DNA of 64,000 nt from Acidithiobacillus sulfuriphilus (lineage in GTDB: Bacteria > Pseudomonadota > Gammaproteobacteria > Acidithiobacillales > Acidithiobacillaceae): the NCBI RefSeq assembly GCF_003721225.1, contig NZ_RIZI01000195.1, positions 18,102 to 82,101 on the forward strand, written 5' to 3'. The notes under the pieces are model-generated. The model was not told the origin of the DNA. It ran no database searches and saw only the letters and a list, made by a program, of their open reading frames with translations. Made by a program: the position numbers and the translations under genes. Of this stretch, positions 1 to 64,000 are shown piece by piece; position 1 is the first letter of the stretch; every line of letters starts with the position of its first letter.

Positions 1-3000
1 GCCTTTTTCCGCAGCGACCGCGGGATCCTTTGGGGCGCCACTACCATTTTCGTCGCTTTGGCACTCCTGTTTGCCAGCCTTGTCCTTTGGCGCGCCATCA
101 ACCTTCAACAATCCACAAAAGCCAATTTCCGCGACCAGGCGGAAATTGTCGCTACGCGAACCGCCGATGCGGTGGCAGTCAACATCAATGCCCGTTTCCA
201 TGACCTGGCATTCCTCAAGAATGCCTTTTTTGCCGAGGGCACAGGCCATTTGTTGCCGAGTGCCCAAGTTCTCTCCGCCTTTGCCGCCTTTCAGCACACC
301 CATCCGGCCGTTTCGGCCATCAATATCCAGGACCCATCCGGCGACCGGATCGTCTGGTCGAGCGTGAAGCAGCCGGCAAGGCCCATCACTCCGGACAAGG
401 ATTTCTCCCCCCTGCCGGGATATCCGGATCGCTTCCTAGGCAGGGTTGCCCATGCCCAGCGGACCCAAGCCTGGGTGCTCACCATGCGCCAACGCATCCG
501 GGACAACGAAGGACATGTGCTGGGATTCATCGGTTCCCCTTTTCTTCTCGCCAATCTGGGCATGATTCATACGCCTCCGGAGCTACAATCCGTGGTCGTC
601 ATGCGTCCCCATGGGCAGGTCGTATCAGTCTGGAAGGACGGTCGGTGGATGCCACCGGATACGCCGTTGGCCCCGGTCGATGGTGAAGTGGTGGTTCCTG
701 TCCCCGGTTATCCCTGGGATCTGCATGTGCAGTGGACGGCCGCGGCCCTGAATCACGCCTTTTGGCAGGTGGAACGGACGAGGCTGCCAATCTTTCTGAT
801 GGGCCTGTTCTTTATCGCGGGCATGGGCACGTTGACCCGACGACTGCTCCGCCGCCTGCTGCGCTTGCGCCAGTATCAAGCGGCAGCGGTACTGGCCCAG
901 CAGGATCTTCTGCGCCAAAACGACCCCAAGGTCATGTATCAGCGGCTGGTGGAGGTCGTGGTGGAACAGACGGAAGCCATTGGGGCCTATATCGCCGTTC
1001 CCGAAGCGGGCAGCGAGTGGTTGCGGGTCGCGGCCGCCAGCGCGGACACACCGGATTTGCGGCAGGCCATGGAACAACTCACTCCCTCCAAGGATCCGGC
1101 GCACTTTCCCTATGGCAATATGGTCCCCAGCCTGGCCTTCCGCGAAAAAACCCCACAGGGACCCGTCAGTCCCGGACAATCCCCTGCGATGACGGCTGTA
1201 CAGCGGCAGCAAGCTCCCCTGTCGCGCATCCGGAGTGTCATGGCCTATCCGGTGTTCCTGTGCGAGGAGCGGGAGCCAACGGCCGTGCTGGTGATCGAGA
1301 GCGACTCTTCCAGGCATTTCACCCAATCCCTGCAACGATTGCTCGGCCAGTTGGCCGTCACCCTCGGCCTGGCGCTGACGCAGTGGCGGCATCATCGGGA
1401 ACTCATAGAAAAGGATGCCGAAATTCAGCAAATGGCGTTTTACGACGACCTGACCGCCCTCCCCAACCGGCGTTTCCTGGAGATCCAGATGGAACAGGAC
1501 ATGGCCCGCGCCGAACGGCACAACCGGCTCCTGGCGGTCTGCATGCTGGATCTGGATGGCTTCAAGCCTGTCAACGATACCTATGGCCATGAGGCCGGAG
1601 ACGAAGTGCTGGTGGCATTGGGAAAACGATTGCCCGAAGCCTTGCGCAAATCCGATTTCGTCGCCCGCCTGGGAGGGGATGAATTCGTGCTGCTGGTGGA
1701 AGATCTTGCCGATCTCGGCGATCTCACCCAAACCCTGAAAAAGGTGGAGGACACCATAGCCGCCCCCATCCGGCTGAGCAACGGCGAAACCATCCGGATT
1801 GGGGCGAGCATGGGCATCTTTCTTTATCCCTTTGGCGATGGGGAAACGGCTGACCAGCTCCTGCGCTGGTCCGATCAGGCCCTTTACGAGAGCAAGGCCC
1901 ATAAGGCCGACCGGGAGCACCCCTGGGTGCTTTTTGGCGAGGAGGTCCGCAAAGCACAGCGCACACCCGCGCAACATCTGCTGGATGCCGGGGCCTTGGA
2001 GGTCTGGTATCAACCGATCCTGGACAACCGCGCCCGCAAGGTGGTGGGCGTGGAGGCCCTGGCGCGGTTGCGGGATGCGGAGGGGAAAATCTGGCCGCCG
2101 GCGGAGTTCCTGCCGCAATTGCGGGATGCGGATTTTTTCGACCTCAGCAAGAAAGTCTTTGCGCAGGCATTGGCCGATCTGCCTATCCTGGACGCCCAAG
2201 GCTGGTCCTTATGGGTATCCGTGAATGTCGATCCGCGTTCGGTCTCGGAGTCCTGCATAACGTGTCTGCGGGAGATGATCACCCTGGGTGCGGTGGATCC
2301 GTCGCGCATCACCTTGGAGATTCTGGAGGGGAGTGACTTCCTGGAACAGCAGGCGGCCTTGGAACACCTCCTGGAAATGAAAACGTTGGGCGTCCGTCTG
2401 GCCCTGGATGACGTGGGGAGCGCCTATGCCTCGCTGCTGCGCCTGAAGGATCTCCCCATCGATGAGATCAAGCTGGACCAGGCCTTTGTCCGCACCCTGG
2501 AAAAGCGGCCCCAGGATCTGCATTTTGTGGGAGCTACCCAGGACCTCGCCTCCGGCATGGGCGTGAATCTGGTGGTGGAAGGCGTGGAAACCGATGACAT
2601 ATTTGATGCGGTAACGGTCATGGGTGCGCCCCTCCTGCAGGGCTACGCCATCGCCAAACCCTTACCGCTGGCAGAATTGCAGGAATTTCTCCAGCACACC
2701 CCCTCCCATCATCGGCGGCATCCGACCGGCTTGCTCGGGCTCTATGCGGCGCAACTCGCCAACCACAGCGCCCTGAAAAAAGCGATTCGCCAGAACCCCC
2801 GCCTGGTGGACTACATGACGCTGGTGGATGCCACGACCTGTCCCATCCATGATGATATGCGCCGCCTGGGAGTCGATGACGGTGGCCCCCTGGATCGACT
2901 CCATCAGGAGTACCACCGAGCCATCGCGGTCATGGATGCCCTGCTGATTTCCTCTCCAGCCAATGACGACTGGAGCGCCGCAGAGCGAGCGGAGAAGGCA

Positions 3001-3072
3001 TTGGAACAGGCCATCATAGAGGCGTTCTGGAAGAGTAAAGCAGAAGACGGCAACCCGCTATCCTCAGGTTAA
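1..3072 (+). CDS. Membrane GGDEF-EAL c-di-GMP protein (5' partial)
   Basis: Predicted to make and/or degrade cyclic di-GMP at the inner membrane. The frame is open from base 1, so the true start lies just upstream; a TTG at 58 would cut into the first membrane helix. Counting from base 1: TM helix about residues 9-31, a periplasmic sensor segment, a second TM near 262-282, a GAF-like region about 310-460, GGDEF at 558-562 with an RxxD inhibitory site five residues before it, and an EAL domain starting with VGVEALARL near 685. EAL catalytic positions look preserved (LDDVGS, KLDQAF, VEGVE, LQGY). The last 120 residues form a helical domain with His/Cys residues (TTCPIHDD, LHQEYH) resembling a zinc-binding CZB bundle; this is tentative. 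Both activities look possible by motif. It converges on the next gene with a 4-bp overlap of the stops. Confidence 0.92.
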   Translation, partial: AFFRSDRGILWGATTIFVALALLFASLVLWRAINLQQSTKANFRDQAEIVATRTADAVAVNINARFHDLAFLKNAFFAEGTGHLLPSAQVLSAFAAFQHTHPAVSAINIQDPSGDRIVWSSVKQPARPITPDKDFSPLPGYPDRFLGRVAHAQRTQAWVLTMRQRIRDNEGHVLGFIGSPFLLANLGMIHTPPELQSVVVMRPHGQVVSVWKDGRWMPPDTPLAPVDGEVVVPVPGYPWDLHVQWTAAALNHAFWQVERTRLPIFLMGLFFIAGMGTLTRRLLRRLLRLRQYQAAAVLAQQDLLRQNDPKVMYQRLVEVVVEQTEAIGAYIAVPEAGSEWLRVAAASADTPDLRQAMEQLTPSKDPAHFPYGNMVPSLAFREKTPQGPVSPGQSPAMTAVQRQQAPLSRIRSVMAYPVFLCEEREPTAVLVIESDSSRHFTQSLQRLLGQLAVTLGLALTQWRHHRELIEKDAEIQQMAFYDDLTALPNRRFLEIQMEQDMARAERHNRLLAVCMLDLDGFKPVNDTYGHEAGDEVLVALGKRLPEALRKSDFVARLGGDEFVLLVEDLADLGDLTQTLKKVEDTIAAPIRLSNGETIRIGASMGIFLYPFGDGETADQLLRWSDQALYESKAHKADREHPWVLFGEEVRKAQRTPAQHLLDAGALEVWYQPILDNRARKVVGVEALARLRDAEGKIWPPAEFLPQLRDADFFDLSKKVFAQALADLPILDAQGWSLWVSVNVDPRSVSESCITCLREMITLGAVDPSRITLEILEGSDFLEQQAALEHLLEMKTLGVRLALDDVGSAYASLLRLKDLPIDEIKLDQAFVRTLEKRPQDLHFVGATQDLASGMGVNLVVEGVETDDIFDAVTVMGAPLLQGYAIAKPLPLAELQEFLQHTPSHHRRHPTGLLGLYAAQLANHSALKKAIRQNPRLVDYMTLVDATTCPIHDDMRRLGVDDGGPLDRLHQEYHRAIAVMDALLISSPANDDWSAAERAEKALEQAIIEAFWKSKAEDGNPLSSG

Positions 3073-5471
3073 TAGAGCAGGTAGCGGCGGCGAAGCCCTT
3101 CGAAGTCCTGCACCGCCCTGCGCCACCGCGCCGCGATGAGCCTGGGGTCTTCTCCCCTCTGGATAGCCGCCACGACCCACCGCGCGCCGACCATGCCCAG
3201 GATACGCCGCGTCTGGAATTTTTCCGGGTATAAGCGGGTGAGAGCGCTGGCGATTTCCACGCCGAGGGCCGGCGCGTCGAGGGCTTGGCGGTCGGCAAGG
3301 GCAACGCGCACACCGTGACACAGCCGCCCCTGGTAGCGGCTCGAACGGGGCGTAAAGGCCGCCGGCACGAACCGCACCCCTGGTATGTCCCTGTCATTCA
3401 GATACTGCGCAAGCTGTCCGGCGTCGATCCACGGCGCCCCGACCAATTCAAAGGGTGTGTCCGTCCCCCGCCCCACGCTCACATTGGCACCTTCGACCAG
3501 ACCCACGCCGGGATAAAGGGCGGTTTCCGCGAGCGTGCGCAAATTCGGCGACGGCGCAACCCAGCGGAGCCCCGTGTCGTCATACCAGTCTCTGCGCTGG
3601 TAGCCCCGCATGCGGATCACATGGAGATTGGCCCCCAGGTGGTCTTCGGCATTGAACATCTCGGCGAGCTCCCCGACGGTCATGCCATAGCGCACGGGAA
3701 GGGGGAAATAACCAGTGAAGGACTCCAGGTCGGCATCCAGGATGGGACCCTGCACGACATTCGCACCGATGGGATCCGGGCGGTCAAGGATGTAGAAAGG
3801 GATGCCGTATTTCGCCGCCGCCTGCATGGCATAGGCCATGGTGGTGATATAGGTGTAAAAGCGGGCCCCTGCATCCTGTACGTCGAAGACCAGCGCGTCG
3901 ATCCCCTGGAGCATTTCGCCCGTGGGCCGTCTGACGTTTCCGTAGAGGCTGTAGACGGGCAAGCCCAGGGATGGCTCCATGCCGGAGGCGACCTTTTCGT
4001 CCAAATCCCCATACAAGCCGTGTTCGGGACTGAATATGGCCACGAGTCTCACGCCCGGGGCCCTGGACAGCAGGTCGACCGTGCGGTTGCCATGGGCGTC
4101 AACCCCGGTCTGGTTCGTGATCAGGCCCACGCGCAGGCCCTTCAGGGGAGCGAAGCGTTCCGCCTCCAGGACATCCACGCCCACTTGCACCTTGCCCGCC
4201 GCGTATGCCTCGTTCAGCCCCGCATAATAGCGCCCAAGGAGGGGGCGGCTTGATACCACTTCAGCGTCGGTCAAGGGCGCGAGATGGGAAGATACCAGAT
4301 TGATCACCGCTTCCCTGAGAGGGCCGGCGTTGCCCTTGCCGAAGGGATAGACCCGGTTCGTCAGGATGATCACATAGGTCCCGGATACCGGGTCGATCCA
4401 CAGGAGCGTCCCGGTAAACCCGGTGTGATCATAGGCGCCCACCGGCAGGAGGTCTTTCCGGTTGGGGGCAAAAGGTGCGGCCAGATCCCAGCCCAGCCCG
4501 CGCAACCGCACTTTTCCGGGCGGGGATTGTGGGATGGTCATCCGCTCCACGATGGGGCGGTCCAATATCCGCACGCCGTGATAGCTTCCCCCGTCGAGAA
4601 GTGCTTGGGCAAAAACGGCGAGATCGCCGGCGGTGGAAAAGAGCCCGGCATGGCCCGAAACCCCTCCCATGCGGTAGGCCGTGGGATCATGCACCTCGCC
4701 CCAGCGCAGCTTGCCATCCAGGTATTCCGTGGGGGCGATGCGATATCGCTCCCAGGCGGGCGGATGAAAGGTGGTTTTCCCCATGCCCAGCGGCCCGAAG
4801 ATGTGCTTTGCGCAGTAGACATCGAGAGGTTCGCCGGAAACCCGCTGAACGATTTCGCCGAGGGCCTCGAAATTGATATCGCTGTACACATAACGGGTGC
4901 CGGGCGCAGCCACCGGCTTTTCCGCGATGATCGCCCGCAGCGCCCCCTGGGTACCGCTCCATGGCGTTTCCAGGTTGAGGTCGGGGGCTAGACCCGAATA
5001 ATGGGTGAGCAGCTCCCGCACGGTGATGGCTCCCTTGCCGTTCTCCCCAAAGGCCGGCCAGTATCTGGCCGCAGGGACGTCAAGCGCCAGCTTTCCCTGT
5101 TCCACGAGTTGCATCACCGCCGTGGTGGTGGCGACGACCTTGGTGAGGGAAGCCAGATCGAAAAGCGTCCCGACGGTCATGGGAATCTTTTCTGGCCCCG
5201 GCACGGCGTAGCCGAAGGCCTTGCGGTAGACGATCCGGCCTTCGTTGCCCACGAGTACGACAGCCCCCGGGATCCTGCCGGCCCGGATTTCCTTTTGAAC
5301 GATCTGCGCGATACCGGACAGATCCGCCCGCTGGAGACTTTCGGGGCCACCATCCGCCCGGGCGGACAAAATGCCCGTGCCCAGCAGGGCGGATAGCAGC
5401 AACGCCCATGCCGTCCCTTTCCCGATTAGCGCCCAAGCCGCGGCGCATCTTCCGCAATATTGCGTGAACAT
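3069..5471 (-). CDS. Serine hydrolase (beta-lactamase fold) fused to NamZ/DUF1343 domain
   Basis: An 800-residue exported protein with two enzyme domains. After a signal peptide (hydrophobic core about residues 20-36), residues 50-400 are a class C beta-lactamase/penicillin-binding-like serine hydrolase: S108-LT-K111 (SxxK), Y196-S-D (YxN-like) and H349-T-G (KTG-like). Residues about 430-800 match DUF1343/NamZ, an exo-beta-N-acetylmuramidase family, with the typical SPEHGLYGD and FDVQDAGARFYTYI stretches. NamZ enzymes release terminal MurNAc from peptidoglycan fragments, and AmpH-like serine hydrolases act on muropeptides, so a periplasmic peptidoglycan-recycling role is inferred. Its start overlaps the upstream gene by 46 nt; no other in-frame start precedes the signal sequence, so the overlap is probably real. 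Last gene of a three-gene operon. Confidence 0.88.
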   Translation of the reverse strand: MFTQYCGRCAAAWALIGKGTAWALLLSALLGTGILSARADGGPESLQRADLSGIAQIVQKEIRAGRIPGAVVLVGNEGRIVYRKAFGYAVPGPEKIPMTVGTLFDLASLTKVVATTTAVMQLVEQGKLALDVPAARYWPAFGENGKGAITVRELLTHYSGLAPDLNLETPWSGTQGALRAIIAEKPVAAPGTRYVYSDINFEALGEIVQRVSGEPLDVYCAKHIFGPLGMGKTTFHPPAWERYRIAPTEYLDGKLRWGEVHDPTAYRMGGVSGHAGLFSTAGDLAVFAQALLDGGSYHGVRILDRPIVERMTIPQSPPGKVRLRGLGWDLAAPFAPNRKDLLPVGAYDHTGFTGTLLWIDPVSGTYVIILTNRVYPFGKGNAGPLREAVINLVSSHLAPLTDAEVVSSRPLLGRYYAGLNEAYAAGKVQVGVDVLEAERFAPLKGLRVGLITNQTGVDAHGNRTVDLLSRAPGVRLVAIFSPEHGLYGDLDEKVASGMEPSLGLPVYSLYGNVRRPTGEMLQGIDALVFDVQDAGARFYTYITTMAYAMQAAAKYGIPFYILDRPDPIGANVVQGPILDADLESFTGYFPLPVRYGMTVGELAEMFNAEDHLGANLHVIRMRGYQRRDWYDDTGLRWVAPSPNLRTLAETALYPGVGLVEGANVSVGRGTDTPFELVGAPWIDAGQLAQYLNDRDIPGVRFVPAAFTPRSSRYQGRLCHGVRVALADRQALDAPALGVEIASALTRLYPEKFQTRRILGMVGARWVVAAIQRGEDPRLIAARWRRAVQDFEGLRRRYLLY

Positions 5472-6793
5472 GTTCCCGTCCCGATCCGTCCCAGGTTTCC
5501 CGGAGCCCCACCATGGCTATTCATCTCCATTCCCGGCTTTGGGGGGAGCCCTGCTGCAGTATAGACATTACGGGGGTTCCATAGCATCCAGCCATCCGCT
5601 CCGATGCTCTGCGCCGCATCGATCTGCGCCGCGATCTCTTCGCTCCCGAAGGGTTGCCCACCAAAGGCGTAGTCACGAAATGCCTGCAGCCAGGGGCGAA
5701 AGCGGACCGCAGGCAACCCCGTTCTCTCCTCGGCCTTGCGAAGCGAGAGGTAAACGATCTGGCGCGGATGGCGGACGGGATCGGGGTAGCCGGGGATACC
5801 GTACTGAAAACCAGAAGGATAGAGCATGGGAGAGATATAATCGACCTGCTGCGCCAGATCGTTCAGTCTCTGACCGATCCCCGTGTCGTTGCGGTTCCAG
5901 ATCACGTAACCAAAAATATCTGCGGAAAGAAAGACGTTGTAGGGCACCAGCCGCTTGCGGGCTGCCGCGAGAAATCCCGAAATTGCCGCAATTCTGTTCT
6001 TCTCGGTGTTCGGCTCCGAAAATACCAGACCCTTGGCATCGGGAAAGCGAACGTAGTCGAACTGGATCTCATCGAATCCATCCCTGGCGGCCTCAACGGC
6101 AATGTCGATGTTGTAGTCCCATACCTGCCTGGCGAAGGGATCGGTCCAGCCGATGCCTTCCCGATCCCTCCAGATGGCACCACTTGCGGTCCGCACCGCC
6201 CAATCCGGTCTCGCCAGCGCGAGGAGGTTGTCCTTGAAAACGACGATCCTGGCAATGGCATAGATGCCCTTCTTGTGCAAATCGTCTATCAGCCGCCTGA
6301 TATGTTTGATGGTGATGCCCTTTTGTGCCCCGATTTCCGCCGCCAGAGGAATGTCGGTCCGGTACGCTATCATCCCCCGGTCGCTTTTCACATCGATCAC
6401 CACGGCATTGAGGTCCGTCTTTCCGATGAGATCCAGGGCCGATTCCCGCAGGTGCATGTTGCCCGCTCCGTAGGAAGACAAATAAAGGGCCTTGGGCCGG
6501 AACGGCGCAAGGGATAGGGTTTCGCCCGTCTTGAGATCTCCCACGGGAATTTCGCTTCTCCCGTAGCCGTAAGCCCTGAGGCCCAGCACCGCCCCTTCCC
6601 CGCCAATCTGGAAATGACCATCCTGGCTGGTGCGCACAACCGTATCCCCCAAGGTCACGAAGGCTCCCGGGATCGGTTTGCATGTCAAGGCGTCCACTAC
6701 CGTCCCGTCGTAGGCGGCGGCGCTCCCAGGGACAAGCAACAGGACCGCAAGTAATGAAGCGCATATGTTCCTGAACTTTTGATAGCCCCCCAC
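5426..6793 (-). CDS. DUF4015-type putative glycoside hydrolase, exported
   Basis: A 455-residue protein with an N-terminal signal peptide (hydrophobic stretch LLAVLLLVPGSAAA). Next comes a short carboxypeptidase-regulatory-like beta domain (about residues 28-95), then a TIM-barrel-like region that matches the DUF4015 putative glycoside hydrolase family. Family features include the VVIDVKSDRG segment, FDEIQFDYVRFPD near the middle and ADGWMLWNPRN near the end. The substrate is unknown. It lies 12 nt after the polysaccharide deacetylase and overlaps the serine hydrolase/NamZ gene, so the three are probably co-transcribed and may act on one envelope or extracellular glycan. The C-terminal tail after residue 425 looks unstructured. 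Confidence 0.82.
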   Translation of the reverse strand: MGGYQKFRNICASLLAVLLLVPGSAAAYDGTVVDALTCKPIPGAFVTLGDTVVRTSQDGHFQIGGEGAVLGLRAYGYGRSEIPVGDLKTGETLSLAPFRPKALYLSSYGAGNMHLRESALDLIGKTDLNAVVIDVKSDRGMIAYRTDIPLAAEIGAQKGITIKHIRRLIDDLHKKGIYAIARIVVFKDNLLALARPDWAVRTASGAIWRDREGIGWTDPFARQVWDYNIDIAVEAARDGFDEIQFDYVRFPDAKGLVFSEPNTEKNRIAAISGFLAAARKRLVPYNVFLSADIFGYVIWNRNDTGIGQRLNDLAQQVDYISPMLYPSGFQYGIPGYPDPVRHPRQIVYLSLRKAEERTGLPAVRFRPWLQAFRDYAFGGQPFGSEEIAAQIDAAQSIGADGWMLWNPRNVYTAAGLPPKPGMEMNSHGGAPGNLGRIGTGTCSRNIAEDAPRLGR

Positions 6794-6805
6794 AACTCAC
6801 CTCGT

Positions 6806-7582
6806 TCATCTGGAATTCGTTTTCAGCAGCCTCCCGAAGGCCTTGCCCGCATCCTGGTCCGTGACCAGATAGCGCGGGAGCGCCATCACATCATCCGCCG
6901 GACCCGCCGGCGCCCTTACCATGGTGAAGGCGGCCACATACCCCGCCCCCGCGGCGTCCCTCATCAAGCCCTCATCATAGATCCCGTAGGGCCACGCGAG
7001 CATGTCCACCTTGATCCCCAATTCCTTGTCGAGCGTTGCCTTGGACCTTTCCAACTGCATGGCCACGAACTTCGCATACGCCTGAGGGGCAAGACGTTTT
7101 TTTTCCGTCCTGAAGTTCGGATGCCAGTAGGTATGGGATTGAATGTCCACGAGCCCCGAGTCGTGCATGGTCCTCAGTTCATCCCAAGTCAGGGCGTAGG
7201 ATGCCCGGGATATGGCGGAGGGATAGATGAACAGCGTCACCGGGATATGGTATCGCCGCACCAGGGGAAAGAGGTCCGTGTACACCGACTGGTGCCCGTC
7301 ATCCGCGGTGATCACCACGGAATGGGGAGGGGGCGGGGGTCCAATGCCGCGAATATAGGCCACGACCTCCTTGAGGGGGACGACCCGGTAACCATGGCTT
7401 CTCAGGTACTCAAGCTGAGCCGCGAAGACCGTCGTCCGAACGGTCATGGCATCCCGCGCCACGGGGCCAAAACGATGATAGAGCAGGATGGGCACAACAT
7501 GCTCCGTCCCCGATCCCCAAGCCGGCGCGGCGAAAAACACGGCGAGTAAAGGAATCCAGAAAATGGATCGCAGCTTGCCCAT
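6806..7582 (-). CDS. Exported polysaccharide deacetylase (NodB-like)
   Basis: A 258-residue protein with a clear signal peptide (residues 1-23) and a NodB-homology domain. Visible motifs are ILLYHRF at the start of the domain, the metal-binding pair D94-D95 in ITADDGH, H150-TYW-H154 as the HxxxH metal site, and LAWPYGIYD as motif 3. The family removes N- or O-acetyl groups from polysaccharides (peptidoglycan, PNAG, xylan); the substrate cannot be told from sequence. The layout resembles the deacetylase domain of PgaB/IcaB-like proteins. It is the first gene of an operon with a DUF4015 protein and a NamZ-fusion hydrolase. Upstream is about 300 bp without a gene. Confidence 0.88.
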   Translation of the reverse strand: MGKLRSIFWIPLLAVFFAAPAWGSGTEHVVPILLYHRFGPVARDAMTVRTTVFAAQLEYLRSHGYRVVPLKEVVAYIRGIGPPPPPHSVVITADDGHQSVYTDLFPLVRRYHIPVTLFIYPSAISRASYALTWDELRTMHDSGLVDIQSHTYWHPNFRTEKKRLAPQAYAKFVAMQLERSKATLDKELGIKVDMLAWPYGIYDEGLMRDAAGAGYVAAFTMVRAPAGPADDVMALPRYLVTDQDAGKAFGRLLKTNSR

Positions 7583-7879
7583 ACACGCCCTTTGCCAGAC
7601 AATACGCCGCCAGATCGGCTCCTGTTGTTCCTAGTTCAACACAGCCGAGGGCTCAGATCCAGCCTCTGGCAATATTCGGTAACCTTTGTCGCGCCCGATT
7701 CCGCCGGATCCAATCCCCCGCATCCAGCAAGGGTTGCCCCCAAGGACGCGACCCGGCAACCGCCATGAGAGGGTCCGGCGCTGGCCAGGGGCCAGTACGC
7801 CTAGCTAGCAGCGCACTATACCGGGTTCCAGGCTTGGCAGCGTTCCCTCAAACACGGTAGGCAGGGACCCATATTGCCC
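7583..7879. other. Intergenic region, no gene seen
   Basis: About 300 bp between the deacetylase start and an integrase remnant. It should contain the promoter of the minus-strand glycan operon. I see no convincing coding frame, RNA or repeat. Confidence 0.5.
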
Positions 7880-7990
7880 GGGATAAGATCTTCGTCGAGC
7901 AAAGACAGGACGCGCGCCCGACTGACGGCTTGGCGGTAGTCTCTACCGAGCGATTTTTTGATTTCGCGCTTGCCGACGGCGCCCAGATCC
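7880..7990 (-). pseudogene. Tyrosine integrase N-terminal remnant
   Basis: On the minus strand this stretch encodes GKREIKKSLGRDYRQAVS followed by RARVLSLLDEDL. This is nearly identical to the N-terminal region of the intact integrase at 13494-15215 (VGKREIKKSLGRDYRQAVSQ), and the DNA identity is also high. No start codon or downstream integrase sequence remains. It is what is left of an older integrase gene at this tRNA-Ser hot spot. The 5' part appears replaced by the ParDE control region. Confidence 0.85.
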
Positions 7991-8013
7991 TGGACTACTG
8001 TTCTCCCAAAGAG

Positions 8014-8028
8014 TAGGATTTAATCCTA
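8014..8028. promoter_or_regulatory. Palindromic operator upstream of parDE
   Basis: TAGGATT-T-AATCCTA is a perfect 7-bp inverted repeat with a one-base centre, 22 bp before the parD start. ParD-type antitoxins autoregulate by binding such sites with their ribbon-helix-helix N-terminus, so this is the likely operator. Inference from position and symmetry. Confidence 0.6.
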
Positions 8029-8050
8029 TCATGACGAATGGGAGCCAGCC

Positions 8051-8320
8051 ATGCGAACCACCCAGCAAATGAGCATTACCCTGCCCAACGACATGGCAGA
8101 TGCGGTGAAGGCCAAGGTACGCTCTGGCGAGTACGCCAGCGAGAGTGAAGTGATCCGGGACGGACTGCGGGCGCTGATGGCGCGGGATCGCGCCGTGGAA
8201 AACTGGCTATACAACCAGGTTGGTCCCGCTTATGACGCCTTAAAGGCGGATCCATCCCGCGCCGTCAGTGTTGACCAGGTGCGTGCCCGACTGGCCGCCG
8301 AACACGCCAAGACGCGATGA
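8051..8320 (+). CDS. parD: ParD-like antitoxin
   Basis: An 89-residue protein whose N-terminus (MSITLPNDMADAVKAKV, then SGEYASESEVIRDGLRAL) is a ribbon-helix-helix DNA-binding domain of the ParD/CopG type. The C-terminal half would wrap the toxin. It neutralises the toxin encoded next and probably represses the operon through the palindrome just upstream. Its stop overlaps the toxin start in ATGA, which indicates translational coupling. It sits between two integrase remnants, a usual place for a stabilising toxin-antitoxin pair on a mobile island. Confidence 0.9.
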   Translation: MRTTQQMSITLPNDMADAVKAKVRSGEYASESEVIRDGLRALMARDRAVENWLYNQVGPAYDALKADPSRAVSVDQVRARLAAEHAKTR

Positions 8321-8646
8321 GTTATCGCGTCGTATTCAGCCCGGAAGCCCAAGAACAACTTGCTGAGCTTTACCGCTATATCGCTGATACGGCGTCGCCA
8401 GATATTGCTGCGCAATGCACCGAAGCCATCGTGAGCTACTGCGAAAGTCTGTGCACGTTCCCCCTTCGCGGCACCATGCGCGATGACGTGAGGCCCGGTT
8501 TGCGCATCACCAACTACAAGGGGCGGGCAGTGATCGCCTTCGACGTGGACGCCGAGACGGTTTCCATTATCGGTGTCTTCTACGGCGGGCAGGGCTATGA
8601 AACGATCCTGCATGATGACCCGAACGACGACAGATCAGAACACTGA
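8317..8646 (+). CDS. parE: ParE/RelE-family toxin
   Basis: A 109-residue protein of the ParE/RelE fold. Family features are the N-terminal YRVVFSPEAQEQLAELYRYI strand-helix, the central GTMRDDVRPGLRITNYKGRAVIAF and the terminal VSIIGVFYGGQGYE. ParE toxins inhibit DNA gyrase, while RelE-like ones cut mRNA. The pairing with a ParD-type antitoxin favours ParE. The start overlaps parD by 4 nt. The gene appears intact. Confidence 0.9.
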   Translation: MSYRVVFSPEAQEQLAELYRYIADTASPDIAAQCTEAIVSYCESLCTFPLRGTMRDDVRPGLRITNYKGRAVIAFDVDAETVSIIGVFYGGQGYETILHDDPNDDRSEH

Positions 8647-8822
8647 GCCGCTTGACAGACGATTTTTCTTTTTTCGAGAACATCCGAGGATTTCGGTGAA
8701 CCCAGCGAGTACGTGGGCATATCCACTTTGCTGAAGCTCGCTGAGGATGGGCTGCTGTAGGGGGGGATCCATCACAGGATTTACTTACCCAATTTGGGCT
8801 TTATACAATAAAATCCAGTCAC

Positions 8823-9242
8823 TTACATCAGTGTAGGCGTGCATTTTTCAAGGGCCGGCAACGGTGTCCACGGGCGCCCCTCCACCAGCATCGCCCACTG
8901 TGCTGTGGAGAGTTCCACGGCGCCGGTATCGGCTCTGGGCCAGTGCAGTCGCCCCTGATCCAGACGGCGGTACAAGAGCCAGAAGCCCAGGCCATCCCAT
9001 GCCGAGGGAATCTCCGGCACTGAAAGGGGAGGCAGAGCCTGCAGGGTTTCGTCCACTTCCACCGCAAAGCGACGGGCCAGGCGCCCCGCCTCCCGGCGGT
9101 TTCCGGTACCCAGGGAAAAACGCAGATAGCCATTAGCCCCAACCTTCAGGGAGCCAGAGGCCAGCACCAGTTCAACACCTTTCAGAGAATCCGGGAGCTT
9201 GCGGGAAAAATGGAAGACCGCTCCCCGGCGAAGAAGATACAT
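8823..9242 (-). pseudogene. Chimeric remnant: integrase N-terminus joined to IS66 Orf2 C-terminus
   Basis: The reading frame from an ATG at 9242 starts like a DUF6538-type integrase N-terminus (MYLLRRGAVFHFSRKLP, then YLRFSLGTGNRREAGRLARRF). It then switches to the end of an IS66-family Orf2/TnpB protein (WDGLGFWLLYRRLDQGRLHW, then AQWAMLVEGRPW). The junction is near residues 75-80 counted from that ATG. The open frame runs further upstream to 9296, but homology starts at 9242. The start lies about 105 bp from the 17-bp tRNA repeat at 9347, the same spacing as the intact integrase has from its copy. This suggests a decayed second island inserted in tandem and later hit by an IS66 element. Function is not expected. 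Confidence 0.75.
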
Positions 9243-9346
9243 GGGTTCCTTGACCTCACTTTTAGCTACATTCCTAGCCACAGTGTCTAGTCTCAACCCA
9301 TTGAAATATAGTTTCTTTTATGGAAAATCAGAAACTTCTGAATGTA

Positions 9347-9363
9347 TGGCGGAGAGGGTGGGA
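9347..9363. repeat. Attachment-site repeat, tRNA-distal copy
   Basis: TGGCGGAGAGGGTGGGA matches the last 17 bases of the tRNA-Ser gene (15319-15335, including the CCA complement) exactly and in the same orientation. It marks the end of the island far from the tRNA. Confidence 0.85.
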
Positions 9364-9801
9364 CACTCCACGACTAATATATGTTCCTTGTTTAACAACA
9401 ACTTACAAAGAACCCGTTTTAGCTTTTTGTACCACCTCGTTGTACCAGAAATCCGGTCCAACACCGAAACGGAGTATAGTGCCCTTATGGCAACCATTTC
9501 AACCTCTGTGCTAAGACCTCTGTGCTAAGACCTTGGACCGAGCAGGGCGAAAATGCCCTGCTCGCCACCACATTCCCCATGTTGTATCATTGGACGGTGA
9601 TGCCGCTGTGAAGGAGTAACCATGAAACCTGACAGATCATGGAGCACGGCAGGCGGGCAAAGAGCACATGAGACTCTTTAGATACATGATGTCTTGTGTA
9701 TTATTGATTGATCTTCAAGCTTGAGACAGCCGCATTAGAAATATCATAAAATACCTTTATGTTAACCAGTGATTACTACATCACGATATATAAGGTGTAA
9801 A
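9364..9801. other. Island left-end non-coding region with tandem repeats
   Basis: AT-rich, no convincing gene. It contains GCTTTTTGTACCAC at 9422-9435 and TTGTACCA at 9440-9447, shared with the other island end. It also has a tandem 14-bp repeat CCTCTGTGCTAAGA at 9503-9516 and 9517-9530. A 19-codon frame after a strong AGGAG at about 9622 stops at once and looks like a gene stump. Confidence 0.55.
9540..9563. terminator. Hairpin, possible terminator
   Basis: GAGCAGGGC-GAAAAT-GCCCTGCTC forms a 9-bp perfect stem with a 6-base loop. No T-run follows, so terminator function is uncertain. Confidence 0.4.
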
Positions 9802-10371
9802 ATGACGACAAACCGCAAAAGGCGCAAGCCAAAAACAGAACCGTTGTCTTTTCTAGGTGTCCTGTTATTTTTGCTTGTGGTTTTTTTACTCACAAAATCT
9901 AGATCATTTTTATCATTGGTTGTCATCTTTGTAATAATGATAATTTCTTTATTCATCGCACGTTGGTACTGGAGATGCCGTCAAAAAAGCCAGATAAGGG
10001 CCGCTTTACTAACTGCTGGAACCACAAACCCGATGCAACTGACACCAGAGGAGTATGAAAGATTCTGTGCTGTACTGCTGGAAAACCATGGATGGCGGAC
10101 GGAACTGACAAAAAAGTCCGGGGATTATGGCGCAGACATCATAGCCAGCAATGGCAATCAACGCATGGTTATTCAATGTAAACAGTGGTCTAAATCTGTA
10201 GGGATTAAAGCTGTCCAGGAGGCGCATTCGGCAGGGGCATACTACAATGCAAGCATTGTTGCAGTAGTTGCAACAACAAAATACACACCAGCCGCCAAAG
10301 ATATGGCCAGAAGTATCGGGGTGCGACTATTGAGTCATAATAATTTAGCATCTGGAAATTTCAATGGCTAA
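9802..10371 (+). CDS. Membrane-anchored Mrr-like restriction endonuclease
   Basis: A 189-residue protein with two closely spaced hydrophobic helices near the N-terminus (about residues 18-36 and 41-58), followed by a PD-(D/E)xK nuclease domain of the Mrr_cat type. Visible motifs are LTPEEYERFCAVLLENHGW at the domain start, GDYGADII with the catalytic Asp, and VIQCKQW supplying QxK. Mrr domains cleave DNA, often modified or foreign DNA; with a membrane anchor it may act near the envelope. The ATG at 9802 has AAGGTG upstream and was preferred to a GTG at 9769. It overlaps the next gene by 8 nt. Strongly AT-rich compared with the host, so probably acquired cargo. Confidence 0.82.
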   Translation: MTTNRKRRKPKTEPLSFLGVLLFLLVVFLLTKSRSFLSLVVIFVIMIISLFIARWYWRCRQKSQIRAALLTAGTTNPMQLTPEEYERFCAVLLENHGWRTELTKKSGDYGADIIASNGNQRMVIQCKQWSKSVGIKAVQEAHSAGAYYNASIVAVVATTKYTPAAKDMARSIGVRLLSHNNLASGNFNG

Positions 10372-10696
10372 AAGAGGAAGAAAGAAGACGTCAAAAACCA
10401 TACTAAATCCTCGAGGAGATCCTCCAAGTGTATTAAAGCGAAAAAGAGGGCGTCGTAATAGAAATTCTCCGTGCTTCATAGCTACTGTCGTTTATGGTGA
10501 CTCATTAGCACCAGAGGTATTTGCATTGCGTAGGTTTCGCGATGAATTCCTTATGCCTTATAGGTTGGGGAAATTTGCAGTCTGGTACTACTATCGTTTT
10601 TCTCCACCTATTGCAAATTGGTTACTATATCATCCACGAATCGCAAGCCTAGTGCGCTACCCACTAAATTTAATAGCTCGGCATTACCAGGATTGA
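10364..10696 (+). CDS. CFI-box (CFI-CTERM-like) small protein
   Basis: A 110-residue protein. It has a very basic N-terminus (KRGRKKTSK, KRKRGRRNR) followed by a CFI-box domain: CFIATVVYGDSLAPEVFALR, then FRDEFLMPYRLGKFAVWYYY and PPIANWL. This domain is usually found as a C-terminal tail on unrelated proteins and its role is not established; it may be a membrane-associating or sorting tail. Here it is nearly the whole protein. The start overlaps the nuclease stop by 8 nt, and the signal-peptidase homologue follows after 25 nt, so the three are likely one transcription unit. Confidence 0.75.
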   Translation: MAKRGRKKTSKTILNPRGDPPSVLKRKRGRRNRNSPCFIATVVYGDSLAPEVFALRRFRDEFLMPYRLGKFAVWYYYRFSPPIANWLLYHPRIASLVRYPLNLIARHYQD

Positions 10697-10721
10697 TAAT
10701 GAAACAGCGAGTAACCGTCGA

Positions 10722-11345
10722 ATGAGTACAAGCGCAACCACAAAAACAATAAACCTCAAATCTGCGGTCATAATGGCAGCAGCATCGCTGCTACTTTTAC
10801 AAGCTAGTTACTCTTACGGCTGGGACCCTGTCTTCGTATCAAAAAAATCTGGGTCCATGTTACCTACAATAAAGCAAGGAAGCATGTTTGTCATAGGTCA
10901 TCCTGGGCGATACTCAAAAATATCTTCTGGCGATATGTTAGCCTTTTTTTATCCAAAAAACATAAAAGAAACATTCATTGATAGGGTTGTTGCTACCCCA
11001 GGAGAGGTTATCAAGATAAATGGTAATACTCTATACATAAATGGAAATTTAATCCCGCAAAAATATATCGGCACCTTTAACTATCGCCCGGAGGGGCAGG
11101 GTGCCGAGGGGATGGTTATCCCCACCAAAGAATATGAACAGGAACTGGGTGGTCATCATTTTCACATTATTGAGTTTGATACCCCGGAAGCGCAGATGAA
11201 CTTCGGGCCATACAAAGTACCAAATGATTGTTATTTTGTTATGGGTGACAATAGAGATAACGTTAATGATAGTAGGTTTTGGGGTTGCGTTCCGAAACAA
11301 AATATTTTAGGAAAAATACATTTATATAAGTTGAAGAAACAGTAA
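10722..11345 (+). CDS. Signal peptidase I (S26) homologue lacking the catalytic lysine
   Basis: A 207-residue protein with one N-terminal TM helix (about residues 13-30) and S26 family landmarks. The Ser box KSGSMLPTI is intact and the C-terminal box is VMGDNRDNVNDSRFWG. In active type I signal peptidases the general base is the Lys of IKRVVGLPGD; here the matching segment reads FIDRVVATPGE, with Asp in place of Lys. Cleavage by the usual Ser-Lys dyad is therefore doubtful. The housekeeping lepB is not in this window. It may have been repurposed to bind rather than cut, perhaps with the CFI-box protein upstream. AT-rich like its two neighbours. Confidence 0.85.
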   Translation: MSTSATTKTINLKSAVIMAAASLLLLQASYSYGWDPVFVSKKSGSMLPTIKQGSMFVIGHPGRYSKISSGDMLAFFYPKNIKETFIDRVVATPGEVIKINGNTLYINGNLIPQKYIGTFNYRPEGQGAEGMVIPTKEYEQELGGHHFHIIEFDTPEAQMNFGPYKVPNDCYFVMGDNRDNVNDSRFWGCVPKQNILGKIHLYKLKKQ

Positions 11346-11523
11346 AACAAAATGTAAATAAATGAAGGTTTCCTGAACACCATGTTCCTGGACACTTTTC
11401 GGCTCGTTTCGGTGGACCAAAGTGTTCGTTTACCCATCCAAATTTCAACGTTCAGAAAATCTTGGCCAAGAAGCCGTTGCTGGCCATCTGCCCCCGCGCC
11501 AACTAGATATCCGGCGCAGGGCC

Positions 11524-12432
11524 TCAGTCAGGTGGTGCTTCGACCTTGCTCGCGCGCGACTTGATCTGTTCCAGCTCGGCGCCCATACGGCGCACGCGCT
11601 CTGTCAGAGCAGATTCCGTAGCGGAAAGCCGTCTTCCTCTCCAGTTCTCGGGTGGAAACAGCAATGTCCCGACCTGTTCCAAACCATCCCAGCGGCCCCT
11701 TGCGGTCTGATGCGCGCTGTAAAGCTCAATGGCATCCTGCAGAGTGTCCGGCCAGCGTTCTTCATCGGCCACTCTTGACAGCCTTTGCGTCAGCGTGGCC
11801 CCCAGATGGTCTTCGGCAAAGTAGAGGCCGAGGCCGGTAAGATAAGTTTTTTCGCTGATCTGATACGGGCCCTGGCACGCCGCCGCCAGAGACCCCCGGA
11901 TGAACTGCAACAGCGCCTCGAAATCGGCCGTTTTCCGGCTGTGCGCTTCGACCTCGATCCATTGCAGTTCCGCGCCTTCATCATCAACGTGGAGGACCGC
12001 CCCATCCGGCATCTTTCCGGCAATAGTCAGCGCGGGCATGCGCCGGGTCAGGATCTCGAACTCCGTCCAAACCTGTGCGCCCTGTAGCATCTGGGTGATA
12101 AGAACATTGTTGGTGAGGCTCCGGTGCCGAACGTTTCCGAGGCGCAAATCCAGCCCCGACTTGGCGACGACCTGGGGCCTGAGCCCATTCAGGAAGGCGG
12201 CACCAGAAGGACGCAGCACGTAAGCAGACCCACCGCCATCGATGACCCGGCGTAGCAGGAGGCCCTTTTCCTGGGCTTTGCCGAGCAGCCGGTTGCCAAG
12301 CTTTCCACGGGTGCCTGATGAGCTGCACGGCCACAGCAGTCGGGTGATCTGGTCACGAGTGAGCCAGCCGAAGCGACTGACCGCTTCCAGGCCGTCCAAC
12401 AGGTTTTCTTGATGCTTTTGTAAAGTATCCAT
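11524..12432 (-). CDS. Replication-relaxation-like (MobC-type) protein
   Basis: A 302-residue protein. The N-terminal 100 residues look like a winged helix-turn-helix (LEAVSRFGWLTRDQITRLLW, then YVLRPSGAAFL), followed by a central region with IEVEAHSRKTADFEALLQFI. This resembles the replication-relaxation/MobC family found on plasmids and integrative elements, where it binds DNA during initiation or mobilisation. It lies beside a hairpin-rich non-coding region that could be its target. No relaxase gene is present on the island. Function is inferred from family resemblance only. Confidence 0.6.
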   Translation of the reverse strand: MDTLQKHQENLLDGLEAVSRFGWLTRDQITRLLWPCSSSGTRGKLGNRLLGKAQEKGLLLRRVIDGGGSAYVLRPSGAAFLNGLRPQVVAKSGLDLRLGNVRHRSLTNNVLITQMLQGAQVWTEFEILTRRMPALTIAGKMPDGAVLHVDDEGAELQWIEVEAHSRKTADFEALLQFIRGSLAAACQGPYQISEKTYLTGLGLYFAEDHLGATLTQRLSRVADEERWPDTLQDAIELYSAHQTARGRWDGLEQVGTLLFPPENWRGRRLSATESALTERVRRMGAELEQIKSRASKVEAPPD

Positions 12433-13065
12433 GCGCAGTATAGCGACCCCGCCCGCAGAGTGTGGCCATAAGTCGGCGTCGCGCGTGTTTGCACCTTGTG
12501 CGCCAGGTGGGGGCTATGTACCGACCCTGGCGCCTGTGGGTTCCGACCGCTCCCGCGCTCTACACCCATTGGGTATGACCACCTTCGGTGGCCATGACTA
12601 GGGGCAGGAAGCCAGGAAATACGGGGCTGAACGCCCCTATTTCCAGGCCAAGCGCTGCACGCGCTTGCCTGCCCCCTTTACAGCGGTCCCCCGGGCACTG
12701 CGCGCCCGGCGGCAACCCGCTCACACGGTGCCGCTGAACGCGCCACCGGCTTCGTCGCCTCCGGCTCCTCGGGTTCCGGCGCTGTGCGCCTACACCTGAG
12801 CAAGTTGCCCCCGGCCTTCGGCCCGGGGGACGGGGCTCCGCCCCCCGACTCAAAACCGGCACCTGGGGGTGCCTGGCCACACGGCTCCGCGCTGAACGCG
12901 CGTCGCTTCGTTGCGGCCTTTTGATCGGCGCCCCCCGGCCTCTGCCCGTTCCGCGCTGCACGCGCGAACCGTTCAGAGGGGTTCCGCAGGTCGGCTACGC
13001 CGCCCGCTGCACCCCGCACTTTCTCCCCAGTATCGGTAGCGCGGCTCCCCCAACTGAAATATTGT
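12433..13065. other. GC-rich hairpin-studded non-coding region
   Basis: About 630 bp with no believable gene; long frames exist but are Arg/Gly/Pro-rich artefacts. It carries at least eight compact hairpins. Examples: CCACC-TTC-GGTGG (12579-12591), GGGGC-TGAAC-GCCCC (12623-12637), AAGCGC-TGCAC-GCGCTT (12650-12666), CCGGGC/GCCCGG (12691-12709), GGCGC-TGT-GCGCC (12778-12790), a CCCCGGCC-TTC-GGCC type near 12807-12829, GGGGC-TCC-GCCCC near 12832 and GGCACC/GGTGCC near 12860. This may be a replication or transfer origin for the neighbouring replication-relaxation protein, or a structured RNA. Confidence 0.55.
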
Positions 13066-13109
13066 TGTGTGATACTCACGGCATGCTATAATGTGACTAT
13101 CACATTATG
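13066..13109 (+). promoter_or_regulatory. Promoter with overlapping palindromic operator
   Basis: A -35-like TTGTGT (13066-13071) and a perfect -10 TATAAT (13088-13093) are 16 bp apart. The -10 overlaps a perfect palindrome ATAATGTGA-CTA-TCACATTAT (13089-13109). A GTGATACTCACG element (13070-13081) overlaps the -35 and recurs, with one change, at the other end of the next gene. This arrangement suggests tight autorepression of the small gene at 13124. Confidence 0.65.
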
Positions 13110-13123
13110 CAGGAGTTTCACTC

Positions 13124-13366
13124 ATGCCCCGCCCACCCATACACCAGCAGCCAATGACCGCACGGGAGCGCAAACGGGAGCAGTACCAACGCGACCAGCG
13201 GGCGGTGACAGAAGCTATCGGCAATGAGGCTACAGCGCCCAACAAGGCACTCTTGAGCCTCATGGGCAAGGTGGACAAGCCAGAGTGGTCTGAGCGCGCC
13301 CAGATCGCCTGGGAGGCCTTTGGACGGCGTTATGGCTGGATACGTGACACTCACGATAAGATATAG
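13124..13366 (+). CDS. Small basic protein of unknown function on island
   Basis: An 80-residue protein, start preceded by GGAG. The N-terminal half is charged and helical (MTARERKREQYQRDQRA) and the C-terminal half holds WSERAQIAWEAFGRRYGW. I do not recognise the family. Its promoter overlaps a perfect palindrome, and its last codons and stop lie inside a large inverted repeat that shares a 12-base element with the promoter. A self-regulating DNA-binding or copy-control protein is a reasonable guess, not a demonstrated one. Confidence 0.6.
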   Translation: MPRPPIHQQPMTARERKREQYQRDQRAVTEAIGNEATAPNKALLSLMGKVDKPEWSERAQIAWEAFGRRYGWIRDTHDKI

Positions 13367-13380
13367 CGTGAGTGTCACGT
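13342..13380. repeat. 14-bp inverted repeat spanning the end of the 80-residue gene
   Basis: ACGTGACACTCACG (13342-13355) and CGTGAGTGTCACGT (13367-13380) are perfect complements around an 11-base loop that contains the stop codon. No T-run follows, so a protein-binding site seems more likely than a terminator. The core GTGACACTCACG matches GTGATACTCACG in the promoter at 13070-13081 with one mismatch. Confidence 0.7.
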
Positions 13381-13493
13381 TATGGTAAAAACCCTGTACC
13401 CCGCTAGATCGGCTTCAATCGCAGTTCCATGCGTACATGGTCACGGATTAAGGAGAGCTGAATCCAACCACTTGCCCGGCGTCGGCACAGCCT

Positions 13494-15215
13494 TCAGGGC
13501 ACACCATGGGGTGTGCCCTTCTGCAAGCGTTTTGCGCGTAGGGGATCAGAGACCGAAAGGCTTCCCGTAAAAGGCAGCGGTCGGGGAATCTCCAGTGGAA
13601 GCGTGATCTTCGCCATCTGCTCGAGCTTCACCTCCAGCGAATAGCCGTCGCCGTAATCGTCTCCCACGTTGCTGGCCTCGCCAAGATTGGAGTGGCCGGT
13701 CAGGGCGTGGTGTAGATCACGGGGGATCAAGGCATTGCGACAGAGGTCCTTAAAGCTATGGCGGAGTGAATGGAAAACCACTGTTTCAGGCATCGCCAAT
13801 TTGCCATGAATAAACCAACTAAACCATTTGCCCAGCAGCTCACTGTCTTCGTTGATCTTTCCCCGGCTACGCAGGAAGGGCCAAAGGGTGATATGTCCAG
13901 CGTTTCGGATGGCCTCGACATAGTCTAGAAAACCTAGTTCAATCAGTTTGGGATGTATCGGCACGTCCCGGATACTGGACTGATTTTTCGCGTGCAGAAT
14001 ACGGAAATGGGGCACGGGATCGAGTGATATATGGGATAGGGTGAGTTGGCCGATTTCGTTCAGCCTGGCGCCGGAATACAGACCCACCAGCGGCATCCAG
14101 ACGCGGGCATGGTAGCCTCCCCCACCTTTGCCATTGGTGACGCCAAAAAGCCCTTCGGGGGAGAAAATCCGGGTCAATTCCTCCATGGAAAAGGGGCGAC
14201 GCTCCTCCTCAGGGGCGATCCCTTCTTTGGCGGCAAAGCGGCGATAATCAAAGCCGGAGAAGGGGTTCTTGGGGAGCAGTTCATCTTTGACGGCGACGGA
14301 GAAGATCGCCCCTACCAAAGTGCCTTTCTTTTCCAGCGTCTTGGCGCTATTGCCGCGCTGGTCTCGTTCATGGCGCAACCACTCGGTGACCTGGGCGCGG
14401 GTCAGGGTGCTGGGAATAGCTTTGGGGACGAAAGCGGAAAGAGACTGCACCAGTCTTTGAATTTCATGGTCAGTGCGCGGCTTGCGTTCGCAATCCTGCC
14501 GCCAGTGCTTGAGCAAGGCTTCCCAGTTCAGGCCAGTGTCGGCTGGGGCTGGGGTGGGCTCCCAGACGGCGGGTAACGGGATGTTTTCCGTAGGGGAAAG
14601 TGCGGGCTGAACCAGCCGCCCGGCTTGCCGCTGGGCGAGAATGTCGTAGCCTTCCTGCAGGGCGGGCAGGACGTCGAGCACGAGGCGGCATTCTTCTTCG
14701 GGGGATACGGTCAGTTGATATCCCTTGCCCACTAAAAGGCCGTGTACCACCGGGAGAAAGGGTTCAGGTCGTCCACACGCCAGTGCTTTGGCGATCTCGG
14801 CCTGGACCTCGGCGATGTTTTTCTGGAGTTCCTGGTATTCCTCATCATCGATCCCTTCGCGGCGCCAAGTCAGGTCGGCATCCAGACTGGATAGCCACAG
14901 GGCGCGGAGCCCCGCTGCGAGTTCCGGCGTGACCGCGGTGATGGATTGCAGGCGTTGGTCTGGTGGACGGGCAATATAGCGCTGGAAGGCTTCGGCGTAT
15001 TCCATCTGCGGGGTGATCTGCTGCCGCAGAGCGTTGAATTGCTGGTCGGTCTGCAGGGACAAAAAACGGGCCTGGCTGACCGCCTGGCGGTAGTCTCTAC
15101 CGAGTGATTTCTTGATCTCGCGCTTGCCAACGGTCGGGCGCAGGGGTTCGGGGACAACAATGCGGAAGACAAATCCGTGGGGGGTCTTGTAGCAGTTGCT
15201 GGGCAGGGCGGGCAT
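13494..15215 (-). CDS. int: Tyrosine recombinase/integrase of the island
   Basis: A 573-residue phage-type integrase starting at MPALPSNCYKTPHGFVF; an in-frame start further up (15266) adds residues unlike the family. The N-terminal region binds arm sites; a core-binding SAM-like domain (TLTRAQVTEWLRHERDQ) precedes the catalytic domain. That domain holds the Arg in YSGARLNEIGQL, HSLRHSF (His-x-x-Arg-His), LTGHSN and the probable nucleophile Tyr in DDYGDGYSLEVKL. It would insert the island at the 3' end of tRNA-Ser, 104 bp from its start codon. A GGGCACACC/GGTGTGCCC hairpin overlaps the C-terminal codons (13497-13518). The gene appears intact. Confidence 0.93.
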   Translation of the reverse strand: MPALPSNCYKTPHGFVFRIVVPEPLRPTVGKREIKKSLGRDYRQAVSQARFLSLQTDQQFNALRQQITPQMEYAEAFQRYIARPPDQRLQSITAVTPELAAGLRALWLSSLDADLTWRREGIDDEEYQELQKNIAEVQAEIAKALACGRPEPFLPVVHGLLVGKGYQLTVSPEEECRLVLDVLPALQEGYDILAQRQAGRLVQPALSPTENIPLPAVWEPTPAPADTGLNWEALLKHWRQDCERKPRTDHEIQRLVQSLSAFVPKAIPSTLTRAQVTEWLRHERDQRGNSAKTLEKKGTLVGAIFSVAVKDELLPKNPFSGFDYRRFAAKEGIAPEEERRPFSMEELTRIFSPEGLFGVTNGKGGGGYHARVWMPLVGLYSGARLNEIGQLTLSHISLDPVPHFRILHAKNQSSIRDVPIHPKLIELGFLDYVEAIRNAGHITLWPFLRSRGKINEDSELLGKWFSWFIHGKLAMPETVVFHSLRHSFKDLCRNALIPRDLHHALTGHSNLGEASNVGDDYGDGYSLEVKLEQMAKITLPLEIPRPLPFTGSLSVSDPLRAKRLQKGTPHGVP

Positions 15216-15242
15216 CGCTTTCTCCTCGTCCACCTTGCTCCG

Positions 15243-15266
15243 TTTTGTACCGGCTTTTTGTACCAC
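15243..15266. repeat. Integrase arm-type repeats, tRNA-proximal end
   Basis: TTTTGTACC (15243-15251) and TTTTTGTACCAC (15255-15266) lie 53-76 bp inside the tRNA-side core. The 14-mer GCTTTTTGTACCAC (15253-15266) recurs exactly at 9422-9435, about 60 bp inside the other core. Likely integrase arm-binding sites. Confidence 0.6.
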
Positions 15267-15318
15267 TGAGCCTCCTGAATGCCTTGCTACACTTGGTATT
15301 CAGTATATTAGTACAAAT

Positions 15319-15409
<91 letters not shown>

Positions 15410-15512
15410 TTAGGCGGCGCAGTGTACCCCAGTGCCGCTGCTTCGGCAATCATCCCTTGCCTATCCAACTCCTACAAGTCCGGCAACGCCTTGTTGAAGG
15501 TCCCTTGTTTGC

Positions 15513-15866
15513 TCAGAAGGTGAGGACTTCCCGTGGCGCCGCTGGCGCATTCAGCAGTAGATTCTGAATACGGATCAGAACGCCGGAGCGGTCGTTGGTG
15601 AATTGCACGCCAATGCCGGGCGGGCGTCCCTCACGATTATCCGGCGGGGTCACCCACACCACCTTCCCCATTACCGGCGCCCGCGGTTGCCCGTCCGGCA
15701 AAGTGATCATCAGCAAGACATCGGCGCCAATCTTAAAGTGGTGGGGCGTCTCCACCAACACCGCGCCACCTTTGATGCGCGGCATGAAGTAGCGTTGCAC
15801 CGCATCCAGATCCCGCAGCACCACCGACAGGGCGCGCGCCGCCATGCTCTCAGGCCGATCGTCCAT
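15513..15866 (-). CDS. PilZ-domain protein
   Basis: A 117-residue PilZ-type protein, starting at MDDRPESMAAR and overlapping the end of holB by 17 nt. It contains PHHFKIGADVLLMITLPDG, GKVVWVTP and GIGVQFTND. The strict c-di-GMP motif RxxxR...DxSxxG is not complete, as in PilZ proteins that work in type IV pilus assembly. Its place after tmk and holB is the usual one for the pilus-biogenesis pilZ gene. Last gene of the long operon. Confidence 0.8.
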   Translation of the reverse strand: MDDRPESMAARALSVVLRDLDAVQRYFMPRIKGGAVLVETPHHFKIGADVLLMITLPDGQPRAPVMGKVVWVTPPDNREGRPPGIGVQFTNDRSGVLIRIQNLLLNAPAAPREVLTF

Positions 15867-16860
15867 GTTCCTCCGCCCTCCCTGCCCAGATGGCATACCA
15901 GGCAAAAATCATATCTTCCAATAGGATCAGTTGATTACGATTTTGTTTTAAAGTAACAGGTAATTTTCTCCATAAGGCTTCACAGCTCCATAATGCCCCC
16001 GGACTGGCGCTGCCGGCCAGGGACTGCAGCTTCGTTATATAGTCGTCATTGACCAGAGTTTCCACAAGACCCAGGCGCAGACGCAGCAAATCTTCGAGAA
16101 TGCTCAGGGCGATCTCCCGCAACACCGGCAGTGTCGCTGCCTTGCTCCAGCTTTCGGCAAGGGCCAGTGCAGCGCCGATACCCTCATGCGGCAAGGCCAG
16201 AAGCTGCGGGATCCATTGCTCCCGTTCCCGAAGGACACCGTCCTGCCAGGCTTGCCACGCCCACAGAGGACGGTCTCCGGCCCAACGCGCCAGACGCGCG
16301 GCAGCGCTCTCCGGCACGCCTTTTTCGCGCAGCCACTGCTGCGTTTCCGCGCGCCCGGCCAGACGCATGGGCAGGCGTTGCAGACGCGAACGGATGGTGG
16401 GCAAGAGGCGTGAAGGTGCCGCGCTCAGCAAGACTATGTGGGCGCGCGGCGGCGGCTCCTCCAGGGTTTTCAGAAAGGCGTTGGCGGCGGCGGGTGCCAG
16501 GGCTTCCGCCGGTTCCACGCGCAATACCCGCCGCGCGGCGATCTGCGGCGTATAGGATAAAAAATCGGCGGCGGCGCGAACCTGGTCGATGCTGATCAGC
16601 TTCCCCTCTTCCTCGGCCTGCAGGCGCAGCAGATCCGGATGCACCCCCTGCCTCTGCAGGATACAGGAACGACATTGGCCGCAGGCAGTCTGATCACTCC
16701 GGGGCGCGAGGCACAGCATGGCGTCGAGGAAAAGATCCGTCAGTTCCACCACGCCACTGCCCCAAGGGCCAACACAGAGCATGGATTGCGGCAATCCCCC
16801 CGCCAAGAGCGCGGCCAGGGGCGGCCAGGCCTCTGCGGCTTGGGGAATGGCGGAGATCAC
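15850..16860 (-). CDS. holB: DNA polymerase III delta' subunit
   Basis: A 336-residue clamp-loader subunit. The GTG at 16860 overlaps the tmk stop (GTGA). The frame continues further upstream, but those residues are only tmk read out of frame. It has a zinc module (CGQCRSC with GVHPDLL after it), the delta'-type AAA+ fold with a degenerate P-loop (VGPWGSGVVEL, no GKT) and ANAFLKTLEEPP. The SRC motif is changed to SRLQRL. It acts in the clamp-loader complex that opens the beta clamp. Position between tmk and pilZ is typical. Confidence 0.9.
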   Translation of the reverse strand: MISAIPQAAEAWPPLAALLAGGLPQSMLCVGPWGSGVVELTDLFLDAMLCLAPRSDQTACGQCRSCILQRQGVHPDLLRLQAEEEGKLISIDQVRAAADFLSYTPQIAARRVLRVEPAEALAPAAANAFLKTLEEPPPRAHIVLLSAAPSRLLPTIRSRLQRLPMRLAGRAETQQWLREKGVPESAAARLARWAGDRPLWAWQAWQDGVLREREQWIPQLLALPHEGIGAALALAESWSKAATLPVLREIALSILEDLLRLRLGLVETLVNDDYITKLQSLAGSASPGALWSCEALWRKLPVTLKQNRNQLILLEDMIFAWYAIWAGRAEEHGRSA

Positions 16861-17492
16861 CCGCACCCCAGGGCCTCTGCGAGGCACTGGGCTATTTGCC
16901 CATGGACCAGGTCCAGGGGCAATTCGGCGTCGATCCGGATGATGCGTGCAGGTTCCTCCTGCCAGCGCTGGGCAAAGACCGCGCGGGCGCGATGGAAAAA
17001 GGCAGAATCCTCCCTTTCGACGCGATCGGGGTGCCGGGAAAGGGTCCTTTGCCGGCCCAGATCCGGGCTGATATCCAGCCAGAAGGTCAAATCGGGCTGA
17101 CGCTGGATGCCCGCCCACGCGGACAAGGCATGGATACGCGCCAAGGGCACTCCCCGCCCGCCCCCCTGGTAGGCATAGGTGGAATCTTCAAAGCGGTCAC
17201 AAAGCAGCACCCGACCCCGGGCCAGGGCGGGCAGAATTTTTTCATAGAGGTGTTCCCGCCGGGCCGCATAGAGCAGCAGCAATTCGCTATCGGCGGCAAT
17301 GGCCAGGTCGGGGTTCAGGAAGATCGGGCGCAGGGCCTCTCCCAATGGGGAACCGCCGGGTTCCCGTGTCACTTCGACGGGATAACCGCGCTCCTCCAGC
17401 CAGTTGGCGATAAAGGCAACGGCTGTGCTCTTGCCCGCGCCCTCGATACCCTCCAGGGTGAGGAAGAAAGCGCGATTAGGGCGTGGCGGCAT
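16857..17492 (-). CDS. tmk: Thymidylate kinase
   Basis: A 211-residue enzyme that phosphorylates dTMP to dTDP. It has the P-loop EGIEGAGKST near residue 15, TREPGG for dTMP binding and the DRFEDSTYAYQG segment. The start MPPRPNR at 17492 overlaps the mltG stop by 17 nt and begins 14 residues before the P-loop motif; earlier starts lack family residues. Overlaps holB by 4 nt. Confidence 0.93.
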   Translation of the reverse strand: MPPRPNRAFFLTLEGIEGAGKSTAVAFIANWLEERGYPVEVTREPGGSPLGEALRPIFLNPDLAIAADSELLLLYAARREHLYEKILPALARGRVLLCDRFEDSTYAYQGGGRGVPLARIHALSAWAGIQRQPDLTFWLDISPDLGRQRTLSRHPDRVEREDSAFFHRARAVFAQRWQEEPARIIRIDAELPLDLVHGQIAQCLAEALGCG

Positions 17493-18498
17493 GGCTTGCT
17501 CCGGGTTTGCCCTGCAAATAGCGGCGGATCTGCTGCAGATGCACGGTATAATGCTGAGTATAGAAATACTGCTTGCCCTTGGCGATGAAATAGAGATCAT
17601 CGCTGCGAGCGGGATGCAAAACGGCCGCAATGCTGCTGTATCCGGGCATGGCGATGGGGGTGGGCGGCAATCCTTTGTGCAGGTAGGTATTATAGGGGCT
17701 CGGGAAACGCATGTCCGCGGCCGTGAGCGCGCCTTGGTAGCGATCCCCCATGGCGTAGATCACCGTGGGGTCGGACTGCAACGGCATGCCCAGACGCAGG
17801 CGATTGAGGAAAACCGCGGCGATGCGCGCCTGCTGATCGGCAGATGCCCCCTCCTTCTCCACCACCGATGCCAGAATCAAGGCCTGATACGGGTTCTGCA
17901 GGGGAAGCCCGGGGGCGCGATCCGACCACAGGCGGGCGAGCTGCCGCTGCATCCGGACCGCCGCCCGGTGCAGGACACTCAAGGCGCTTTCACCCGGTAC
18001 ATAACGATAGCTGTCGGGATACAAGCAACCCTCGGCACTTACCGACCCCACCCCCAGGGAGGGCAACTGCCTTGCCGCGAGCGCCGCTGGCGGCAGGCCA
18101 TGGAGATCCAGATATGGGGCGTCCTTCGCCATTTCCGCATACACGTCCTGCAGGCGCCAACCGGGAATGACCCGCAGGAAAAGGGGCGTTGATTGACCGT
18201 GGATCAAGCGGCGCAAAAGTTCCGCCTGGGAAAGCAGACCATGAAACTGATACAGTCCCGCCTGCAGGGAAGGCTTGCCCGCCAGGAGCAGGGCCAGCCG
18301 GAAGACTTGGGGATACGGCAGCAGTCCGGAATGCTCCAGATCGGTAACGGCCTGTGCCGTGGACGACCCGAGCCGCAGCGGCAATGTGACTCCTGCCGCC
18401 GGCAGGGTCTGGGGCCAGTACATGCACCAAGCATAGTATCCCGGTGGCAGCAGCAGCGCGAGCAACAGGATAGCCCAGAGGGCAAGTCGCCTGCTCAT
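17476..18498 (-). CDS. mltG: Endolytic murein transglycosylase
   Basis: A 340-residue YceG/MltG protein that cuts nascent peptidoglycan strands and sets glycan length. It has an N-terminal TM helix (LALWAILLLALLLPPG), a LysM-like segment, and the catalytic-domain motif LASVVEKEGAS with the essential Glu. SDPTVIYAM, PSPYNTY and LPPTPIAMPG are further family signatures. The ATG at 18498 overlaps the pabC stop in ATGA. Confidence 0.92.
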   Translation of the reverse strand: MSRRLALWAILLLALLLPPGYYAWCMYWPQTLPAAGVTLPLRLGSSTAQAVTDLEHSGLLPYPQVFRLALLLAGKPSLQAGLYQFHGLLSQAELLRRLIHGQSTPLFLRVIPGWRLQDVYAEMAKDAPYLDLHGLPPAALAARQLPSLGVGSVSAEGCLYPDSYRYVPGESALSVLHRAAVRMQRQLARLWSDRAPGLPLQNPYQALILASVVEKEGASADQQARIAAVFLNRLRLGMPLQSDPTVIYAMGDRYQGALTAADMRFPSPYNTYLHKGLPPTPIAMPGYSSIAAVLHPARSDDLYFIAKGKQYFYTQHYTVHLQQIRRYLQGKPGASHAATP

Positions 18499-19349
18499 GG
18501 GCGAGCCCCCAGGCCCAAGCCCTCGCCCCACGTCAACAAAGCCGCCGCCACCGCTCCGGCGCTACCCGGCCAGGAGCGGGCGGCGAACTGCCGCACGGGC
18601 CAGATCCCCATGAGGCTGTTACAAAAAAAGAGCTCATCGGCCGTTTCCAGGGCCTCCGGGCCGCGCTGCTCTTCGCGGACTTCCAGCCCCCATGACCGCC
18701 CCTGGTCCATGATGGCGGCACGTTGAATGCCGGCGATGCCCCCATCGTCGAGGCGGGGTGTACACAATCGCCCCCCTTCTACCCAAAAAAGATTGGACAT
18801 GATGCCCTCGCGCAAAACGCCCTTGCCATCCAGCAGTATACCCTCAGGATACTCCGGCGACAGTTCGCGGCGCGCTTGAATCTGATTCAGACGGTTCAGG
18901 GACTTGACCGTCAGGTACGGCGCGCCGGTGGCCAGGGGCGTAGGACAGATGGCCGTGCGGATGCCCGGACGCCAATTGGCGCCGGGACGATCCGGCCATG
19001 GCAGGATCACCGCGTAACGGCGCGGTGTGGGCATTGCAGGCGGCGCATAACCCCAGCCCGGTCCGCGGGTCAGCATGAGCTTCAGTACGCCATGGGATAA
19101 CGGCTCTGATAACGCCTGTAGACGGGACAAATCCGCTTCCCAATCCCCGGCGGCGGGCATGGGGATACCCAGGATGGAAGCCCCCTGGGCCAGCCGGCGC
19201 AGATGCGCTTCCCAGAACAGGGGCCGGCCATTCACCAGCGCAATGGTTTCAAAAAGCCCGTCGCCATAATGCAGCCCGCGTTCGGCAAAAAACAGGGCGG
19301 CCCCGGCAGCGATGGCCTCACCATCCACCAAGACCGCCCGGGCTGGCAT
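18495..19349 (-). CDS. pabC: Aminodeoxychorismate lyase
   Basis: A 284-residue fold-type IV PLP enzyme that converts 4-amino-4-deoxychorismate to p-aminobenzoate plus pyruvate for folate. It has GLHYGDGLFET near the start, the Schiff-base Lys in TVKSLNRLNQI, and GVLREGIMSNLFWV. Branched-chain aminotransferases share the fold, but the position between fabF and mltG is the usual place for pabC. Starts 11 nt after fabF. Confidence 0.9.
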   Translation of the reverse strand: MPARAVLVDGEAIAAGAALFFAERGLHYGDGLFETIALVNGRPLFWEAHLRRLAQGASILGIPMPAAGDWEADLSRLQALSEPLSHGVLKLMLTRGPGWGYAPPAMPTPRRYAVILPWPDRPGANWRPGIRTAICPTPLATGAPYLTVKSLNRLNQIQARRELSPEYPEGILLDGKGVLREGIMSNLFWVEGGRLCTPRLDDGGIAGIQRAAIMDQGRSWGLEVREEQRGPEALETADELFFCNSLMGIWPVRQFAARSWPGSAGAVAAALLTWGEGLGLGARP

Positions 19350-19360
19350 AAAATTAACGT

Positions 19361-20602
19361 TCAGGGATGAAAACGGCGAAAAACCAGGGTGCTATTGGTA
19401 CCCCCAAAACCGAAGGAATTGCTGAGGGCCACTTCCACCTGGGCATGGCGGGCATGATGGGGCACATAATCCAGATCACAACCCACGTCCGGCTCATCCA
19501 GGTTGATGGTAGGCGGAAGCATGCCATGGTACAGCGCCAGCACGGTAAAGACCGCTTCCACCCCTCCCGCCGCACCCAGCAGATGCCCGGTCATGGATTT
19601 GGTGGAACTCATGGCCAGGCGATAGGCATGCTCGCCGAAGACCTCGCGCACCGCCTCCGTTTCGGTGCGATCGCCCAGGGGCGTGGACGTCCCATGGGCA
19701 TTGATATAGCCAACCTCTTGGGGGGTCGCGCCGGCGTTGCGCAAGGCCGCCCGCATACAACGCGCCGCACCCTCACCGCCCGGCGCAGGCTGGGTCATGT
19801 GATAGGCATCGGCGCTCATGCCGTAGCCGGAGAGTTCCGCATAAATGCGCGCGCCCCGGCGCAGGGCAAAGTCCCGTTCTTCCAGAACAAGGACGCCGGC
19901 GCCCTCGCCCAGGACAAAACCATCGCGATCCTTGTCCCAGGGCCGGCTGGCCTTTTCCGGGGCGTCGTTGCGCGTGGACAGGGCGCGGGAGGCCGAGAAT
20001 CCCCCCAAGCCCAGGGGGCTCAATGCGCCCTCGGCACCGCCGGCGATCATGACGTCGGCGTCACCGTATTCGATGAGGCGAGCGGCATCCCCAATGGAAT
20101 GCGTTCCCGTGGAGCACGCCGTCGCCATGGCAATGTTGGGGCCCTTGGCCCCATACATGATGGATACGTGCCCGGAAACCATGTTCACGATGCAGCGCGG
20201 AATGAAAAACGGAGATATACGGCGCGGGCCGCCCTGGGTGACCACATCGTGCTCGGTCTCGATGCCGGGCAGGCCGCCAATACCGCTGCCGATGGAAACC
20301 CCCACCTGCTCGGCGATCTCCGGCGTGACCTTCAAGCCCGAGTCGGCAACGGCCTCCATGGCCGCAGCAAGACCGTAATGGATGAACAGATCCATCTTGC
20401 GTGCTTCCTTGGGCGCAATGTACTGACCCATGTCGAAGCCTTTTACCTCGCCGGCAATCTGCGAAGCATAAGAAGCGGAATCAAAACGGGTGACCCGCGT
20501 AATCCCACTCCTCCCCTGGATGATGCTATCCCAGGCGCTGGGAACACCCACTCCCACAGGGGAAACGACCCCAAGACCGGTAACCACGACACGCCGTTTC
20601 AA
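19361..20602 (-). CDS. fabF: 3-oxoacyl-ACP synthase II
   Basis: A 413-residue condensing enzyme that elongates acyl-ACP with malonyl-ACP. The catalytic triad is C163 in [10 protein letters not shown], His in [11 protein letters not shown] and His in [10 protein letters not shown]. Full length for the family (E. coli FabF 413). It follows acpP as usual. Confidence 0.96.
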
Positions 20603-20638
20603 AAGCCGCCTCTCCTCATTCCCTTTACCAGCCGCTCA

Positions 20639-20887
20639 CTATTCACCCTTGGCAGGAAGATGGGCGCCAATGTAATCGATGGCCTGCTGCACCGTTGCGA
20701 TCTTCTCCGCCTCTTCGTCGGGGATTTCGCAGTCGAACTCCTCTTCCAGTGCCATGACGAGTTCTACGGTGTCCAGGGAGTCTGCGCCCAGGTCATCCAC
20801 GAAGGAGGCCTCGTTGGTGACTTCATCCTCGTTGACGCCCAGTTGCTCTACCACCACTTTTTTAACGCGTTCTGCCAAATTGTCCAT
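20639..20887 (-). CDS. acpP: Acyl carrier protein
   Basis: An 82-residue acidic helical protein with the phosphopantetheine Ser37 in [19 protein letters not shown]. It carries growing acyl chains for the Fab enzymes encoded around it. [10 protein letters not shown] was chosen as start; the open frame extends to 20941 but the added residues are not ACP-like. Confidence 0.97.
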
Positions 20888-20969
20888 GCGAGAGACTCCT
20901 CTGCTGGTAAGAAAATTATTGTCGGCGAGATTGGACCACATGCGCGGGCGAAAAGTAAAGTTGCGCGCC

Positions 20970-21719
20970 TTAGCCCATCCACATGCCGCCGTTCACATGT
21001 AGAACCTGTCCAGTGATATAACTTGCCTGGGAACCGGCAAGAAAAGCCACCGCCCCCGCCACATCGGCTGGGGTACCCAAACGACCTGCGGGTATCTGTT
21101 GCAGCAGGGCGTGACGATGCGCGTCCGTCAGGCCCTCCGTCATATCCGTGACCACAAAGCCCGGCGCCACGCAATTGACCGTCACGTTCCTGCCTGCGAC
21201 CTCTCGGGCCAGGGCGTGGCTGAAACCGGTCACACCCGCCTTGGCGGCGGCATAGTTGCACTGTCCGGCATTGCCCATGGTACCGACCACGGAGGTAATA
21301 TTGATGATCCGCCCATAACGGGCCTTGAGCATATCCCGCAAACAGGCTTTGCTCAAGCGGTAGACGGCATTGAGGTTGGTCTGCAGGACCGCATCCCAGT
21401 CCTCGTCCTTCATGCGCAACAGCAACTGATCGCGAGTAATGCCGGCGTTGTTGACCAGGATCGTGGGTGCGCCCCAGTCCTGGCCCACTTGCTCCAGAAA
21501 ACCGGGGAGGGCCCCATGATCCGTCACATCCAGCCGATAACCGCTGCCGGAGATCCCCTGCTCGGTCAGTAATGCGCCAATGGCCGCCGCCCCGCTCTCC
21601 GTTGTGGCCGTCGCTGCGATCTTGGCCCCCATCCGCCCCAGAAACAACGCGATCTCACGGCCGATGCCACGACTGCCGCCGGTGACCAGGGCCACTTGTC
21701 CACGCAATGATCCGTCCAT
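20970..21719 (-). CDS. fabG: 3-oxoacyl-ACP reductase
   Basis: A 249-residue short-chain dehydrogenase that reduces 3-oxoacyl-ACP with NADPH. It has the nucleotide motif [12 protein letters not shown], catalytic Ser in [13 protein letters not shown], and YAAAK. The C-terminus [14 protein letters not shown] is typical of FabG. It starts directly after the fabD stop. Confidence 0.96.
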
Positions 21720-22655
21720 TCAAACCGCCTCCAAAGCCGTCTTGAGGCTTTTGCCATCCTCCACATGCAACATGGTCAGGGACGGCTCAATCCGTTTGCC
21801 CAGCCCCGATAGGACCCGGCCGGGGCCGAGCTCCAGGAAGGTTGTGGCCCCCTGCCGGGCCAGATAACGGATGCTTTCGGTCCAGCGCACCGGCGAGTAA
21901 ATCTGCCGTACCAGGGCCTCGCGGATGGCGGCACCGTCGTTGTGGCTCTGAACATCGACGTTGTGCACCACCATCACCTTGGGGCTGTGCAAGGTCGTGG
22001 CGGCGAGAAGGGCGCGGAAGGCTTCGGCGGCGCCCTGCATCAAGGCACAGTGACTGGGAACGCTGACGGGCAAGAGGACCACCCGCTTGGCCCCCGCGGC
22101 ACGCGCCGCCTCCATGAGACGCTCCAGGGCCGCCTGGGTGCCAGCCACCACCACCTGTCCCGGCGCATTGAAATTGGCGGGCGCCAGCACATCGCCCTGG
22201 GCCTCCTGTTGGCAGAGTTGGCGGAGTTCGTCATCGCCAAGGCCGATTACGGCTGCCATGCCCCCCATCCCTTCGGGGACGGCTTCCTGCATGAGGCGGC
22301 CACGTTCGGCCACCAGGCGCACGGCATCGGCGAAGTCCAGGGCCTCGGCCACGACCAGGGCGGTATACTCCCCCAGGGAGTGCCCGGCGACGAAATCCGG
22401 CGCGCTGCCCCCCTCCTCTTCCCACACCCGGTAGACGGCATAGCCCGCCGCCAACATGGCCGGCTGGGTAAGACGCGTCTGGTTCAGGCGCTCCACCGGG
22501 CCCTCCTGGACCAGTTGCCAGAGATCCACTCCCAGCGCCGCGGATGCGTCGGTGAATACTTCCTGCACCAGGGGATGGATACTGGCCAAATCCGCCAACA
22601 TACCCAGCGACTGGGATCCCTGACCCGGAAAAACGAAGGCAATAGAACCGAGCAA
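21720..22655 (-). CDS. fabD: Malonyl-CoA:ACP transacylase
   Basis: A 311-residue acyltransferase that loads malonyl onto ACP. It has FPGQGSQ at the start, nucleophile S93 in GHSLGEY and the partner His in SVPSHCALM. Abuts fabG with no gap. Confidence 0.96.
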   Translation of the reverse strand: MLGSIAFVFPGQGSQSLGMLADLASIHPLVQEVFTDASAALGVDLWQLVQEGPVERLNQTRLTQPAMLAAGYAVYRVWEEEGGSAPDFVAGHSLGEYTALVVAEALDFADAVRLVAERGRLMQEAVPEGMGGMAAVIGLGDDELRQLCQQEAQGDVLAPANFNAPGQVVVAGTQAALERLMEAARAAGAKRVVLLPVSVPSHCALMQGAAEAFRALLAATTLHSPKVMVVHNVDVQSHNDGAAIREALVRQIYSPVRWTESIRYLARQGATTFLELGPGRVLSGLGKRIEPSLTMLHVEDGKSLKTALEAV

Positions 22656-22697
22656 CGTAACCTCCTGATGACCTGAATTCGCCCGTCGTGCCCGGGC

Positions 22698-23657
22698 TCA
22701 GCCCCAGCGCAACAACGCCGATCCCCATGTAAAACCACCCCCGAACGCCTCCAGCAACAGCAACTGCCCTGGCCGGAAGCAACCCCGCCTGGCCGCGTCA
22801 TCCAGGGCCAGAGGTACCGATGCCGCCGAGGTATTGCCGTGGTGATCCACCGTCACCACGACGCGCTCCATGGGCAGATTCAATTTATCGGCCGTAGCCC
22901 GAATAATGCGAATATTGGCCTGATGCGGCACCAGCCAGTCAATATCGCTGGGTGCCAGATCGTTCGCCCCCAGCGTTTCATGAACGATTTCTTCCAGGGT
23001 CCGCACCGCCACCCGGAAAACCGCGTTCCCCTGCATTTCCATGACCGCCTTGCCTGCGGGCTCGGCCAGCCCGCCCGGCACCTGCAAAAGGTCGGCGTAG
23101 GCCCCATCGGCGTGGATGTGGGTGGAAATCAGGCCGGGTTGATCCGCAGCCTCCAGGATCACCGCTCCGGCGCCATCACCAAAGAGGATGCAGGTGCCCC
23201 GGTCCGTCCAGTCGGTGATGCGCGACATACTCTCGGCGCCCACCACCAGCGCGCGCCGCACCGTACCGCTGCGAATGAATTGATCGGCGCAGGCCAAGGC
23301 ATAGATAAAGCCCGTGCAAACCGCCTGCACGTCAAAGGCCGGGCTACCGCGATTGCCCAGGCGGGCCTGCAGCAGACAGGCCGTGCTGGGGAAGATCTGG
23401 TCAGGCGTGGTGGTGGCGACGATGATGAGGTCAAGGTCCTGGGGGCCCAGCCCGGCATCGGCCAGGGCCTGCCGGGCAGCCGCTTCGGCCAGATCGACGG
23501 TCTTTTCACCGGCGCTGACCACATGGCGGGAGCGAATGCCGGTACGGGCCTGAATCCATTCATCGCTGGTGTCGACCATCTGCTCCAGATCGCGGTTGCT
23601 CAGCACCCGCTCCGGGAGATAGCCACCCGTGGCAATGATACGGCTATATCTGGGCAT
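22698..23657 (-). CDS. fabH: 3-oxoacyl-ACP synthase III
   Basis: A 319-residue enzyme that starts fatty acid synthesis by condensing acetyl-CoA with malonyl-ACP. The triad is C114 in [12 protein letters not shown], His in VPHQANIRI and Asn in HHGNTSAAS. The start overlaps the plsX stop by one base (TGATG). Confidence 0.96.
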
Positions 23658-24682
23658 CAGGCGCTGTCCCTGACCGTCTGGGCGAGATTTTCCCGGATTG
23701 CTTCGGCAATGCGCAAGGTGAGGCGATGGGTCGCCTCCTCGATGGCCACCTCCACCGCCCGCGCAAAGGCGAAACGATCGGCATTGCCATGACTTTTGAC
23801 CACGATCCCGTTCAATCCGAGCAGCGTTGCCCCGTTATAACGGCGCGAATCGAGGCGATGGCGCAGACGCTGCAGAATGGGGCGATTGATGAGATAGGCG
23901 ATGCGCCCATACCAGCTATGGGTATAACCGGCACGCAATTCATGGCGGATCATGGCGGCCAGCCCCTCGGAGGTCTTGAGGGCGACGTTGCCCACAAAGC
24001 CGTCGCAGACCACCACATCGGCGGTGCCGCGATAGAGATCGGAGCCTTCCACATTACCGATGAAATGCAGCGGACTCGTCCGCAGCAGGCGGGCCGCCTC
24101 CTTGACCTGCTCGTTACCCTTGATCTCTTCGGAACCGATGTTGAGCAGCCCGATCCGCGGCCGCGCCAGGCCATGCACCTGCTCCATGAGCACCGAGCCC
24201 ATGACGGCAAACTGCAGGAGGTGTTCGGGGTGACAATCCACATTGGCGCCCAGGTCGAGGACGAGCACGCGGCCGGTCATGGTCGGCAGGAAGGCGGCAA
24301 TAGCCGGTCGATCGATGCCGGAGATGGTGCGCAGGAAGACCTTGCCCATGGCCATCAACGCACCGGTATTGCCGGCGCTGACCACTGCATCCACCTGGCC
24401 GTCGCGCAGGAGCGCAATGGCCAGGTGCATGGATGAATCGCGTTTGCCGCGCAGGGCCTGGGAGGGCGCCTCATCCATGGCCACGACCTGACTGGCGTGA
24501 TGCAGCACGATCTGCGGGGAACCCCGCAAACGGGCACGGGCCACGCCATCCTGCAGCACGTCCAGGGCCCCGACCAAGTGGAAAACCACATCGGGATAGG
24601 TTTTCACCAGTGAGGCAATGGCCCGGATGATCGTGGAGGCGCCAAAGTCTCCGCTCATGGCATCGACCGCAATATGCGGCAT
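23657..24682 (-). CDS. plsX: Phosphate acyltransferase
   Basis: A 341-residue enzyme that makes acyl-phosphate from acyl-ACP for phospholipid synthesis. It begins [14 protein letters not shown]; an ATG five codons earlier is possible but unlike the family. [18 protein letters not shown] and [11 protein letters not shown] are PlsX signatures. Confidence 0.95.
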
Positions 24683-24719
24683 CCTGGCCACCTCCACCGA
24701 ATATGTCTCGCGCTAGGTC

Positions 24720-24905
24720 TTAGGCCTCGACGGCCTTCTTGATCATCTCGCGACCGCGGTAGAAGCCGCATTCCGGGCAAACGTGATGGGGCAGCTTGGC
24801 TGCACCGCAGTTGGCGCAAACCGAACGGTTCGGCACCAGCAGAAAATCATGGGCGCGCCGCATGTCACGCCGGGAAGTGGAGGTCTTACTCTGTGGAACG
24901 GCCAT
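24720..24905 (-). CDS. rpmF: 50S ribosomal protein L32
   Basis: A 61-residue ribosomal protein. The start [19 protein letters not shown] is typical, and two CxxC pairs (CANCG and CPECG) form a zinc ribbon. It lies between yceD and plsX as in many proteobacteria. Confidence 0.97.
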
Positions 24906-24936
24906 CGCTCATCTCTCCCAAAAAACAAATAAAAAA

Positions 24937-25398
24937 TCAGTTTGTTACCTGCGGCGGCACCATGTTGGAAACGCTACAGGGACCTTCTACCCATATCTCA
25001 CAGCGCGGGACCATGGGCAAGGCCAGCAACGTTTCATCTTCGAGCCAGGTCTGCAGATCAAGGATCCCGTTGGCGGCGACAACGGCATCGAGCTCCGGAT
25101 CCAAGGCCTCAACCGCGGCCTCGCTCTCGCCAATCCCCACCCGTAGAGGCACCCGCAGGGATAGGGGCATGGCACCCAGGCAGCGCTCACAGAGCACACT
25201 GCCGAGGACCTGCAACTCCCCCTCCGCCAGCACCACCTGCCCGCGCCTGCTCAGTGTAAGCCTTAGCTTCACGTCCCTCAATTCCAGCAACGCGCTCCGC
25301 AGACGACCCCAGACGCGCAGATCCACTTCGCCCACTACTGCGTCGCCCTCGAGCGAAACGCGGGAAATCAATAAGGTAGCAGATTTGGCGGAAAACAT
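24937..25398 (-). CDS. yceD: YceD/DUF177 family protein
   Basis: A 153-residue protein of the DUF177 family, linked in other bacteria and plants to 23S rRNA accumulation. It contains the family CERCL motif (SVLCERCLGAMPL), an acidic ALDPELD segment and ALPMVPRC near the end. First gene of the operon and 31 nt before rpmF. The promoter should be in the 380-bp gap before ppc. Confidence 0.88.
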   Translation of the reverse strand: MFSAKSATLLISRVSLEGDAVVGEVDLRVWGRLRSALLELRDVKLRLTLSRRGQVVLAEGELQVLGSVLCERCLGAMPLSLRVPLRVGIGESEAAVEALDPELDAVVAANGILDLQTWLEDETLLALPMVPRCEIWVEGPCSVSNMVPPQVTN

Positions 25399-25777
25399 AA
25401 GCGCGGCATATTAGCGACGGCGTGCAGGGAAGTAAAGAGTCCGTATCGACCCAGCATCTTAACCTGAAACAACGAACCTGTTGTCCACGATAACAGAGCG
25501 TAGGAGCGGGCCATGCCCGCGACCACCAGTGGTGGCGCCCCGGACAGATCGCGGCCATGGGCCGCTTCTACCGGTTGGGCGGCCCGTTTGCTGATGACGG
25601 GGGAATCCGGTGGATCTCCGCTCGTTAGACCCGGGCCGGCGACGCCGGGAGGCGACAAGCCCGGCTTTTCTGCATTAGACTAAGGCCATTGAGCGGATTA
25701 ACGGGGGCAGTGTGTGCGCAGAACCCCGCGCAGACGATCCCGGGACGCGCTCCGTATTCCGTATGGACCAATAATGC
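25399..25777. other. Divergent intergenic region between yceD and ppc
   Basis: About 380 bp without a gene. It holds a REP-like doublet (25500-25572) and must carry the divergent promoters for yceD and ppc. I cannot point to clear -35/-10 boxes. Confidence 0.5.
25500..25572. repeat. REP-type inverted doublet (REPIN-like)
   Basis: GTAGGAGCGGGCCATGCCCG (from 25500) is followed about 25 bp later by its near mirror image. On the minus strand from 25572 this reads GGTAGAAGCGGCCCATGGCC. Each has a short GC-rich stem and the GTAG-A-GCGG head known from pseudomonad-type REPs moved by RAYT transposases. No RAYT gene is in the window. Confidence 0.7.
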
Positions 25778-28627
25778 ATGGCCCGGGACCGGACTGACAG
25801 AATATCGTACAGCGGACACAGCGGGCGGGAGATCTTCAATTTGGATAACACGGCAGTCAAAGACAAGGCATTGCGGGCGCGCGTCAAGTTACTGGGCAAT
25901 CTGCTCGGCGACATTCTCCGGGAGCAGGCCGGCACTCGGGTCTTTAATGCCGTTGAGCAGCTCCGCCAGGGATATATCCGCTTGCACAAACGGGAGGATC
26001 CGCGTCTGCGCCTGCGTCTGGCCCGATTCATCGACACCCTCCCCCAGGATGACCTGGTGCTGGTGATCCGCGCCTTCAATACCTATTTCAGTCTGGCCAA
26101 TATTGCCGAGGAAGAATTCCAGCATATCCAGCGGCGGCGCTTTTTACAGAAAGGTGAGGGACGCTGGCCGGGATCCTTTGAACATACCCTGCGCGAATTG
26201 CAGGATCAGGGGGTGCATCCCGGTCAACTGCAGTTCCTGCTCGACCAGCTCCGCTACATTCCGGTCTTTACCGCCCACCCCACCGAAGCCAAGCGGCGGA
26301 CGGTACTCCATGGCCTGCGCCGTATTTTCCTGACCAGCAAGGCCCTGGACGATCCCAATCTGGGCGATGAAGAAGAGCTGGAGGTCATTGCGCGGCTGAA
26401 GGCACAGATCCAGGTGCTCTGGGAAACCGAAGAAGTCCGCGCCAATCGTCCGCAGGTGCAGGATGAGGTGGAAAACGGCCTCTTTTATTTCCGTGACAGC
26501 CTCTTTGAGGCGGTGCCCCATACTTATCGCGCGGCGCGCCGCGATGCCCGCAAGGTCTTTGCCAATACCGACATCGAGATACCGGCCTTCATCCGCTTCG
26601 GCTCCTGGATCGGCGGCGATCGTGACGGCAACCCCAATGTCACGGCGGCCATCACCGGCTGGGCCCTGCGTACCCAGAGCATCGAGGTCCTGCGCGAGTA
26701 CCAGCGGCGCCTGGGGGAGCTGTACCAGCTTTTGGGGCATTCCAGCCGCTTTTGCCATATCTCTCCCACCTTGCTCGCCTCCCTGGAGCGCGATGCCGAT
26801 GATTTTCCGGAACTCGCCGAATGGGTGGATCAGCGCTTCCCCAGCGAGCCCTATCGCCGCAAGCTGCGCTACACGCTCACGCGCCTGGATCTGCGCCTGC
26901 GGCAACTGGAAAACGGGCAGACCATCAACGAGTCACTGGGGCCCGCCTACCGCGACGCCCAGGAATTCCTCGCCGATCTGCAACTGGTGCGGGAATCCTT
27001 GCGCGGCCATAACGATCTCTATATTGCCGATACCGAGTTGCAGGATCTGATCTGGCTGACCGAGACCTTTGGCTTTTATCTCGCCAAACTCGATATCCGC
27101 CAGGAGTCGACGGTGCATACCCAAACCGTGGCCGAACTCTTTGCCGGGGTCGCCGGTTTTGAGGATTATCTGCGGCTTGGGGAGGAGGCACGCCTTCTGG
27201 TGCTGGCCGATGCCTTGCGCCGTCCCGGCCCAATGGCGGGCACGCCGGACCTTTCCCCGCTGGCCGCCGAGACCTGCGCCATGTTCCGCTGCATCGCCCA
27301 GTTGCGCCGGGAGGTCAGCCCCGATGGTTTTGGCAACTACGTCATCTCCATGACCCATGAGGCCAGCCATGTCCTGGAGGTGATGCTGCTGGCCAAGGAG
27401 TTCGGCCTTGCCGGCTGGTCGCGGGAAGGCTTGTATAGTGAAATAGCCATCACGCCGCTCTTTGAAACGATCCATGACCTGGAGCGCATGGAAACGGTCA
27501 TGTCCACGCTTCTGGACAACCCCATATATGGGGAGATCCTGCGTAGTCAGGGGGATACCCAGGAAGTCATGCTGGGCTACTCCGACTCCTGCAAGGATGG
27601 CGGCATCCTCGCTTCCAGTTGGTCCCTCTACCAGGCGCAGTTGCGTCTGGCGGCCCTGGCGGAAAAACGGCGCATCCACATCCGCATCTTCCATGGCCGG
27701 GGCGGCAGTGTCGGCCGGGGCGGCGGCCCGACCTACGAGGCCATCCTGGCGCAGCCCCCCGACACGGTGCGCGGACAGATCAAGGTGACCGAACAGGGGG
27801 AGGTCCTGTCCTTCAAATATGCCAACCTCGAAACGGCGGTCTACGAGCTGACCGTGGGGGCGGCTGGCCTGATGAAGGCCAGCATCGGCCTGGTACGGCC
27901 GGTCCCCGCCGATCAACCGGACCATCTCAGCATCATGACCGAACTGGCCGATACCGGCGAGCAGGTGTACCGCGCCCTCACCGAGGGCACGCCGGGCTTC
28001 ATGGATTATTTCTACGAAGCCACGCCCCTCAACGAAATCGCCCACATGAACATCGGCTCGCGGCCCTCCCACCGCAGCCGCAGCGACCGCTCCATGTCCT
28101 CCATTCGCGCCATCCCCTGGGTCTTTGCCTGGGCGCAATCGCGGCATGTGCTGCCAGCCTGGTATGGCCTGGGCTCTGCCCTGCAGCAATGGCGCGGCGA
28201 GGACCCGCAGCGCCTGCAAAAGCTGCGGGAGATGTACCGGCACTGGCCCTTTTTCCGGGCGCTGCTGGGTAATATCGCCATGGCCATGGCCAAGGCCGAC
28301 ATGGCCATTGCGGAGGAGTATGCCGGTCTGGCGCACGACCATACCCAGGCCATGGAGATCTTTCAGACCATTCGTGCGGAATTCCAACGCAGCCTGCACG
28401 AGATCCTCGCCGTCGCCGACGCGGAGCAATTACTGGAGGACAACCCGACCCTGGCCTTTTCCCTGCAGCGGCGCAACGTCTATATGGAGCCCCTCAATCA
28501 TATTCAGCTTGCACTCTTGCGCCGCTACCGCAATGAGGACACCGCACCGGAATATCGGGAAATATGGCTGGATCCCCTGTTGCGGAGCATCAACGCCATC
28601 GCGGCCGGTCAACGCAACACCGGATAA
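25778..28627 (+). CDS. ppc: Phosphoenolpyruvate carboxylase
   Basis: A 949-residue cytoplasmic enzyme that carboxylates PEP to oxaloacetate, the anaplerotic route expected in an autotroph. Motifs in order: FTAHPTEAKRRTV with the catalytic His, WIGGDRDGNPNV, MLGYSDSCKDGG, FHGRGGSVGRGGGP and a C-terminal AGQRNTG, close to the classic QNTG end. The chosen ATG makes it slightly long; the first 25 residues are not conserved and a later start is possible. No regulatory gene is adjacent; a Maf-like gene follows after 15 nt. Confidence 0.96.
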   Translation: MARDRTDRISYSGHSGREIFNLDNTAVKDKALRARVKLLGNLLGDILREQAGTRVFNAVEQLRQGYIRLHKREDPRLRLRLARFIDTLPQDDLVLVIRAFNTYFSLANIAEEEFQHIQRRRFLQKGEGRWPGSFEHTLRELQDQGVHPGQLQFLLDQLRYIPVFTAHPTEAKRRTVLHGLRRIFLTSKALDDPNLGDEEELEVIARLKAQIQVLWETEEVRANRPQVQDEVENGLFYFRDSLFEAVPHTYRAARRDARKVFANTDIEIPAFIRFGSWIGGDRDGNPNVTAAITGWALRTQSIEVLREYQRRLGELYQLLGHSSRFCHISPTLLASLERDADDFPELAEWVDQRFPSEPYRRKLRYTLTRLDLRLRQLENGQTINESLGPAYRDAQEFLADLQLVRESLRGHNDLYIADTELQDLIWLTETFGFYLAKLDIRQESTVHTQTVAELFAGVAGFEDYLRLGEEARLLVLADALRRPGPMAGTPDLSPLAAETCAMFRCIAQLRREVSPDGFGNYVISMTHEASHVLEVMLLAKEFGLAGWSREGLYSEIAITPLFETIHDLERMETVMSTLLDNPIYGEILRSQGDTQEVMLGYSDSCKDGGILASSWSLYQAQLRLAALAEKRRIHIRIFHGRGGSVGRGGGPTYEAILAQPPDTVRGQIKVTEQGEVLSFKYANLETAVYELTVGAAGLMKASIGLVRPVPADQPDHLSIMTELADTGEQVYRALTEGTPGFMDYFYEATPLNEIAHMNIGSRPSHRSRSDRSMSSIRAIPWVFAWAQSRHVLPAWYGLGSALQQWRGEDPQRLQKLREMYRHWPFFRALLGNIAMAMAKADMAIAEEYAGLAHDHTQAMEIFQTIRAEFQRSLHEILAVADAEQLLEDNPTLAFSLQRRNVYMEPLNHIQLALLRRYRNEDTAPEYREIWLDPLLRSINAIAAGQRNTG

Positions 28628-28642
28628 GCCAGGAACCTGTTC

Positions 28643-29233
28643 ATGAACCGAGAAACGCCGGTCATTCTTGCCTCCACATCCCCTTACCGGCGCGATCTGC
28701 TGGCGCGTCTGGGCATCCCCTTTACCGTCGCCGCACCTGCGGTGGAGGAGACGCCCCTTCCCGACGAAACGCCGGCGCAACTGGTCCAGCGCCTGGCGCA
28801 GGCCAAAGCCGGCGCGGTTTTTACCCAACATCCCCAGGCCATCGTCATCGGGGCCGATCAGATGGCTGTTTGCGCGGGGGCGGTTCTGGGCAAGCCAGGC
28901 AACGCCGAGCGGGCGGCACGGCAGTTGCGCCGGGTCAGCGGCAAGCGGGTGGATTTTTTGAACGGGCTGGCTCTCATGGCGCCCTCCCTGCCCGCAGCCC
29001 GGGTGGAACTCGTCGTCTATACCGTACACATGCGGGAACTCAGCGATGAGGAAATTGCCGGCTACATCCGTCGGGACCATCCTTTCGACTGCGCCGGCAG
29101 TTTTCGCTCCGAAGGGCTGGGGATCGCGTTGGCCTCCCGGCTGGAGGGAGACGATCCCACGGCCCTCGTCGGTCTACCCCTGATCCGCCTCTGTACCCTC
29201 CTGGCGGCGGCCGGCCGGCCGGTTTTGGGCTGA
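28643..29233 (+). CDS. Maf-family nucleotide pyrophosphatase (YceF type)
   Basis: A 196-residue house-cleaning enzyme that hydrolyses non-canonical nucleoside triphosphates. ILASTSPYRRDLL at the start, IGADQMAV and FDCAGSFRSEGLGI fit the YceF subfamily (7-methyl-GTP) rather than the dTTP/UTP Maf group. It is probably co-transcribed with ppc and is followed by a strong hairpin. Confidence 0.88.
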   Translation: MNRETPVILASTSPYRRDLLARLGIPFTVAAPAVEETPLPDETPAQLVQRLAQAKAGAVFTQHPQAIVIGADQMAVCAGAVLGKPGNAERAARQLRRVSGKRVDFLNGLALMAPSLPAARVELVVYTVHMRELSDEEIAGYIRRDHPFDCAGSFRSEGLGIALASRLEGDDPTALVGLPLIRLCTLLAAAGRPVLG

Positions 29234-29291
29234 AGCAAAAAACAGATCTGCCAACGGCCGGATCCAGGCGAAATCAAAGCCCAATTAGCAA

Positions 29292-29325
29292 AACAGCCTC
29301 TTTCTCCGTGGAGAAAGAGGCTGTT
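29292..29325. terminator. Strong bidirectional hairpin between convergent genes
   Basis: AACAGCCTCTTTCTCC and GGAGAAAGAGGCTGTT are perfect 16-base complements around a two-base loop. It lies between the ends of the Maf-like gene and the minus-strand TPR gene and probably stops transcription from both sides. Confidence 0.8.
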
Positions 29326-29380
29326 CCGGACGCTGTTACCAGTCGAACGCAGGGCTTCAGTGGATCAAGGCAGCCCCGCG

Positions 29381-30163
29381 CTAGCCCCAGGAGCCGTCAT
29401 CCCCGCCATCAAAACCAAAGCCATCATCCTGGTTGGAGGCCAACTGATCGTTGGCGCCCCAGGAATCATTGTTCATGCCAAAGTCACTGTCGGCAGCCGG
29501 GTTGGCAGCGGGATCTGCCGCCGCCCCGTCCTTATGGCCGAAAAGGCTACCCGCCAGGGCTTCCCCGGCAGCCAGGCCGGCGCCGATACCTACGCCCGTC
29601 GCCAAGCCGGAAGCCAGACCCGAGCCCAAACCAGGACCTGCCTGGGGTCCACCCATATTACCGGGTCCATAACCCCCACCCCCCATGGGTCCGCCAAAGG
29701 CCGACGGATTATTGCCGCCATAGGGCATGCTCTGTACCGGCCGGCGCCGGCGGAAAAACGCCGTGATCAGCCAGAACAGCAGGCCCGCACCCAGAGCGAT
29801 GGCGAGCATGCGCAGCCAGGCAGGCGTAGCCCGGCCCTGGTGGGCCGCCACCTGCTTGGCAAAGGCCTGTGCATCGGCAACCTTGACGAAGGGCAGACCC
29901 GGCGCCAGACGCTGTGCCTCCTGCAGTTGCGTCGCTGCATCCTGCCACTTGCCTTGCTGGGCGAGCAGGCGCGACTCGACATAATGGGCCTGGGCCGAAT
30001 GGGGATGTTGTTGGAGGACTTCCGCCATCATCCGTTGCGCCCCGGCCAGATCCCCCGCCTTGGCAGCCTGATAGACCTGGTCCACGCTCGGCCCTGCCGC
30101 CCAGACCATGGGACTGAACAGCAGCAGACCCAGGGCTCCCAGACCGGTTATAAATCGTTGCAT
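29381..30163 (-). CDS. Exported TPR protein with TM helix and Gly-rich tail
   Basis: A 260-residue protein of unknown function. Signal peptide (residues 1-23), two TPR-like helical repeats (about 27-90: VYQAAKAGDLAGAQRMM and ESRLLAQQGKWQDAATQL), one TM helix (about 117-136), an RRRR stop-transfer, then a long Gly/Pro/Asn/Asp-rich low-complexity tail. TPRs would face the periplasm and the tail the cytoplasm. No partner gene is adjacent. Confidence 0.75.
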   Translation of the reverse strand: MQRFITGLGALGLLLFSPMVWAAGPSVDQVYQAAKAGDLAGAQRMMAEVLQQHPHSAQAHYVESRLLAQQGKWQDAATQLQEAQRLAPGLPFVKVADAQAFAKQVAAHQGRATPAWLRMLAIALGAGLLFWLITAFFRRRRPVQSMPYGGNNPSAFGGPMGGGGYGPGNMGGPQAGPGLGSGLASGLATGVGIGAGLAAGEALAGSLFGHKDGAAADPAANPAADSDFGMNNDSWGANDQLASNQDDGFGFDGGDDGSWG

Positions 30164-30240
30164 GAGATGCTCCCTCTCTAATGAATGAAACCTCGCTCAT
30201 AATATGGGAATATATGCGGGTTAATTCAAGAGCAAATCCA

Positions 30241-30281
30241 TTGACAATGGATAGACCGTCTGCCAACATCCGACCGGTCGG
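30241..30281 (+). promoter_or_regulatory. Promoter with TetR-type operator for the RND efflux operon
   Basis: TTGACA (30241-30246) and a -10-like CAACAT (30264-30269) are 17 bp apart. Immediately downstream is the 12-bp palindrome CCGACCGGTCGG (30270-30281), the ACCGACCGGTCGGT form bound by many TetR-family efflux repressors. No tetR gene is seen in the window, so the regulator would be encoded elsewhere. Confidence 0.65.
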
Positions 30282-30302
30282 TATATCGGAGAGGTAGTTT
30301 TT

Positions 30303-31841
30303 GTGACCATGCCCTTGCGTAGATCCCTGTTGCTTCCCCTTTCCGCCGCCCTCGCCAGCACCCTGACGGCCTGCAGCTTCGAACCCCCATTGCGGCTACC
30401 GGAAACTCCGGCGAAAGTGCCTTTCACGGCCCACCCCGCACCGGGCAAGACGGTGGCCAGTGCCGGCACGAACGGCACGGCACAGGAGATGGCCTATGGC
30501 AAGGATCTCGACCAGCAGTGGTGGACGCTCTTCCATTCCCACACCCTCGACGCGGTCATCCAGCAGGCGCTGAAGAACAGTCCCACCATTGCCCAGGCCC
30601 AGGCCCAGTTGCGCCAGGCCGAGGCCACCGCCCGGGTCAACGCCAGCATTTTCTATCCGCAAGTCACCGGCAATCTGGGTGCCAATCGCAGCAAGCAATC
30701 CGCCGCGGCCTTTGGCGGCAACAAGACGGGCTTCCAGTACACGCTCTTCACCGGCAGCGTGGGAGTCACCTATTACCCGGACATCTTCGGCGTCAATCGC
30801 CTCATCTACCGAGGGAGCGAGGCGCAGATAAGATACCAGCGTTATGAACTGGAGGCGGCGCGGCTGACCCTCACCGGCAATATCGTCAACACCGCCATTG
30901 GCGAGGCGGCCACCCAGGCGCAGATCGCCGCGACCCACGCCATTGTCGAACACGAGCGAACCCTGCTGAACCTGACCGAAAACCAGTACCGGGCCGGTGC
31001 CGTCCCCTATCTCAACGTGGTGAACCAACGCGCCCAACTGGCCACGCAGATGGCCACCCTCCCCCAGTTAGAACAGCAACTGGCGGTGTACCGGCACGAG
31101 ATGGCCATCCTCGTCGGCAGTTTTCCCGGCCAGTGGCAGGAAAAACCCTTCACCCTGGAGGACCTCAGCCTCCCCACCCGGATCCCGGTCAGCCTGCCCT
31201 CGGAGGTGGTAAAGCAGCGCCCCGACATCCAGGCAGCCCTGAACCAGCTCAAGGTCGCCAATGCCCAGATCGGCGTGGCGCGCGCCCAGTTTTATCCCAC
31301 CGTCGCCCTCACGGCCTCCTTTGGCGACACGGCTTCCACGGCCGGGATGTTTTTCAATCCCATGAGTAGCGTGTGGAGCCTGGTGGGCACCCTGGCCCAA
31401 CCGCTTTTCCAGGGCGGGAAACTGGAGGCGCAAAAGGCCGCTGCCTATGCCGCCTATGATGCCAGTTTCAACGCCTATCGGAACACGGTGCTGACGGCCT
31501 TCCAGCAGGTGGCCGACGCCCTGCGGGCCCTTCAACATGACGCGCAGACCCTCGCCGCCCAGCAAGAGTCCCTACAGGCCGCCCAAGAGGCCCTCACCCT
31601 GGCCCAAAGCAGCTACCGCGCCGGCGCCACCGATTATCTTTCCCTGCTCACGGCAGAGGTGCAATACAACACGGCCAAGATCGCCGAAATCAAGGCCGAG
31701 GCACAGCGCTATCAGGACACCGCGTCACTCCTGGTAGCCCTGGGGGGTGGCTGGTGGAATACCCCGGCCCCAGACCATGCGGTCGCCGAACAAACGACCG
31801 CCCCCCGGGAAGTGGCCCCCGGCCAAGGCAGCCACTCCTGA
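30303..31841 (+). CDS. Outer-membrane efflux lipoprotein (NodT/OprM family)
   Basis: A 512-residue TolC-like outer-membrane channel. The N-terminus is a lipoprotein signal with lipobox LTAC (Cys about residue 24). Two repeats of long coiled-coil helices follow, with family phrases such as DQQWWTLFHSHTLDAVIQQAL, RPDIQAALNQLK, ARAQFYPTVALTASFG and QPLFQGGKL. It starts at GTG 30303, or at ATG 30309 two codons later. First gene of a tripartite efflux operon under a TetR-type operator. Confidence 0.9.
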   Translation: MTMPLRRSLLLPLSAALASTLTACSFEPPLRLPETPAKVPFTAHPAPGKTVASAGTNGTAQEMAYGKDLDQQWWTLFHSHTLDAVIQQALKNSPTIAQAQAQLRQAEATARVNASIFYPQVTGNLGANRSKQSAAAFGGNKTGFQYTLFTGSVGVTYYPDIFGVNRLIYRGSEAQIRYQRYELEAARLTLTGNIVNTAIGEAATQAQIAATHAIVEHERTLLNLTENQYRAGAVPYLNVVNQRAQLATQMATLPQLEQQLAVYRHEMAILVGSFPGQWQEKPFTLEDLSLPTRIPVSLPSEVVKQRPDIQAALNQLKVANAQIGVARAQFYPTVALTASFGDTASTAGMFFNPMSSVWSLVGTLAQPLFQGGKLEAQKAAAYAAYDASFNAYRNTVLTAFQQVADALRALQHDAQTLAAQQESLQAAQEALTLAQSSYRAGATDYLSLLTAEVQYNTAKIAEIKAEAQRYQDTASLLVALGGGWWNTPAPDHAVAEQTTAPREVAPGQGSHS

Positions 31842-31905
31842 TGCCGGTCTTTCCTAACGCCTTTCTCTGGCGCCATGCCAGTCCTGTATTCCGCGGAGAT
31901 CCGTC

Positions 31906-32997
31906 ATGAAGAAACGTCTCGCCATCGTCGTCATCGCGCTCGTCGTGGTTTTTGGCGGCATTTTTGGCTACAAGGCCTTCGGCAATTACATGATGCACAA
32001 GGCCCTGGCGCACATGCCCGTGCCCGTGATCAGCGTCAGCACCAGCCGGGTGGCGGAACAAGAGTGGCATCCGGAAGTGACCGCCGTGGGATCTTTTGCC
32101 GCCATCCAGGGAGTGGAGGTGACACCGCAAATGGGCGGTGCCATTACCGCCATTCATTTCCACTCCGGGCAGTACGTCAAGGCCGGCACCCTCTTGCTCC
32201 AGATCGACAACAGTAACCAGTTGGCACAACTGGCCAACGACGAGGCCCAGCAGCGGCTGGCCCAGATCAATCTCCGCCGGACGCGGGAGCTGATTGCCAC
32301 CAAGGCTGCCAGCCAGTCACAGCTCGACTCGGCCGTGGCCACCTACCAAAGCGCCGTGGCCACCGTAAAAAATGACCGCGCCACCCTGGCGAAGCTCGCC
32401 ATTCGCGCACCCTTCAGCGGTTATCTGGGGGTGCGCCAAGTGGATCTCGGGCAATACATCATACCGGGTACCGCCATGGTCGATCTCCAGTCCTGGGATC
32501 CCCTTTATGTGAACTTTACCGTACCCCAAAGCGATTTTGCGCGCATCCATATGGATACGCCCGTCCAGGTGGAGGTGGACAGCTACCCCGGGCAACATTT
32601 CAGCGGCAAGATCACTGCCCTGGGTTCGGCCATCAATACCGCCACGCGCCAGATTGACGTCCAGGCCACGGTACCCAATCCAAAAACCATCCTGCGCCCG
32701 GGAATGTTCGGGAATGTCACGGTGATCGAGAAACGGCAGGAGAAAGTGTTGACCGTCCCGGCCAGCGCCATCACCTACAACACCTTTGGCGACTTTGTCT
32801 ATGTGGTGGAGAAAAAAGCCGTCAATGGCAAGGAAGGACAGGTGGCGATCCAGCGCATCGTCAAAACGGGCACCCAAAGAGGCAGCGAAGTGCAGATCCT
32901 GTCGGGGCTGCAGCCGGGAGAACTGGTAGTCACCGCGGGGCAGATCAAGCTTCACGAGGGTAGTCCAGTCGAAATCCGCGACAGCGGCAAATCCTGA
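31906..32997 (+). CDS. RND efflux periplasmic adaptor (AcrA/MexH family)
   Basis: A 363-residue membrane-fusion protein linking the inner-membrane pump to the outer-membrane channel. It has one N-terminal TM/signal helix (residues 4-24). The lipoyl half GAITAIHFHSGQYVKAGTLLLQID is followed by the helical hairpin with RELIATKAASQSQLDSA and by IRAPFSGYLGVRQVDLGQYI. C-terminal beta-barrel and membrane-proximal domains follow. It lies 11 nt before the pump gene. Confidence 0.93.
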   Translation: MKKRLAIVVIALVVVFGGIFGYKAFGNYMMHKALAHMPVPVISVSTSRVAEQEWHPEVTAVGSFAAIQGVEVTPQMGGAITAIHFHSGQYVKAGTLLLQIDNSNQLAQLANDEAQQRLAQINLRRTRELIATKAASQSQLDSAVATYQSAVATVKNDRATLAKLAIRAPFSGYLGVRQVDLGQYIIPGTAMVDLQSWDPLYVNFTVPQSDFARIHMDTPVQVEVDSYPGQHFSGKITALGSAINTATRQIDVQATVPNPKTILRPGMFGNVTVIEKRQEKVLTVPASAITYNTFGDFVYVVEKKAVNGKEGQVAIQRIVKTGTQRGSEVQILSGLQPGELVVTAGQIKLHEGSPVEIRDSGKS

Positions 32998-33008
32998 GGA
33001 CGGCGGCG

Positions 33009-36000
33009 ATGAAATTTACGGATATCTTCATTCATCGGCCGGTCCTGGCCACGGCCCTGAGCCTGGTGATCCTCCTCCTCGGATTGCGCGCCTATACGGA
33101 AATGACGGTGCGCGAATACCCGGCCATCACCAACACCGTGGTGACGGTGACCACGGCCTATCCCGGCGCCAATCCCAACACCATCCAGGGCTTCATCACC
33201 ACCCGGTTGGAGCGGGTGATCGCCAGCGCCCCCGGCATCGACTACATGACCTCCAACAGCTCCGAGGGCATGTCCACCATCACCGTATACATGAAACTGA
33301 ATTACAGCCCCGACGCGGCGGTGGCCAATATACAGTCCAAGGTACAGCAAGTGACCAATGAACTGCCGGCGGGTAGCCAGTTGCCGGTGATCAACGTGAC
33401 GGTGGGCAATACCACGGATCTCATGTATATCGCTTTTTACAGCAACCAACTCAATCAACAGCAGATCACGGACTATCTGCTGCGGGTGGTCCAACCCAAG
33501 CTTGCGGCCGTAAGCGGGGTGGGCGAGGCACAGATCCTGCCGCCCGGCTCCGGCAACGGCAACACCTACTCCATGCGCGTCTGGCTCAATCCCCGGAAGA
33601 TGGCCGCGCTGGGGATCAGCGCTTCTCAGGTATCCCAGGTTCTGGCCGCCAACGACTTCATCTCCGCGGTGGGGAGCACCCGCGGGACCGAAACGGCGGA
33701 CTCCATCGTCGCCACCACCAACCTCCATGACGCGGCGGAGTTCCGCAACCTCGTGGTCAAAAATGTGGGCAATACCATCATCCGTCTCAAGGACATCGCC
33801 CAGGTGGATCTGGGGGCGCAAAATTATGATTCCAGCGCTTTTTTTGACGGCAAGCCGGCGGCCTTCGTTGGCATCCAGGAGGCGCCGTCGGCCAACTCGC
33901 TGGACGTGGCGGCCGGCGTCAAAAAGGCCCTGGCCGAACTCGGCACCGCCCTTCCGCCGGGCATGCACATGGCCATCCCCTACGACGCCACGGATTACAT
34001 CAAGGCCTCCATCGACGAGGTCTTGCTGACCATCGGCATCACGCTGGCGGTGGTGGTCCTGGTGATCTTCCTCTTCCTGGGCTCCTTCCGTTCGGTGCTC
34101 ATCCCGGCGGTGGCCATTCCGCTGTCCATCATCGGTGCCGGTTTCATCATGTGGGCCATGGGCTTCACCATCAACCTGCTCACCTTGCTGGCGGTGGTGC
34201 TGGCCATCGGCCTGGTGGTGGATGACGCCATCATTGTGGTGGAAAACGTCCATCGTCACATCGATGAAGGCAAAAGCCCCATGCAGGCCGCCTTGATGAC
34301 CGGACGGGAACTGGGCGGCGCCATCGTGGTGATGTCCACCACCTTGATCGCCGTATTCGCCCCCATCGGCTTCATGAGCGGGCTGACGGGCAGTCTTTTC
34401 AGCGAGTTCGCCTTCACCCTGGTGGCCACCGTGCTGGTCTCCATGGTGGTGGCGCTGACCCTTTCCCCCATGCTCAGCAGCAAGATCCTGACAGCCGGCA
34501 GCGAACACGGATTCGCCCACTTCATCGATACCCGCTATGAGGGGCTGCGCCGCTTTTACGATCGGCTGCTCCAGGGCAGTCTCAACTTCGTGCCGGTAAC
34601 CCTGGTTTTTTCCGCCGTGATTTTCGTGAGCATTTACTTCCTCTTCACCACGAGCAGACAGGAACTGGCGCCGCAGGAAGATCAAGGCATCATTTTCAAC
34701 ATGGGCACCGGCGCGCCCAACGTCACCCCTGAACTGTTGAGCAAGTACGGCATGGAGATTGTCCATGACCTGAGTAAATATCCGGAAGCCAAAGCCACCT
34801 TCATGGTCACCGGCATTTCCGTGGGGAGTGGTGGCGGGACCAACAGTCTCATCGCCGGCATGCGGCTGAAAAACTGGGATGAGCGATCGGTAACCGCCAT
34901 GCAGTTGGCGCCCCAGGTACAAAAACAAATGAACCGGATCACCGGTCTGCAGGTGGCCTCCTTCCAGCCGCCGTCACTGCCGGGATCCGCCGGCGGTCTG
35001 CCGGTGCAGTTCGTGCTGCAATCGAGCGGTGGTTACGATAAATTGGATCAGGTGGCCAACGAGGTCATCGGCCGCGCGCAAAAAAGCGGACTCTTCGTCT
35101 ATGTGACCAAGGACCTGCGCATCGACAACCCGGAGATCGTCCTCCGTATCCACCGCAACATGGCGGCGAACCTGGGTTTGACCATGGCGGATATTGCCCA
35201 GGATTTGCAGCCGCTGCTGGGCGGCAATTACATCAATCGTTTTGACCTGGAAGGGCGGAGTTATGAAGTGATCCCGCAGGTACCGGACCGCTTCCGCGCC
35301 GATCCGGGCCTGCTCAAGACCTACTACGTCGCCACCGCAACGGGGCAGATGGTACCGCTGTCCACCCTGGTGTCCGTGGAAACCAAAGTGCAGCCGCAGT
35401 TCCTGCCGCAGTTCCAGCAGCTCAATTCGGCGACCGTTCAGGCGGTCCCCGCTCCCGGCGTGACCCTCGGCCAGGCCCTGGACTACCTCAAAACCCAGGC
35501 CCGGGAGATCATGCCCAATGGCTTTTCCATTGACTACGCCAGCCAGTCGCGCCAGTATGTGCAGGAGAAAAGCGGCCTGTTGGTCACCTTCGCCTTGGCC
35601 ATCCTCCTCATTTATCTGCTCTTGGCGGCGCAATTCGAGAGCTTCCGCGACCCCTTGATCGTGCTCATCACGGTGCCCATGTCCATCAGCGGAGCGTTGA
35701 TCTTCATCAGTCTGGGGCTGGCCACCATCAACATCTACACCGAGGTGGGCCTCATCACCCTCATCGGCCTCATCGCCAAGCAAGGCATCCTCATCGTCCA
35801 GTTCGCCAACCAGATCCAGCAGCACGAAGGGCTGGACAAGCGCGCTGCCGTGGAAAAGGCCTCCAGCATCCGTCTGCGGCCCATTCTCATGACCACCGGC
35901 GCCATGGTGCTGGGCGTGGTGCCCCTCCTGCTGGCCGGTGGGCCAGGGGCGGTCAGCCGCTTCGACATGGGATTGGTGATCTTTGCCGGGCTGGGTATCG

Positions 36001-36086
36001 GGGCGATCTTCTCGTTGTTCGTGGTACCGGCCATGTATATGGTCTTGGCCAAAGACTTGCGGGCGAAAACGGGGCAGCCCGTCTGA
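33009..36086 (+). CDS. RND multidrug efflux inner-membrane transporter
   Basis: A 1025-residue HAE1-type proton/drug antiporter of the MexI/MdtB kind. Twelve TM helices are expected, with helix 1 at about residues 10-28. The proton-relay acids D405-D406 lie in GLVVDDAIIVVENV, and the partner Lys924 lies in LIGLIAKQGILIV. The periplasmic porter domain starts with VREYPAITNTVVTVTTAYPG. The pump looks intact and complete with its adaptor and channel. Substrates cannot be deduced; HAE1 pumps usually export hydrophobic or amphiphilic compounds and solvents rather than metals. Confidence 0.94.
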   Translation: MKFTDIFIHRPVLATALSLVILLLGLRAYTEMTVREYPAITNTVVTVTTAYPGANPNTIQGFITTRLERVIASAPGIDYMTSNSSEGMSTITVYMKLNYSPDAAVANIQSKVQQVTNELPAGSQLPVINVTVGNTTDLMYIAFYSNQLNQQQITDYLLRVVQPKLAAVSGVGEAQILPPGSGNGNTYSMRVWLNPRKMAALGISASQVSQVLAANDFISAVGSTRGTETADSIVATTNLHDAAEFRNLVVKNVGNTIIRLKDIAQVDLGAQNYDSSAFFDGKPAAFVGIQEAPSANSLDVAAGVKKALAELGTALPPGMHMAIPYDATDYIKASIDEVLLTIGITLAVVVLVIFLFLGSFRSVLIPAVAIPLSIIGAGFIMWAMGFTINLLTLLAVVLAIGLVVDDAIIVVENVHRHIDEGKSPMQAALMTGRELGGAIVVMSTTLIAVFAPIGFMSGLTGSLFSEFAFTLVATVLVSMVVALTLSPMLSSKILTAGSEHGFAHFIDTRYEGLRRFYDRLLQGSLNFVPVTLVFSAVIFVSIYFLFTTSRQELAPQEDQGIIFNMGTGAPNVTPELLSKYGMEIVHDLSKYPEAKATFMVTGISVGSGGGTNSLIAGMRLKNWDERSVTAMQLAPQVQKQMNRITGLQVASFQPPSLPGSAGGLPVQFVLQSSGGYDKLDQVANEVIGRAQKSGLFVYVTKDLRIDNPEIVLRIHRNMAANLGLTMADIAQDLQPLLGGNYINRFDLEGRSYEVIPQVPDRFRADPGLLKTYYVATATGQMVPLSTLVSVETKVQPQFLPQFQQLNSATVQAVPAPGVTLGQALDYLKTQAREIMPNGFSIDYASQSRQYVQEKSGLLVTFALAILLIYLLLAAQFESFRDPLIVLITVPMSISGALIFISLGLATINIYTEVGLITLIGLIAKQGILIVQFANQIQQHEGLDKRAAVEKASSIRLRPILMTTGAMVLGVVPLLLAGGPGAVSRFDMGLVIFAGLGIGAIFSLFVVPAMYMVLAKDLRAKTGQPV

Positions 36087-36147
36087 CCGGGTGATGATCC
36101 TGGATTCGGCAGTTTTTAGGATCATTGATCCCCCCGGATCCTCTTTT

Positions 36148-36173
36148 CCGCCACGGTCATGCGGTCGTGGCGG
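36148..36173. terminator. Hairpin after the efflux operon
   Basis: CCGCCACG and CGTGGCGG form an 8-bp stem around a 10-base loop, 60 bp after the pump stop. No T-run follows, so it is only a possible terminator. Confidence 0.4.
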
Positions 36174-36332
36174 AGCTGCCGCCTTGACAAGGAGAAAGGC
36201 GCCCCGAAGAATAACGGTCTCAGCATCGCGCAGGGCGAAGCAAAAAAGGCACATCGTTCCTTCACAGGCTCATCATTCCATGCAAAATAAGGCCTTTCCC
36301 ATCATTCCCTCTTTTCGCCGCCAGAAGCAGCC

Positions 36333-37202
36333 ATGGTGAGTGCCAGCATCATCGATGGCAAGGCCATCGCCGCCAGGATTCACGCCGAACTGCGCCAGCG
36401 CAGCGCCTCATTTTTCCAGGCCCATGGTCGTTCTCCGGGCCTCGCGGTGGTATTGGTGGGGGATGACCCCGCCTCAACCGTGTATGTGAAAAAAAAACGG
36501 GATGCCTGCGCTGCGGTAGGCATTCGCTCTTTTTCCACCAGTCTTCCCGCAACCTGCCCCCCCCAGGAACTTCTGGAACAAATCGCCCGTCTCAATGAGG
36601 ACAACGCAGTGGACGGCATCCTCATCCAGTTACCCCTGCCACCGCAGTTCGATACCGAGCAGATCATCGAGGCCATTAGCGTGACCAAAGACGTCGATGG
36701 CTTCCACCCCTACAACATCGGCCGCCTCGCCCTGCGCGCCCCCCTGTTGCGCTCCTGCACCCCCGCGGGGATCATGACCCTCCTTGCCGAGACGGGCATC
36801 TCTCCCAAGGGAATGGAGGCGGTCATCGTCGGCGCCTCCAACATCGTCGGCCGGCCCATGGCGCTGGAACTGCTCCTGGCCGGAGCTACGGTGACGGTCT
36901 GCCACCGCTTCACCCAGGACCTGGAAGCCCACGTGCGCCGGGCGCAACTCCTCGTGGCTGCCGTGGGCAAGCCGGGGCTCATCCGCGGCGAGTGGATCCG
37001 CCCGGGGGCGGTAGTCATTGACGTGGGCATCAACCGCCTGCCCGATGGCCGCCTGAGCGGAGATGTGGACTTTGCCGGCGCCAGTGCCCGGGCCGCCTGG
37101 ATTACCCCCGTCCCGGGGGGGGTCGGGCCTTTGACCGTAGCCACCTTGCTGAGCAACACCCTGGACGCGGCGGAACGCCGGGTCGGCGCCGCCCATGTCT
37201 GA
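36333..37202 (+). CDS. folD: Methylenetetrahydrofolate dehydrogenase/cyclohydrolase
   Basis: A 289-residue bifunctional enzyme of one-carbon folate metabolism. It has the catalytic Tyr/Lys in [36 protein letters not shown], the NADP-binding [10 protein letters not shown] and the C-terminal [13 protein letters not shown]. The family usually has GRSxIVG; here it is GASNIVG. Overlaps ppk1 by 8 nt, so it is probably translated together with it. Confidence 0.95.
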
Positions 37203-39315
37203 CGCGGCGCCTTCCCTCGCCCCAGGCGCAGAGCCGGAGCCTCCGCTACCGTCCCTGGATCGTCCGGAACTCTATTTCAACCGTGACCTCAGCATCCTCG
37301 AATTCAACCGCCGGGTGCTGGCCCTGGCCGACGATCCCCAGGTGCCCCTGCTGGAGCGCTTGCGCTTCCTCACCATCGTCTCCACCAACCTGGACGAGTT
37401 CTTCGAAGTGCGTGCCGCCGGGCTCATGCAACGCCGCAAGTTTGGCGCTGGGCCCCTGGGGCCGGACATGCTCGGACCCAACCGCGAGATCGAGGCCATC
37501 TCCGAGGTCACCCACGGAATCATCAACGCGCAATATCGCTGCCTCAATGAACGCCTGCTGCCAGCGCTGTCCGGCGAGGGTATTCGTCTGCTCCGCCGGC
37601 AGGTTTGGGCACCGGCCCAACGCCGCTGGAGCGAAGCGTACTTCCAGAAGGAAGTCCTGCCGCTCCTCACCCCCCTCAGCCTGGATCCCGCCCATCCCTT
37701 TCCCAAGGTGCAAAACAAGGGCCTGAACTTCGCCATCGTCCTGGAAGGACAGGACGCCTATGGACGCAAGAGCCCCATCGCCGTGGTGCAGGCGCCGCGC
37801 ATCCTGCCGCGCATCATCCAGGTCCCCACGGAGATTGCCGGCCCCAGCGACTTCGTCTTTCTCTCGTCGCTGATTCACGAGCATGTGCAGGCACTCTTCC
37901 CGGGGCTGACCATCAAGGGCTTTTTCCAGTTTCGCGTCACCCGCAACAGCGAACTCTTCGTGGATGAGGAAGAGGTGGACAACCTCCTGGACGCCCTGGC
38001 GGATGAACTCCCCCTGCGCCCCTTCGGCGAGGCGGTCCGTCTGGAAGTCGCGAGCAACTGCCCCGGCGAAGTGGTGGACTATCTCCTGCGCCATTTCGAG
38101 CTGGGCAGCGGCGACCTCTATGCCCTGCCCGGACCGGTCAACCTCTCGCGCCTGGCGGCCATCATCGACATGGTACGGCGGCCGGATCTGCTTTATCCCC
38201 CTTTCGTACCCAGCCAGCCCCCGGAGTGCGCGCGGCCCGAGGCCATTTTCAGTCAACTGCGGCGCGCGCCCATTCTGCTCCATCATCCCTACCAAAGCTT
38301 CACCCCGGTGCTGGATTTCATCCGCCAGGCGGCCCGCGATCCCAAGGTCCTGGGCATCAAGCAAACCCTGTACCGAAGCACCCCCGACTCGCCCATCGTC
38401 GATGCCCTGACGGAGGCCGCCATCAGCGGCAAACAGGTAACGGCGGTGGTGGAACTCAAGGCGCGTTTCGACGAGGCCAACAATATCCAACTGGCCGAAC
38501 GCCTGGAAGAAGTGGGCGTGCAGGTAGTCTATGGGGTGGTCAATCACAAGGTCCACGCCAAGATGGCCCTGGTCCTGCGCCGGGAAGACGAGGGCATCCG
38601 CATGTACGGGCATCTGGGGACCGGCAACTATCATCCCCGCAACGCCCGGATTTATACGGACCTGAGCCTGCTCACCGCCGATCCGGAGATCACGGCGGAC
38701 ATGAACGACCTCTTCATGCACATTACCGGCATGGGCAAGGCGCCCAAACTGCGGCGCCTGCTGCAAAGCCCCTTCACCCTCTACGACGCGGTGCTGGCGG
38801 GTATCGAAAAGGAAATCCGGCGCGGCAAGAGGGGACGCATCATCGCCCGGATCAACGCCCTGGTGGACCCCGGCATCATCCGTGCCCTCTATCGCGCTTC
38901 TCAGGCAGGGGTGGAGATTGACCTCATCGTGCGCGGGGCCTGCGCCCTGCGGCCGGGCATCCCCGAAGTCTCCGAGCACATCCGCGTGCGTTCCATTGTC
39001 GGACGGTTTCTGGAGCACAGCCGCGTCTACTATTTCGGCAACGGCGGCAAGCCCCAGGTCTGGGCAGCCAGCGCCGACTGGATGGGCCGCAACCTCTTCC
39101 GGCGCCTGGAAGTGGCCTTTCCCATCGACGGCCCGGCCTTGCAGGCCCGGGTGGTGCAGGAGGCCCTGACCTTTTACCTGGAGGACGAGTGCAATGCCTG
39201 GACCATGCAGGCGGATGGGCAATACCGCAGCCTGCGCCCGACCCCCGAAACCCCCTGCCGCTCGGCCCAGGATCGCCTGCTGGAGCGCTATGCCCGCAAT
39301 ACGAGCCATGACTGA
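37195..39315 (+). CDS. ppk1: Polyphosphate kinase 1
   Basis: A 706-residue enzyme that makes polyphosphate from ATP. The autophosphorylated His454 lies in [15 protein letters not shown] and the second conserved His608 in [31 protein letters not shown] is the family phosphate-binding loop. The N-terminal domain starts with [16 protein letters not shown]. It overlaps folD and is followed 6 nt later by a ParA gene, then by a CYTH-CHAD gene. Confidence 0.96.
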
Positions 39316-39321
39316 GCTGCC

Positions 39322-39960
39322 ATGACCCGCGTCCTGATCCTCAACAGCAAGGGCGGCTCCGGCAAGACCACCATCGCCACCAATCTCGCCAGCCTCCTGG
39401 CCCTGCGCGGCTCGGTGCTGCTGGCGGACCTCGATCCCCAGGGGTCTGCCACTGCCTGGGGACAACGGCGCCCGCCCAGTCTGCCCGCCATCACCGTTCT
39501 GGCCGATCCCGATCGGGACTTTGTCCACTATCCCCCGGCAGCTTTCACCCTTTTTGACGCTCCCCCGGGGATGAAACGCAGCCGTCTGGAGGCCATGGCC
39601 GCCGAGGCGGAATGCGTGCTGGTGCCCATTACCCCATCGGCCTTCGACATGGACGCCAGCAGTGACTTTTTAGGGCGTCTGCAGGAAATCAAACGCGTCC
39701 GCAAGGGACGGGTTGCCGTGGGCCTCATTGCCAATCGGGTCAACCTCCATACCCGTGCCGAACAGGCCCTCAAAGACTATCTTAGCGAGCGCGACTGGGC
39801 TCCCATTGCCACCTTGCGCGATAGTCAGATCTATGTACGCGCCGCGCAACTGGGGGTGGGGATCGCCGATCTGCGCGCCTTTGAAAGCCGCGCCGAGCTT
39901 CCCCAGTGGGCGCAGATCCTGGATTTTGTCATGAGGAAACCCCATGGAGCAGGAACTTAA
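39322..39960 (+). CDS. Orphan ParA-family ATPase
   Basis: A 212-residue ParA/Soj/McdA-like ATPase. The deviant Walker A is KGGSGKTT (residues about 10-17), Walker A' is ADLDPQGSATAW, and Walker B is FTLFDAPPG. No ParB gene or parS-like repeats are adjacent, so a cargo-positioning rather than plasmid-partition role is likely. It sits between ppk1 and a polyphosphate-linked CHAD protein, which it overlaps by 17 nt. Positioning of polyphosphate granules is therefore a testable inference. Confidence 0.85.
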   Translation: MTRVLILNSKGGSGKTTIATNLASLLALRGSVLLADLDPQGSATAWGQRRPPSLPAITVLADPDRDFVHYPPAAFTLFDAPPGMKRSRLEAMAAEAECVLVPITPSAFDMDASSDFLGRLQEIKRVRKGRVAVGLIANRVNLHTRAEQALKDYLSERDWAPIATLRDSQIYVRAAQLGVGIADLRAFESRAELPQWAQILDFVMRKPHGAGT

Positions 39961-41413
39961 ACTTCGTCTTCTGGACCCAACGGCCTGGGAGCAGATGCTG
40001 GCTCATCCCCTGCTGGCCCTGCAGGATACGCCGGCCATCTCCATGCATGCCATTTATTACGATACCCCCGATGCCACCCTGCAGCGTGCCGGCCTGGCCT
40101 ATCGGGTCCGGCGGGAGGGAGAGCGCTGGGTGGCGACCCTCAAGGGGGAGGGGAGCGCGGCGGGCGGTTTGCACCAGCGCCCGGAATGGAATGTCGCGGT
40201 CGACGATGCTCGCCCCTGCCTCACGGTCTTTACGGAAAGCCCGGTGCAAGCGGTCCTCGAAGCTCTTCGGGACCGGCCTTTGCTGGCGATCCTGGAAACG
40301 GAATTTCAACGCATTGAAAAATCCGTCTCTTGGGAAGACGGTAGTCGCATCCTGCTTGCCGCCGATCGCGGAGAGATCCGCGCCAACGCGGCCAGGGAAC
40401 CCATCCTGGAACTGGAGCTGGAACTGGTCGAGGGAGACCCCGCCGCGGTCCTGACCTTGGGGGCCGCCCTGTGCCGGGATCTCCCTCTCCTGCCCGATGC
40501 CCAGAGCAAGATGCTGCGCGGACTGCTGCTGGCCGGGCTCCTCCCCGAGAAGGCCGCGCCGCGGCCCAAGGCGGTCCGCTTGCGACGCCATGACGATGCC
40601 GGAGAAGCCCTGGCGGCGCTGATGCTGGCCCACTGCCATCAGGCCCTGGCGGAGCTGGGCGCCTGCCTCGCCGCACCCGTGGCGGCGGAGCCCTTCCATC
40701 AGTTGCGCAAAACCATCCGCAGCCTGCGCAGTCTCCTGCGTTTTAGCCGCCCCCTGGACCCCGAAAAACGTCTAGCCACCCTGCGCCGCGAACTGGCTAA
40801 CTGGTTCCATGGGCAAAACACGCGCCGTGACTACGATGCTTTGGGTCTTTACTGGGCCCAGTTGCGTGACGAGATGGACATAACGCCGGAGCCCCTGGCC
40901 GGTTTTTTGCGGGACCAGGCGAAGGCAGCACAGGATGAGGTGGAACTGCGCGCCGTGGTTGCCCTCCTGCTCTCCCTCTGGGCTCTGCTGCTGCGCCATG
41001 GCCTCGCCAGCAGCCAGCCGCTACAGGACTTCTGCGAAGGTCGATTTCGCCAGTGGGATCAGCGGGTGCGTAGAGCCCACCAGGCGGGCGAAGACGTGGC
41101 GAGCTTGCATGCCCTGCGCATCCAGATCAAAAATCTCCGCTATGCGGCTTTAGCCATGAGCCCCTTGTGGCCCGGCCAGGACAGCAAGCCGCTGCTCAAG
41201 GTCCTGACGAGCTTGCAGGAATCTCTGGGGGGGATCCGCGACGCGCAGATGGCCCTGGAACGATGTTCGCCGCTGGCTCATGGCCGCAAGGCGCTGCTCG
41301 CTTACGAAGCCGGCCTCCTGCTGGGTTACCTCCAGGCCCGGCGCAGCAAGCATTTGAAAAAATGCCGCAAATATTGGGAGCGCTGGCGCACGACGGCACG
41401 CCCCTGGGATTGA
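39944..41413 (+). CDS. CYTH and CHAD domain protein
   Basis: A 489-residue protein. The N-terminal CYTH (triphosphate tunnel) domain, residues 1-205, opens with the signature E2-x-E4-x-K6. It has basic and acidic strand residues, such as AYRVRREGERWVATLKGEG, that would line the tunnel. The C-terminal CHAD domain (about 220-485) is helical and rich in conserved His/Arg/Lys (FHQLRKTIRSLRSLLRF, HALRIQIKNLRYA). CYTH domains hydrolyse inorganic triphosphate, and CHAD domains bind polyphosphate granules. Encoded just after ppk1 and parA with overlap, so it probably belongs to a polyphosphate module. Confidence 0.9.
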   Translation: MEQELKLRLLDPTAWEQMLAHPLLALQDTPAISMHAIYYDTPDATLQRAGLAYRVRREGERWVATLKGEGSAAGGLHQRPEWNVAVDDARPCLTVFTESPVQAVLEALRDRPLLAILETEFQRIEKSVSWEDGSRILLAADRGEIRANAAREPILELELELVEGDPAAVLTLGAALCRDLPLLPDAQSKMLRGLLLAGLLPEKAAPRPKAVRLRRHDDAGEALAALMLAHCHQALAELGACLAAPVAAEPFHQLRKTIRSLRSLLRFSRPLDPEKRLATLRRELANWFHGQNTRRDYDALGLYWAQLRDEMDITPEPLAGFLRDQAKAAQDEVELRAVVALLLSLWALLLRHGLASSQPLQDFCEGRFRQWDQRVRRAHQAGEDVASLHALRIQIKNLRYAALAMSPLWPGQDSKPLLKVLTSLQESLGGIRDAQMALERCSPLAHGRKALLAYEAGLLLGYLQARRSKHLKKCRKYWERWRTTARPWD

Positions 41414-41523
41414 AGCAAGCTGCATGGTCCAGTGACGCATCGGTCGCCTGCGACTGGCACCCCTCCCCACCCGCAGAGATCAAGACGGGGAATCGGGCCG
41501 ATCAGCCCAATCCCTTCGCGGCA

Positions 41524-41865
41524 TCACTCCAGGTTTTCGCGCTTGCGCTCGGTCATGTGCGCCAGGAGGGCGATTTCGTGGGCGATGCAATAGTCCCGGG
41601 GATCCACTTCCCACTCCACCATTTGCCGGTGATCCAGGCCGCTCGTATCGCAGGGGACCTCCAGCTCTTTGCAGGTCTTGGTCTCGGTGAGAAAGCCGGC
41701 CAGTTCGGCGATCTGGTTGTTCTCCAAGGCTGCTACGGCCTCGTCCAGGGTAAGGTTGTCCTTTTCTGTCAACTGTTCGGCAACGGCAATGGTAGCGGCA
41801 TCAAGGGGGCTTTCGTCGGCCATGGCCAAGGCCCGCTGAACGGCGAGATTGCGATCTATGCTCAT
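41524..41865 (-). CDS. Hypothetical protein
   Basis: A 113-residue cytoplasmic acidic protein starting MSIDRNLAVQRAL; the open frame reaches 41904 but lacks a reason for the earlier start. Mostly helical, with a middle stretch LTETKTCKELEVPCDTSG and two Cys. I do not recognise the family. It follows the pepN start region on the opposite side, converging on the CYTH-CHAD gene, and stands 42 nt after the pepN stop, so it may be the last gene of the dsbG-pepN unit. Confidence 0.6.
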   Translation of the reverse strand: MSIDRNLAVQRALAMADESPLDAATIAVAEQLTEKDNLTLDEAVAALENNQIAELAGFLTETKTCKELEVPCDTSGLDHRQMVEWEVDPRDYCIAHEIALLAHMTERKRENLE

Positions 41866-41906
41866 GTTTTCTCTCCTACCACAGTGATGTAATAATGTTT
41901 TCAAGA

Positions 41907-44546
41907 TTAGGCCAGCTTGAGGGATTTCTCCAGTACCTCGCCGAGATCCCTGGACAAATTGGCCTTGCCCGCAAGATCCTCCAGGGCCTGACGCATGAGG
42001 CCCTGCCGTTGGGCGTCGTAGCGCTGCCAGCGGCTCAGCGGGGTGGCCAGGCGCGCGGCGATTTGCGGATTGAGCTCGTCAAGATGGCGGATCTGCGCAG
42101 CCAGAAAAGCATATCCCGAGCCGTCAGCGGCATGGAAGACCGTAGCGTTGGCGCCCAAACTGCCCAACAGGGCACGCACCCGGTTCGGCGTGCGCCAGTC
42201 AAAGGCCGGATGCTGCAACAGCGCCTGGGCCTTGGCCAGGGTATCGGGGCGTGGCGCACTCGCCTGAATGGCAAACCATTTATCGATGACCAGGGGGTGC
42301 TGCTGCCAACGCTGGTAAAAGTCGGCCAGAATGTCGCTGACGTCGGCATCGGGCTGATGCACCAAAAGGCTAAAGGCCGCCAGATGGTCCGTCATGTTGT
42401 CGGCCTGCCGGTATTGTTGCCGCGTCCTGTCCAGGTACGAGGCATCGCTGGCCAGCAGATAGGCCAGGGCCAGATTACGCAAGCGCCGGCGCCCGCTGCT
42501 GACGCCATCCCGACTATAGGGAAAGGCGAGACTTTCGTAATCAGCCGCCCATTGTTCGCCAAAGGCCGACCCCATGGCCCGCCGCAGGGCCTCCCGGGCG
42601 CAGTGGATGCCCTCCACATCGATGACGGCCATCTGTTCGCCCACGTAATCTTCACTGGGCAGGGTGAGCAGTTCGGCGCGATAGGCCGGATCCATCTGCG
42701 CGTCGCTCAACACCGCCGCCAGTGCCCCGTGAAGGAGTTCCGGCAAAACTCCTGCCCCATGGGATTGATCAATGGCCGCCAACAAGGCCTGGAGCGCCAA
42801 CCCTTGCATGGCCTCCCAGCGATTGAAGGGATCGTCGTCATGGCTGGCGAGGAAGGCCCGCTGCGCGTCGCCAAACCCCATCTCCAAACGCACCGGCGCG
42901 GAAAAGCCCCGGAGCAGGGAGGGTATAGGGGGCTCGCTCACCTCCGTAAATATCCAGGTCTGCTCTGCCGTATCCAGCATGAGAATGCGTTCCCGATCCC
43001 CTGCCCCATCTTCTTCCTGCCCGCGCAGGGGCATGGCCTGTCCCGCCGGGCTGAACAGGGCCATCCGCACCGGGATGGGCAGGGGCCGCTTTTCGGGCTG
43101 CCCTGGGGTGGGGGCTGCCTCCTGACGCAGGGTCAGGGAATAGCGCCTCTGCGCGGGATCATACCGCCCCGCGGCATGCACTACCGGCGTACCGGCCTGG
43201 CTGTACCAGAGGCGGAAGGCGGCGAGGTCCCTACCCGTGGCCCCTTCCATGGCGGCCAGGAAGTCTTCAATGGTAACGGCCTGCCCGTCATGACGGGCGA
43301 AATAGAGGTCCATCCCCTGGCGGAAAGCCGCGGCGCCCAAAACCGTGTGGATCATGCGCACCACTTCGGCACCCTTTTCGTAGACCGTCGCCGTGTAGAA
43401 GTTGTTGATCTCGATGTAGGCATCGGGACGGACCGGGTGGGCCAGGGGGCCGGCGTCCTCGGGGAACTGGGCGGCCCGCAGGCGACGCACATCGCCGATG
43501 CGCTGCACGCCGCGGGAGTTTTCGTCGGCGCTGAATTCCTGATCCCGGAATACCGTGAGACCTTCCTTGAGGCTCAACTGGAACCAGTCGCGCAGGGTCA
43601 CGCGATTGCCCGTCCAATTGTGGAAATATTCGTGGGCAATGACGGATTCAATCCCTTGGTAATCGGTGTCGGTGGCGGTTTCGGGGCGGGCCAGGACGTA
43701 TTTGGAATTGAAAATATTGAGGCCCTTGTTTTCCATGGCCCCCATATTGAAGGTATCGGTGGCGACGATCATGTAGCGGTCGAGGTCGTATTCGCGGCCG
43801 TAGACCCGCTCATCCCAGGCCATGGCGCGCTGGAGGGCATCCATGGCCTGCGCACAGGCGTCCAGATGGTGCGCCTCGACATAGATCTCCAGGGCGACCT
43901 CCCGCCCGGAAGCGGTGCGGAAATGATCGCGCACGCAGCCCAGATCCCCGGCCACCAGGGCAAAGAGATAACAGGGTTTGGGAAAAGGATCCTCCCAGCG
44001 TACCCAGTGCCTGCCATGGGCCTCCTGCCCGGCGGCGATGCGATTGCCGTTGGCGAGGAGGACCGGATGAGGGCCCTGCTCGGCATGGAGGGTAACGCCA
44101 AAACGGGCCAGCACGTCCGGCCGATCCAGATAATAGGTGATGCGGCGAAAGCCTTCGGCCTCACACTGGGTAATGAAATGGCCGTTGGCGAAATACAGTC
44201 CGGACAAGGCGGTATTGGCTATGGGCCGGATCTGCACCAGGGTTTCGAGGACAAAGTCCCGGGGCGGATGCAGCAGCAGCAAAGCGCCTTCTTCCAGGCG
44301 ATACTGGTCCTTTGGCAGGGTCTGCCCATCCTGCCGGATCTCCAGCAGTGCCAGCCCTTCCCCGCAGAGGCGCAAGGGCTGATCATCGGCCTCGGATTGA
44401 CGGCGCAGATGGAGGCGGGCGCGTACCTGGGTAAGCTCCGGGTCGAGCTGGATGTCCAGGTCGACCGCATCGACGACGAAGCGGGGCGGGCGATAATCCT
44501 CGCGGTGGATGACCAACGGCGCGGGGCTACGCGCGGGCGCGATCAT
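41907..44546 (-). CDS. pepN: Aminopeptidase N (M1 family)
   Basis: An 879-residue zinc aminopeptidase. It has the GAMEN exopeptidase motif in NMGAMENKGLN (about residue 268). The zinc motif HEYFHNW begins near residue 305, with the third ligand Glu in SLKEGLTVFRDQ. C-terminal DUF3458-type Ig-like and helical domains bring it to the usual gammaproteobacterial length. It overlaps the upstream DsbG-like gene by ATGA. Confidence 0.95.
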   Translation of the reverse strand: MIAPARSPAPLVIHREDYRPPRFVVDAVDLDIQLDPELTQVRARLHLRRQSEADDQPLRLCGEGLALLEIRQDGQTLPKDQYRLEEGALLLLHPPRDFVLETLVQIRPIANTALSGLYFANGHFITQCEAEGFRRITYYLDRPDVLARFGVTLHAEQGPHPVLLANGNRIAAGQEAHGRHWVRWEDPFPKPCYLFALVAGDLGCVRDHFRTASGREVALEIYVEAHHLDACAQAMDALQRAMAWDERVYGREYDLDRYMIVATDTFNMGAMENKGLNIFNSKYVLARPETATDTDYQGIESVIAHEYFHNWTGNRVTLRDWFQLSLKEGLTVFRDQEFSADENSRGVQRIGDVRRLRAAQFPEDAGPLAHPVRPDAYIEINNFYTATVYEKGAEVVRMIHTVLGAAAFRQGMDLYFARHDGQAVTIEDFLAAMEGATGRDLAAFRLWYSQAGTPVVHAAGRYDPAQRRYSLTLRQEAAPTPGQPEKRPLPIPVRMALFSPAGQAMPLRGQEEDGAGDRERILMLDTAEQTWIFTEVSEPPIPSLLRGFSAPVRLEMGFGDAQRAFLASHDDDPFNRWEAMQGLALQALLAAIDQSHGAGVLPELLHGALAAVLSDAQMDPAYRAELLTLPSEDYVGEQMAVIDVEGIHCAREALRRAMGSAFGEQWAADYESLAFPYSRDGVSSGRRRLRNLALAYLLASDASYLDRTRQQYRQADNMTDHLAAFSLLVHQPDADVSDILADFYQRWQQHPLVIDKWFAIQASAPRPDTLAKAQALLQHPAFDWRTPNRVRALLGSLGANATVFHAADGSGYAFLAAQIRHLDELNPQIAARLATPLSRWQRYDAQRQGLMRQALEDLAGKANLSRDLGEVLEKSLKLA

Positions 44547-45397
44547 TCCTTGCAGGCCCCGCCTTGCAGATTGCCCAGTTGCCCCAGGAGTCCCGTCAAA
44601 CCCTCTTGGGGCAGGCCATGGATGACTTTCAGGCCGGTTTTTTTGTTGCAGTAAATCAGGGTGGGGGTAGCCAGCTCGCCGCTCTTGGCCAGTAGCCGGG
44701 TGTTGTTTTCCACAGCCGCACGCAGCGCCGGCGGGGGATTGTCCATGGGCTTGATGCCGCCCTCTTCCGTGGCGGCGTCAAAGCCTTTCTCGTTTTCGGC
44801 CATGGCGGCCTGGGGGTCTTTTGCGCCGAGAATGGCTGCGGCCCTGGGCGCACTATCGGGCTTGAGGAAACCCACAATCACAAAGCGCACGCGCAATTTG
44901 CCGGCGTTGATCAAGGGTTGGGCTTGTTCATAAAATTTATGGCAAAAAATGCAGTTGGGATCCACAAAGGCGGTAATCTCGGGCCCAGTCTTGCCCAGGA
45001 CGAAACCACCGGCCTCTTTGCTCGCCAATTGGGCGAAATCCGCGGGGGCCATGACCTTCGGCAAGAGATCGAGCTTTTCCATGGCCAGCCGCGTTTCATC
45101 CTGCCCTTGGGCATTCAGGAGGGGGCCGACGGCAAGATACTTCCCGCCCGGGGTGATCCAGGCCACCAGGGGGTGTTGATTGGCCTCAATGACCACCCCG
45201 GTCAGCCCTCCGGGGCCGGGGAATACCTTTTTCGCCTGTGCCTGACCGTGGGTGACCGCGTCGATGAGGCGCTCGGCGGCATCCAGTTTCACGCCGGCCT
45301 GGGCATTACCAATGGGCAGGAAGCGGTCGGCAACGACGCCGCCGAGACTGCCTACCACGAAAAGGGCGATGGCCATAGCGATGGATTTTTTGTGCAT
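44543..45397 (-). CDS. DsbG/DsbC-like periplasmic thiol:disulfide isomerase
   Basis: A 284-residue exported protein. The N-terminal anchor is SIAMAIALFVVGSLGGVVA; residues about 40-120 form a DsbG-like dimerisation region. A thioredoxin domain follows with active site DPNCIFCHKF, and a cis-Pro loop appears in GELATPTLIY. It would isomerise or protect periplasmic thiols. The start MHKKSIAM was chosen; earlier codons give no signal peptide. Overlaps pepN by 4 nt. Confidence 0.85.
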   Translation of the reverse strand: MHKKSIAMAIALFVVGSLGGVVADRFLPIGNAQAGVKLDAAERLIDAVTHGQAQAKKVFPGPGGLTGVVIEANQHPLVAWITPGGKYLAVGPLLNAQGQDETRLAMEKLDLLPKVMAPADFAQLASKEAGGFVLGKTGPEITAFVDPNCIFCHKFYEQAQPLINAGKLRVRFVIVGFLKPDSAPRAAAILGAKDPQAAMAENEKGFDAATEEGGIKPMDNPPPALRAAVENNTRLLAKSGELATPTLIYCNKKTGLKVIHGLPQEGLTGLLGQLGNLQGGACKE

Positions 45398-45513
45398 AAC
45401 CTTTTCCTTGTGAGCGTTTGCAGGTGCCGGAGCGGATTTGCTTGATTCTAAACCGTGCACAGGGCGAAAGGCCAGCACAGGCCCAAATGCGCAGGCCCAA
45501 ATGCCTCTTTCAC

Positions 45514-48500
45514 TCAATGAAAATCCCGGGAAGACAGAGTCAGTCGCCCCAGCCAGGGACTCAGGTCGCGCAACTGGCTGGCGATGAGGTGAACGACCTC
45601 CCCTTCCCGCTCCAGGGTGCCGCGCACCCCCAGCAGTTGCGCCTGCAGGAGGACGCGGCGATGGGCTTCCACCAGATCGCCCCAGACAATGACATTGAGC
45701 ATGCCGGTCTCGTCTTCCAGGGTCAGGAAGATCGTGCCCTTGGCGGTGCCCGGCCGTTGCCGGTTGATCACCAACCCCGCCAGGGTCTGCCGGCTTCGGG
45801 CCCGCGCCTGGCGCAAACGGGATACGGAGCGATAGCCCTCCCGCTCCAGACGAGGGCGGAGAAACGCCAAGGGGTGAGGGCCGAGGCTAAGACCCAGTTG
45901 CGCATAGTCCGCGACACAGGCCTGGGCCGGACTTTCCGCAGGCAGAGGCACTTCCTCCTGCGCCGACTCGCAATAATCCAGGGCCAGCGGCGTGGCGGGA
46001 ATCCTTCCCTGAATGGCCCACAAGGCGCCATGTCGGTCCCCAGCCAATCCATTGAGGGCCCCCGCCCGCGCCAGGAGCTGGAGCAGTTCCCGGTCCAGCC
46101 CCGCTTCTTGGAGCAGTTCCTGGAGAGAAAAGTTTTGATACTGCTCTCGCCATTGCAGCAGGCGCTGCATGCCCGCAGCGGGGAAGCCTTTGATCATGCG
46201 CAGGCCCAGCCGCAGGGCGCCGTTCTCCAGCCGGCTCTCGGCGTGGCTATGGCGCGCATCGACGGGCAGGACGGATACCCCATGGCGGCGGGCGTCCTGG
46301 ACGATCTGCGCCGGGGCATAAAAGCCCATGGGCTGGCTGTTGAGGAGGGCGGCGGCAAAGACCGCCGGATGATGGCACTTGATCCAGGCGGAGGCATAGA
46401 CCAACAGGGCAAAACTGGCTGCATGGGACTCGGGGAAGCCGTATTCGGCAAACCCCTGGATCTGCTGGCAAAGGCGTTCGGCAAAGGCGGCCGCGTAGCC
46501 CCGCGTCAGGAGTCCGGCAACCAGCTTGTTCGCGTAGGGCCCCAGATTGCCATGGCGGCGCCAGGCCGCCATGGCCCGGCGCAGGCCATCGGCCTCATCG
46601 CCGTTGAATCCCGCCGCCTGCATGGCAATCTGCATGACCTGTTCCTGGAAAATGGGCACTCCCAGGGTGCGTTGCAGGACCTGTTCCACCTCCGGACCAG
46701 GATAGGAAACCGGCTCCAAGCCCTGGCGGCGGCGCAGATAGGGATGGACCATATCGCCCTGAATGGGACCGGGGCGGACGATGGCCACTTCAATGACCAG
46801 ATCATAAAAGGTGCGGGGCTTGAGGCGCGGCAGCATGGCCATCTGCGCCCGCGACTCCACCTGGAAAACCCCCAGGCTATCGCCCCGTTGCAGCATGGCA
46901 TAGACCCGGGGGTCTTCGGCGGGGATATCGCCCAGGGACATCTGGATATCGCCCAGGGCCCTGCGCAGGGCGGAAAGCATGCCCAGGGCGAGGATGTCCA
47001 CCTTCAATATGCCCAGGGCATCCAGATCATCCTTGTCCCATTGCAATACCGTGCGCCCGGCCATGGCGGCGGGCTCCACCGGCACCAGGTCCGGCAGAGG
47101 GGTGGCGGACAGGACCATGCCCCCTACATGCTGGGAGAGATGGCGGGGGAAACCCACCAGGGCATTCACCACCCCCATCAGCCGCTGCAGTGTCGGCGCC
47201 TCCGGGTCGAAGCCGGCCTCCTGCAAGCGTTCGGGACGCACCTTCCGGCCATCCCACCAGGCCAGCCCCTTGCCCAGCCGCGCCACCTCCGCAGCCGTGA
47301 AGCCCAGGGCGCGGGCGGCATCGCGCATGGCGCTGCGCGGGCGGTAGTGGATGACCGTGGCGGTGAGGGCGGCATGCTCGCGGCCATAGCGTTGAAAGAC
47401 GTACTGGATCACCTCCTCACGGCGATCATGCTCGAAGTCCACGTCGATATCCGGCGGCTCATGGCGCTCCCGGGAGATGAAGCGTTCAAAAAGCAGATTC
47501 ATGCGCGCCGGGTCCACCTCGGTGATGCCCAGGGCATAGCAGAGCACCGAGTTGGCCGCCGACCCCCGCCCCTGGCAGAGAATGCCGCGCGCCTTGGCAA
47601 AGGCCACGATGTCATGGACGGTGAGGAAATAGCTGGCATAACCCAGTTCCCGCACCAGTTCCAGCTCCCGGCGCAACTGTTGCCGAACCGGGAGGGGTAT
47701 CGTTTGCGGGTAACGCCGTTGCAGGCCCTCCCGGGCCAGTTGGGCCAGATGATCATCCCGCGCCATGCCGGCGGGGCAGTTGCCGTCGGGATAGCGATAG
47801 CGGAGGCTGTCGAGGGTAAAATGGCAGCGTTGTGCAAGGGCACGGCTCTCCTGCAGGAGTAGGGCAGGATAGAGACTGGCCAGCACGGCGCGCGCACGCA
47901 AATGGCGCTCGCCGTTGGCGGCCAGATGGAAACCCGCCTCCGCCAGGGTGCATTGGTGGCGCACGGCCGTCAGCACATCCTGCAAGGCACGGCGACCGCG
48001 CCGATGCATGTGCACATCACCGCAGGCGGCCAGAGGCAGCCCCAGCGCCTCGCCCCAGACCTGCAGACGGCGCAAGCGCCGCCCATCGTCACCATCCCGC
48101 AGAAGCTCCACGCCCAGCCAGACCCTGCCGGATCCCAGGCGGTCTACGCAACCTTGGGCCCCCGGCAGCCAGTCGTCGCTCAGGTTGGCCCCTGGCAGGA
48201 GGATGGCCAAGCAGCCGCCCAGGCCCTCCAGATCGGTCAGGCGGGCGCGATACTGTCCTTTGGCGGCGCGCTGGCGGGCACGGCTAATGAGGCGGGACAT
48301 GGCCGCATAACCCCTGCCGTCGGCCGCCAGCAGCACGATTTTGGGCCCGTCCTCCAACTGCAGCTCCGTGCCATGGATGATGGGCAGCCCCGCCGCCTTG
48401 CCCGCCAGATGGGCGCGGGGGGCGCTGGCCAGAGAGCATTCCTCGGTAATGGCCAGGGCGCTATAGCCCAACTCCCTGGCCCGCTCCACCAACTCCTCCA

Positions 48501-48573
48501 CATGGGATGCCCCGCGCAGAAAGCTGTAATTGCTCAGGCAATGGAGTTCGGCATAATCAGGCAAAGTAGCCAT
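45514..48573 (-). CDS. dnaE2: Error-prone DNA polymerase III alpha (DnaE2/ImuC)
   Basis: A 1019-residue translesion polymerase. It begins MATLPDYAELHCLSNYSFLRG, the start of a PHP domain. It holds the catalytic-Asp motif PPDIDVDFEHDRRE, GRGSAANSVLCYALGIT, QEQVMQIA and ESHAASFA, with an OB fold near the end (TKGTIFLTLEDETG). DnaE2 lacks the tail of replicative DnaE and works with ImuA and ImuB in SOS mutagenesis. The start overlaps the imuB stop by 17 nt. Last gene of the lexA operon. Confidence 0.94.
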   Translation of the reverse strand: MATLPDYAELHCLSNYSFLRGASHVEELVERARELGYSALAITEECSLASAPRAHLAGKAAGLPIIHGTELQLEDGPKIVLLAADGRGYAAMSRLISRARQRAAKGQYRARLTDLEGLGGCLAILLPGANLSDDWLPGAQGCVDRLGSGRVWLGVELLRDGDDGRRLRRLQVWGEALGLPLAACGDVHMHRRGRRALQDVLTAVRHQCTLAEAGFHLAANGERHLRARAVLASLYPALLLQESRALAQRCHFTLDSLRYRYPDGNCPAGMARDDHLAQLAREGLQRRYPQTIPLPVRQQLRRELELVRELGYASYFLTVHDIVAFAKARGILCQGRGSAANSVLCYALGITEVDPARMNLLFERFISRERHEPPDIDVDFEHDRREEVIQYVFQRYGREHAALTATVIHYRPRSAMRDAARALGFTAAEVARLGKGLAWWDGRKVRPERLQEAGFDPEAPTLQRLMGVVNALVGFPRHLSQHVGGMVLSATPLPDLVPVEPAAMAGRTVLQWDKDDLDALGILKVDILALGMLSALRRALGDIQMSLGDIPAEDPRVYAMLQRGDSLGVFQVESRAQMAMLPRLKPRTFYDLVIEVAIVRPGPIQGDMVHPYLRRRQGLEPVSYPGPEVEQVLQRTLGVPIFQEQVMQIAMQAAGFNGDEADGLRRAMAAWRRHGNLGPYANKLVAGLLTRGYAAAFAERLCQQIQGFAEYGFPESHAASFALLVYASAWIKCHHPAVFAAALLNSQPMGFYAPAQIVQDARRHGVSVLPVDARHSHAESRLENGALRLGLRMIKGFPAAGMQRLLQWREQYQNFSLQELLQEAGLDRELLQLLARAGALNGLAGDRHGALWAIQGRIPATPLALDYCESAQEEVPLPAESPAQACVADYAQLGLSLGPHPLAFLRPRLEREGYRSVSRLRQARARSRQTLAGLVINRQRPGTAKGTIFLTLEDETGMLNVIVWGDLVEAHRRVLLQAQLLGVRGTLEREGEVVHLIASQLRDLSPWLGRLTLSSRDFH

Positions 48574-49966
48574 GGAGAAAATATCCGCCGCTGCGCAAGT
48601 CGCGGTAGACCCAGCAGCGGGACCCATCCGGACGGCGCAGGACAAAATAATCCCGCGCCACATCCCGACCGTCCCACCATCCCCCTTCGATGCGTTCCAG
48701 TTGATCCGGCGGCGGCGCAGGCAGCGAAGCAGGCAGGGGCAAGGGTGCCGGCAAGAGCCACAGGGGGCGGCGCGCATTTCCGCCGCCGGCGGAGACTTCT
48801 CCCGGCGCAACCCGGCGCCAGGCCCGCTCCGGACGATGCTCCGCAACGGGTGCGACGCCCGCCACCGTTCCATCGCCCAGACGCGCGCGCAGGCGTTCCA
48901 CGAAGGACCAAAGGGCCTCCTCCTGCCCCTCTTCCCACCAGCCTTGCTGTTGCCCGTCATAGGCGGTGAGATCCACGGCAGCAAGGCGCAAGGCACGTAT
49001 GGGCGCCGTAGAGGGCTTGCCTTCCAGGTGGCTCTGCCACAGGGCAAGGAGGGCCTCGGCATCGCGGCTGGGACGGCGCAGGGACAGCGAGAATGTCATC
49101 TGTCCCTCAGGCAGGATCAGTTGCAAACGCCAGGCTTGCGCTGCCTGGGCACGCACCCGCAATTGCTCACAGAGATCCTGCAAGACCCGCCGCAAGGCAA
49201 AGCGCAGCCCCGGCCAGGATTCCGCTTCGGCCGGGAGCTGCACCGTCATCGCCACCTTGGGGGCAAAGGCCAGAGAAGGACGCGGATCAGGCGTTATTCC
49301 CGCGAGGCGATCCAACAATTGGCCCAGGGATGGGCCAAACCTGCGCGATAGCTGTTTCCGTGGTATCACCCATAGCGCCTTGACCTGACTCAGGCCCAAG
49401 GCCGCCAAGTCACGACGGGTTGCCTCGGGAAGGGGCAAGAGGGCAATGGGCAGATCCAGGCAATCGCGCTGCCACTGCTCAAGGGTGATGCAGCAGCCAT
49501 GGTCTTGCCGCTGCGCCAGCAGCGCCGCCCCCAGGGGGGTCGGCGCAATCCCGACCTGCACCGCCACCCCCAAGTCTTGGAAAAGACGGCGCAAACGTCG
49601 CGCCACTCCCTCCACCCCGGCAAAAAGATGCGCACTCCCCTCCAGCTCCAGGGCGAGGGCGGGAAAACATTCGGGCAGGAGCACCACTTGCGGGCCATAG
49701 GCATAGGCCAAGGCCGCCCAGCGGCGCAAGTGGGCCATTTCTCCAGCCCGATCACGCGCGCAAAGACGCAGGGTGGGCAGCAGCGCCAAGGCCGCCGCCG
49801 TCCCCATCCCCGGCCGGATACCTGCTTCATGGGCCAGAGCATTCATCTGCATCACCCGCTGCCGGCTGCCTGCGCTGTCCACCAGGGCCACCGGCACAGG
49901 CTCGGGCAGGAGCCGATCCAGCAGATCCACACCCAGGCTCGGGAAGTGCAGCGCCAGCCACAGCAT
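48557..49966 (-). CDS. imuB: ImuB, inactive Y-family polymerase homologue
   Basis: A 469-residue Y-family-like protein that bridges ImuA, the beta clamp and DnaE2. It starts MLWLALHFPSLGVDLL, where active polymerases have a catalytic Asp motif, so catalysis is not expected. It retains ALVDSAGSRQRV and the little-finger region. The ATG at 49966 has AGGTG seven bases upstream; an ATG at 50023 overlapping the imuA stop adds 19 residues unlike the family and lacks a ribosome-binding site. Confidence 0.9.
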   Translation of the reverse strand: MLWLALHFPSLGVDLLDRLLPEPVPVALVDSAGSRQRVMQMNALAHEAGIRPGMGTAAALALLPTLRLCARDRAGEMAHLRRWAALAYAYGPQVVLLPECFPALALELEGSAHLFAGVEGVARRLRRLFQDLGVAVQVGIAPTPLGAALLAQRQDHGCCITLEQWQRDCLDLPIALLPLPEATRRDLAALGLSQVKALWVIPRKQLSRRFGPSLGQLLDRLAGITPDPRPSLAFAPKVAMTVQLPAEAESWPGLRFALRRVLQDLCEQLRVRAQAAQAWRLQLILPEGQMTFSLSLRRPSRDAEALLALWQSHLEGKPSTAPIRALRLAAVDLTAYDGQQQGWWEEGQEEALWSFVERLRARLGDGTVAGVAPVAEHRPERAWRRVAPGEVSAGGGNARRPLWLLPAPLPLPASLPAPPPDQLERIEGGWWDGRDVARDYFVLRRPDGSRCWVYRDLRSGGYFLHGYFA

Positions 49967-50022
49967 GTCAATGCACCTGGATGCGGCCGTTGATGGGCCA
50001 AAAATCGCAGCAAAACACCCCA

Positions 50023-50670
50023 TCAACTGCCGTTGGGACTAAAGGACCAGGCCATTTGTTCGGGAAAGGTCAATTCACCCTCGCCCGGCAAACCGGCACG
50101 GCGTTTACGGACCTGCACGCGCAAGCCCGACGGCGTAGGCGCGAGGCGCAAACGCAAGGCCGCCAGGCTATGGCCACCCTCCTCCTCGGCCTTATGGAAG
50201 AAAAAGGCCACGCTCTGCCCCTCCTCCGCGGCCAATTGCAGGCGCCGCAACTGGGCCGGCGCCAGGAACGGCGGCCAGGCCAGCACGGCGCTGCAGGTCC
50301 CCCCACGCAAGGCCTGTTCCAGTACCCACAGGCTATCCAGACGCTGGCGGGGGTGTACCAGCAGCATGCGCGACAGATCAATGCCGGCGGCCACCAGGGC
50401 CGGCGCATAGGGGAGATAAGGCGGCGTCAGCCACAAAACCCAGCGTTTTTCCCGGCGACTGAGCTCCGCCACGGCCGGCAAGACCAAGCGCAACTCGCCA
50501 ATGCCGTCCACACTGCTGTAGATCTCTGTCAAGGCCCCCCGCGGCCACTTCCCCAACACCGTATCCAGGACCGGCCAGGCCGTGGCCACCCCCTGCGGGG
50601 CGGCGGCCTGGCCACGCCACAGTCGCTGCGGATGTTCCTGTAACAGTTGCTGCAACGCTTCCTGACTCAT
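50023..50670 (-). CDS. imuA: ImuA (SulA/RecA-like) mutasome protein
   Basis: A 215-residue RecA-fold-like protein of the ImuA family. It has [19 protein letters not shown] near the N-terminus, [19 protein letters not shown] in the middle and a basic C-terminus. It supports ImuB/DnaE2 translesion synthesis. The start overlaps the lexA stop in ATGA, which couples the two. Confidence 0.9.
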
Positions 50671-51272
50671 ATACCCCTCCCCAAACGGATCAGACCGACC
50701 ACCACTCCCTCAATGGCCAGGGCTTGCCGGCGCAAATCCACCACGATGGGAGAAAAGTCCGGATTCTCCGGCAAGAGCAGCACACGATCACCCTCCCGCC
50801 GCCAGCGTTTGACGGTGACCTCACCATCCACCCGCGCCACCACCACCTGCCCGTCGCGCACTTCCTGGGTACGATGCACGGCCAGCAAATCGCCATCGAG
50901 GATGCCGGCATCGCGCATGCTCATCCCCTGCACCCGCAAGAGATAATCGGCGTTAGGCTGAAACAGGTGGGCATCGAGGCTATAACGCCCCTCCAGATGC
51001 GCCTCGGCGAGGATCGGCTGACCCGCCGCCACCCGCCCCACCACCGATAGCCCTGGCCGCTCCCGCAGGCGGATACCCCGTGCCGTCCCCTCCTGGATCT
51101 CGATAAAACCCTTGCGGGCCAGTGCCCGCAAATGACTCTCCGCCGCATTGGGGGAACGAAAGCCAAAGGCGTGCATCAACTCCATACGGGTAGGCGGCAG
51201 GCCATCCACCGCCATCTGTTCTTGCAGCCAGGCCAGAATCTCTGCCTGGCGCTTGGTGAGTACATGATCCAT
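50667..51272 (-). CDS. lexA: LexA repressor
   Basis: A 201-residue SOS repressor. Winged HTH in residues 1-65, self-cleavage site A83-G84, nucleophile S118 in GMSMRDAGI and general base K155, each one residue off E. coli Lex[14 protein letters not shown] was preferred to a start seven codons earlier. It represses its own operon (imuA-imuB-dnaE2) through the box at 51338. Confidence 0.96.
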
Positions 51273-51337
51273 TGCGCGTTCTCCCGGTGCCACTCCATGG
51301 GGGCTTCTGGTGGAGCAGGAAAATCGCCCCCACCGAG

Positions 51338-51357
51338 TACTGTAATTTTATACAGTA
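51338..51357. promoter_or_regulatory. SOS box (LexA operator)
   Basis: TACTGTAATTTTATACAGTA fits the E. coli-type consensus CTG-N10-CAG with symmetric TA flanks. It is 66 bp upstream of the lexA start, so lexA and the mutasome should be DNA-damage inducible. Confidence 0.92.
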
Positions 51358-51554
51358 TTCGGACAATGGCAAGCCCCGGCGCGGAACGGGAAGCAAATCC
51401 GCATTCCCCTCATATCTACCCCATCTCGACCATCCCTGAAGAGAAGCCGGAACACAAGATGGAACATAGGATGCCATTAACATCGGGTGATCAATGACCA
51501 GGCGCTCTTTGCGGACTTGAAACGCCGGGTGTTGGCAGTCCCGGGGAATCGCTT

Positions 51555-51864
51555 TTAGGGTTGAGGATCGGCAGCACCCTTACGTCCACCTTTTCCGTCC
51601 GTTGGTCCGACAGTTCGATCTTCGGCGTCACGTAGGGCTGGATCCGGACGAACTGCAACGGCACGCTGACGTTGTTGAGGCCCCGGATGAACATTTTCGC
51701 GGTAATGTCTGCGGGAGGGGGAGCCTTGGAACCAGTATCTCATCCAGATAGGCGCGGACCTGCAGATAGCCGCTCTTCTTGCCCATCACCACGACCGGAT
51801 CCATCCCCTGCGTATAGGTGCCGTAGACGCCTTGCGGAGATGCGTAACTGCCGATAAGGACCAT
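51555..51864 (-). pseudogene. HlyD-family secretion protein fragment, frameshifted
   Basis: From 51864 the frame reads MVLIGSYASPQGVYGTYTQG, then GKKSGYLQVRAYLDEILVPR. The match then moves to another frame: ADITAKMFIRGLNNVSVPLQ, then YVTPKIELSDQRTEKVDVRV. Together they resemble the C-terminal half of a HlyD-type membrane-fusion protein. The shift is in a C-run (plus-strand GGGAGGGGGAG near 51714-51722), consistent with a lost base. Both ends are missing. Non-functional remnant. Confidence 0.7.
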
Positions 51865-51898
51865 ATCTCATTATTGCTATTGCTCAAAATCTACGTGA

Positions 51899-52564
51899 TC
51901 ATCGACCCCGACCACCGGCACGAAAGCGTCCCCATTGTGGATTGGATAGATAACGTCTAGCCTGGTTCTGATAGCCATCCCAATCTTGACCGTGGAATCC
52001 GCGAAAAGTTGGGGGCAATACGCGCACTGGCCTCCAAGGACCCCGGTAACCAGGTCCGGAGTACCAAAAACCACCATATTGGTAGTAATATGCACCACCG
52101 AAGTAAAAAAACGGAAAGGGAAAACCAACGGCTATATAAGCTTGTAATGGCGGATACCAAGCCATGGTTGGCGGGCTGGATGGGAACTCGGGTTCAGGCG
52201 CATAGATGGCAGGTGGTATGCCACTTGGTGGCGGTGGCGCCTCGACGGGGGTACAAACATAACCTGGCGGGCAATTCGGCGCCGCGGCCGCGTTATTACT
52301 ACCGATAGCTGCGCCCGCCAATGCGCCAAGCCCTGCCCCAACAGCCGCACCGGCCAAGGGATGTCTAGACTGGTTTCCAATAATCGCTCCTGCCACCCCT
52401 CCCAAAAGTGCGCCCTGGGTAGCCCCTACGGCTTCCCCTGGGGGTGCGCCGGCTGTGTAAACGCAACCGGATAGAGTAACCATGGCCAGCAGGCTTAGCG
52501 ACAATTCGTATGGCACGAAAAGGCCAAGTATACGACTCTTAGTGCCTATGGGAAAATGATTCAT
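51899..52564 (-). CDS. Glycine-zipper lipoprotein
   Basis: A 221-residue outer-membrane-type lipoprotein with lipobox LSGC (Cys about residue 34). Two glycine-zipper segments follow (ALLGGVAGAIIGNQ and AGAAVGAGLGALAGAAIG), then a Pro/Tyr/Phe-rich C-terminal half with repeated YYY and GG. Glycine zippers insert in or pack on membranes. Function unknown. It stands at the end of an envelope-stress-like gene group. Confidence 0.8.
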   Translation of the reverse strand: MNHFPIGTKSRILGLFVPYELSLSLLAMVTLSGCVYTAGAPPGEAVGATQGALLGGVAGAIIGNQSRHPLAGAAVGAGLGALAGAAIGSNNAAAAPNCPPGYVCTPVEAPPPPSGIPPAIYAPEPEFPSSPPTMAWYPPLQAYIAVGFPFPFFYFGGAYYYQYGGFWYSGPGYRGPWRPVRVLPPTFRGFHGQDWDGYQNQARRYLSNPQWGRFRAGGRGR

Positions 52565-52642
52565 CAGAAAACTCCGCTGCGCATAATGTTCTTGCCCCCG
52601 AGGGGGAGAGATCCCCTCCTCGCCGAAGGCCGGATTATTCCC

Positions 52643-53200
52643 TTACGAATGGCATGAAGATCTCTTCGCCATGGGGCGATGCGACCAATGTCCATGCTCC
52701 ATGCGCTGGGTGATTTCGGAAAGCTGCAACCACTGCTCTGGAGTCAGCGTTTTTCTGACCATGATCGCCTGATCGAGCTTCATCTGCATCATCGCGTTTC
52801 GATCTGATTCCAGCTTGCCGAGCAAGGGCTGCGCCGTCGTCACATCGCCACTTAAAATCGCTTTGCGGATGGCCATGCTATCCTGGCGCATTCTTTTCCA
52901 GTCGCGCTTGATGATCGGCCGGTGCTCCTTTTGCCAAGTGGCCAAGGTTGCTTTTTGTTCCGGCGTCAGGTGTAACACCGCAGCATGCCGCTCAGCGATG
53001 GGCAAGAGTGAGGGAATGGGTGATTTTGCCCAATGCATTGGCTTGTGGTGGCGACCATGATGAGTTTGGTGTCCCCATTTGGGCGCCATGGACCCCTGCG
53101 CGGGTAAAGCCGGCCCTGGGGGAGGAAGATCCGCCTTGGCAGCGCCCATCCCTAAAGCGAGCGTGGCGCAAAGGACTGCGAAAGAACTACGAATACGCAT
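52643..53200 (-). CDS. Spy/CpxP-like periplasmic protein
   Basis: A 185-residue exported protein with a signal peptide (SFAVLCATLALGMGAAKA). A His-rich segment (HQTHHGRHHKPMHW) is followed by a helical domain with the two LTxxQ motifs of the family (LTPEQKATL and LTPEQWLQL). Spy/CpxP proteins bind unfolded proteins or a sensor kinase in the periplasm; the His-rich part may bind metal. Start MRIRSSFAVL was chosen over an ATG eight codons before. A direct-repeat motif lies 108 bp upstream. Confidence 0.85.
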   Translation of the reverse strand: MRIRSSFAVLCATLALGMGAAKADLPPPGPALPAQGSMAPKWGHQTHHGRHHKPMHWAKSPIPSLLPIAERHAAVLHLTPEQKATLATWQKEHRPIIKRDWKRMRQDSMAIRKAILSGDVTTAQPLLGKLESDRNAMMQMKLDQAIMVRKTLTPEQWLQLSEITQRMEHGHWSHRPMAKRSSCHS

Positions 53201-53307
53201 AAATATACTCCTATTCTTACACAATGAACTGTATACCCAGTTTAGCTGGAATATATCCAGCGCATGATTGACGATGACTCAGATAAGCAAAGACCACAAG
53301 CGAAAAA

Positions 53308-53327
53308 TTGTAAACAATTGTTACAAA
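53308..53327. promoter_or_regulatory. Candidate response-regulator site (Spy-like gene)
   Basis: TTGTAAACAA directly followed by TTGTTACAAA gives half-sites starting 10 bp apart, a spacing typical of OmpR-family regulators. A similar pair lies at 57889 and at 61494-61511. Candidate target of the regulator at 56917-57624. Confidence 0.4.
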
Positions 53328-53434
53328 CACACGTTCAGCATGTCCGGTATATTGCAAGTGACTACCAGGTGTCCGCCGACCGAATGATTGCCGACAAATC
53401 CATTCCTGGGCCCATGTCCGCTATTCAGACTTGT

Positions 53435-54931
53435 CTAATGGCTTGGCTTATCCTGGTCGCTAGGCTGTGGCAGAGTTACTACTAGATAGACGCTGGCTTT
53501 CTCCATTCGCACCAAGACCGGTATAGGCGTGGCGGCGGGCAGGCTGGAGATGATTTTCCGCAATTGGTCTGGATTGCGGATCGTTTCTCCCGCTACCTGT
53601 TCGATGATCATGCCAGGGGTAATCCCCGCCTCTAGCGCGGGGCCCGATGCCGCTGTCACCACCAGCACGCCGGGGCGAGTCTTGATCTCCTTTTCGATGG
53701 GGGGACTCAGAGGTTCAACCCGGATGGCAAGGCGTGGGATAGGCGTGCTGTGACCGATGGCTCGCTGGGCTTTCTCAGGCTGGGTACCGATCGTAACCTC
53801 CAGAGTTTTTGCCTCGCCGTCGCGTAGAATGCCTACGGGAATTAGGCTCCCCGGTCGGGTTGCCCCCACCATGGGCGGAAGCTGGCCGATGTCGTACACA
53901 GGATGATTGTCGAAAGCGACGATCACATCGCCAGGCCTCAACCCTGCCTGGGCGGCAGGACTTCCAGGCAGGACGGACGCAATCAGTGCTCCCACTGGCT
54001 CCTTCAAACGGAAGGCTTGCGCCATGTCCGGGGTCATGCTCTGCATCTCTACTCCCAGCCAACCGAACTGCAATGCCTGATGGTTTTGTAGCGCATGGAC
54101 CACGCGCATGGCCGTGTTGATGGGAACGGAAAAAGACAATCCCATGTAGCCGCCGCTATTGGTGTATATCTGATCGTTGATACCGACCACCCGCCCCGCC
54201 ATATCGAAAAGCGGCCCTCCGGAGCTACCGGGGTTGATGGGGACATCGGTCTGGATAAAAAGAATATAGGGATCGTTGGGAAGCGGTCGCTTCACGGTGC
54301 TGATGATTCCTTGGGTGAGGGTATTGTATAAGCCGAATGGCGCGCCCATGGCAAGCACCCATTGGCCCACTTGCAACTGTTTGGAGTCGCCGATGGCAAC
54401 GGTTGGCAAGTGATGGGCGTGAATCTTGAGGACGGCCGTATCGTAGCGAACGGAAAGACCGATCAGTTTAGCGTCATAGGCATGGTGATTAGTCAGTGTG
54501 ACGACGATATGGTTGGCACCATGCACTACATGCGCAGCAGTGACGATATAACCATTTGCGTTAATAATGAATCCGGAACCCAAGGTTTCCACTTTTTGTG
54601 GTTGGGGATGCCTCTCTTTTTGAGACTCCATGAGTTGTTTGAACAATTGATAAAAAGGTGAGTCGGGCGGGAAAGGATTGCGTATCTGACTTTCGTCCAC
54701 CTGCTGGATGCTTGTGCTACTGATATTCACTACCGCCGCACCATCATGGGTTGCGATAGGCGTAAGATCAGGGAGAGTCACCAGTTTTTCTTGCTGGCCG
54801 GCACTACTAGCCGGTAGTGCGATCGAAGTGCCAGCAGTTTGCGCGGCGGCGGTGCTTGCCCAGCCCAACGCCAGTGCTGCTGTGATGGCGGCGACCGAGT
54901 GGTAGGGAGAGGTGACGGATAAGTTTTTCAA
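53435..54931 (-). CDS. DegQ/DegP-like periplasmic serine protease
   Basis: A 498-residue trypsin-fold protease/chaperone. Signal peptide (ITAALALGWASTAAAQ); triad His in VTAAHVVHGA, Asp in YDTAVLKI and Ser in NPGSSGGPLFD. Two PDZ domains follow (WLGVEMQSM with AAQAGLRPGDVIVAFD; GVLVVTAASGPALEAGITPG). It degrades or refolds misfolded envelope proteins. I chose TTG 54931, which has AGGA nine bases upstream and leads directly into the signal peptide; an in-frame TTG at 54979 lacks such a site. Confidence 0.92.
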   Translation of the reverse strand: MKNLSVTSPYHSVAAITAALALGWASTAAAQTAGTSIALPASSAGQQEKLVTLPDLTPIATHDGAAVVNISSTSIQQVDESQIRNPFPPDSPFYQLFKQLMESQKERHPQPQKVETLGSGFIINANGYIVTAAHVVHGANHIVVTLTNHHAYDAKLIGLSVRYDTAVLKIHAHHLPTVAIGDSKQLQVGQWVLAMGAPFGLYNTLTQGIISTVKRPLPNDPYILFIQTDVPINPGSSGGPLFDMAGRVVGINDQIYTNSGGYMGLSFSVPINTAMRVVHALQNHQALQFGWLGVEMQSMTPDMAQAFRLKEPVGALIASVLPGSPAAQAGLRPGDVIVAFDNHPVYDIGQLPPMVGATRPGSLIPVGILRDGEAKTLEVTIGTQPEKAQRAIGHSTPIPRLAIRVEPLSPPIEKEIKTRPGVLVVTAASGPALEAGITPGMIIEQVAGETIRNPDQLRKIISSLPAATPIPVLVRMEKASVYLVVTLPQPSDQDKPSH

Positions 54932-54982
54932 GAGAGTCTTTCCTGTATGATGGAGACGAGAAATATTCAGTAGTATCAAAAG

Positions 54983-55414
54983 TCACCACTGATGCCCGGT
55001 ATAAATTGGCCGAGCAGGGCCGGCAGGGTGCGGTCGATAACTGGCAGATCTATCGATTCGCCAATATCCATCCAAATAGGCATGGGGCAGTTGTTCATAG
55101 GGAGGAGTCTCAGGCACCAACAATTGATAGCCAGCCAGGCCTATGCTTGTCTGAATGTTCGCGTTATTGAAATTGATGCTGGCCGTTTGTGGAATGTATG
55201 GCGTCGCACCCTGTCCGCCAAGCACACTGCTGCCCACTCCGCCGCTCGCGCCAAAGTCAGAGAGGACGCCGGGATAGTTCAAATCCCCAATCCGTTCGGT
55301 TTCCTGGATCCAGGCAGCAATATATTCCTGTGCCGCCAAAGGCGGCTGATGGCGTTCTAGGATCACGGCGATGGCTGACAACGCCAGTAGCCCCGAGAGC
55401 AATAGCCGGGGCAT
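54983..55414 (-). CDS. Hypothetical exported protein
   Basis: A 143-residue protein of unknown family. The N-terminus (MPRLLLSGLLALSAIAVIL) is a signal or anchor helix, followed by a low-complexity periplasmic part rich in Gly, Pro, Tyr and Asn. The ATG at 55414 has GGAGAAGGA upstream; an ATG at 55483 would add a non-hydrophobic leader. It lies between the sensor kinase and the DegQ-like gene on the same strand, so a link to envelope stress is possible. Confidence 0.6.
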   Translation of the reverse strand: MPRLLLSGLLALSAIAVILERHQPPLAAQEYIAAWIQETERIGDLNYPGVLSDFGASGGVGSSVLGGQGATPYIPQTASINFNNANIQTSIGLAGYQLLVPETPPYEQLPHAYLDGYWRIDRSASYRPHPAGPARPIYTGHQW

Positions 55415-55639
55415 CAGTCCTTCTCCCCGGGAGGGCCGATACTCCGGGATAAAAATATAGAACCGGTTCTGCATCGTTGCCATTATGATTAGCCTTTGTT
55501 TCCTGGGGCTCTGGCTTCAGTTTTTTGGTACAATGGCTTCTATCAGGATGATGGTTGGTTGCCCAAAAATGATGAGCCACGCCGAGCGAGGTTCTGAGCA
55601 GATTTTCGAGGTATACTGATGCAACTGCTGTATGGGACC

Positions 55640-56920
55640 TCATACTTGACCCTTGGGGATGGGAATGGCTATTTCCACAATGAGGCCACCACTCACATGA
55701 TTGTGTAATGCTAAAGATCCGCCATGCCGTTGGACGATGCGCTCCACAATCGCCAAGCCTAACCCGATTCCACCCCCTTTCCCGGCCATGGCAAATGGTT
55801 GTGTTATTTCTGGCAGAAGTGATGATGGTATACCTGGCCCATGGTCACGAATGGACAATATGATTTGGTCACCTTCCACACAGGTCGCCATCTCAGCGGG
55901 CCCCGCCGCATGACGATTTGCATTTTCCAACACGTTGACCAGCGCCCGTGAAAAACTGATTGGCTGTACGGCTACCGGTGGGACGTTTCCGGCTAAAAAT
56001 GAAATATCGATTTTTTGCGTTTTTTGTGTACGCTTGATGATGTCCTGAATCAAGACGTTGAGGTCGACCCGCTGGAAAATTTCCTCTTGGCCATCACGTG
56101 CGTAGGCAATAAATTGCTCGACGATACTATTCATCTCGTGAATATTTTCAATCAGGTCGGCACGACCTTCTGCATCGACGTCGGACAAAAATTCGGCGGC
56201 CATCCGCATGCGGGTCAATGGCGTGCGCAAATCATGGGAAACACCTACTAAAACCATCTCCCGCTCCCGAATGAGACTCTCTATTTCCTCTATCAACCGA
56301 CCAATGCGCTCACTCAACTGGCGAATGTCTCGCGGTCCTCGAAAAGCCTTTGGCGGTTCTTGCTCGCCTCTACGCAGGTGTTCCAATCTGTCTACCAAAC
56401 GCATAAGGGGTTTGGTGATCTGGCGGGCTGCGAGCAGCCCTCCGATGAGGGAGAGGGATAAAATGGCGACCGCTTGAAACCAGGGTAACGGCTTCAGCAT
56501 GCCTTCCCGCATGGGCAATTGCACCTCCACCGGCCTCGGTCCATTCCAGAGCAAGTGAATGCTGTGATGGGCAGGATCCACCACAATCCGGGCCGTAGGC
56601 CCCAAAATGCTATGGAGGTGTTGAGACACCAGCGCCAGGAAATGATTGGGTTGCGGCATGAGTGACCCAGCCACCGGGGAGGTAAGTTGTTCGACGGTGA
56701 TCCCGAGGAGATCCTTTGCGGCCGCATGTTCGGTTGGTGGAAGATGGGCAGCCAATACCAGCACTTGTGCCCAACGTCTGGCCAGGTCCTGCGCGTGCGC
56801 ATCTTTCAAGTAGCTTTGCACAAAAAGAAACATAGCCACCTGGCTGGTTATCAATAGGGCGGCGATCAGCAGTACCATGCGCGTAAAAATCGAATCTGGC
56901 AAAAAACGCGCTATTTTCAT
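55640..56920 (-). CDS. Sensor histidine kinase (EnvZ-like)
   Basis: A 426-residue inner-membrane kinase. TM1 (MVLLIAALLITSQVAMFLFV), a periplasmic sensor of about 120 residues, and TM2 (FQAVAILSLSLIGGLLA). A HAMP domain is followed by the H-box GVSHDLRTPLTRMRMAAEFL, N-box NVLENANRH and G-boxes DHGPGIP and GGIGLGLAIV. All catalytic motifs look intact. The start overlaps the regulator stop in ATGA. Confidence 0.93.
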   Translation of the reverse strand: MKIARFLPDSIFTRMVLLIAALLITSQVAMFLFVQSYLKDAHAQDLARRWAQVLVLAAHLPPTEHAAAKDLLGITVEQLTSPVAGSLMPQPNHFLALVSQHLHSILGPTARIVVDPAHHSIHLLWNGPRPVEVQLPMREGMLKPLPWFQAVAILSLSLIGGLLAARQITKPLMRLVDRLEHLRRGEQEPPKAFRGPRDIRQLSERIGRLIEEIESLIREREMVLVGVSHDLRTPLTRMRMAAEFLSDVDAEGRADLIENIHEMNSIVEQFIAYARDGQEEIFQRVDLNVLIQDIIKRTQKTQKIDISFLAGNVPPVAVQPISFSRALVNVLENANRHAAGPAEMATCVEGDQIILSIRDHGPGIPSSLLPEITQPFAMAGKGGGIGLGLAIVERIVQRHGGSLALHNHVSGGLIVEIAIPIPKGQV

Positions 56921-57624
56921 GCTACCTGCCCCATGAATTTGCTTGCCTCCAGGCAACAAGCATCTTTTCCCACGGGATTCAGATAGCGGGGCTGGCCTGG
57001 TTGATCACCCAGAAGCTGCTGTAGGTGGATCATCAGCTCTGCTAAGGAATGCCGCTGGTAGTTATAAAAATTTTTGTTCAGCAATGCCATGAGCAGCGCT
57101 GCAGGAACTGGCCCTGGTAGTTGAAAAAGAAAATACAGTAATGAAAATTCCGGCTCACTCAGGGAGATTGCTCGCTCATCTCCGATCAATTCTCGAGAAT
57201 CTGCGTCCAGACGATAAGGTCCGACATGCAATGCACTTGGCGCCGGATCATGCATTGTAGACCGGCGCAGGGTCGCCCGCAGTCGCGCCAGCAGAGCAAG
57301 CAAACTGAATGGGTGCATGATACAATCGTCCGCACCGGCGTCCAGCGCGTCCGCACATCCCGATCCAGCTTGTGCCGCATTGAGAAAGACAATCGGAAAA
57401 GTGTGGTCGCAGGCGCGCAAGTCGCGCAACAGGAATGCATCGTCGCTAACGATCGAGGAGATGGTCCCGTCAAAAATCAACAATTCTGGGATTTCCATGG
57501 CTAGCGCCCTGTCAACGCCTCTGACCTCAGCAACGCGCACCAGGAACCCCCGATTTCGCAAATACTCAACCAGATGTTTCCGATGTGATGGATGATGATC
57601 CACTAATAAAAGATGCTCATTCAT
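56917..57624 (-). CDS. Atypical OmpR-family response regulator
   Basis: A 235-residue protein with receiver and winged-helix parts. The probable phospho-acceptor Asp is in PELLIFDGTISS. However, the acidic pair of normal receivers (VDDD) is VDHHP, the Thr/Ser switch is FLNAAQ and the invariant Lys of KPF is His (MHPFSLLALLARL). The wing region lacks the usual VRGxGY ending (PRYLNPVGKD). Phosphorylation may be weak or unconventional, yet the cognate kinase looks normal. The ATG at 57624 has AAGGAG eight bases upstream. Confidence 0.82.
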   Translation of the reverse strand: MNEHLLLVDHHPSHRKHLVEYLRNRGFLVRVAEVRGVDRALAMEIPELLIFDGTISSIVSDDAFLLRDLRACDHTFPIVFLNAAQAGSGCADALDAGADDCIMHPFSLLALLARLRATLRRSTMHDPAPSALHVGPYRLDADSRELIGDERAISLSEPEFSLLYFLFQLPGPVPAALLMALLNKNFYNYQRHSLAELMIHLQQLLGDQPGQPRYLNPVGKDACCLEASKFMGQVA

Positions 57625-57671
57625 GACAACCACTCCTTTCTTCGTTCCGGTTACAACTTTCATGCTAGCGC

Positions 57672-57824
57672 CTAGGTGCCGGACGAAGATGCCTGGGCAC
57701 CATGCTTCGACGGTGTACCATGAAAGGGATCCGGATGGTTGCTCAAACGGCGCAGTAGCACCTCCTGTTGCGGCGTAAGAATCTTCCGTACCTTGAGATC
57801 GAGATCCGACATCGCCCGGGGCAT
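57672..57824 (-). pseudogene. Short Spy/LTxxQ-like remnant or small ORF
   Basis: A 50-codon frame (MPRAMSDLDLKVRKILTPQQ, then EVLLRRLSNHPDPF) resembles the last part of an LTxxQ periplasmic protein such as Spy or CnrR. It has no signal peptide, and a stop lies just upstream in frame. It is probably the C-terminal stump of such a gene. A small functional protein cannot be excluded. Confidence 0.5.
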
Positions 57825-57888
57825 GGTCGATCGTGCAGGTGCCGCAAAGTCACTTTAGCCAGAGCGGCTGATAGACAGAAGCGGGAAA

Positions 57889-57906
57889 TTGTTACGACTT
57901 GTGAAC
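57889..57906. promoter_or_regulatory. Candidate response-regulator site (second copy)
   Basis: TTGTTAC (57889-57895) and TTGTGAAC (57899-57906) start 10 bp apart, as in the motif upstream of the Spy-like gene. It lies 65 bp upstream of the Spy-like remnant. Otherwise 57825-58078 shows no gene. Confidence 0.35.
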
Positions 57907-58078
57907 GGCAGCAGCCTATCGTAAGAGAGCAGCGAATAATCTCCTGATTATCAACTAATCATTAATGCATACTGCTTTCATTGTTAACATTCATTAACAA
58001 TTTACCTTGGGCTGCGGCCTCGTTCCTCTAGGGGAATCCCTATAGAATGCAAGCATCCTGCTAGGGGAATGGTTCTTG

Positions 58079-58343
58079 ATGCTACGAACAAGACGATGGC
58101 GAAAGATGGTGGGGGTTTACCTCGTGTTGCTGGAGCGCCGCTGCTTGGGCGGCACCATTGGATAATCTCTTTTCGGATCCTTTTGATACCCAGGACTGGT
58201 TGGCCCCCGGCGTTGGTCACGCCTGGCATGGTCGGGATCTCCATTTGCCGCAGGCCCCCTCTGTCCAGCAGGTGATTTTTGCTCGTCCCATGAGCCTGGC
58301 TCAATTGACTGCCTTTGCCCTGGCCCATAACCCCGCCACGCGT
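58079..58343 (+). pseudogene. Outer-membrane efflux protein N-terminal fragment
   Basis: ATG at 58079 starts a signal-like sequence (MLRTRRWRKMVGVYLVLL). The continuation WSAAAWAAPLDNLFSDPFD is in another frame. The text then reads VQQVIFARPMSLAQLTAFAL and AHNPATR, matching the N-terminus of TolC/NodT-type channels. It stops at about 58343, where an RND pump fragment begins. A frameshift plus a large deletion. Confidence 0.65.
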
Positions 58344-58345
58344 AA

Positions 58346-58505
58346 GGGGCCTCCGCCATGGATGCCATCATTGACACCTGCGCCATCCGCTACCGGCCGA
58401 TCATGATGACGACCTTTGCGGCCATCCTGGGGGTACTTCCTATCGCTCTGGGCTTCGGCGCCGAGGCTGAAGCCCGGGTTCCTTTGGGCGTAGCGGTGGT
58501 CGGCT
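58346..58505 (+). pseudogene. RND efflux pump C-terminal fragment
   Basis: GASAMDAIIDTCAIRYRPIM, then MTTFAAILGVLPIALGFGAE and RVPLGVAVVG, match the conserved segment around TM10-11 of RND transporters. It is joined upstream to a channel fragment and downstream to a sulfotransferase fragment. About 50 residues remain of more than 1000. Confidence 0.8.
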
Positions 58506-58508
58506 GCC

Positions 58509-58601
58509 CGGGAATTCCTCGAGCAACTCTACGATCCAGACATTACCCGTCTGGAAACCCTATTGGATCGGCCCTTGCCAGAACTTCGAGGGTCTTGGTG
58601 A
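58509..58601 (+). pseudogene. Sulfotransferase C-terminal fragment
   Basis: The frame REFLEQLYDPDITRLETLLD, then RPLPELRGSW and a stop, looks like the C-terminal end of sulfotransferase-family proteins (LxxFYxPDxxRLxxLLGRxLxxW). It lies directly before the intact sulfotransferase gene at 58651 and is probably the stump of a third copy. Confidence 0.6.
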
Positions 58602-58650
58602 GTATTTCATCGCGCTCACCACTTACTATCAATCACTAGGGGTAAGTCTC

Positions 58651-59550
58651 ATGAAGTCGCGTATTATCAGTGTGATCGGCATGCATCGCAGCGGCACCAG
58701 CGCGTTGACCAAAGGATTGGAGACCTTGGGAATTGGGCTGGGTGACACCATCATTCCCGCTGCCGCAGACAACCCCAAAGGCTATTGGGAAGACCGCTTG
58801 GTATTGGCCATCAATAAGGCGCTGCTTGAACATTGTGACATTGCCTGGAATGACCTGCGCATTGTCGAGGAAGGAGAATTCCTGGATCCTGCCTTGGGGG
58901 ATCTTGCCGACCAGGCGGCAAAGTTGTTTGCGGATCGCATTGCGGCATACGGAAACTGGGGATTCAAGGATCCCCGCACGGCGCGGGTGTTGCCCTTCTG
59001 GCTCCATGCCGCCCAGCGGGCAGGAGTTGATCTTCAGTTTGTCGTTGCCCTTCGGCATCCCCTGGCGGTTGCCCAATCCTTACAAGTGAGGAATGGTATT
59101 CCGCAGGTCCGGGGAATGCTGATGTGGGCCGCCTATCTGTTACCCTTCCTGGATCGCATCCGGTCATTTCCCCATGTCTTCGTCACCTATGATCAACTCC
59201 TTGATGCACCCGAAGATAGTATACGTAAGATCGCAGATACGTTGGACTGGTCGGTTCGCCGGGACCGTCTCGCGGACTATACCCATGCATTCCTCAACAA
59301 AGATCTCCGACATCATCCGACGGATAGCGAACAGGATTCGCTACAGCAACCAGTACCGGAGGTGGTTACCTCGGCCTATACTCTCCTGTCGCAGGCCGCC
59401 TCCGTGATCAGTCCGGACTTTTGGGAGCGGTTGGCCCAGGCCCAAGCGGCGCATCGGGCACTGCACCCTATTTTGCAGCAGATGGATGCGGAGAGTGGGC
59501 ATCGCCGCAAACGAAATCGATCAATTTTCCAGAGGTTGCTTCATGCTTAA
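58651..59550 (+). CDS. Sulfotransferase family protein (copy 1)
   Basis: A 299-residue cytoplasmic protein. The PAPS 5'-phosphosulfate loop is GMHRSGTSALTKGL near the N-terminus. The 3'-phosphate region is likely VVALRHPLAVAQSLQVRNG. NPKGYWED and NWGFKDPRTARVLPFW are shared with the second copy at 62547 (NPKGFYEH, LWGIKDPRICRLLPLW). It would transfer sulfate from PAPS to a carbohydrate. It overlaps the next gene by 8 nt. The acceptor is unknown, but a GT25 enzyme and GalE follow. Confidence 0.85.
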   Translation: MKSRIISVIGMHRSGTSALTKGLETLGIGLGDTIIPAAADNPKGYWEDRLVLAINKALLEHCDIAWNDLRIVEEGEFLDPALGDLADQAAKLFADRIAAYGNWGFKDPRTARVLPFWLHAAQRAGVDLQFVVALRHPLAVAQSLQVRNGIPQVRGMLMWAAYLLPFLDRIRSFPHVFVTYDQLLDAPEDSIRKIADTLDWSVRRDRLADYTHAFLNKDLRHHPTDSEQDSLQQPVPEVVTSAYTLLSQAASVISPDFWERLAQAQAAHRALHPILQQMDAESGHRRKRNRSIFQRLLHA

Positions 59551-60493
59551 TATTCGCCAATCACTGCGGCCAGGGAGCGATTGCGATCTCTCTCCGGAGC
59601 CCATGGAATCCTTGCGGGGGATTCCTCCCATCCACGTCATTTCCATGAAAAGTCGTCCTGAGCGGCGAAGGCATATGGAAGGGGAAGGCCGGCGCCTAGG
59701 GCTGAAATTCCAATTTTTAGATGCCATCGAGCCGCAGAACAAACAGGACTATCCCCCGAACTATGATGCCGCATACCGGAAAAAACATTTCGGCTACGAC
59801 CTTACGCCGGGCGAGGTGGGTTGTTTCCTCAGCCATCGGCTGCTTTGGAAAAAATGCGCCGCATCAAAAGATGAGGTCTGGTGCATTCTCGAGGACGATG
59901 TTCATCTGGGCGACGGGTTCCAGAAAAAGGTCACACTGGCAGTGCATGCCCGCAAGGAATGGGATCTCCTTCGTCTGATGTCGGAACGCTACGACCGGCG
60001 TGGCAAGATCCATCGCCACTTGGACTGCGAAGCACGGTTAATGGCGTATATCAAGCAGCCACAAGGCACGGCGGCTTACCTCATCCAGCCGCATGCCGCA
60101 CAGGTATTGCTGGAATCTACCCAGCGGATTCGCGAACCCGTGGATAATGCTGTTGATCAGTATTGGCAGCACGGGCTCCGTCTGTTGGTTCTCGATCCCC
60201 CTCTCGTATCCATAGATCCGGCCTTGCCATCCGCCATTCAGGCACGTGGCTGGGAAGTCGATCACTCTGAACGAAGGCCTTGGTGGCGCCGCCTGCAGCG
60301 GGATTTGCGCAATGGCCGGGAGGATCTCCGGGCCAGAATCCATACCCTGGCGCGACAGAAACGATTTTGGCTTGTCGCCCTCTTGTGCACGGGGGCCATT
60401 GGCCTGCCGGTACATGAAGCCTTGGCATTCAGCCATGATCCGTCTCGAGGAAGGGGTTTTATGCCTCCGATTGGCGCCGCAAAGGCGCGCTGA
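59543..60493 (+). CDS. Glycosyltransferase family 25 protein
   Basis: A 316-residue GT25 (LPS-type) glycosyltransferase. PIHVISMKSRPERRRHM, FQFLDAIEP, LTPGEVGCFLSHRLLWKKC and WCILEDDVHLGDGF (the DxD-like metal site) are characteristic. It would add a sugar, often galactose, to a surface glycan. The start MLNIRQS overlaps the sulfotransferase stop; galE follows 1 nt after its own stop, so supply of UDP-Gal by the next gene fits. Confidence 0.88.
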   Translation: MLNIRQSLRPGSDCDLSPEPMESLRGIPPIHVISMKSRPERRRHMEGEGRRLGLKFQFLDAIEPQNKQDYPPNYDAAYRKKHFGYDLTPGEVGCFLSHRLLWKKCAASKDEVWCILEDDVHLGDGFQKKVTLAVHARKEWDLLRLMSERYDRRGKIHRHLDCEARLMAYIKQPQGTAAYLIQPHAAQVLLESTQRIREPVDNAVDQYWQHGLRLLVLDPPLVSIDPALPSAIQARGWEVDHSERRPWWRRLQRDLRNGREDLRARIHTLARQKRFWLVALLCTGAIGLPVHEALAFSHDPSRGRGFMPPIGAAKAR

Positions 60494-60494
60494 G

Positions 60495-61508
60495 GTGCGT
60501 GTCTTGGTAACCGGCGGAGCCGGTTATATCGGGTCCCATATGATTTTGGCCTTGGAGGAGCGTGGTTACGAGGTGATCGTTCTGGATAATCTGCGGAGCG
60601 GGCACCTGGATGCCGTGCTGGCTGGCAAGCTGGTTATTGGAGACGTCAACGATGGGCGTATCCTCCAACAGATTTTTTCCTCTAGGAGCGTATCTGCGGT
60701 ACTACACTTTGCCGGGCGGATTCAGGTACAGGAATCCCTGGCCCGCCCGGATTTGTATTATACGGATAACGTCGAGGGCACCCTGACGCTATTGAACGCC
60801 ATGGCGAGACATCGGGTAGGGGTTCTGGTTCTATCTTCATCGGCCGCCGTCTATGGCGCGCCTCAAGAATCCTTTATTAACGAGGGCCATCCGCTGCATC
60901 CCTTATCCCCTTATGGTCATTCCAAGTCGATGGCAGAGCAGATGACTCAGGATTGGGGCCGAGCATTTGATTTGCGCTACAGCATTCTGCGCTACTTCAA
61001 TGCCGCAGGGGCCGATCCCTTGGCCAGGATCGGGGAAAGGCATGAGCCGGAAACCCACCTGATACCCAATGCACTTCGAGCCGCCCAACAAGGTTCTGTC
61101 CTCAACCTGTATGGAAGTGATTATGCGACGCCTGATGGCACCTGTATCCGGGATTATATTCATGTCCAGGATCTCGTCGATGGCCATTTGCGTGCTCTCG
61201 AATATTTGCTCGGAGGCGGAGATAGCAACATCGTGAACCTGGGCGGGGGCAAAGGCACCTCCAATAGGATGGTCATTAGAACGGTAGAACAGGTCACCGG
61301 CAGGAAGGTCGCGGTGAGTACCCGCCCCCGGCGCCCGGGAGATCCAGCAGCGCTGGTAGCAGACATCAGTAAAGCCCAAGCCTTGCTGGATTGGTGTCCT
61401 CAGAGGTCTACCATCGAAACGATTATTGCGGATGCATGGCGCTGGGAGCAAGAGCGCATGGTCGCGCTGCCGATCACACTGTTGGAAAGCTCTGTTAACA
61501 ACTTGTAA
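60495..61508 (+). CDS. galE: UDP-glucose 4-epimerase
   Basis: A 337-residue SDR enzyme that interconverts UDP-Glc and UDP-Gal. It starts at GTG with RVLVTGGAGYIGSH (NAD site), then VLDNLRSGH, LSSSAAVYG, the YGHSK catalytic Tyr/Lys and DGTCIRDYIHVQDL. The open frame extends upstream, but those codons lie in the GT25 gene. It can provide UDP-Gal for the GT25 enzyme upstream. Confidence 0.93.
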   Translation: MRVLVTGGAGYIGSHMILALEERGYEVIVLDNLRSGHLDAVLAGKLVIGDVNDGRILQQIFSSRSVSAVLHFAGRIQVQESLARPDLYYTDNVEGTLTLLNAMARHRVGVLVLSSSAAVYGAPQESFINEGHPLHPLSPYGHSKSMAEQMTQDWGRAFDLRYSILRYFNAAGADPLARIGERHEPETHLIPNALRAAQQGSVLNLYGSDYATPDGTCIRDYIHVQDLVDGHLRALEYLLGGGDSNIVNLGGGKGTSNRMVIRTVEQVTGRKVAVSTRPRRPGDPAALVADISKAQALLDWCPQRSTIETIIADAWRWEQERMVALPITLLESSVNNL

Positions 61509-61511
61509 CAA
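61494..61511. promoter_or_regulatory. Candidate response-regulator site (third copy)
   Basis: On the minus strand TTGTTAC (61511-61505) and TTGTTAAC (61501-61494) start 10 bp apart, like the motifs at 53308 and 57889. It overlaps the galE end and lies about 110 bp before the repeat protein gene. Confidence 0.35.
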
Positions 61512-61621
61512 TTTTTACCAGCAGGGGCCATTTTTCTTCCCAGGTTGAGTGCTATACTTATTAAATGATGTATAAAAGTCCAAAATCCGCTTAGCAACCG
61601 ATCATGAAGAGGTGGAATTCC

Positions 61622-62242
61622 ATGTCTATTTCCTCCGTTACCTCCAGCCTGTCCCAATATGTGCAGCCGAGTACCCAGGGAAGCAATCCCTTCCAGCAAA
61701 TGCGTCAGGATTTCCAGTCACTAGGTACTGCCCTGCAGTCAGGCAGTCTATCCTCGGCACAAAGCGCCTACGGTCAGATGCAGCAATTGCAAACGCAGAT
61801 GCAGCAAGGCTTTCAGGGGGGCGGCGCACCGGCGACGAGCACCACTGTTTCGCTCTCCAGCACGGCGGGTGCATCGGGATCTTTTCAGTCGCAAATGGCA
61901 AATCTGGGCAGCGAGCTACAATCCGGCAATCTTTCTGCCGCTCAAAGCACTTATTCCTCCATCATGAGTCAGGTGCAATCCCATCATCATGGCGGCGGCG
62001 CGAAAGGGATGGGTGGGGGGATGCAAAGCGCCGGGCTTTTGAGCAGCACCTCTGGCTCTACCAGTGGCAGCACCACCTCCGGAAGTCTGATTCAGGATCT
62101 TCTCAACACTTCTTCGGCCACGCCATCTACCAGCGGGACCAGCACGTCGGGCAGTGTGTTGCAGAACATGTTCCAGCAACTGGTGCAGAGTCTGCAAAGC
62201 AGCATGAGCGCTCCGCTCGGTACCATCAGCACCTCCGCATAA
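61622..62242 (+). CDS. Ser/Gln-rich protein with two internal repeats
   Basis: A 206-residue protein of unknown function, starting MSISSVTSSL behind a strong GAGGTGG site. It holds two similar helical units: FQSLGTALQSGSLSSAQSAY at about residues 33-52 and LGSELQSGNLSAAQSTYSS at about 95-113. A HHHGGG stretch and a Ser/Thr/Gly-rich linker lead to a third short helical part (VLQNMFQQLVQSLQSSM). No signal peptide or TM helix is evident. It looks like a surface or secreted repeat protein and may be regulated separately from galE. Confidence 0.75.
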   Translation: MSISSVTSSLSQYVQPSTQGSNPFQQMRQDFQSLGTALQSGSLSSAQSAYGQMQQLQTQMQQGFQGGGAPATSTTVSLSSTAGASGSFQSQMANLGSELQSGNLSAAQSTYSSIMSQVQSHHHGGGAKGMGGGMQSAGLLSSTSGSTSGSTTSGSLIQDLLNTSSATPSTSGTSTSGSVLQNMFQQLVQSLQSSMSAPLGTISTSA

Positions 62243-62322
62243 TCTAGCCAGGGCAACAGGTCAGCGGGCGCGCGCCTTCGACCTTTCCGACGATTTTTCC
62301 TCGATCCTTATCAGTCATCGCG

Positions 62323-62550
62323 ATGCGAAGCGCAGACCCTGCCCTGGACATGGAGCGCATGAAGGTGCACAACTATCGCACAAAAACCGCACGGATGCTG
62401 CGCGAGTGCTTCCATTTGGAGATGGATCTGTTCGCCTGCCAGATGCGTGAATACAAAGATCGCCGGAAAGATTCGCCTTTCCATCAAATCAGGGGGCGCA
62501 TGTCGGAGGTGGCTCGGGACGCCGTTGCACAAGCTATGGGGCCATCATGA
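62323..62550 (+). CDS. Small hypothetical protein
   Basis: A 75-residue charged helical protein of unknown family (MKVHNYRTKTARMLRECFHL, then MDLFACQMREYKDRRK). The start could also be the ATG at 62350. The stop overlaps the next sulfotransferase in ATGA, which argues that the frame is really translated and coupled. Confidence 0.55.
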   Translation: MRSADPALDMERMKVHNYRTKTARMLRECFHLEMDLFACQMREYKDRRKDSPFHQIRGRMSEVARDAVAQAMGPS

Positions 62551-63389
62551 ACGAAACATCCACCGTACTTTTGATCTTGGGCATGCACCGCAGCGGTACG
62601 TCGGCAGTTGCCGGTGTGCTGGCCCGCCTGGGTGTCCGGTTCGGAAATGATCTCATGCCCGCCGCTCCCAGCAATCCGAAGGGCTTTTATGAGCACAACC
62701 GGATTGTCCTGATCAACCATCACCTGTTGACCACCCTGGGAAGGGCATGGAACGATCCGCGTCTGGCAGCGTACCGGGAGATGTTACAGGAACTTATCCT
62801 CGCTGAATTTGCCCAGATCCCATTATGGGGAATCAAGGACCCGCGAATATGCCGGCTCCTCCCCTTATGGATTCCTTTGCTTCAGGATATGGGCATCGCT
62901 ATCCGCATTGTCCATGTCACGCGCCATCCGGACGAGGTGGCATTGTCGCTGCTTGCACGTGATGGGCTAGACACGGGCATCGCCCATTTGCTTTATATCC
63001 GGCACTATCTGGAAAGCGTGCAAGAAAGCAGAAACCTTTCCCGCGTGACAGTCGAGTTCTCCACCCTCCTGACGCAATGGAAACGTGAAATGGAAAAGTT
63101 GGTCGTTGGTTTTGGCCTAAACCACGTTTCCATCACCAGGAATACAGCCAATGTCACTCGTTTTCTTGACAGCAAACTACGCCACCACCAAGTCTCACGC
63201 GCGCCCCAGCAGGGACCATTTCGTAATTTATCCATACAGATATTTGAAGGTATGCAAGAGATTTTGTCGTCACATCTGCCCACCAAAATCCAGCAAGTGT
63301 CCCGGCAAATAGATCTGCTGCATCAGCAACATCTACTTTCCCTGGTTCGCTCATTACGAAGTACTGGGATTTCTCATGTGCCGATCTGA
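62547..63389 (+). CDS. Sulfotransferase family protein (copy 2)
   Basis: A 280-residue relative of the protein at 58651. PAPS loop LGMHRSGTSAVAGVLARLG, NPKGFYEH, WGIKDPRICRLLPLW and VTRHPDEVALSLLARDG match copy 1 position by position, while the C-terminal third differs, so the acceptors may differ. The stop overlaps the GNAT gene by 14 nt. An ATP sulfurylase gene follows, which would feed PAPS to it. Confidence 0.85.
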   Translation: MNETSTVLLILGMHRSGTSAVAGVLARLGVRFGNDLMPAAPSNPKGFYEHNRIVLINHHLLTTLGRAWNDPRLAAYREMLQELILAEFAQIPLWGIKDPRICRLLPLWIPLLQDMGIAIRIVHVTRHPDEVALSLLARDGLDTGIAHLLYIRHYLESVQESRNLSRVTVEFSTLLTQWKREMEKLVVGFGLNHVSITRNTANVTRFLDSKLRHHQVSRAPQQGPFRNLSIQIFEGMQEILSSHLPTKIQQVSRQIDLLHQQHLLSLVRSLRSTGISHVPI

Positions 63390-63858
63390 CCAGACAAATA
63401 GGGATATAACTTTTGTGGCCATGCCACAGGGCTATGTTGCTCGATTTACAAGCGCATTGATCAATCACCATGCTGGATGTTTACAAAGGGTGATGGGTTG
63501 TTCGGAAGCAATGGCGAAGGAAATAACTCTTCGCCAACTTTCCAGCCTATATAACAATCAGAATCTCCAAGCGGATAGTTATCTCATCGCAGTTCAACGC
63601 TTGGAGCAAATCATCGGTGGGGCCTGGTATTCAGCCCAGATGGGCCAGGCGGGCATTCTCCATTGGATCATGATCGAGGATATATACCAGGGAAATGGTC
63701 ATGGGAAGAGACTGATGCAATACGTGATCCAGCATTGCCAATCAGTCGGTGCTATCGGTTTGGCGTTACATGTGTTCGCCGAAAATGAACAATCTGTTTT
63801 ATTGTACCGCAAACTCGGGTTTGCAATGATCGGCAAGGAAATGTATCTCCAATGGTAA
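63376..63858 (+). CDS. GNAT-family acetyltransferase
   Basis: A 160-residue N-acetyltransferase. The acetyl-CoA loop is YQGNGHGKRLMQYVIQHC, and HVFAENEQSVLLYRKLGF is the GNAT motif B end. The substrate is unknown; an amino sugar of the sulfated glycan is a possibility from context only. It overlaps both neighbours. Confidence 0.8.
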   Translation: MCRSDQTNRDITFVAMPQGYVARFTSALINHHAGCLQRVMGCSEAMAKEITLRQLSSLYNNQNLQADSYLIAVQRLEQIIGGAWYSAQMGQAGILHWIMIEDIYQGNGHGKRLMQYVIQHCQSVGAIGLALHVFAENEQSVLLYRKLGFAMIGKEMYLQW

Positions 63859-64000
63859 AAGCGGCCTTCACGCTGACCCTCAACGAACGCCAGCGCTGCG
63901 ATCTGGAGTTGCTGCTCACCGGCGGCTTTGCCCCCTTGTCCCAATATCTGGGTGCCGCCGACTACGAAACGGTCCTGACCCGCATGCGGCTGGCCGATGG
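63852..64000 (+). CDS. ATP sulfurylase (sulfate adenylyltransferase), 3' partial
   Basis: Starts in the last codons of the GNAT gene (ATG at 63852). The visible 49 residues (RQRCDLELLLTGGFAPLSQYL, split by motif: CDLELLL, GGFAPLSQYL, TRMRLADG) match the N-terminal PUA-like domain of sulfate adenylyltransferase. In many bacteria this form is fused to APS kinase and makes PAPS. The window ends before the kinase could be seen. With two sulfotransferases upstream, a dedicated sulfate-activation gene is likely. Confidence 0.8.
   Translation, partial: MVKAAFTLTLNERQRCDLELLLTGGFAPLSQYLGAADYETVLTRMRLAD

Follow-up and report, generated by a model that had tools for sequence, protein, structure and literature searches.

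We identify a membrane-anchored Mrr-type nuclease and a small protein that is almost only a CFI box as partners in a gene pair found in three genomes of the Acidithiobacillaceae. We lean toward a reading in which this two-gene Mrr–CFI nuclease module is the functional unit of the locus, carried as cargo by a 6-kb integrative element in tRNA-Ser, with the adjoining gene for an S26 (signal peptidase I-like) protein lying outside the unit. The three open reading frames lie intact on one strand of the 64,000-nucleotide stretch of DNA that was analyzed (the window), with the CFI frame overlapping the Mrr frame by 8 nt and the S26-like frame beginning after a gap of 25 nt (Table 1). Their GC content (Mrr 0.43, CFI 0.42, S26-like 0.39, compared with 0.60 for the window) bears out the description of three packed AT-rich genes in the sequence-only reading. 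The source genome is a 2.8-Mb draft in 194 contigs. The sole match of an Rfam scan was tRNA, and predicted promoter-like sites (10, compared with 5.1 in shuffles) and terminator-like sites (4, compared with 2.5) reveal nothing decisive about transcription.

Table 1. Coordinates of features in the window and at two related loci (L082 and L083)
Feature	Positions	Strand	Remarks
Mrr-type PD-(D/E)XK nuclease, membrane-anchored (P0001)	9802..10371	+	189 aa; hydrophobic N-terminal region and Mrr_cat at residues 79–183
CFI-box protein (P0002)	10364..10696	+	110 aa; basic N-terminus MAKRGRKKT and CFI_box_CTERM helical domain
Mosaic S26 (signal peptidase I-like) protein (P0003)	10722..11345	+	207 aa; Ser45 present, Asp87 at the position of the catalytic Lys
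Segment of the S26 gene resembling Acidithiobacillaceae lepB	11022..11294	+	residues 101–191
Integrative element in tRNA-Ser(GGA)	9347..15335		5989 bp (6.0 kb); bounded by an exact 17-bp direct repeat
Distal att repeat	9347..9363	+	exact 17-bp repeat
tRNA-proximal att repeat (3′ end of tRNA-Ser)	15319..15335	+	exact 17-bp repeat
tRNA-Ser(GGA)	15319..15409	-	integration target
DUF6538-type tyrosine integrase	13494..15266	-	590 aa; DUF6538 47.2 bits; Phage_integrase 19.9 bits, under the Pfam cutoff
Weakly Replic_Relax-like protein	11524..12432	-	16.7 bits, under the Pfam cutoff
LysR-type regulator at L082	L082:7725-8816		3.8 kb downstream of the pair
LysR-type regulator at L083	L083:1634-2836		about 2.5 kb upstream of the pair, on the other strand

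The Mrr-type nuclease and its CFI-box partner

P0001 matches the Mrr catalytic domain (PF04471) with 91.5 bits against a cutoff of 21 and has an intact active site (GDYGADII...VIQCK), with residues D108, D112, Q125 and K127 invariant with P0007 and P0010. Its N-terminal hydrophobic region forms one merged peak at residues 35–53, counted as two helices at another threshold, and the earlier designation as a membrane-anchored Mrr nuclease holds. No separate N-terminal DNA-recognition domain was detected in P0001, for which PF04471, PF22722 and PF13156, all of restriction-endonuclease type, are the only matches above the Pfam cutoff; E. coli Mrr has a separate domain of this kind. Scans for Zorya (ZorD) or another PADLOC system gave P0001 matches that cover the Mrr part alone and none for the CFI protein, the S26-like protein or three other scanned proteins. 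A three-row Mrr profile had no match among PDB sequences at E ≤ 0.01, phage records gave ten weak Mrr matches, and the term Mrr is absent from the main text of a paper on defense systems in the related F. caldus (PMC12375680). Two Acidiphilium plasmid loci (L217 and L218) carry membrane-Mrr genes that are 44–51% identical to P0001 and lie near AbiEii genes; the L217 gene also adjoins HipA, and neither locus has a CFI profile match.

The partner protein P0002 matches the curated NCBIfam family CFI_box_CTERM (NF041770), which has members in bacteria and archaea, with 77.4 bits against a cutoff of 40, and since this match spans residues 37–101 of 110 aa, the view that the protein is almost only a CFI box proved accurate. 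All nine residues of its N-terminus MAKRGRKKT are identical in the three family proteins. An AlphaFold model places four helices in residues 38–109, with pLDDT 85–92 from residue 41 and pTM 0.55. Across 99 CFI sequences the invariant positions are C37, F38, A40, T41, R59, Y76 and P81, the first four of which were favored by the search because CFIAT belonged to the search pattern. The CFI profile had no match among PDB sequences, and a literature search under 'CFI-box' or the motif 'CFIATA' returned no paper in the PMC collection searched.

A search of 57 genomes with the CFI protein gave six that match. The small CFI protein occurs in 3 of 29 Acidithiobacillaceae genomes (G000, G024 and G010), and in all three a related Mrr gene lies directly upstream in unchanged order, with 51–55% identity to the Mrr protein and 54–60% identity to the CFI protein of the window across two genera. 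This adjacency, together with the fusions described below, supports the proposal that Mrr and CFI belong together. We also scanned a three-sequence CFI alignment against contigs of 84,980 species genomes, which gave 114 relatives, and kept the best 80, each with at most 6 kb on either side (a full 12 kb at 35 of the 80 loci, and less than 6.3 kb at 11). Among these best 80 of 114 loci, just two, from Acidithiobacillus clean429 (L082) and from A. montserratensis (L083), have a separate Mrr gene beside CFI, and the proteins of L082 and L083 are identical to those of G024 and G010.

Protein comparison of window positions 3801–17400 with L082 and L083 revealed only the Mrr–CFI pair in common. L082 and L083 additionally share a LysR-type regulator (77% identity over 327 aa) on opposite sides of the pair (Table 1), and the two loci may therefore be insertions in one region, so that we count two clearly different contexts and not three. 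A TOTE primase-helicase conflict gene lies upstream of the pair in L082, and the surroundings of L083 contain transposase-like remains, recognized by eye, and exported proteins. The gene after the pair in L082 (L082:4046-4477) starts with MANRGPKKTPVTVFN, a near copy of the CFI N-terminus, and continues into unrelated lipoprotein-like sequence, which suggests recombination at the start of the CFI gene.

Mrr_cat and the CFI box also occur fused in one protein, in 4 members (L106, L107, L115 and L138) of an 85-protein CFI set that is biased toward relatives of P0002. To P0002 and the small proteins of its two relatives, this set adds L162, 76 of the 78 remaining genome-contig loci (L130 and L154 were dropped because of their length) and, for five of those loci, a second CFI frame. 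The L115 and L138 fusions keep the catalytic motif; recognizable catalytic residues have apparently been lost from the other two (L106 and L107), which both come from Thermoplasmata and may not be independent. Inspection by eye found no obvious defense neighbors of the archaeal Mrr–CFI fusions. A neighbor of the L115 fusion that looked SIR2-like by eye had no Pfam or PADLOC match, and we do not assign it to that family. Mrr matches are present in 79 of 398 Pseudomonadota genomes, and CFI stood beside Mrr at none of the best 29 non-own loci from other Pseudomonadota (about 1.5 kb examined on each side), at none of 9 further loci of the family, among which L018 matches the N-terminal part only, and at none of 4 plasmid loci. 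The nuclease type is thus common and, at the loci examined, mostly without a CFI neighbor, with CFI an added partner in one lineage.

From these observations we infer a defense role for the Mrr–CFI pair. Counted in favor of the module are the Mrr–CFI fusions, the intact Mrr site, the TOTE gene at one relative and AbiEii near plasmid Mrr homologs; counted against it are that the separate-gene pair is known in three genomes of one family and that most Mrr relatives have no CFI neighbor. The N-terminal hydrophobic helices would hold Mrr at the inner membrane with its catalytic domain in the cytoplasm, and CFI, which is predicted to form a small domain of four helices behind a strongly basic N-terminal tail, would be translated together with Mrr, whose frame it overlaps by 8 nt here. 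CFI is probably an adaptor or regulator of Mrr that may, for example, bring foreign DNA to the nuclease or restrain it, and the pair would probably act close to the membrane by cutting plasmid or phage DNA as it enters the cell. We likewise infer the Mrr topology, which we read by the positive-inside rule from the N-terminus and linker, as well as a physical Mrr–CFI interaction and the DNA target.

An integrative element in tRNA-Ser and a mosaic S26-like gene

An exact 17-bp sequence from the 3′ terminus of tRNA-Ser(GGA) is repeated directly at the two borders of the element that holds the locus, and the gene for a tyrosine integrase lies immediately inward of the tRNA (Table 1). Allowing up to 3 mismatches, the repeat has 4 matches in the window compared with 0.36 expected, 2 of them exact, and the exact repeat has 3 copies genome-wide, the third at the end of a tRNA-Ser(CGA). 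An integrase beside a tRNA gene and a repeated tRNA 3′ end are the features by which integrative elements in tRNA genes are recognized, and of the earlier description of a young integrative island, 'integrative' is confirmed by the repeat and the integrase and 'young' is not sustained. The only plasmid sequence that the island DNA matched is the integrase of an A. caldus plasmid, at 66.5% over 10% of the query.

To the left of the island, window positions 7891–9296 hold the remains of a second, related integrase, including an 81-nt piece 81% identical to 15053–15133, a 31-residue match at 77% and a hybrid frame (8823–9296) that joins DUF6538 to IS66 TnpB. These remains indicate that the integration site may have been used repeatedly. 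A ParD/ParE toxin–antitoxin pair lies just outside the island at window positions 8051–8646.

P0003 is a recognizable S26 protein (Peptidase_S26 111 bits; TIGR02227 112.6 bits against a cutoff of 47) in which the change of active site noted earlier is evident: Ser45 is present in an SGSM box, and Asp87 occupies the position of the catalytic Lys, which is K in 28 of 28 family LepBs, 14 of 14 outgroup LepBs and four plasmid LepBs. A working catalytic dyad is therefore unlikely on sequence grounds. The predicted structure has an S26-like fold at moderate confidence (pLDDT 66.7).

We compared P0003 with the LepB proteins of 28 family genomes, the source genome included, and 14 outgroup LepBs (13 and that of L100); the 29th family LepB, from L050, was omitted owing to masked bases. 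Residues 101–168 of P0003 show a median of 85% identity to family LepB and 20.5% to outgroups, and L025 LepB gives the same two values. By contrast, residues 43–100 of P0003 show 38% to family LepB and 36.5% to outgroups, where L025 LepB has medians of 95% and 56%. A best-segment scan delimited residues 101–191, where 78 of 91 columns agree with the consensus of the family, compared with 26 of 66 elsewhere, a result reached by 0 of 500 column permutations, in a control that ignores correlation between neighboring columns. The lepB-like stretch at 101–191 beside the divergent stretch at 43–100 identifies the S26 gene as a mosaic.

Outside the window, the best match to the N-terminal half of P0003 in 229 class genomes has an E value of 2.2e-6 and 37% identity; plasmids gave three weak matches and phage records none. 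Synonymous sites of the graft are near saturation, and its GC3 of 0.47 is within the LepB range. These values are compatible both with a recent capture from an unsampled species and with an older capture under purifying selection. With its catalytic Lys lost and a stretch of lepB incorporated, the S26 protein offers a clear example, in nature, of grafting within a mobile island.

Alternative explanations of the locus

Two overlapping genes on mobile DNA, one of which encodes a small basic protein, would also suit a toxin–antidote pair, in which Mrr is a toxic nuclease and CFI an inhibitor that together keep the island in the cell. Fusion of Mrr and CFI in a single polypeptide elsewhere and related Mrr genes that do without CFI (no CFI neighbor at 38 loci) fit an accessory CFI better than an essential antidote, and we therefore regard this arrangement as rather unlikely. 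Also doubtful is that Mrr and CFI are unlinked cargo, neighbors through shared mobile history only. The separate pair is found in one family only, and both relatives have a LysR gene near the pair and may share an insertion region, as such a history would predict; yet the pair has been kept in two genera at 51–60% identity while the flanks in the window share nothing else with the relatives, and Mrr–CFI fusions exist in distant lineages.

The sequence-only reading had instead proposed a three-gene envelope system, in which a non-cleaving S26-like protein binds or senses the CFI tail and controls the nuclease. The three genes do share one strand and a similar AT-rich composition, the S26-like gene follows CFI after the short gap, and its product is still S26-like in predicted fold. 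However, we found no conserved Mrr–CFI–S26 set beyond the source strain, although the two-gene pair does recur: neither of the other two Mrr–CFI loci (L082 and L083) has a LepB-type gene, and a LepB profile matched at just one of the best 80 of 114 CFI loci, L100, where an ordinary LepB that has its Lys is encoded 1.6 kb away from CFI on the other strand. The proposed check of co-occurrence over genomes thus came out for Mrr with CFI and against S26 as a third member. The S26 domain would moreover be periplasmic and the nuclease cytoplasmic, as judged from their sequences, and the central part of P0003 matches family LepB. Sensing of the CFI tail by S26 is unsupported, given its absence from the other two pairs and its mosaic make-up, and we consider a three-gene system highly improbable. 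Assembly error is a very unlikely source of the mosaic. The assembly is a draft in 194 contigs and the graft resembles the lepB of an Acidithiobacillus species, as a chimera might, but the reading frame runs on across both joins, the grafted stretch sits at the homologous position, its best identity to 29 lepB loci is only about 77% over 266 nt, and the genome has an intact lepB of its own on a different contig (L051). Under the two-gene Mrr–CFI reading that we prefer, the S26 gene would be a passenger or a locally recruited gene, a hybrid in which part of a relative's lepB is joined to a divergent S26 protein, a combination so far seen here only.

CFI boxes on other proteins and comparison with known systems

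Pfam analysis of the 85 CFI proteins found a cold-shock domain in 11, among the 25 most frequent families listed, and VRR_NUC–CFI fusions in 3 (L133, L136 and L140). Two more are dynamin-like: in L097, two adjoining genes (L097:2738-6240) encode dynamin-like GTPases with Sel1 repeats, and a CFI box ends each. An archaeal protein (L150:818-1588), scanned singly, joins a Thoeris ThsB-like TIR domain to a C-terminal CFI box. CFI boxes are found as well on proteins with fibronectin, propeller, Ig-like, HEAT and reprolysin domains, many of them secreted, and the CFI box is thus not a defense marker. A link to retrons was rejected: the effector model of retron Se72 has matches (E ≤ 0.001) in 12 of the 85 CFI proteins, but the five that we examined score 29.6–51.7 against a cutoff of 82 bits and match through the cold-shock domain only. 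Scans of viral contigs with P0003, P0001 and A2 found no relative, and a scan with A1 found one CFI-box locus (L162). Plasmids contribute 37 CFI records, and the surroundings of two of these had no Mrr or LepB profile match.

As a tentative broader reading, the CFI box may serve as a general-purpose adaptor or sensor attached to nucleases (Mrr and VRR-NUC) and to TIR, dynamin-like and cold-shock proteins of both bacteria and archaea; the family pair would then be a split form in which a separately encoded adaptor recruits or licenses a membrane-tethered nuclease. The lead of greater interest is the linkage of the CFI box to nucleases and to TIR, dynamin and cold-shock domains. Mrr with a near-bare CFI box is a natural two-gene split and a minimal system for testing CFI function directly, and should CFI prove to control the nuclease, it may also control the other effectors to which it is fused.

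Several known families resemble parts of this locus. P0003 shares with LepB of the Acidithiobacillaceae the S26 fold, Ser45 and residues 101–191, but is divergent at residues 43–100, has Asp in place of Lys and, by eye in the alignment, is without the first membrane helix and a near-C-terminal stretch. Like other Mrr-type (type IV restriction) nucleases of PF04471, P0001 has an Mrr_cat domain with an intact D...QxK motif; unlike them, it is short, has an N-terminal membrane segment and a CFI-box partner, and no separate methyl-DNA-binding domain was detected in it. The same layout, with a membrane helix ahead of a cytosolic PD-(D/E)XK domain, occurs in the membrane-anchored family COG4741, described by its authors as a possible membrane guardian against foreign DNA (PMC1189080), but that family is a different, YraN-like nuclease, and the excerpted text of its description mentions no CFI partner. 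P0002 passes the CFI_box_CTERM cutoff, yet in most of the 85 aligned proteins the box forms the C-terminal end of a larger protein, whereas here it is nearly the whole protein and a separate gene beside Mrr. The CFI box differs from effector-associated domains in being C-terminal and in occurring also on secreted proteins, and it goes unnamed in the excerpted account of those domains (PMC8195603). The adaptor or sensor role proposed for it is nonetheless akin to theirs, as small domains attached to diverse effectors, for example nucleases and TIR.
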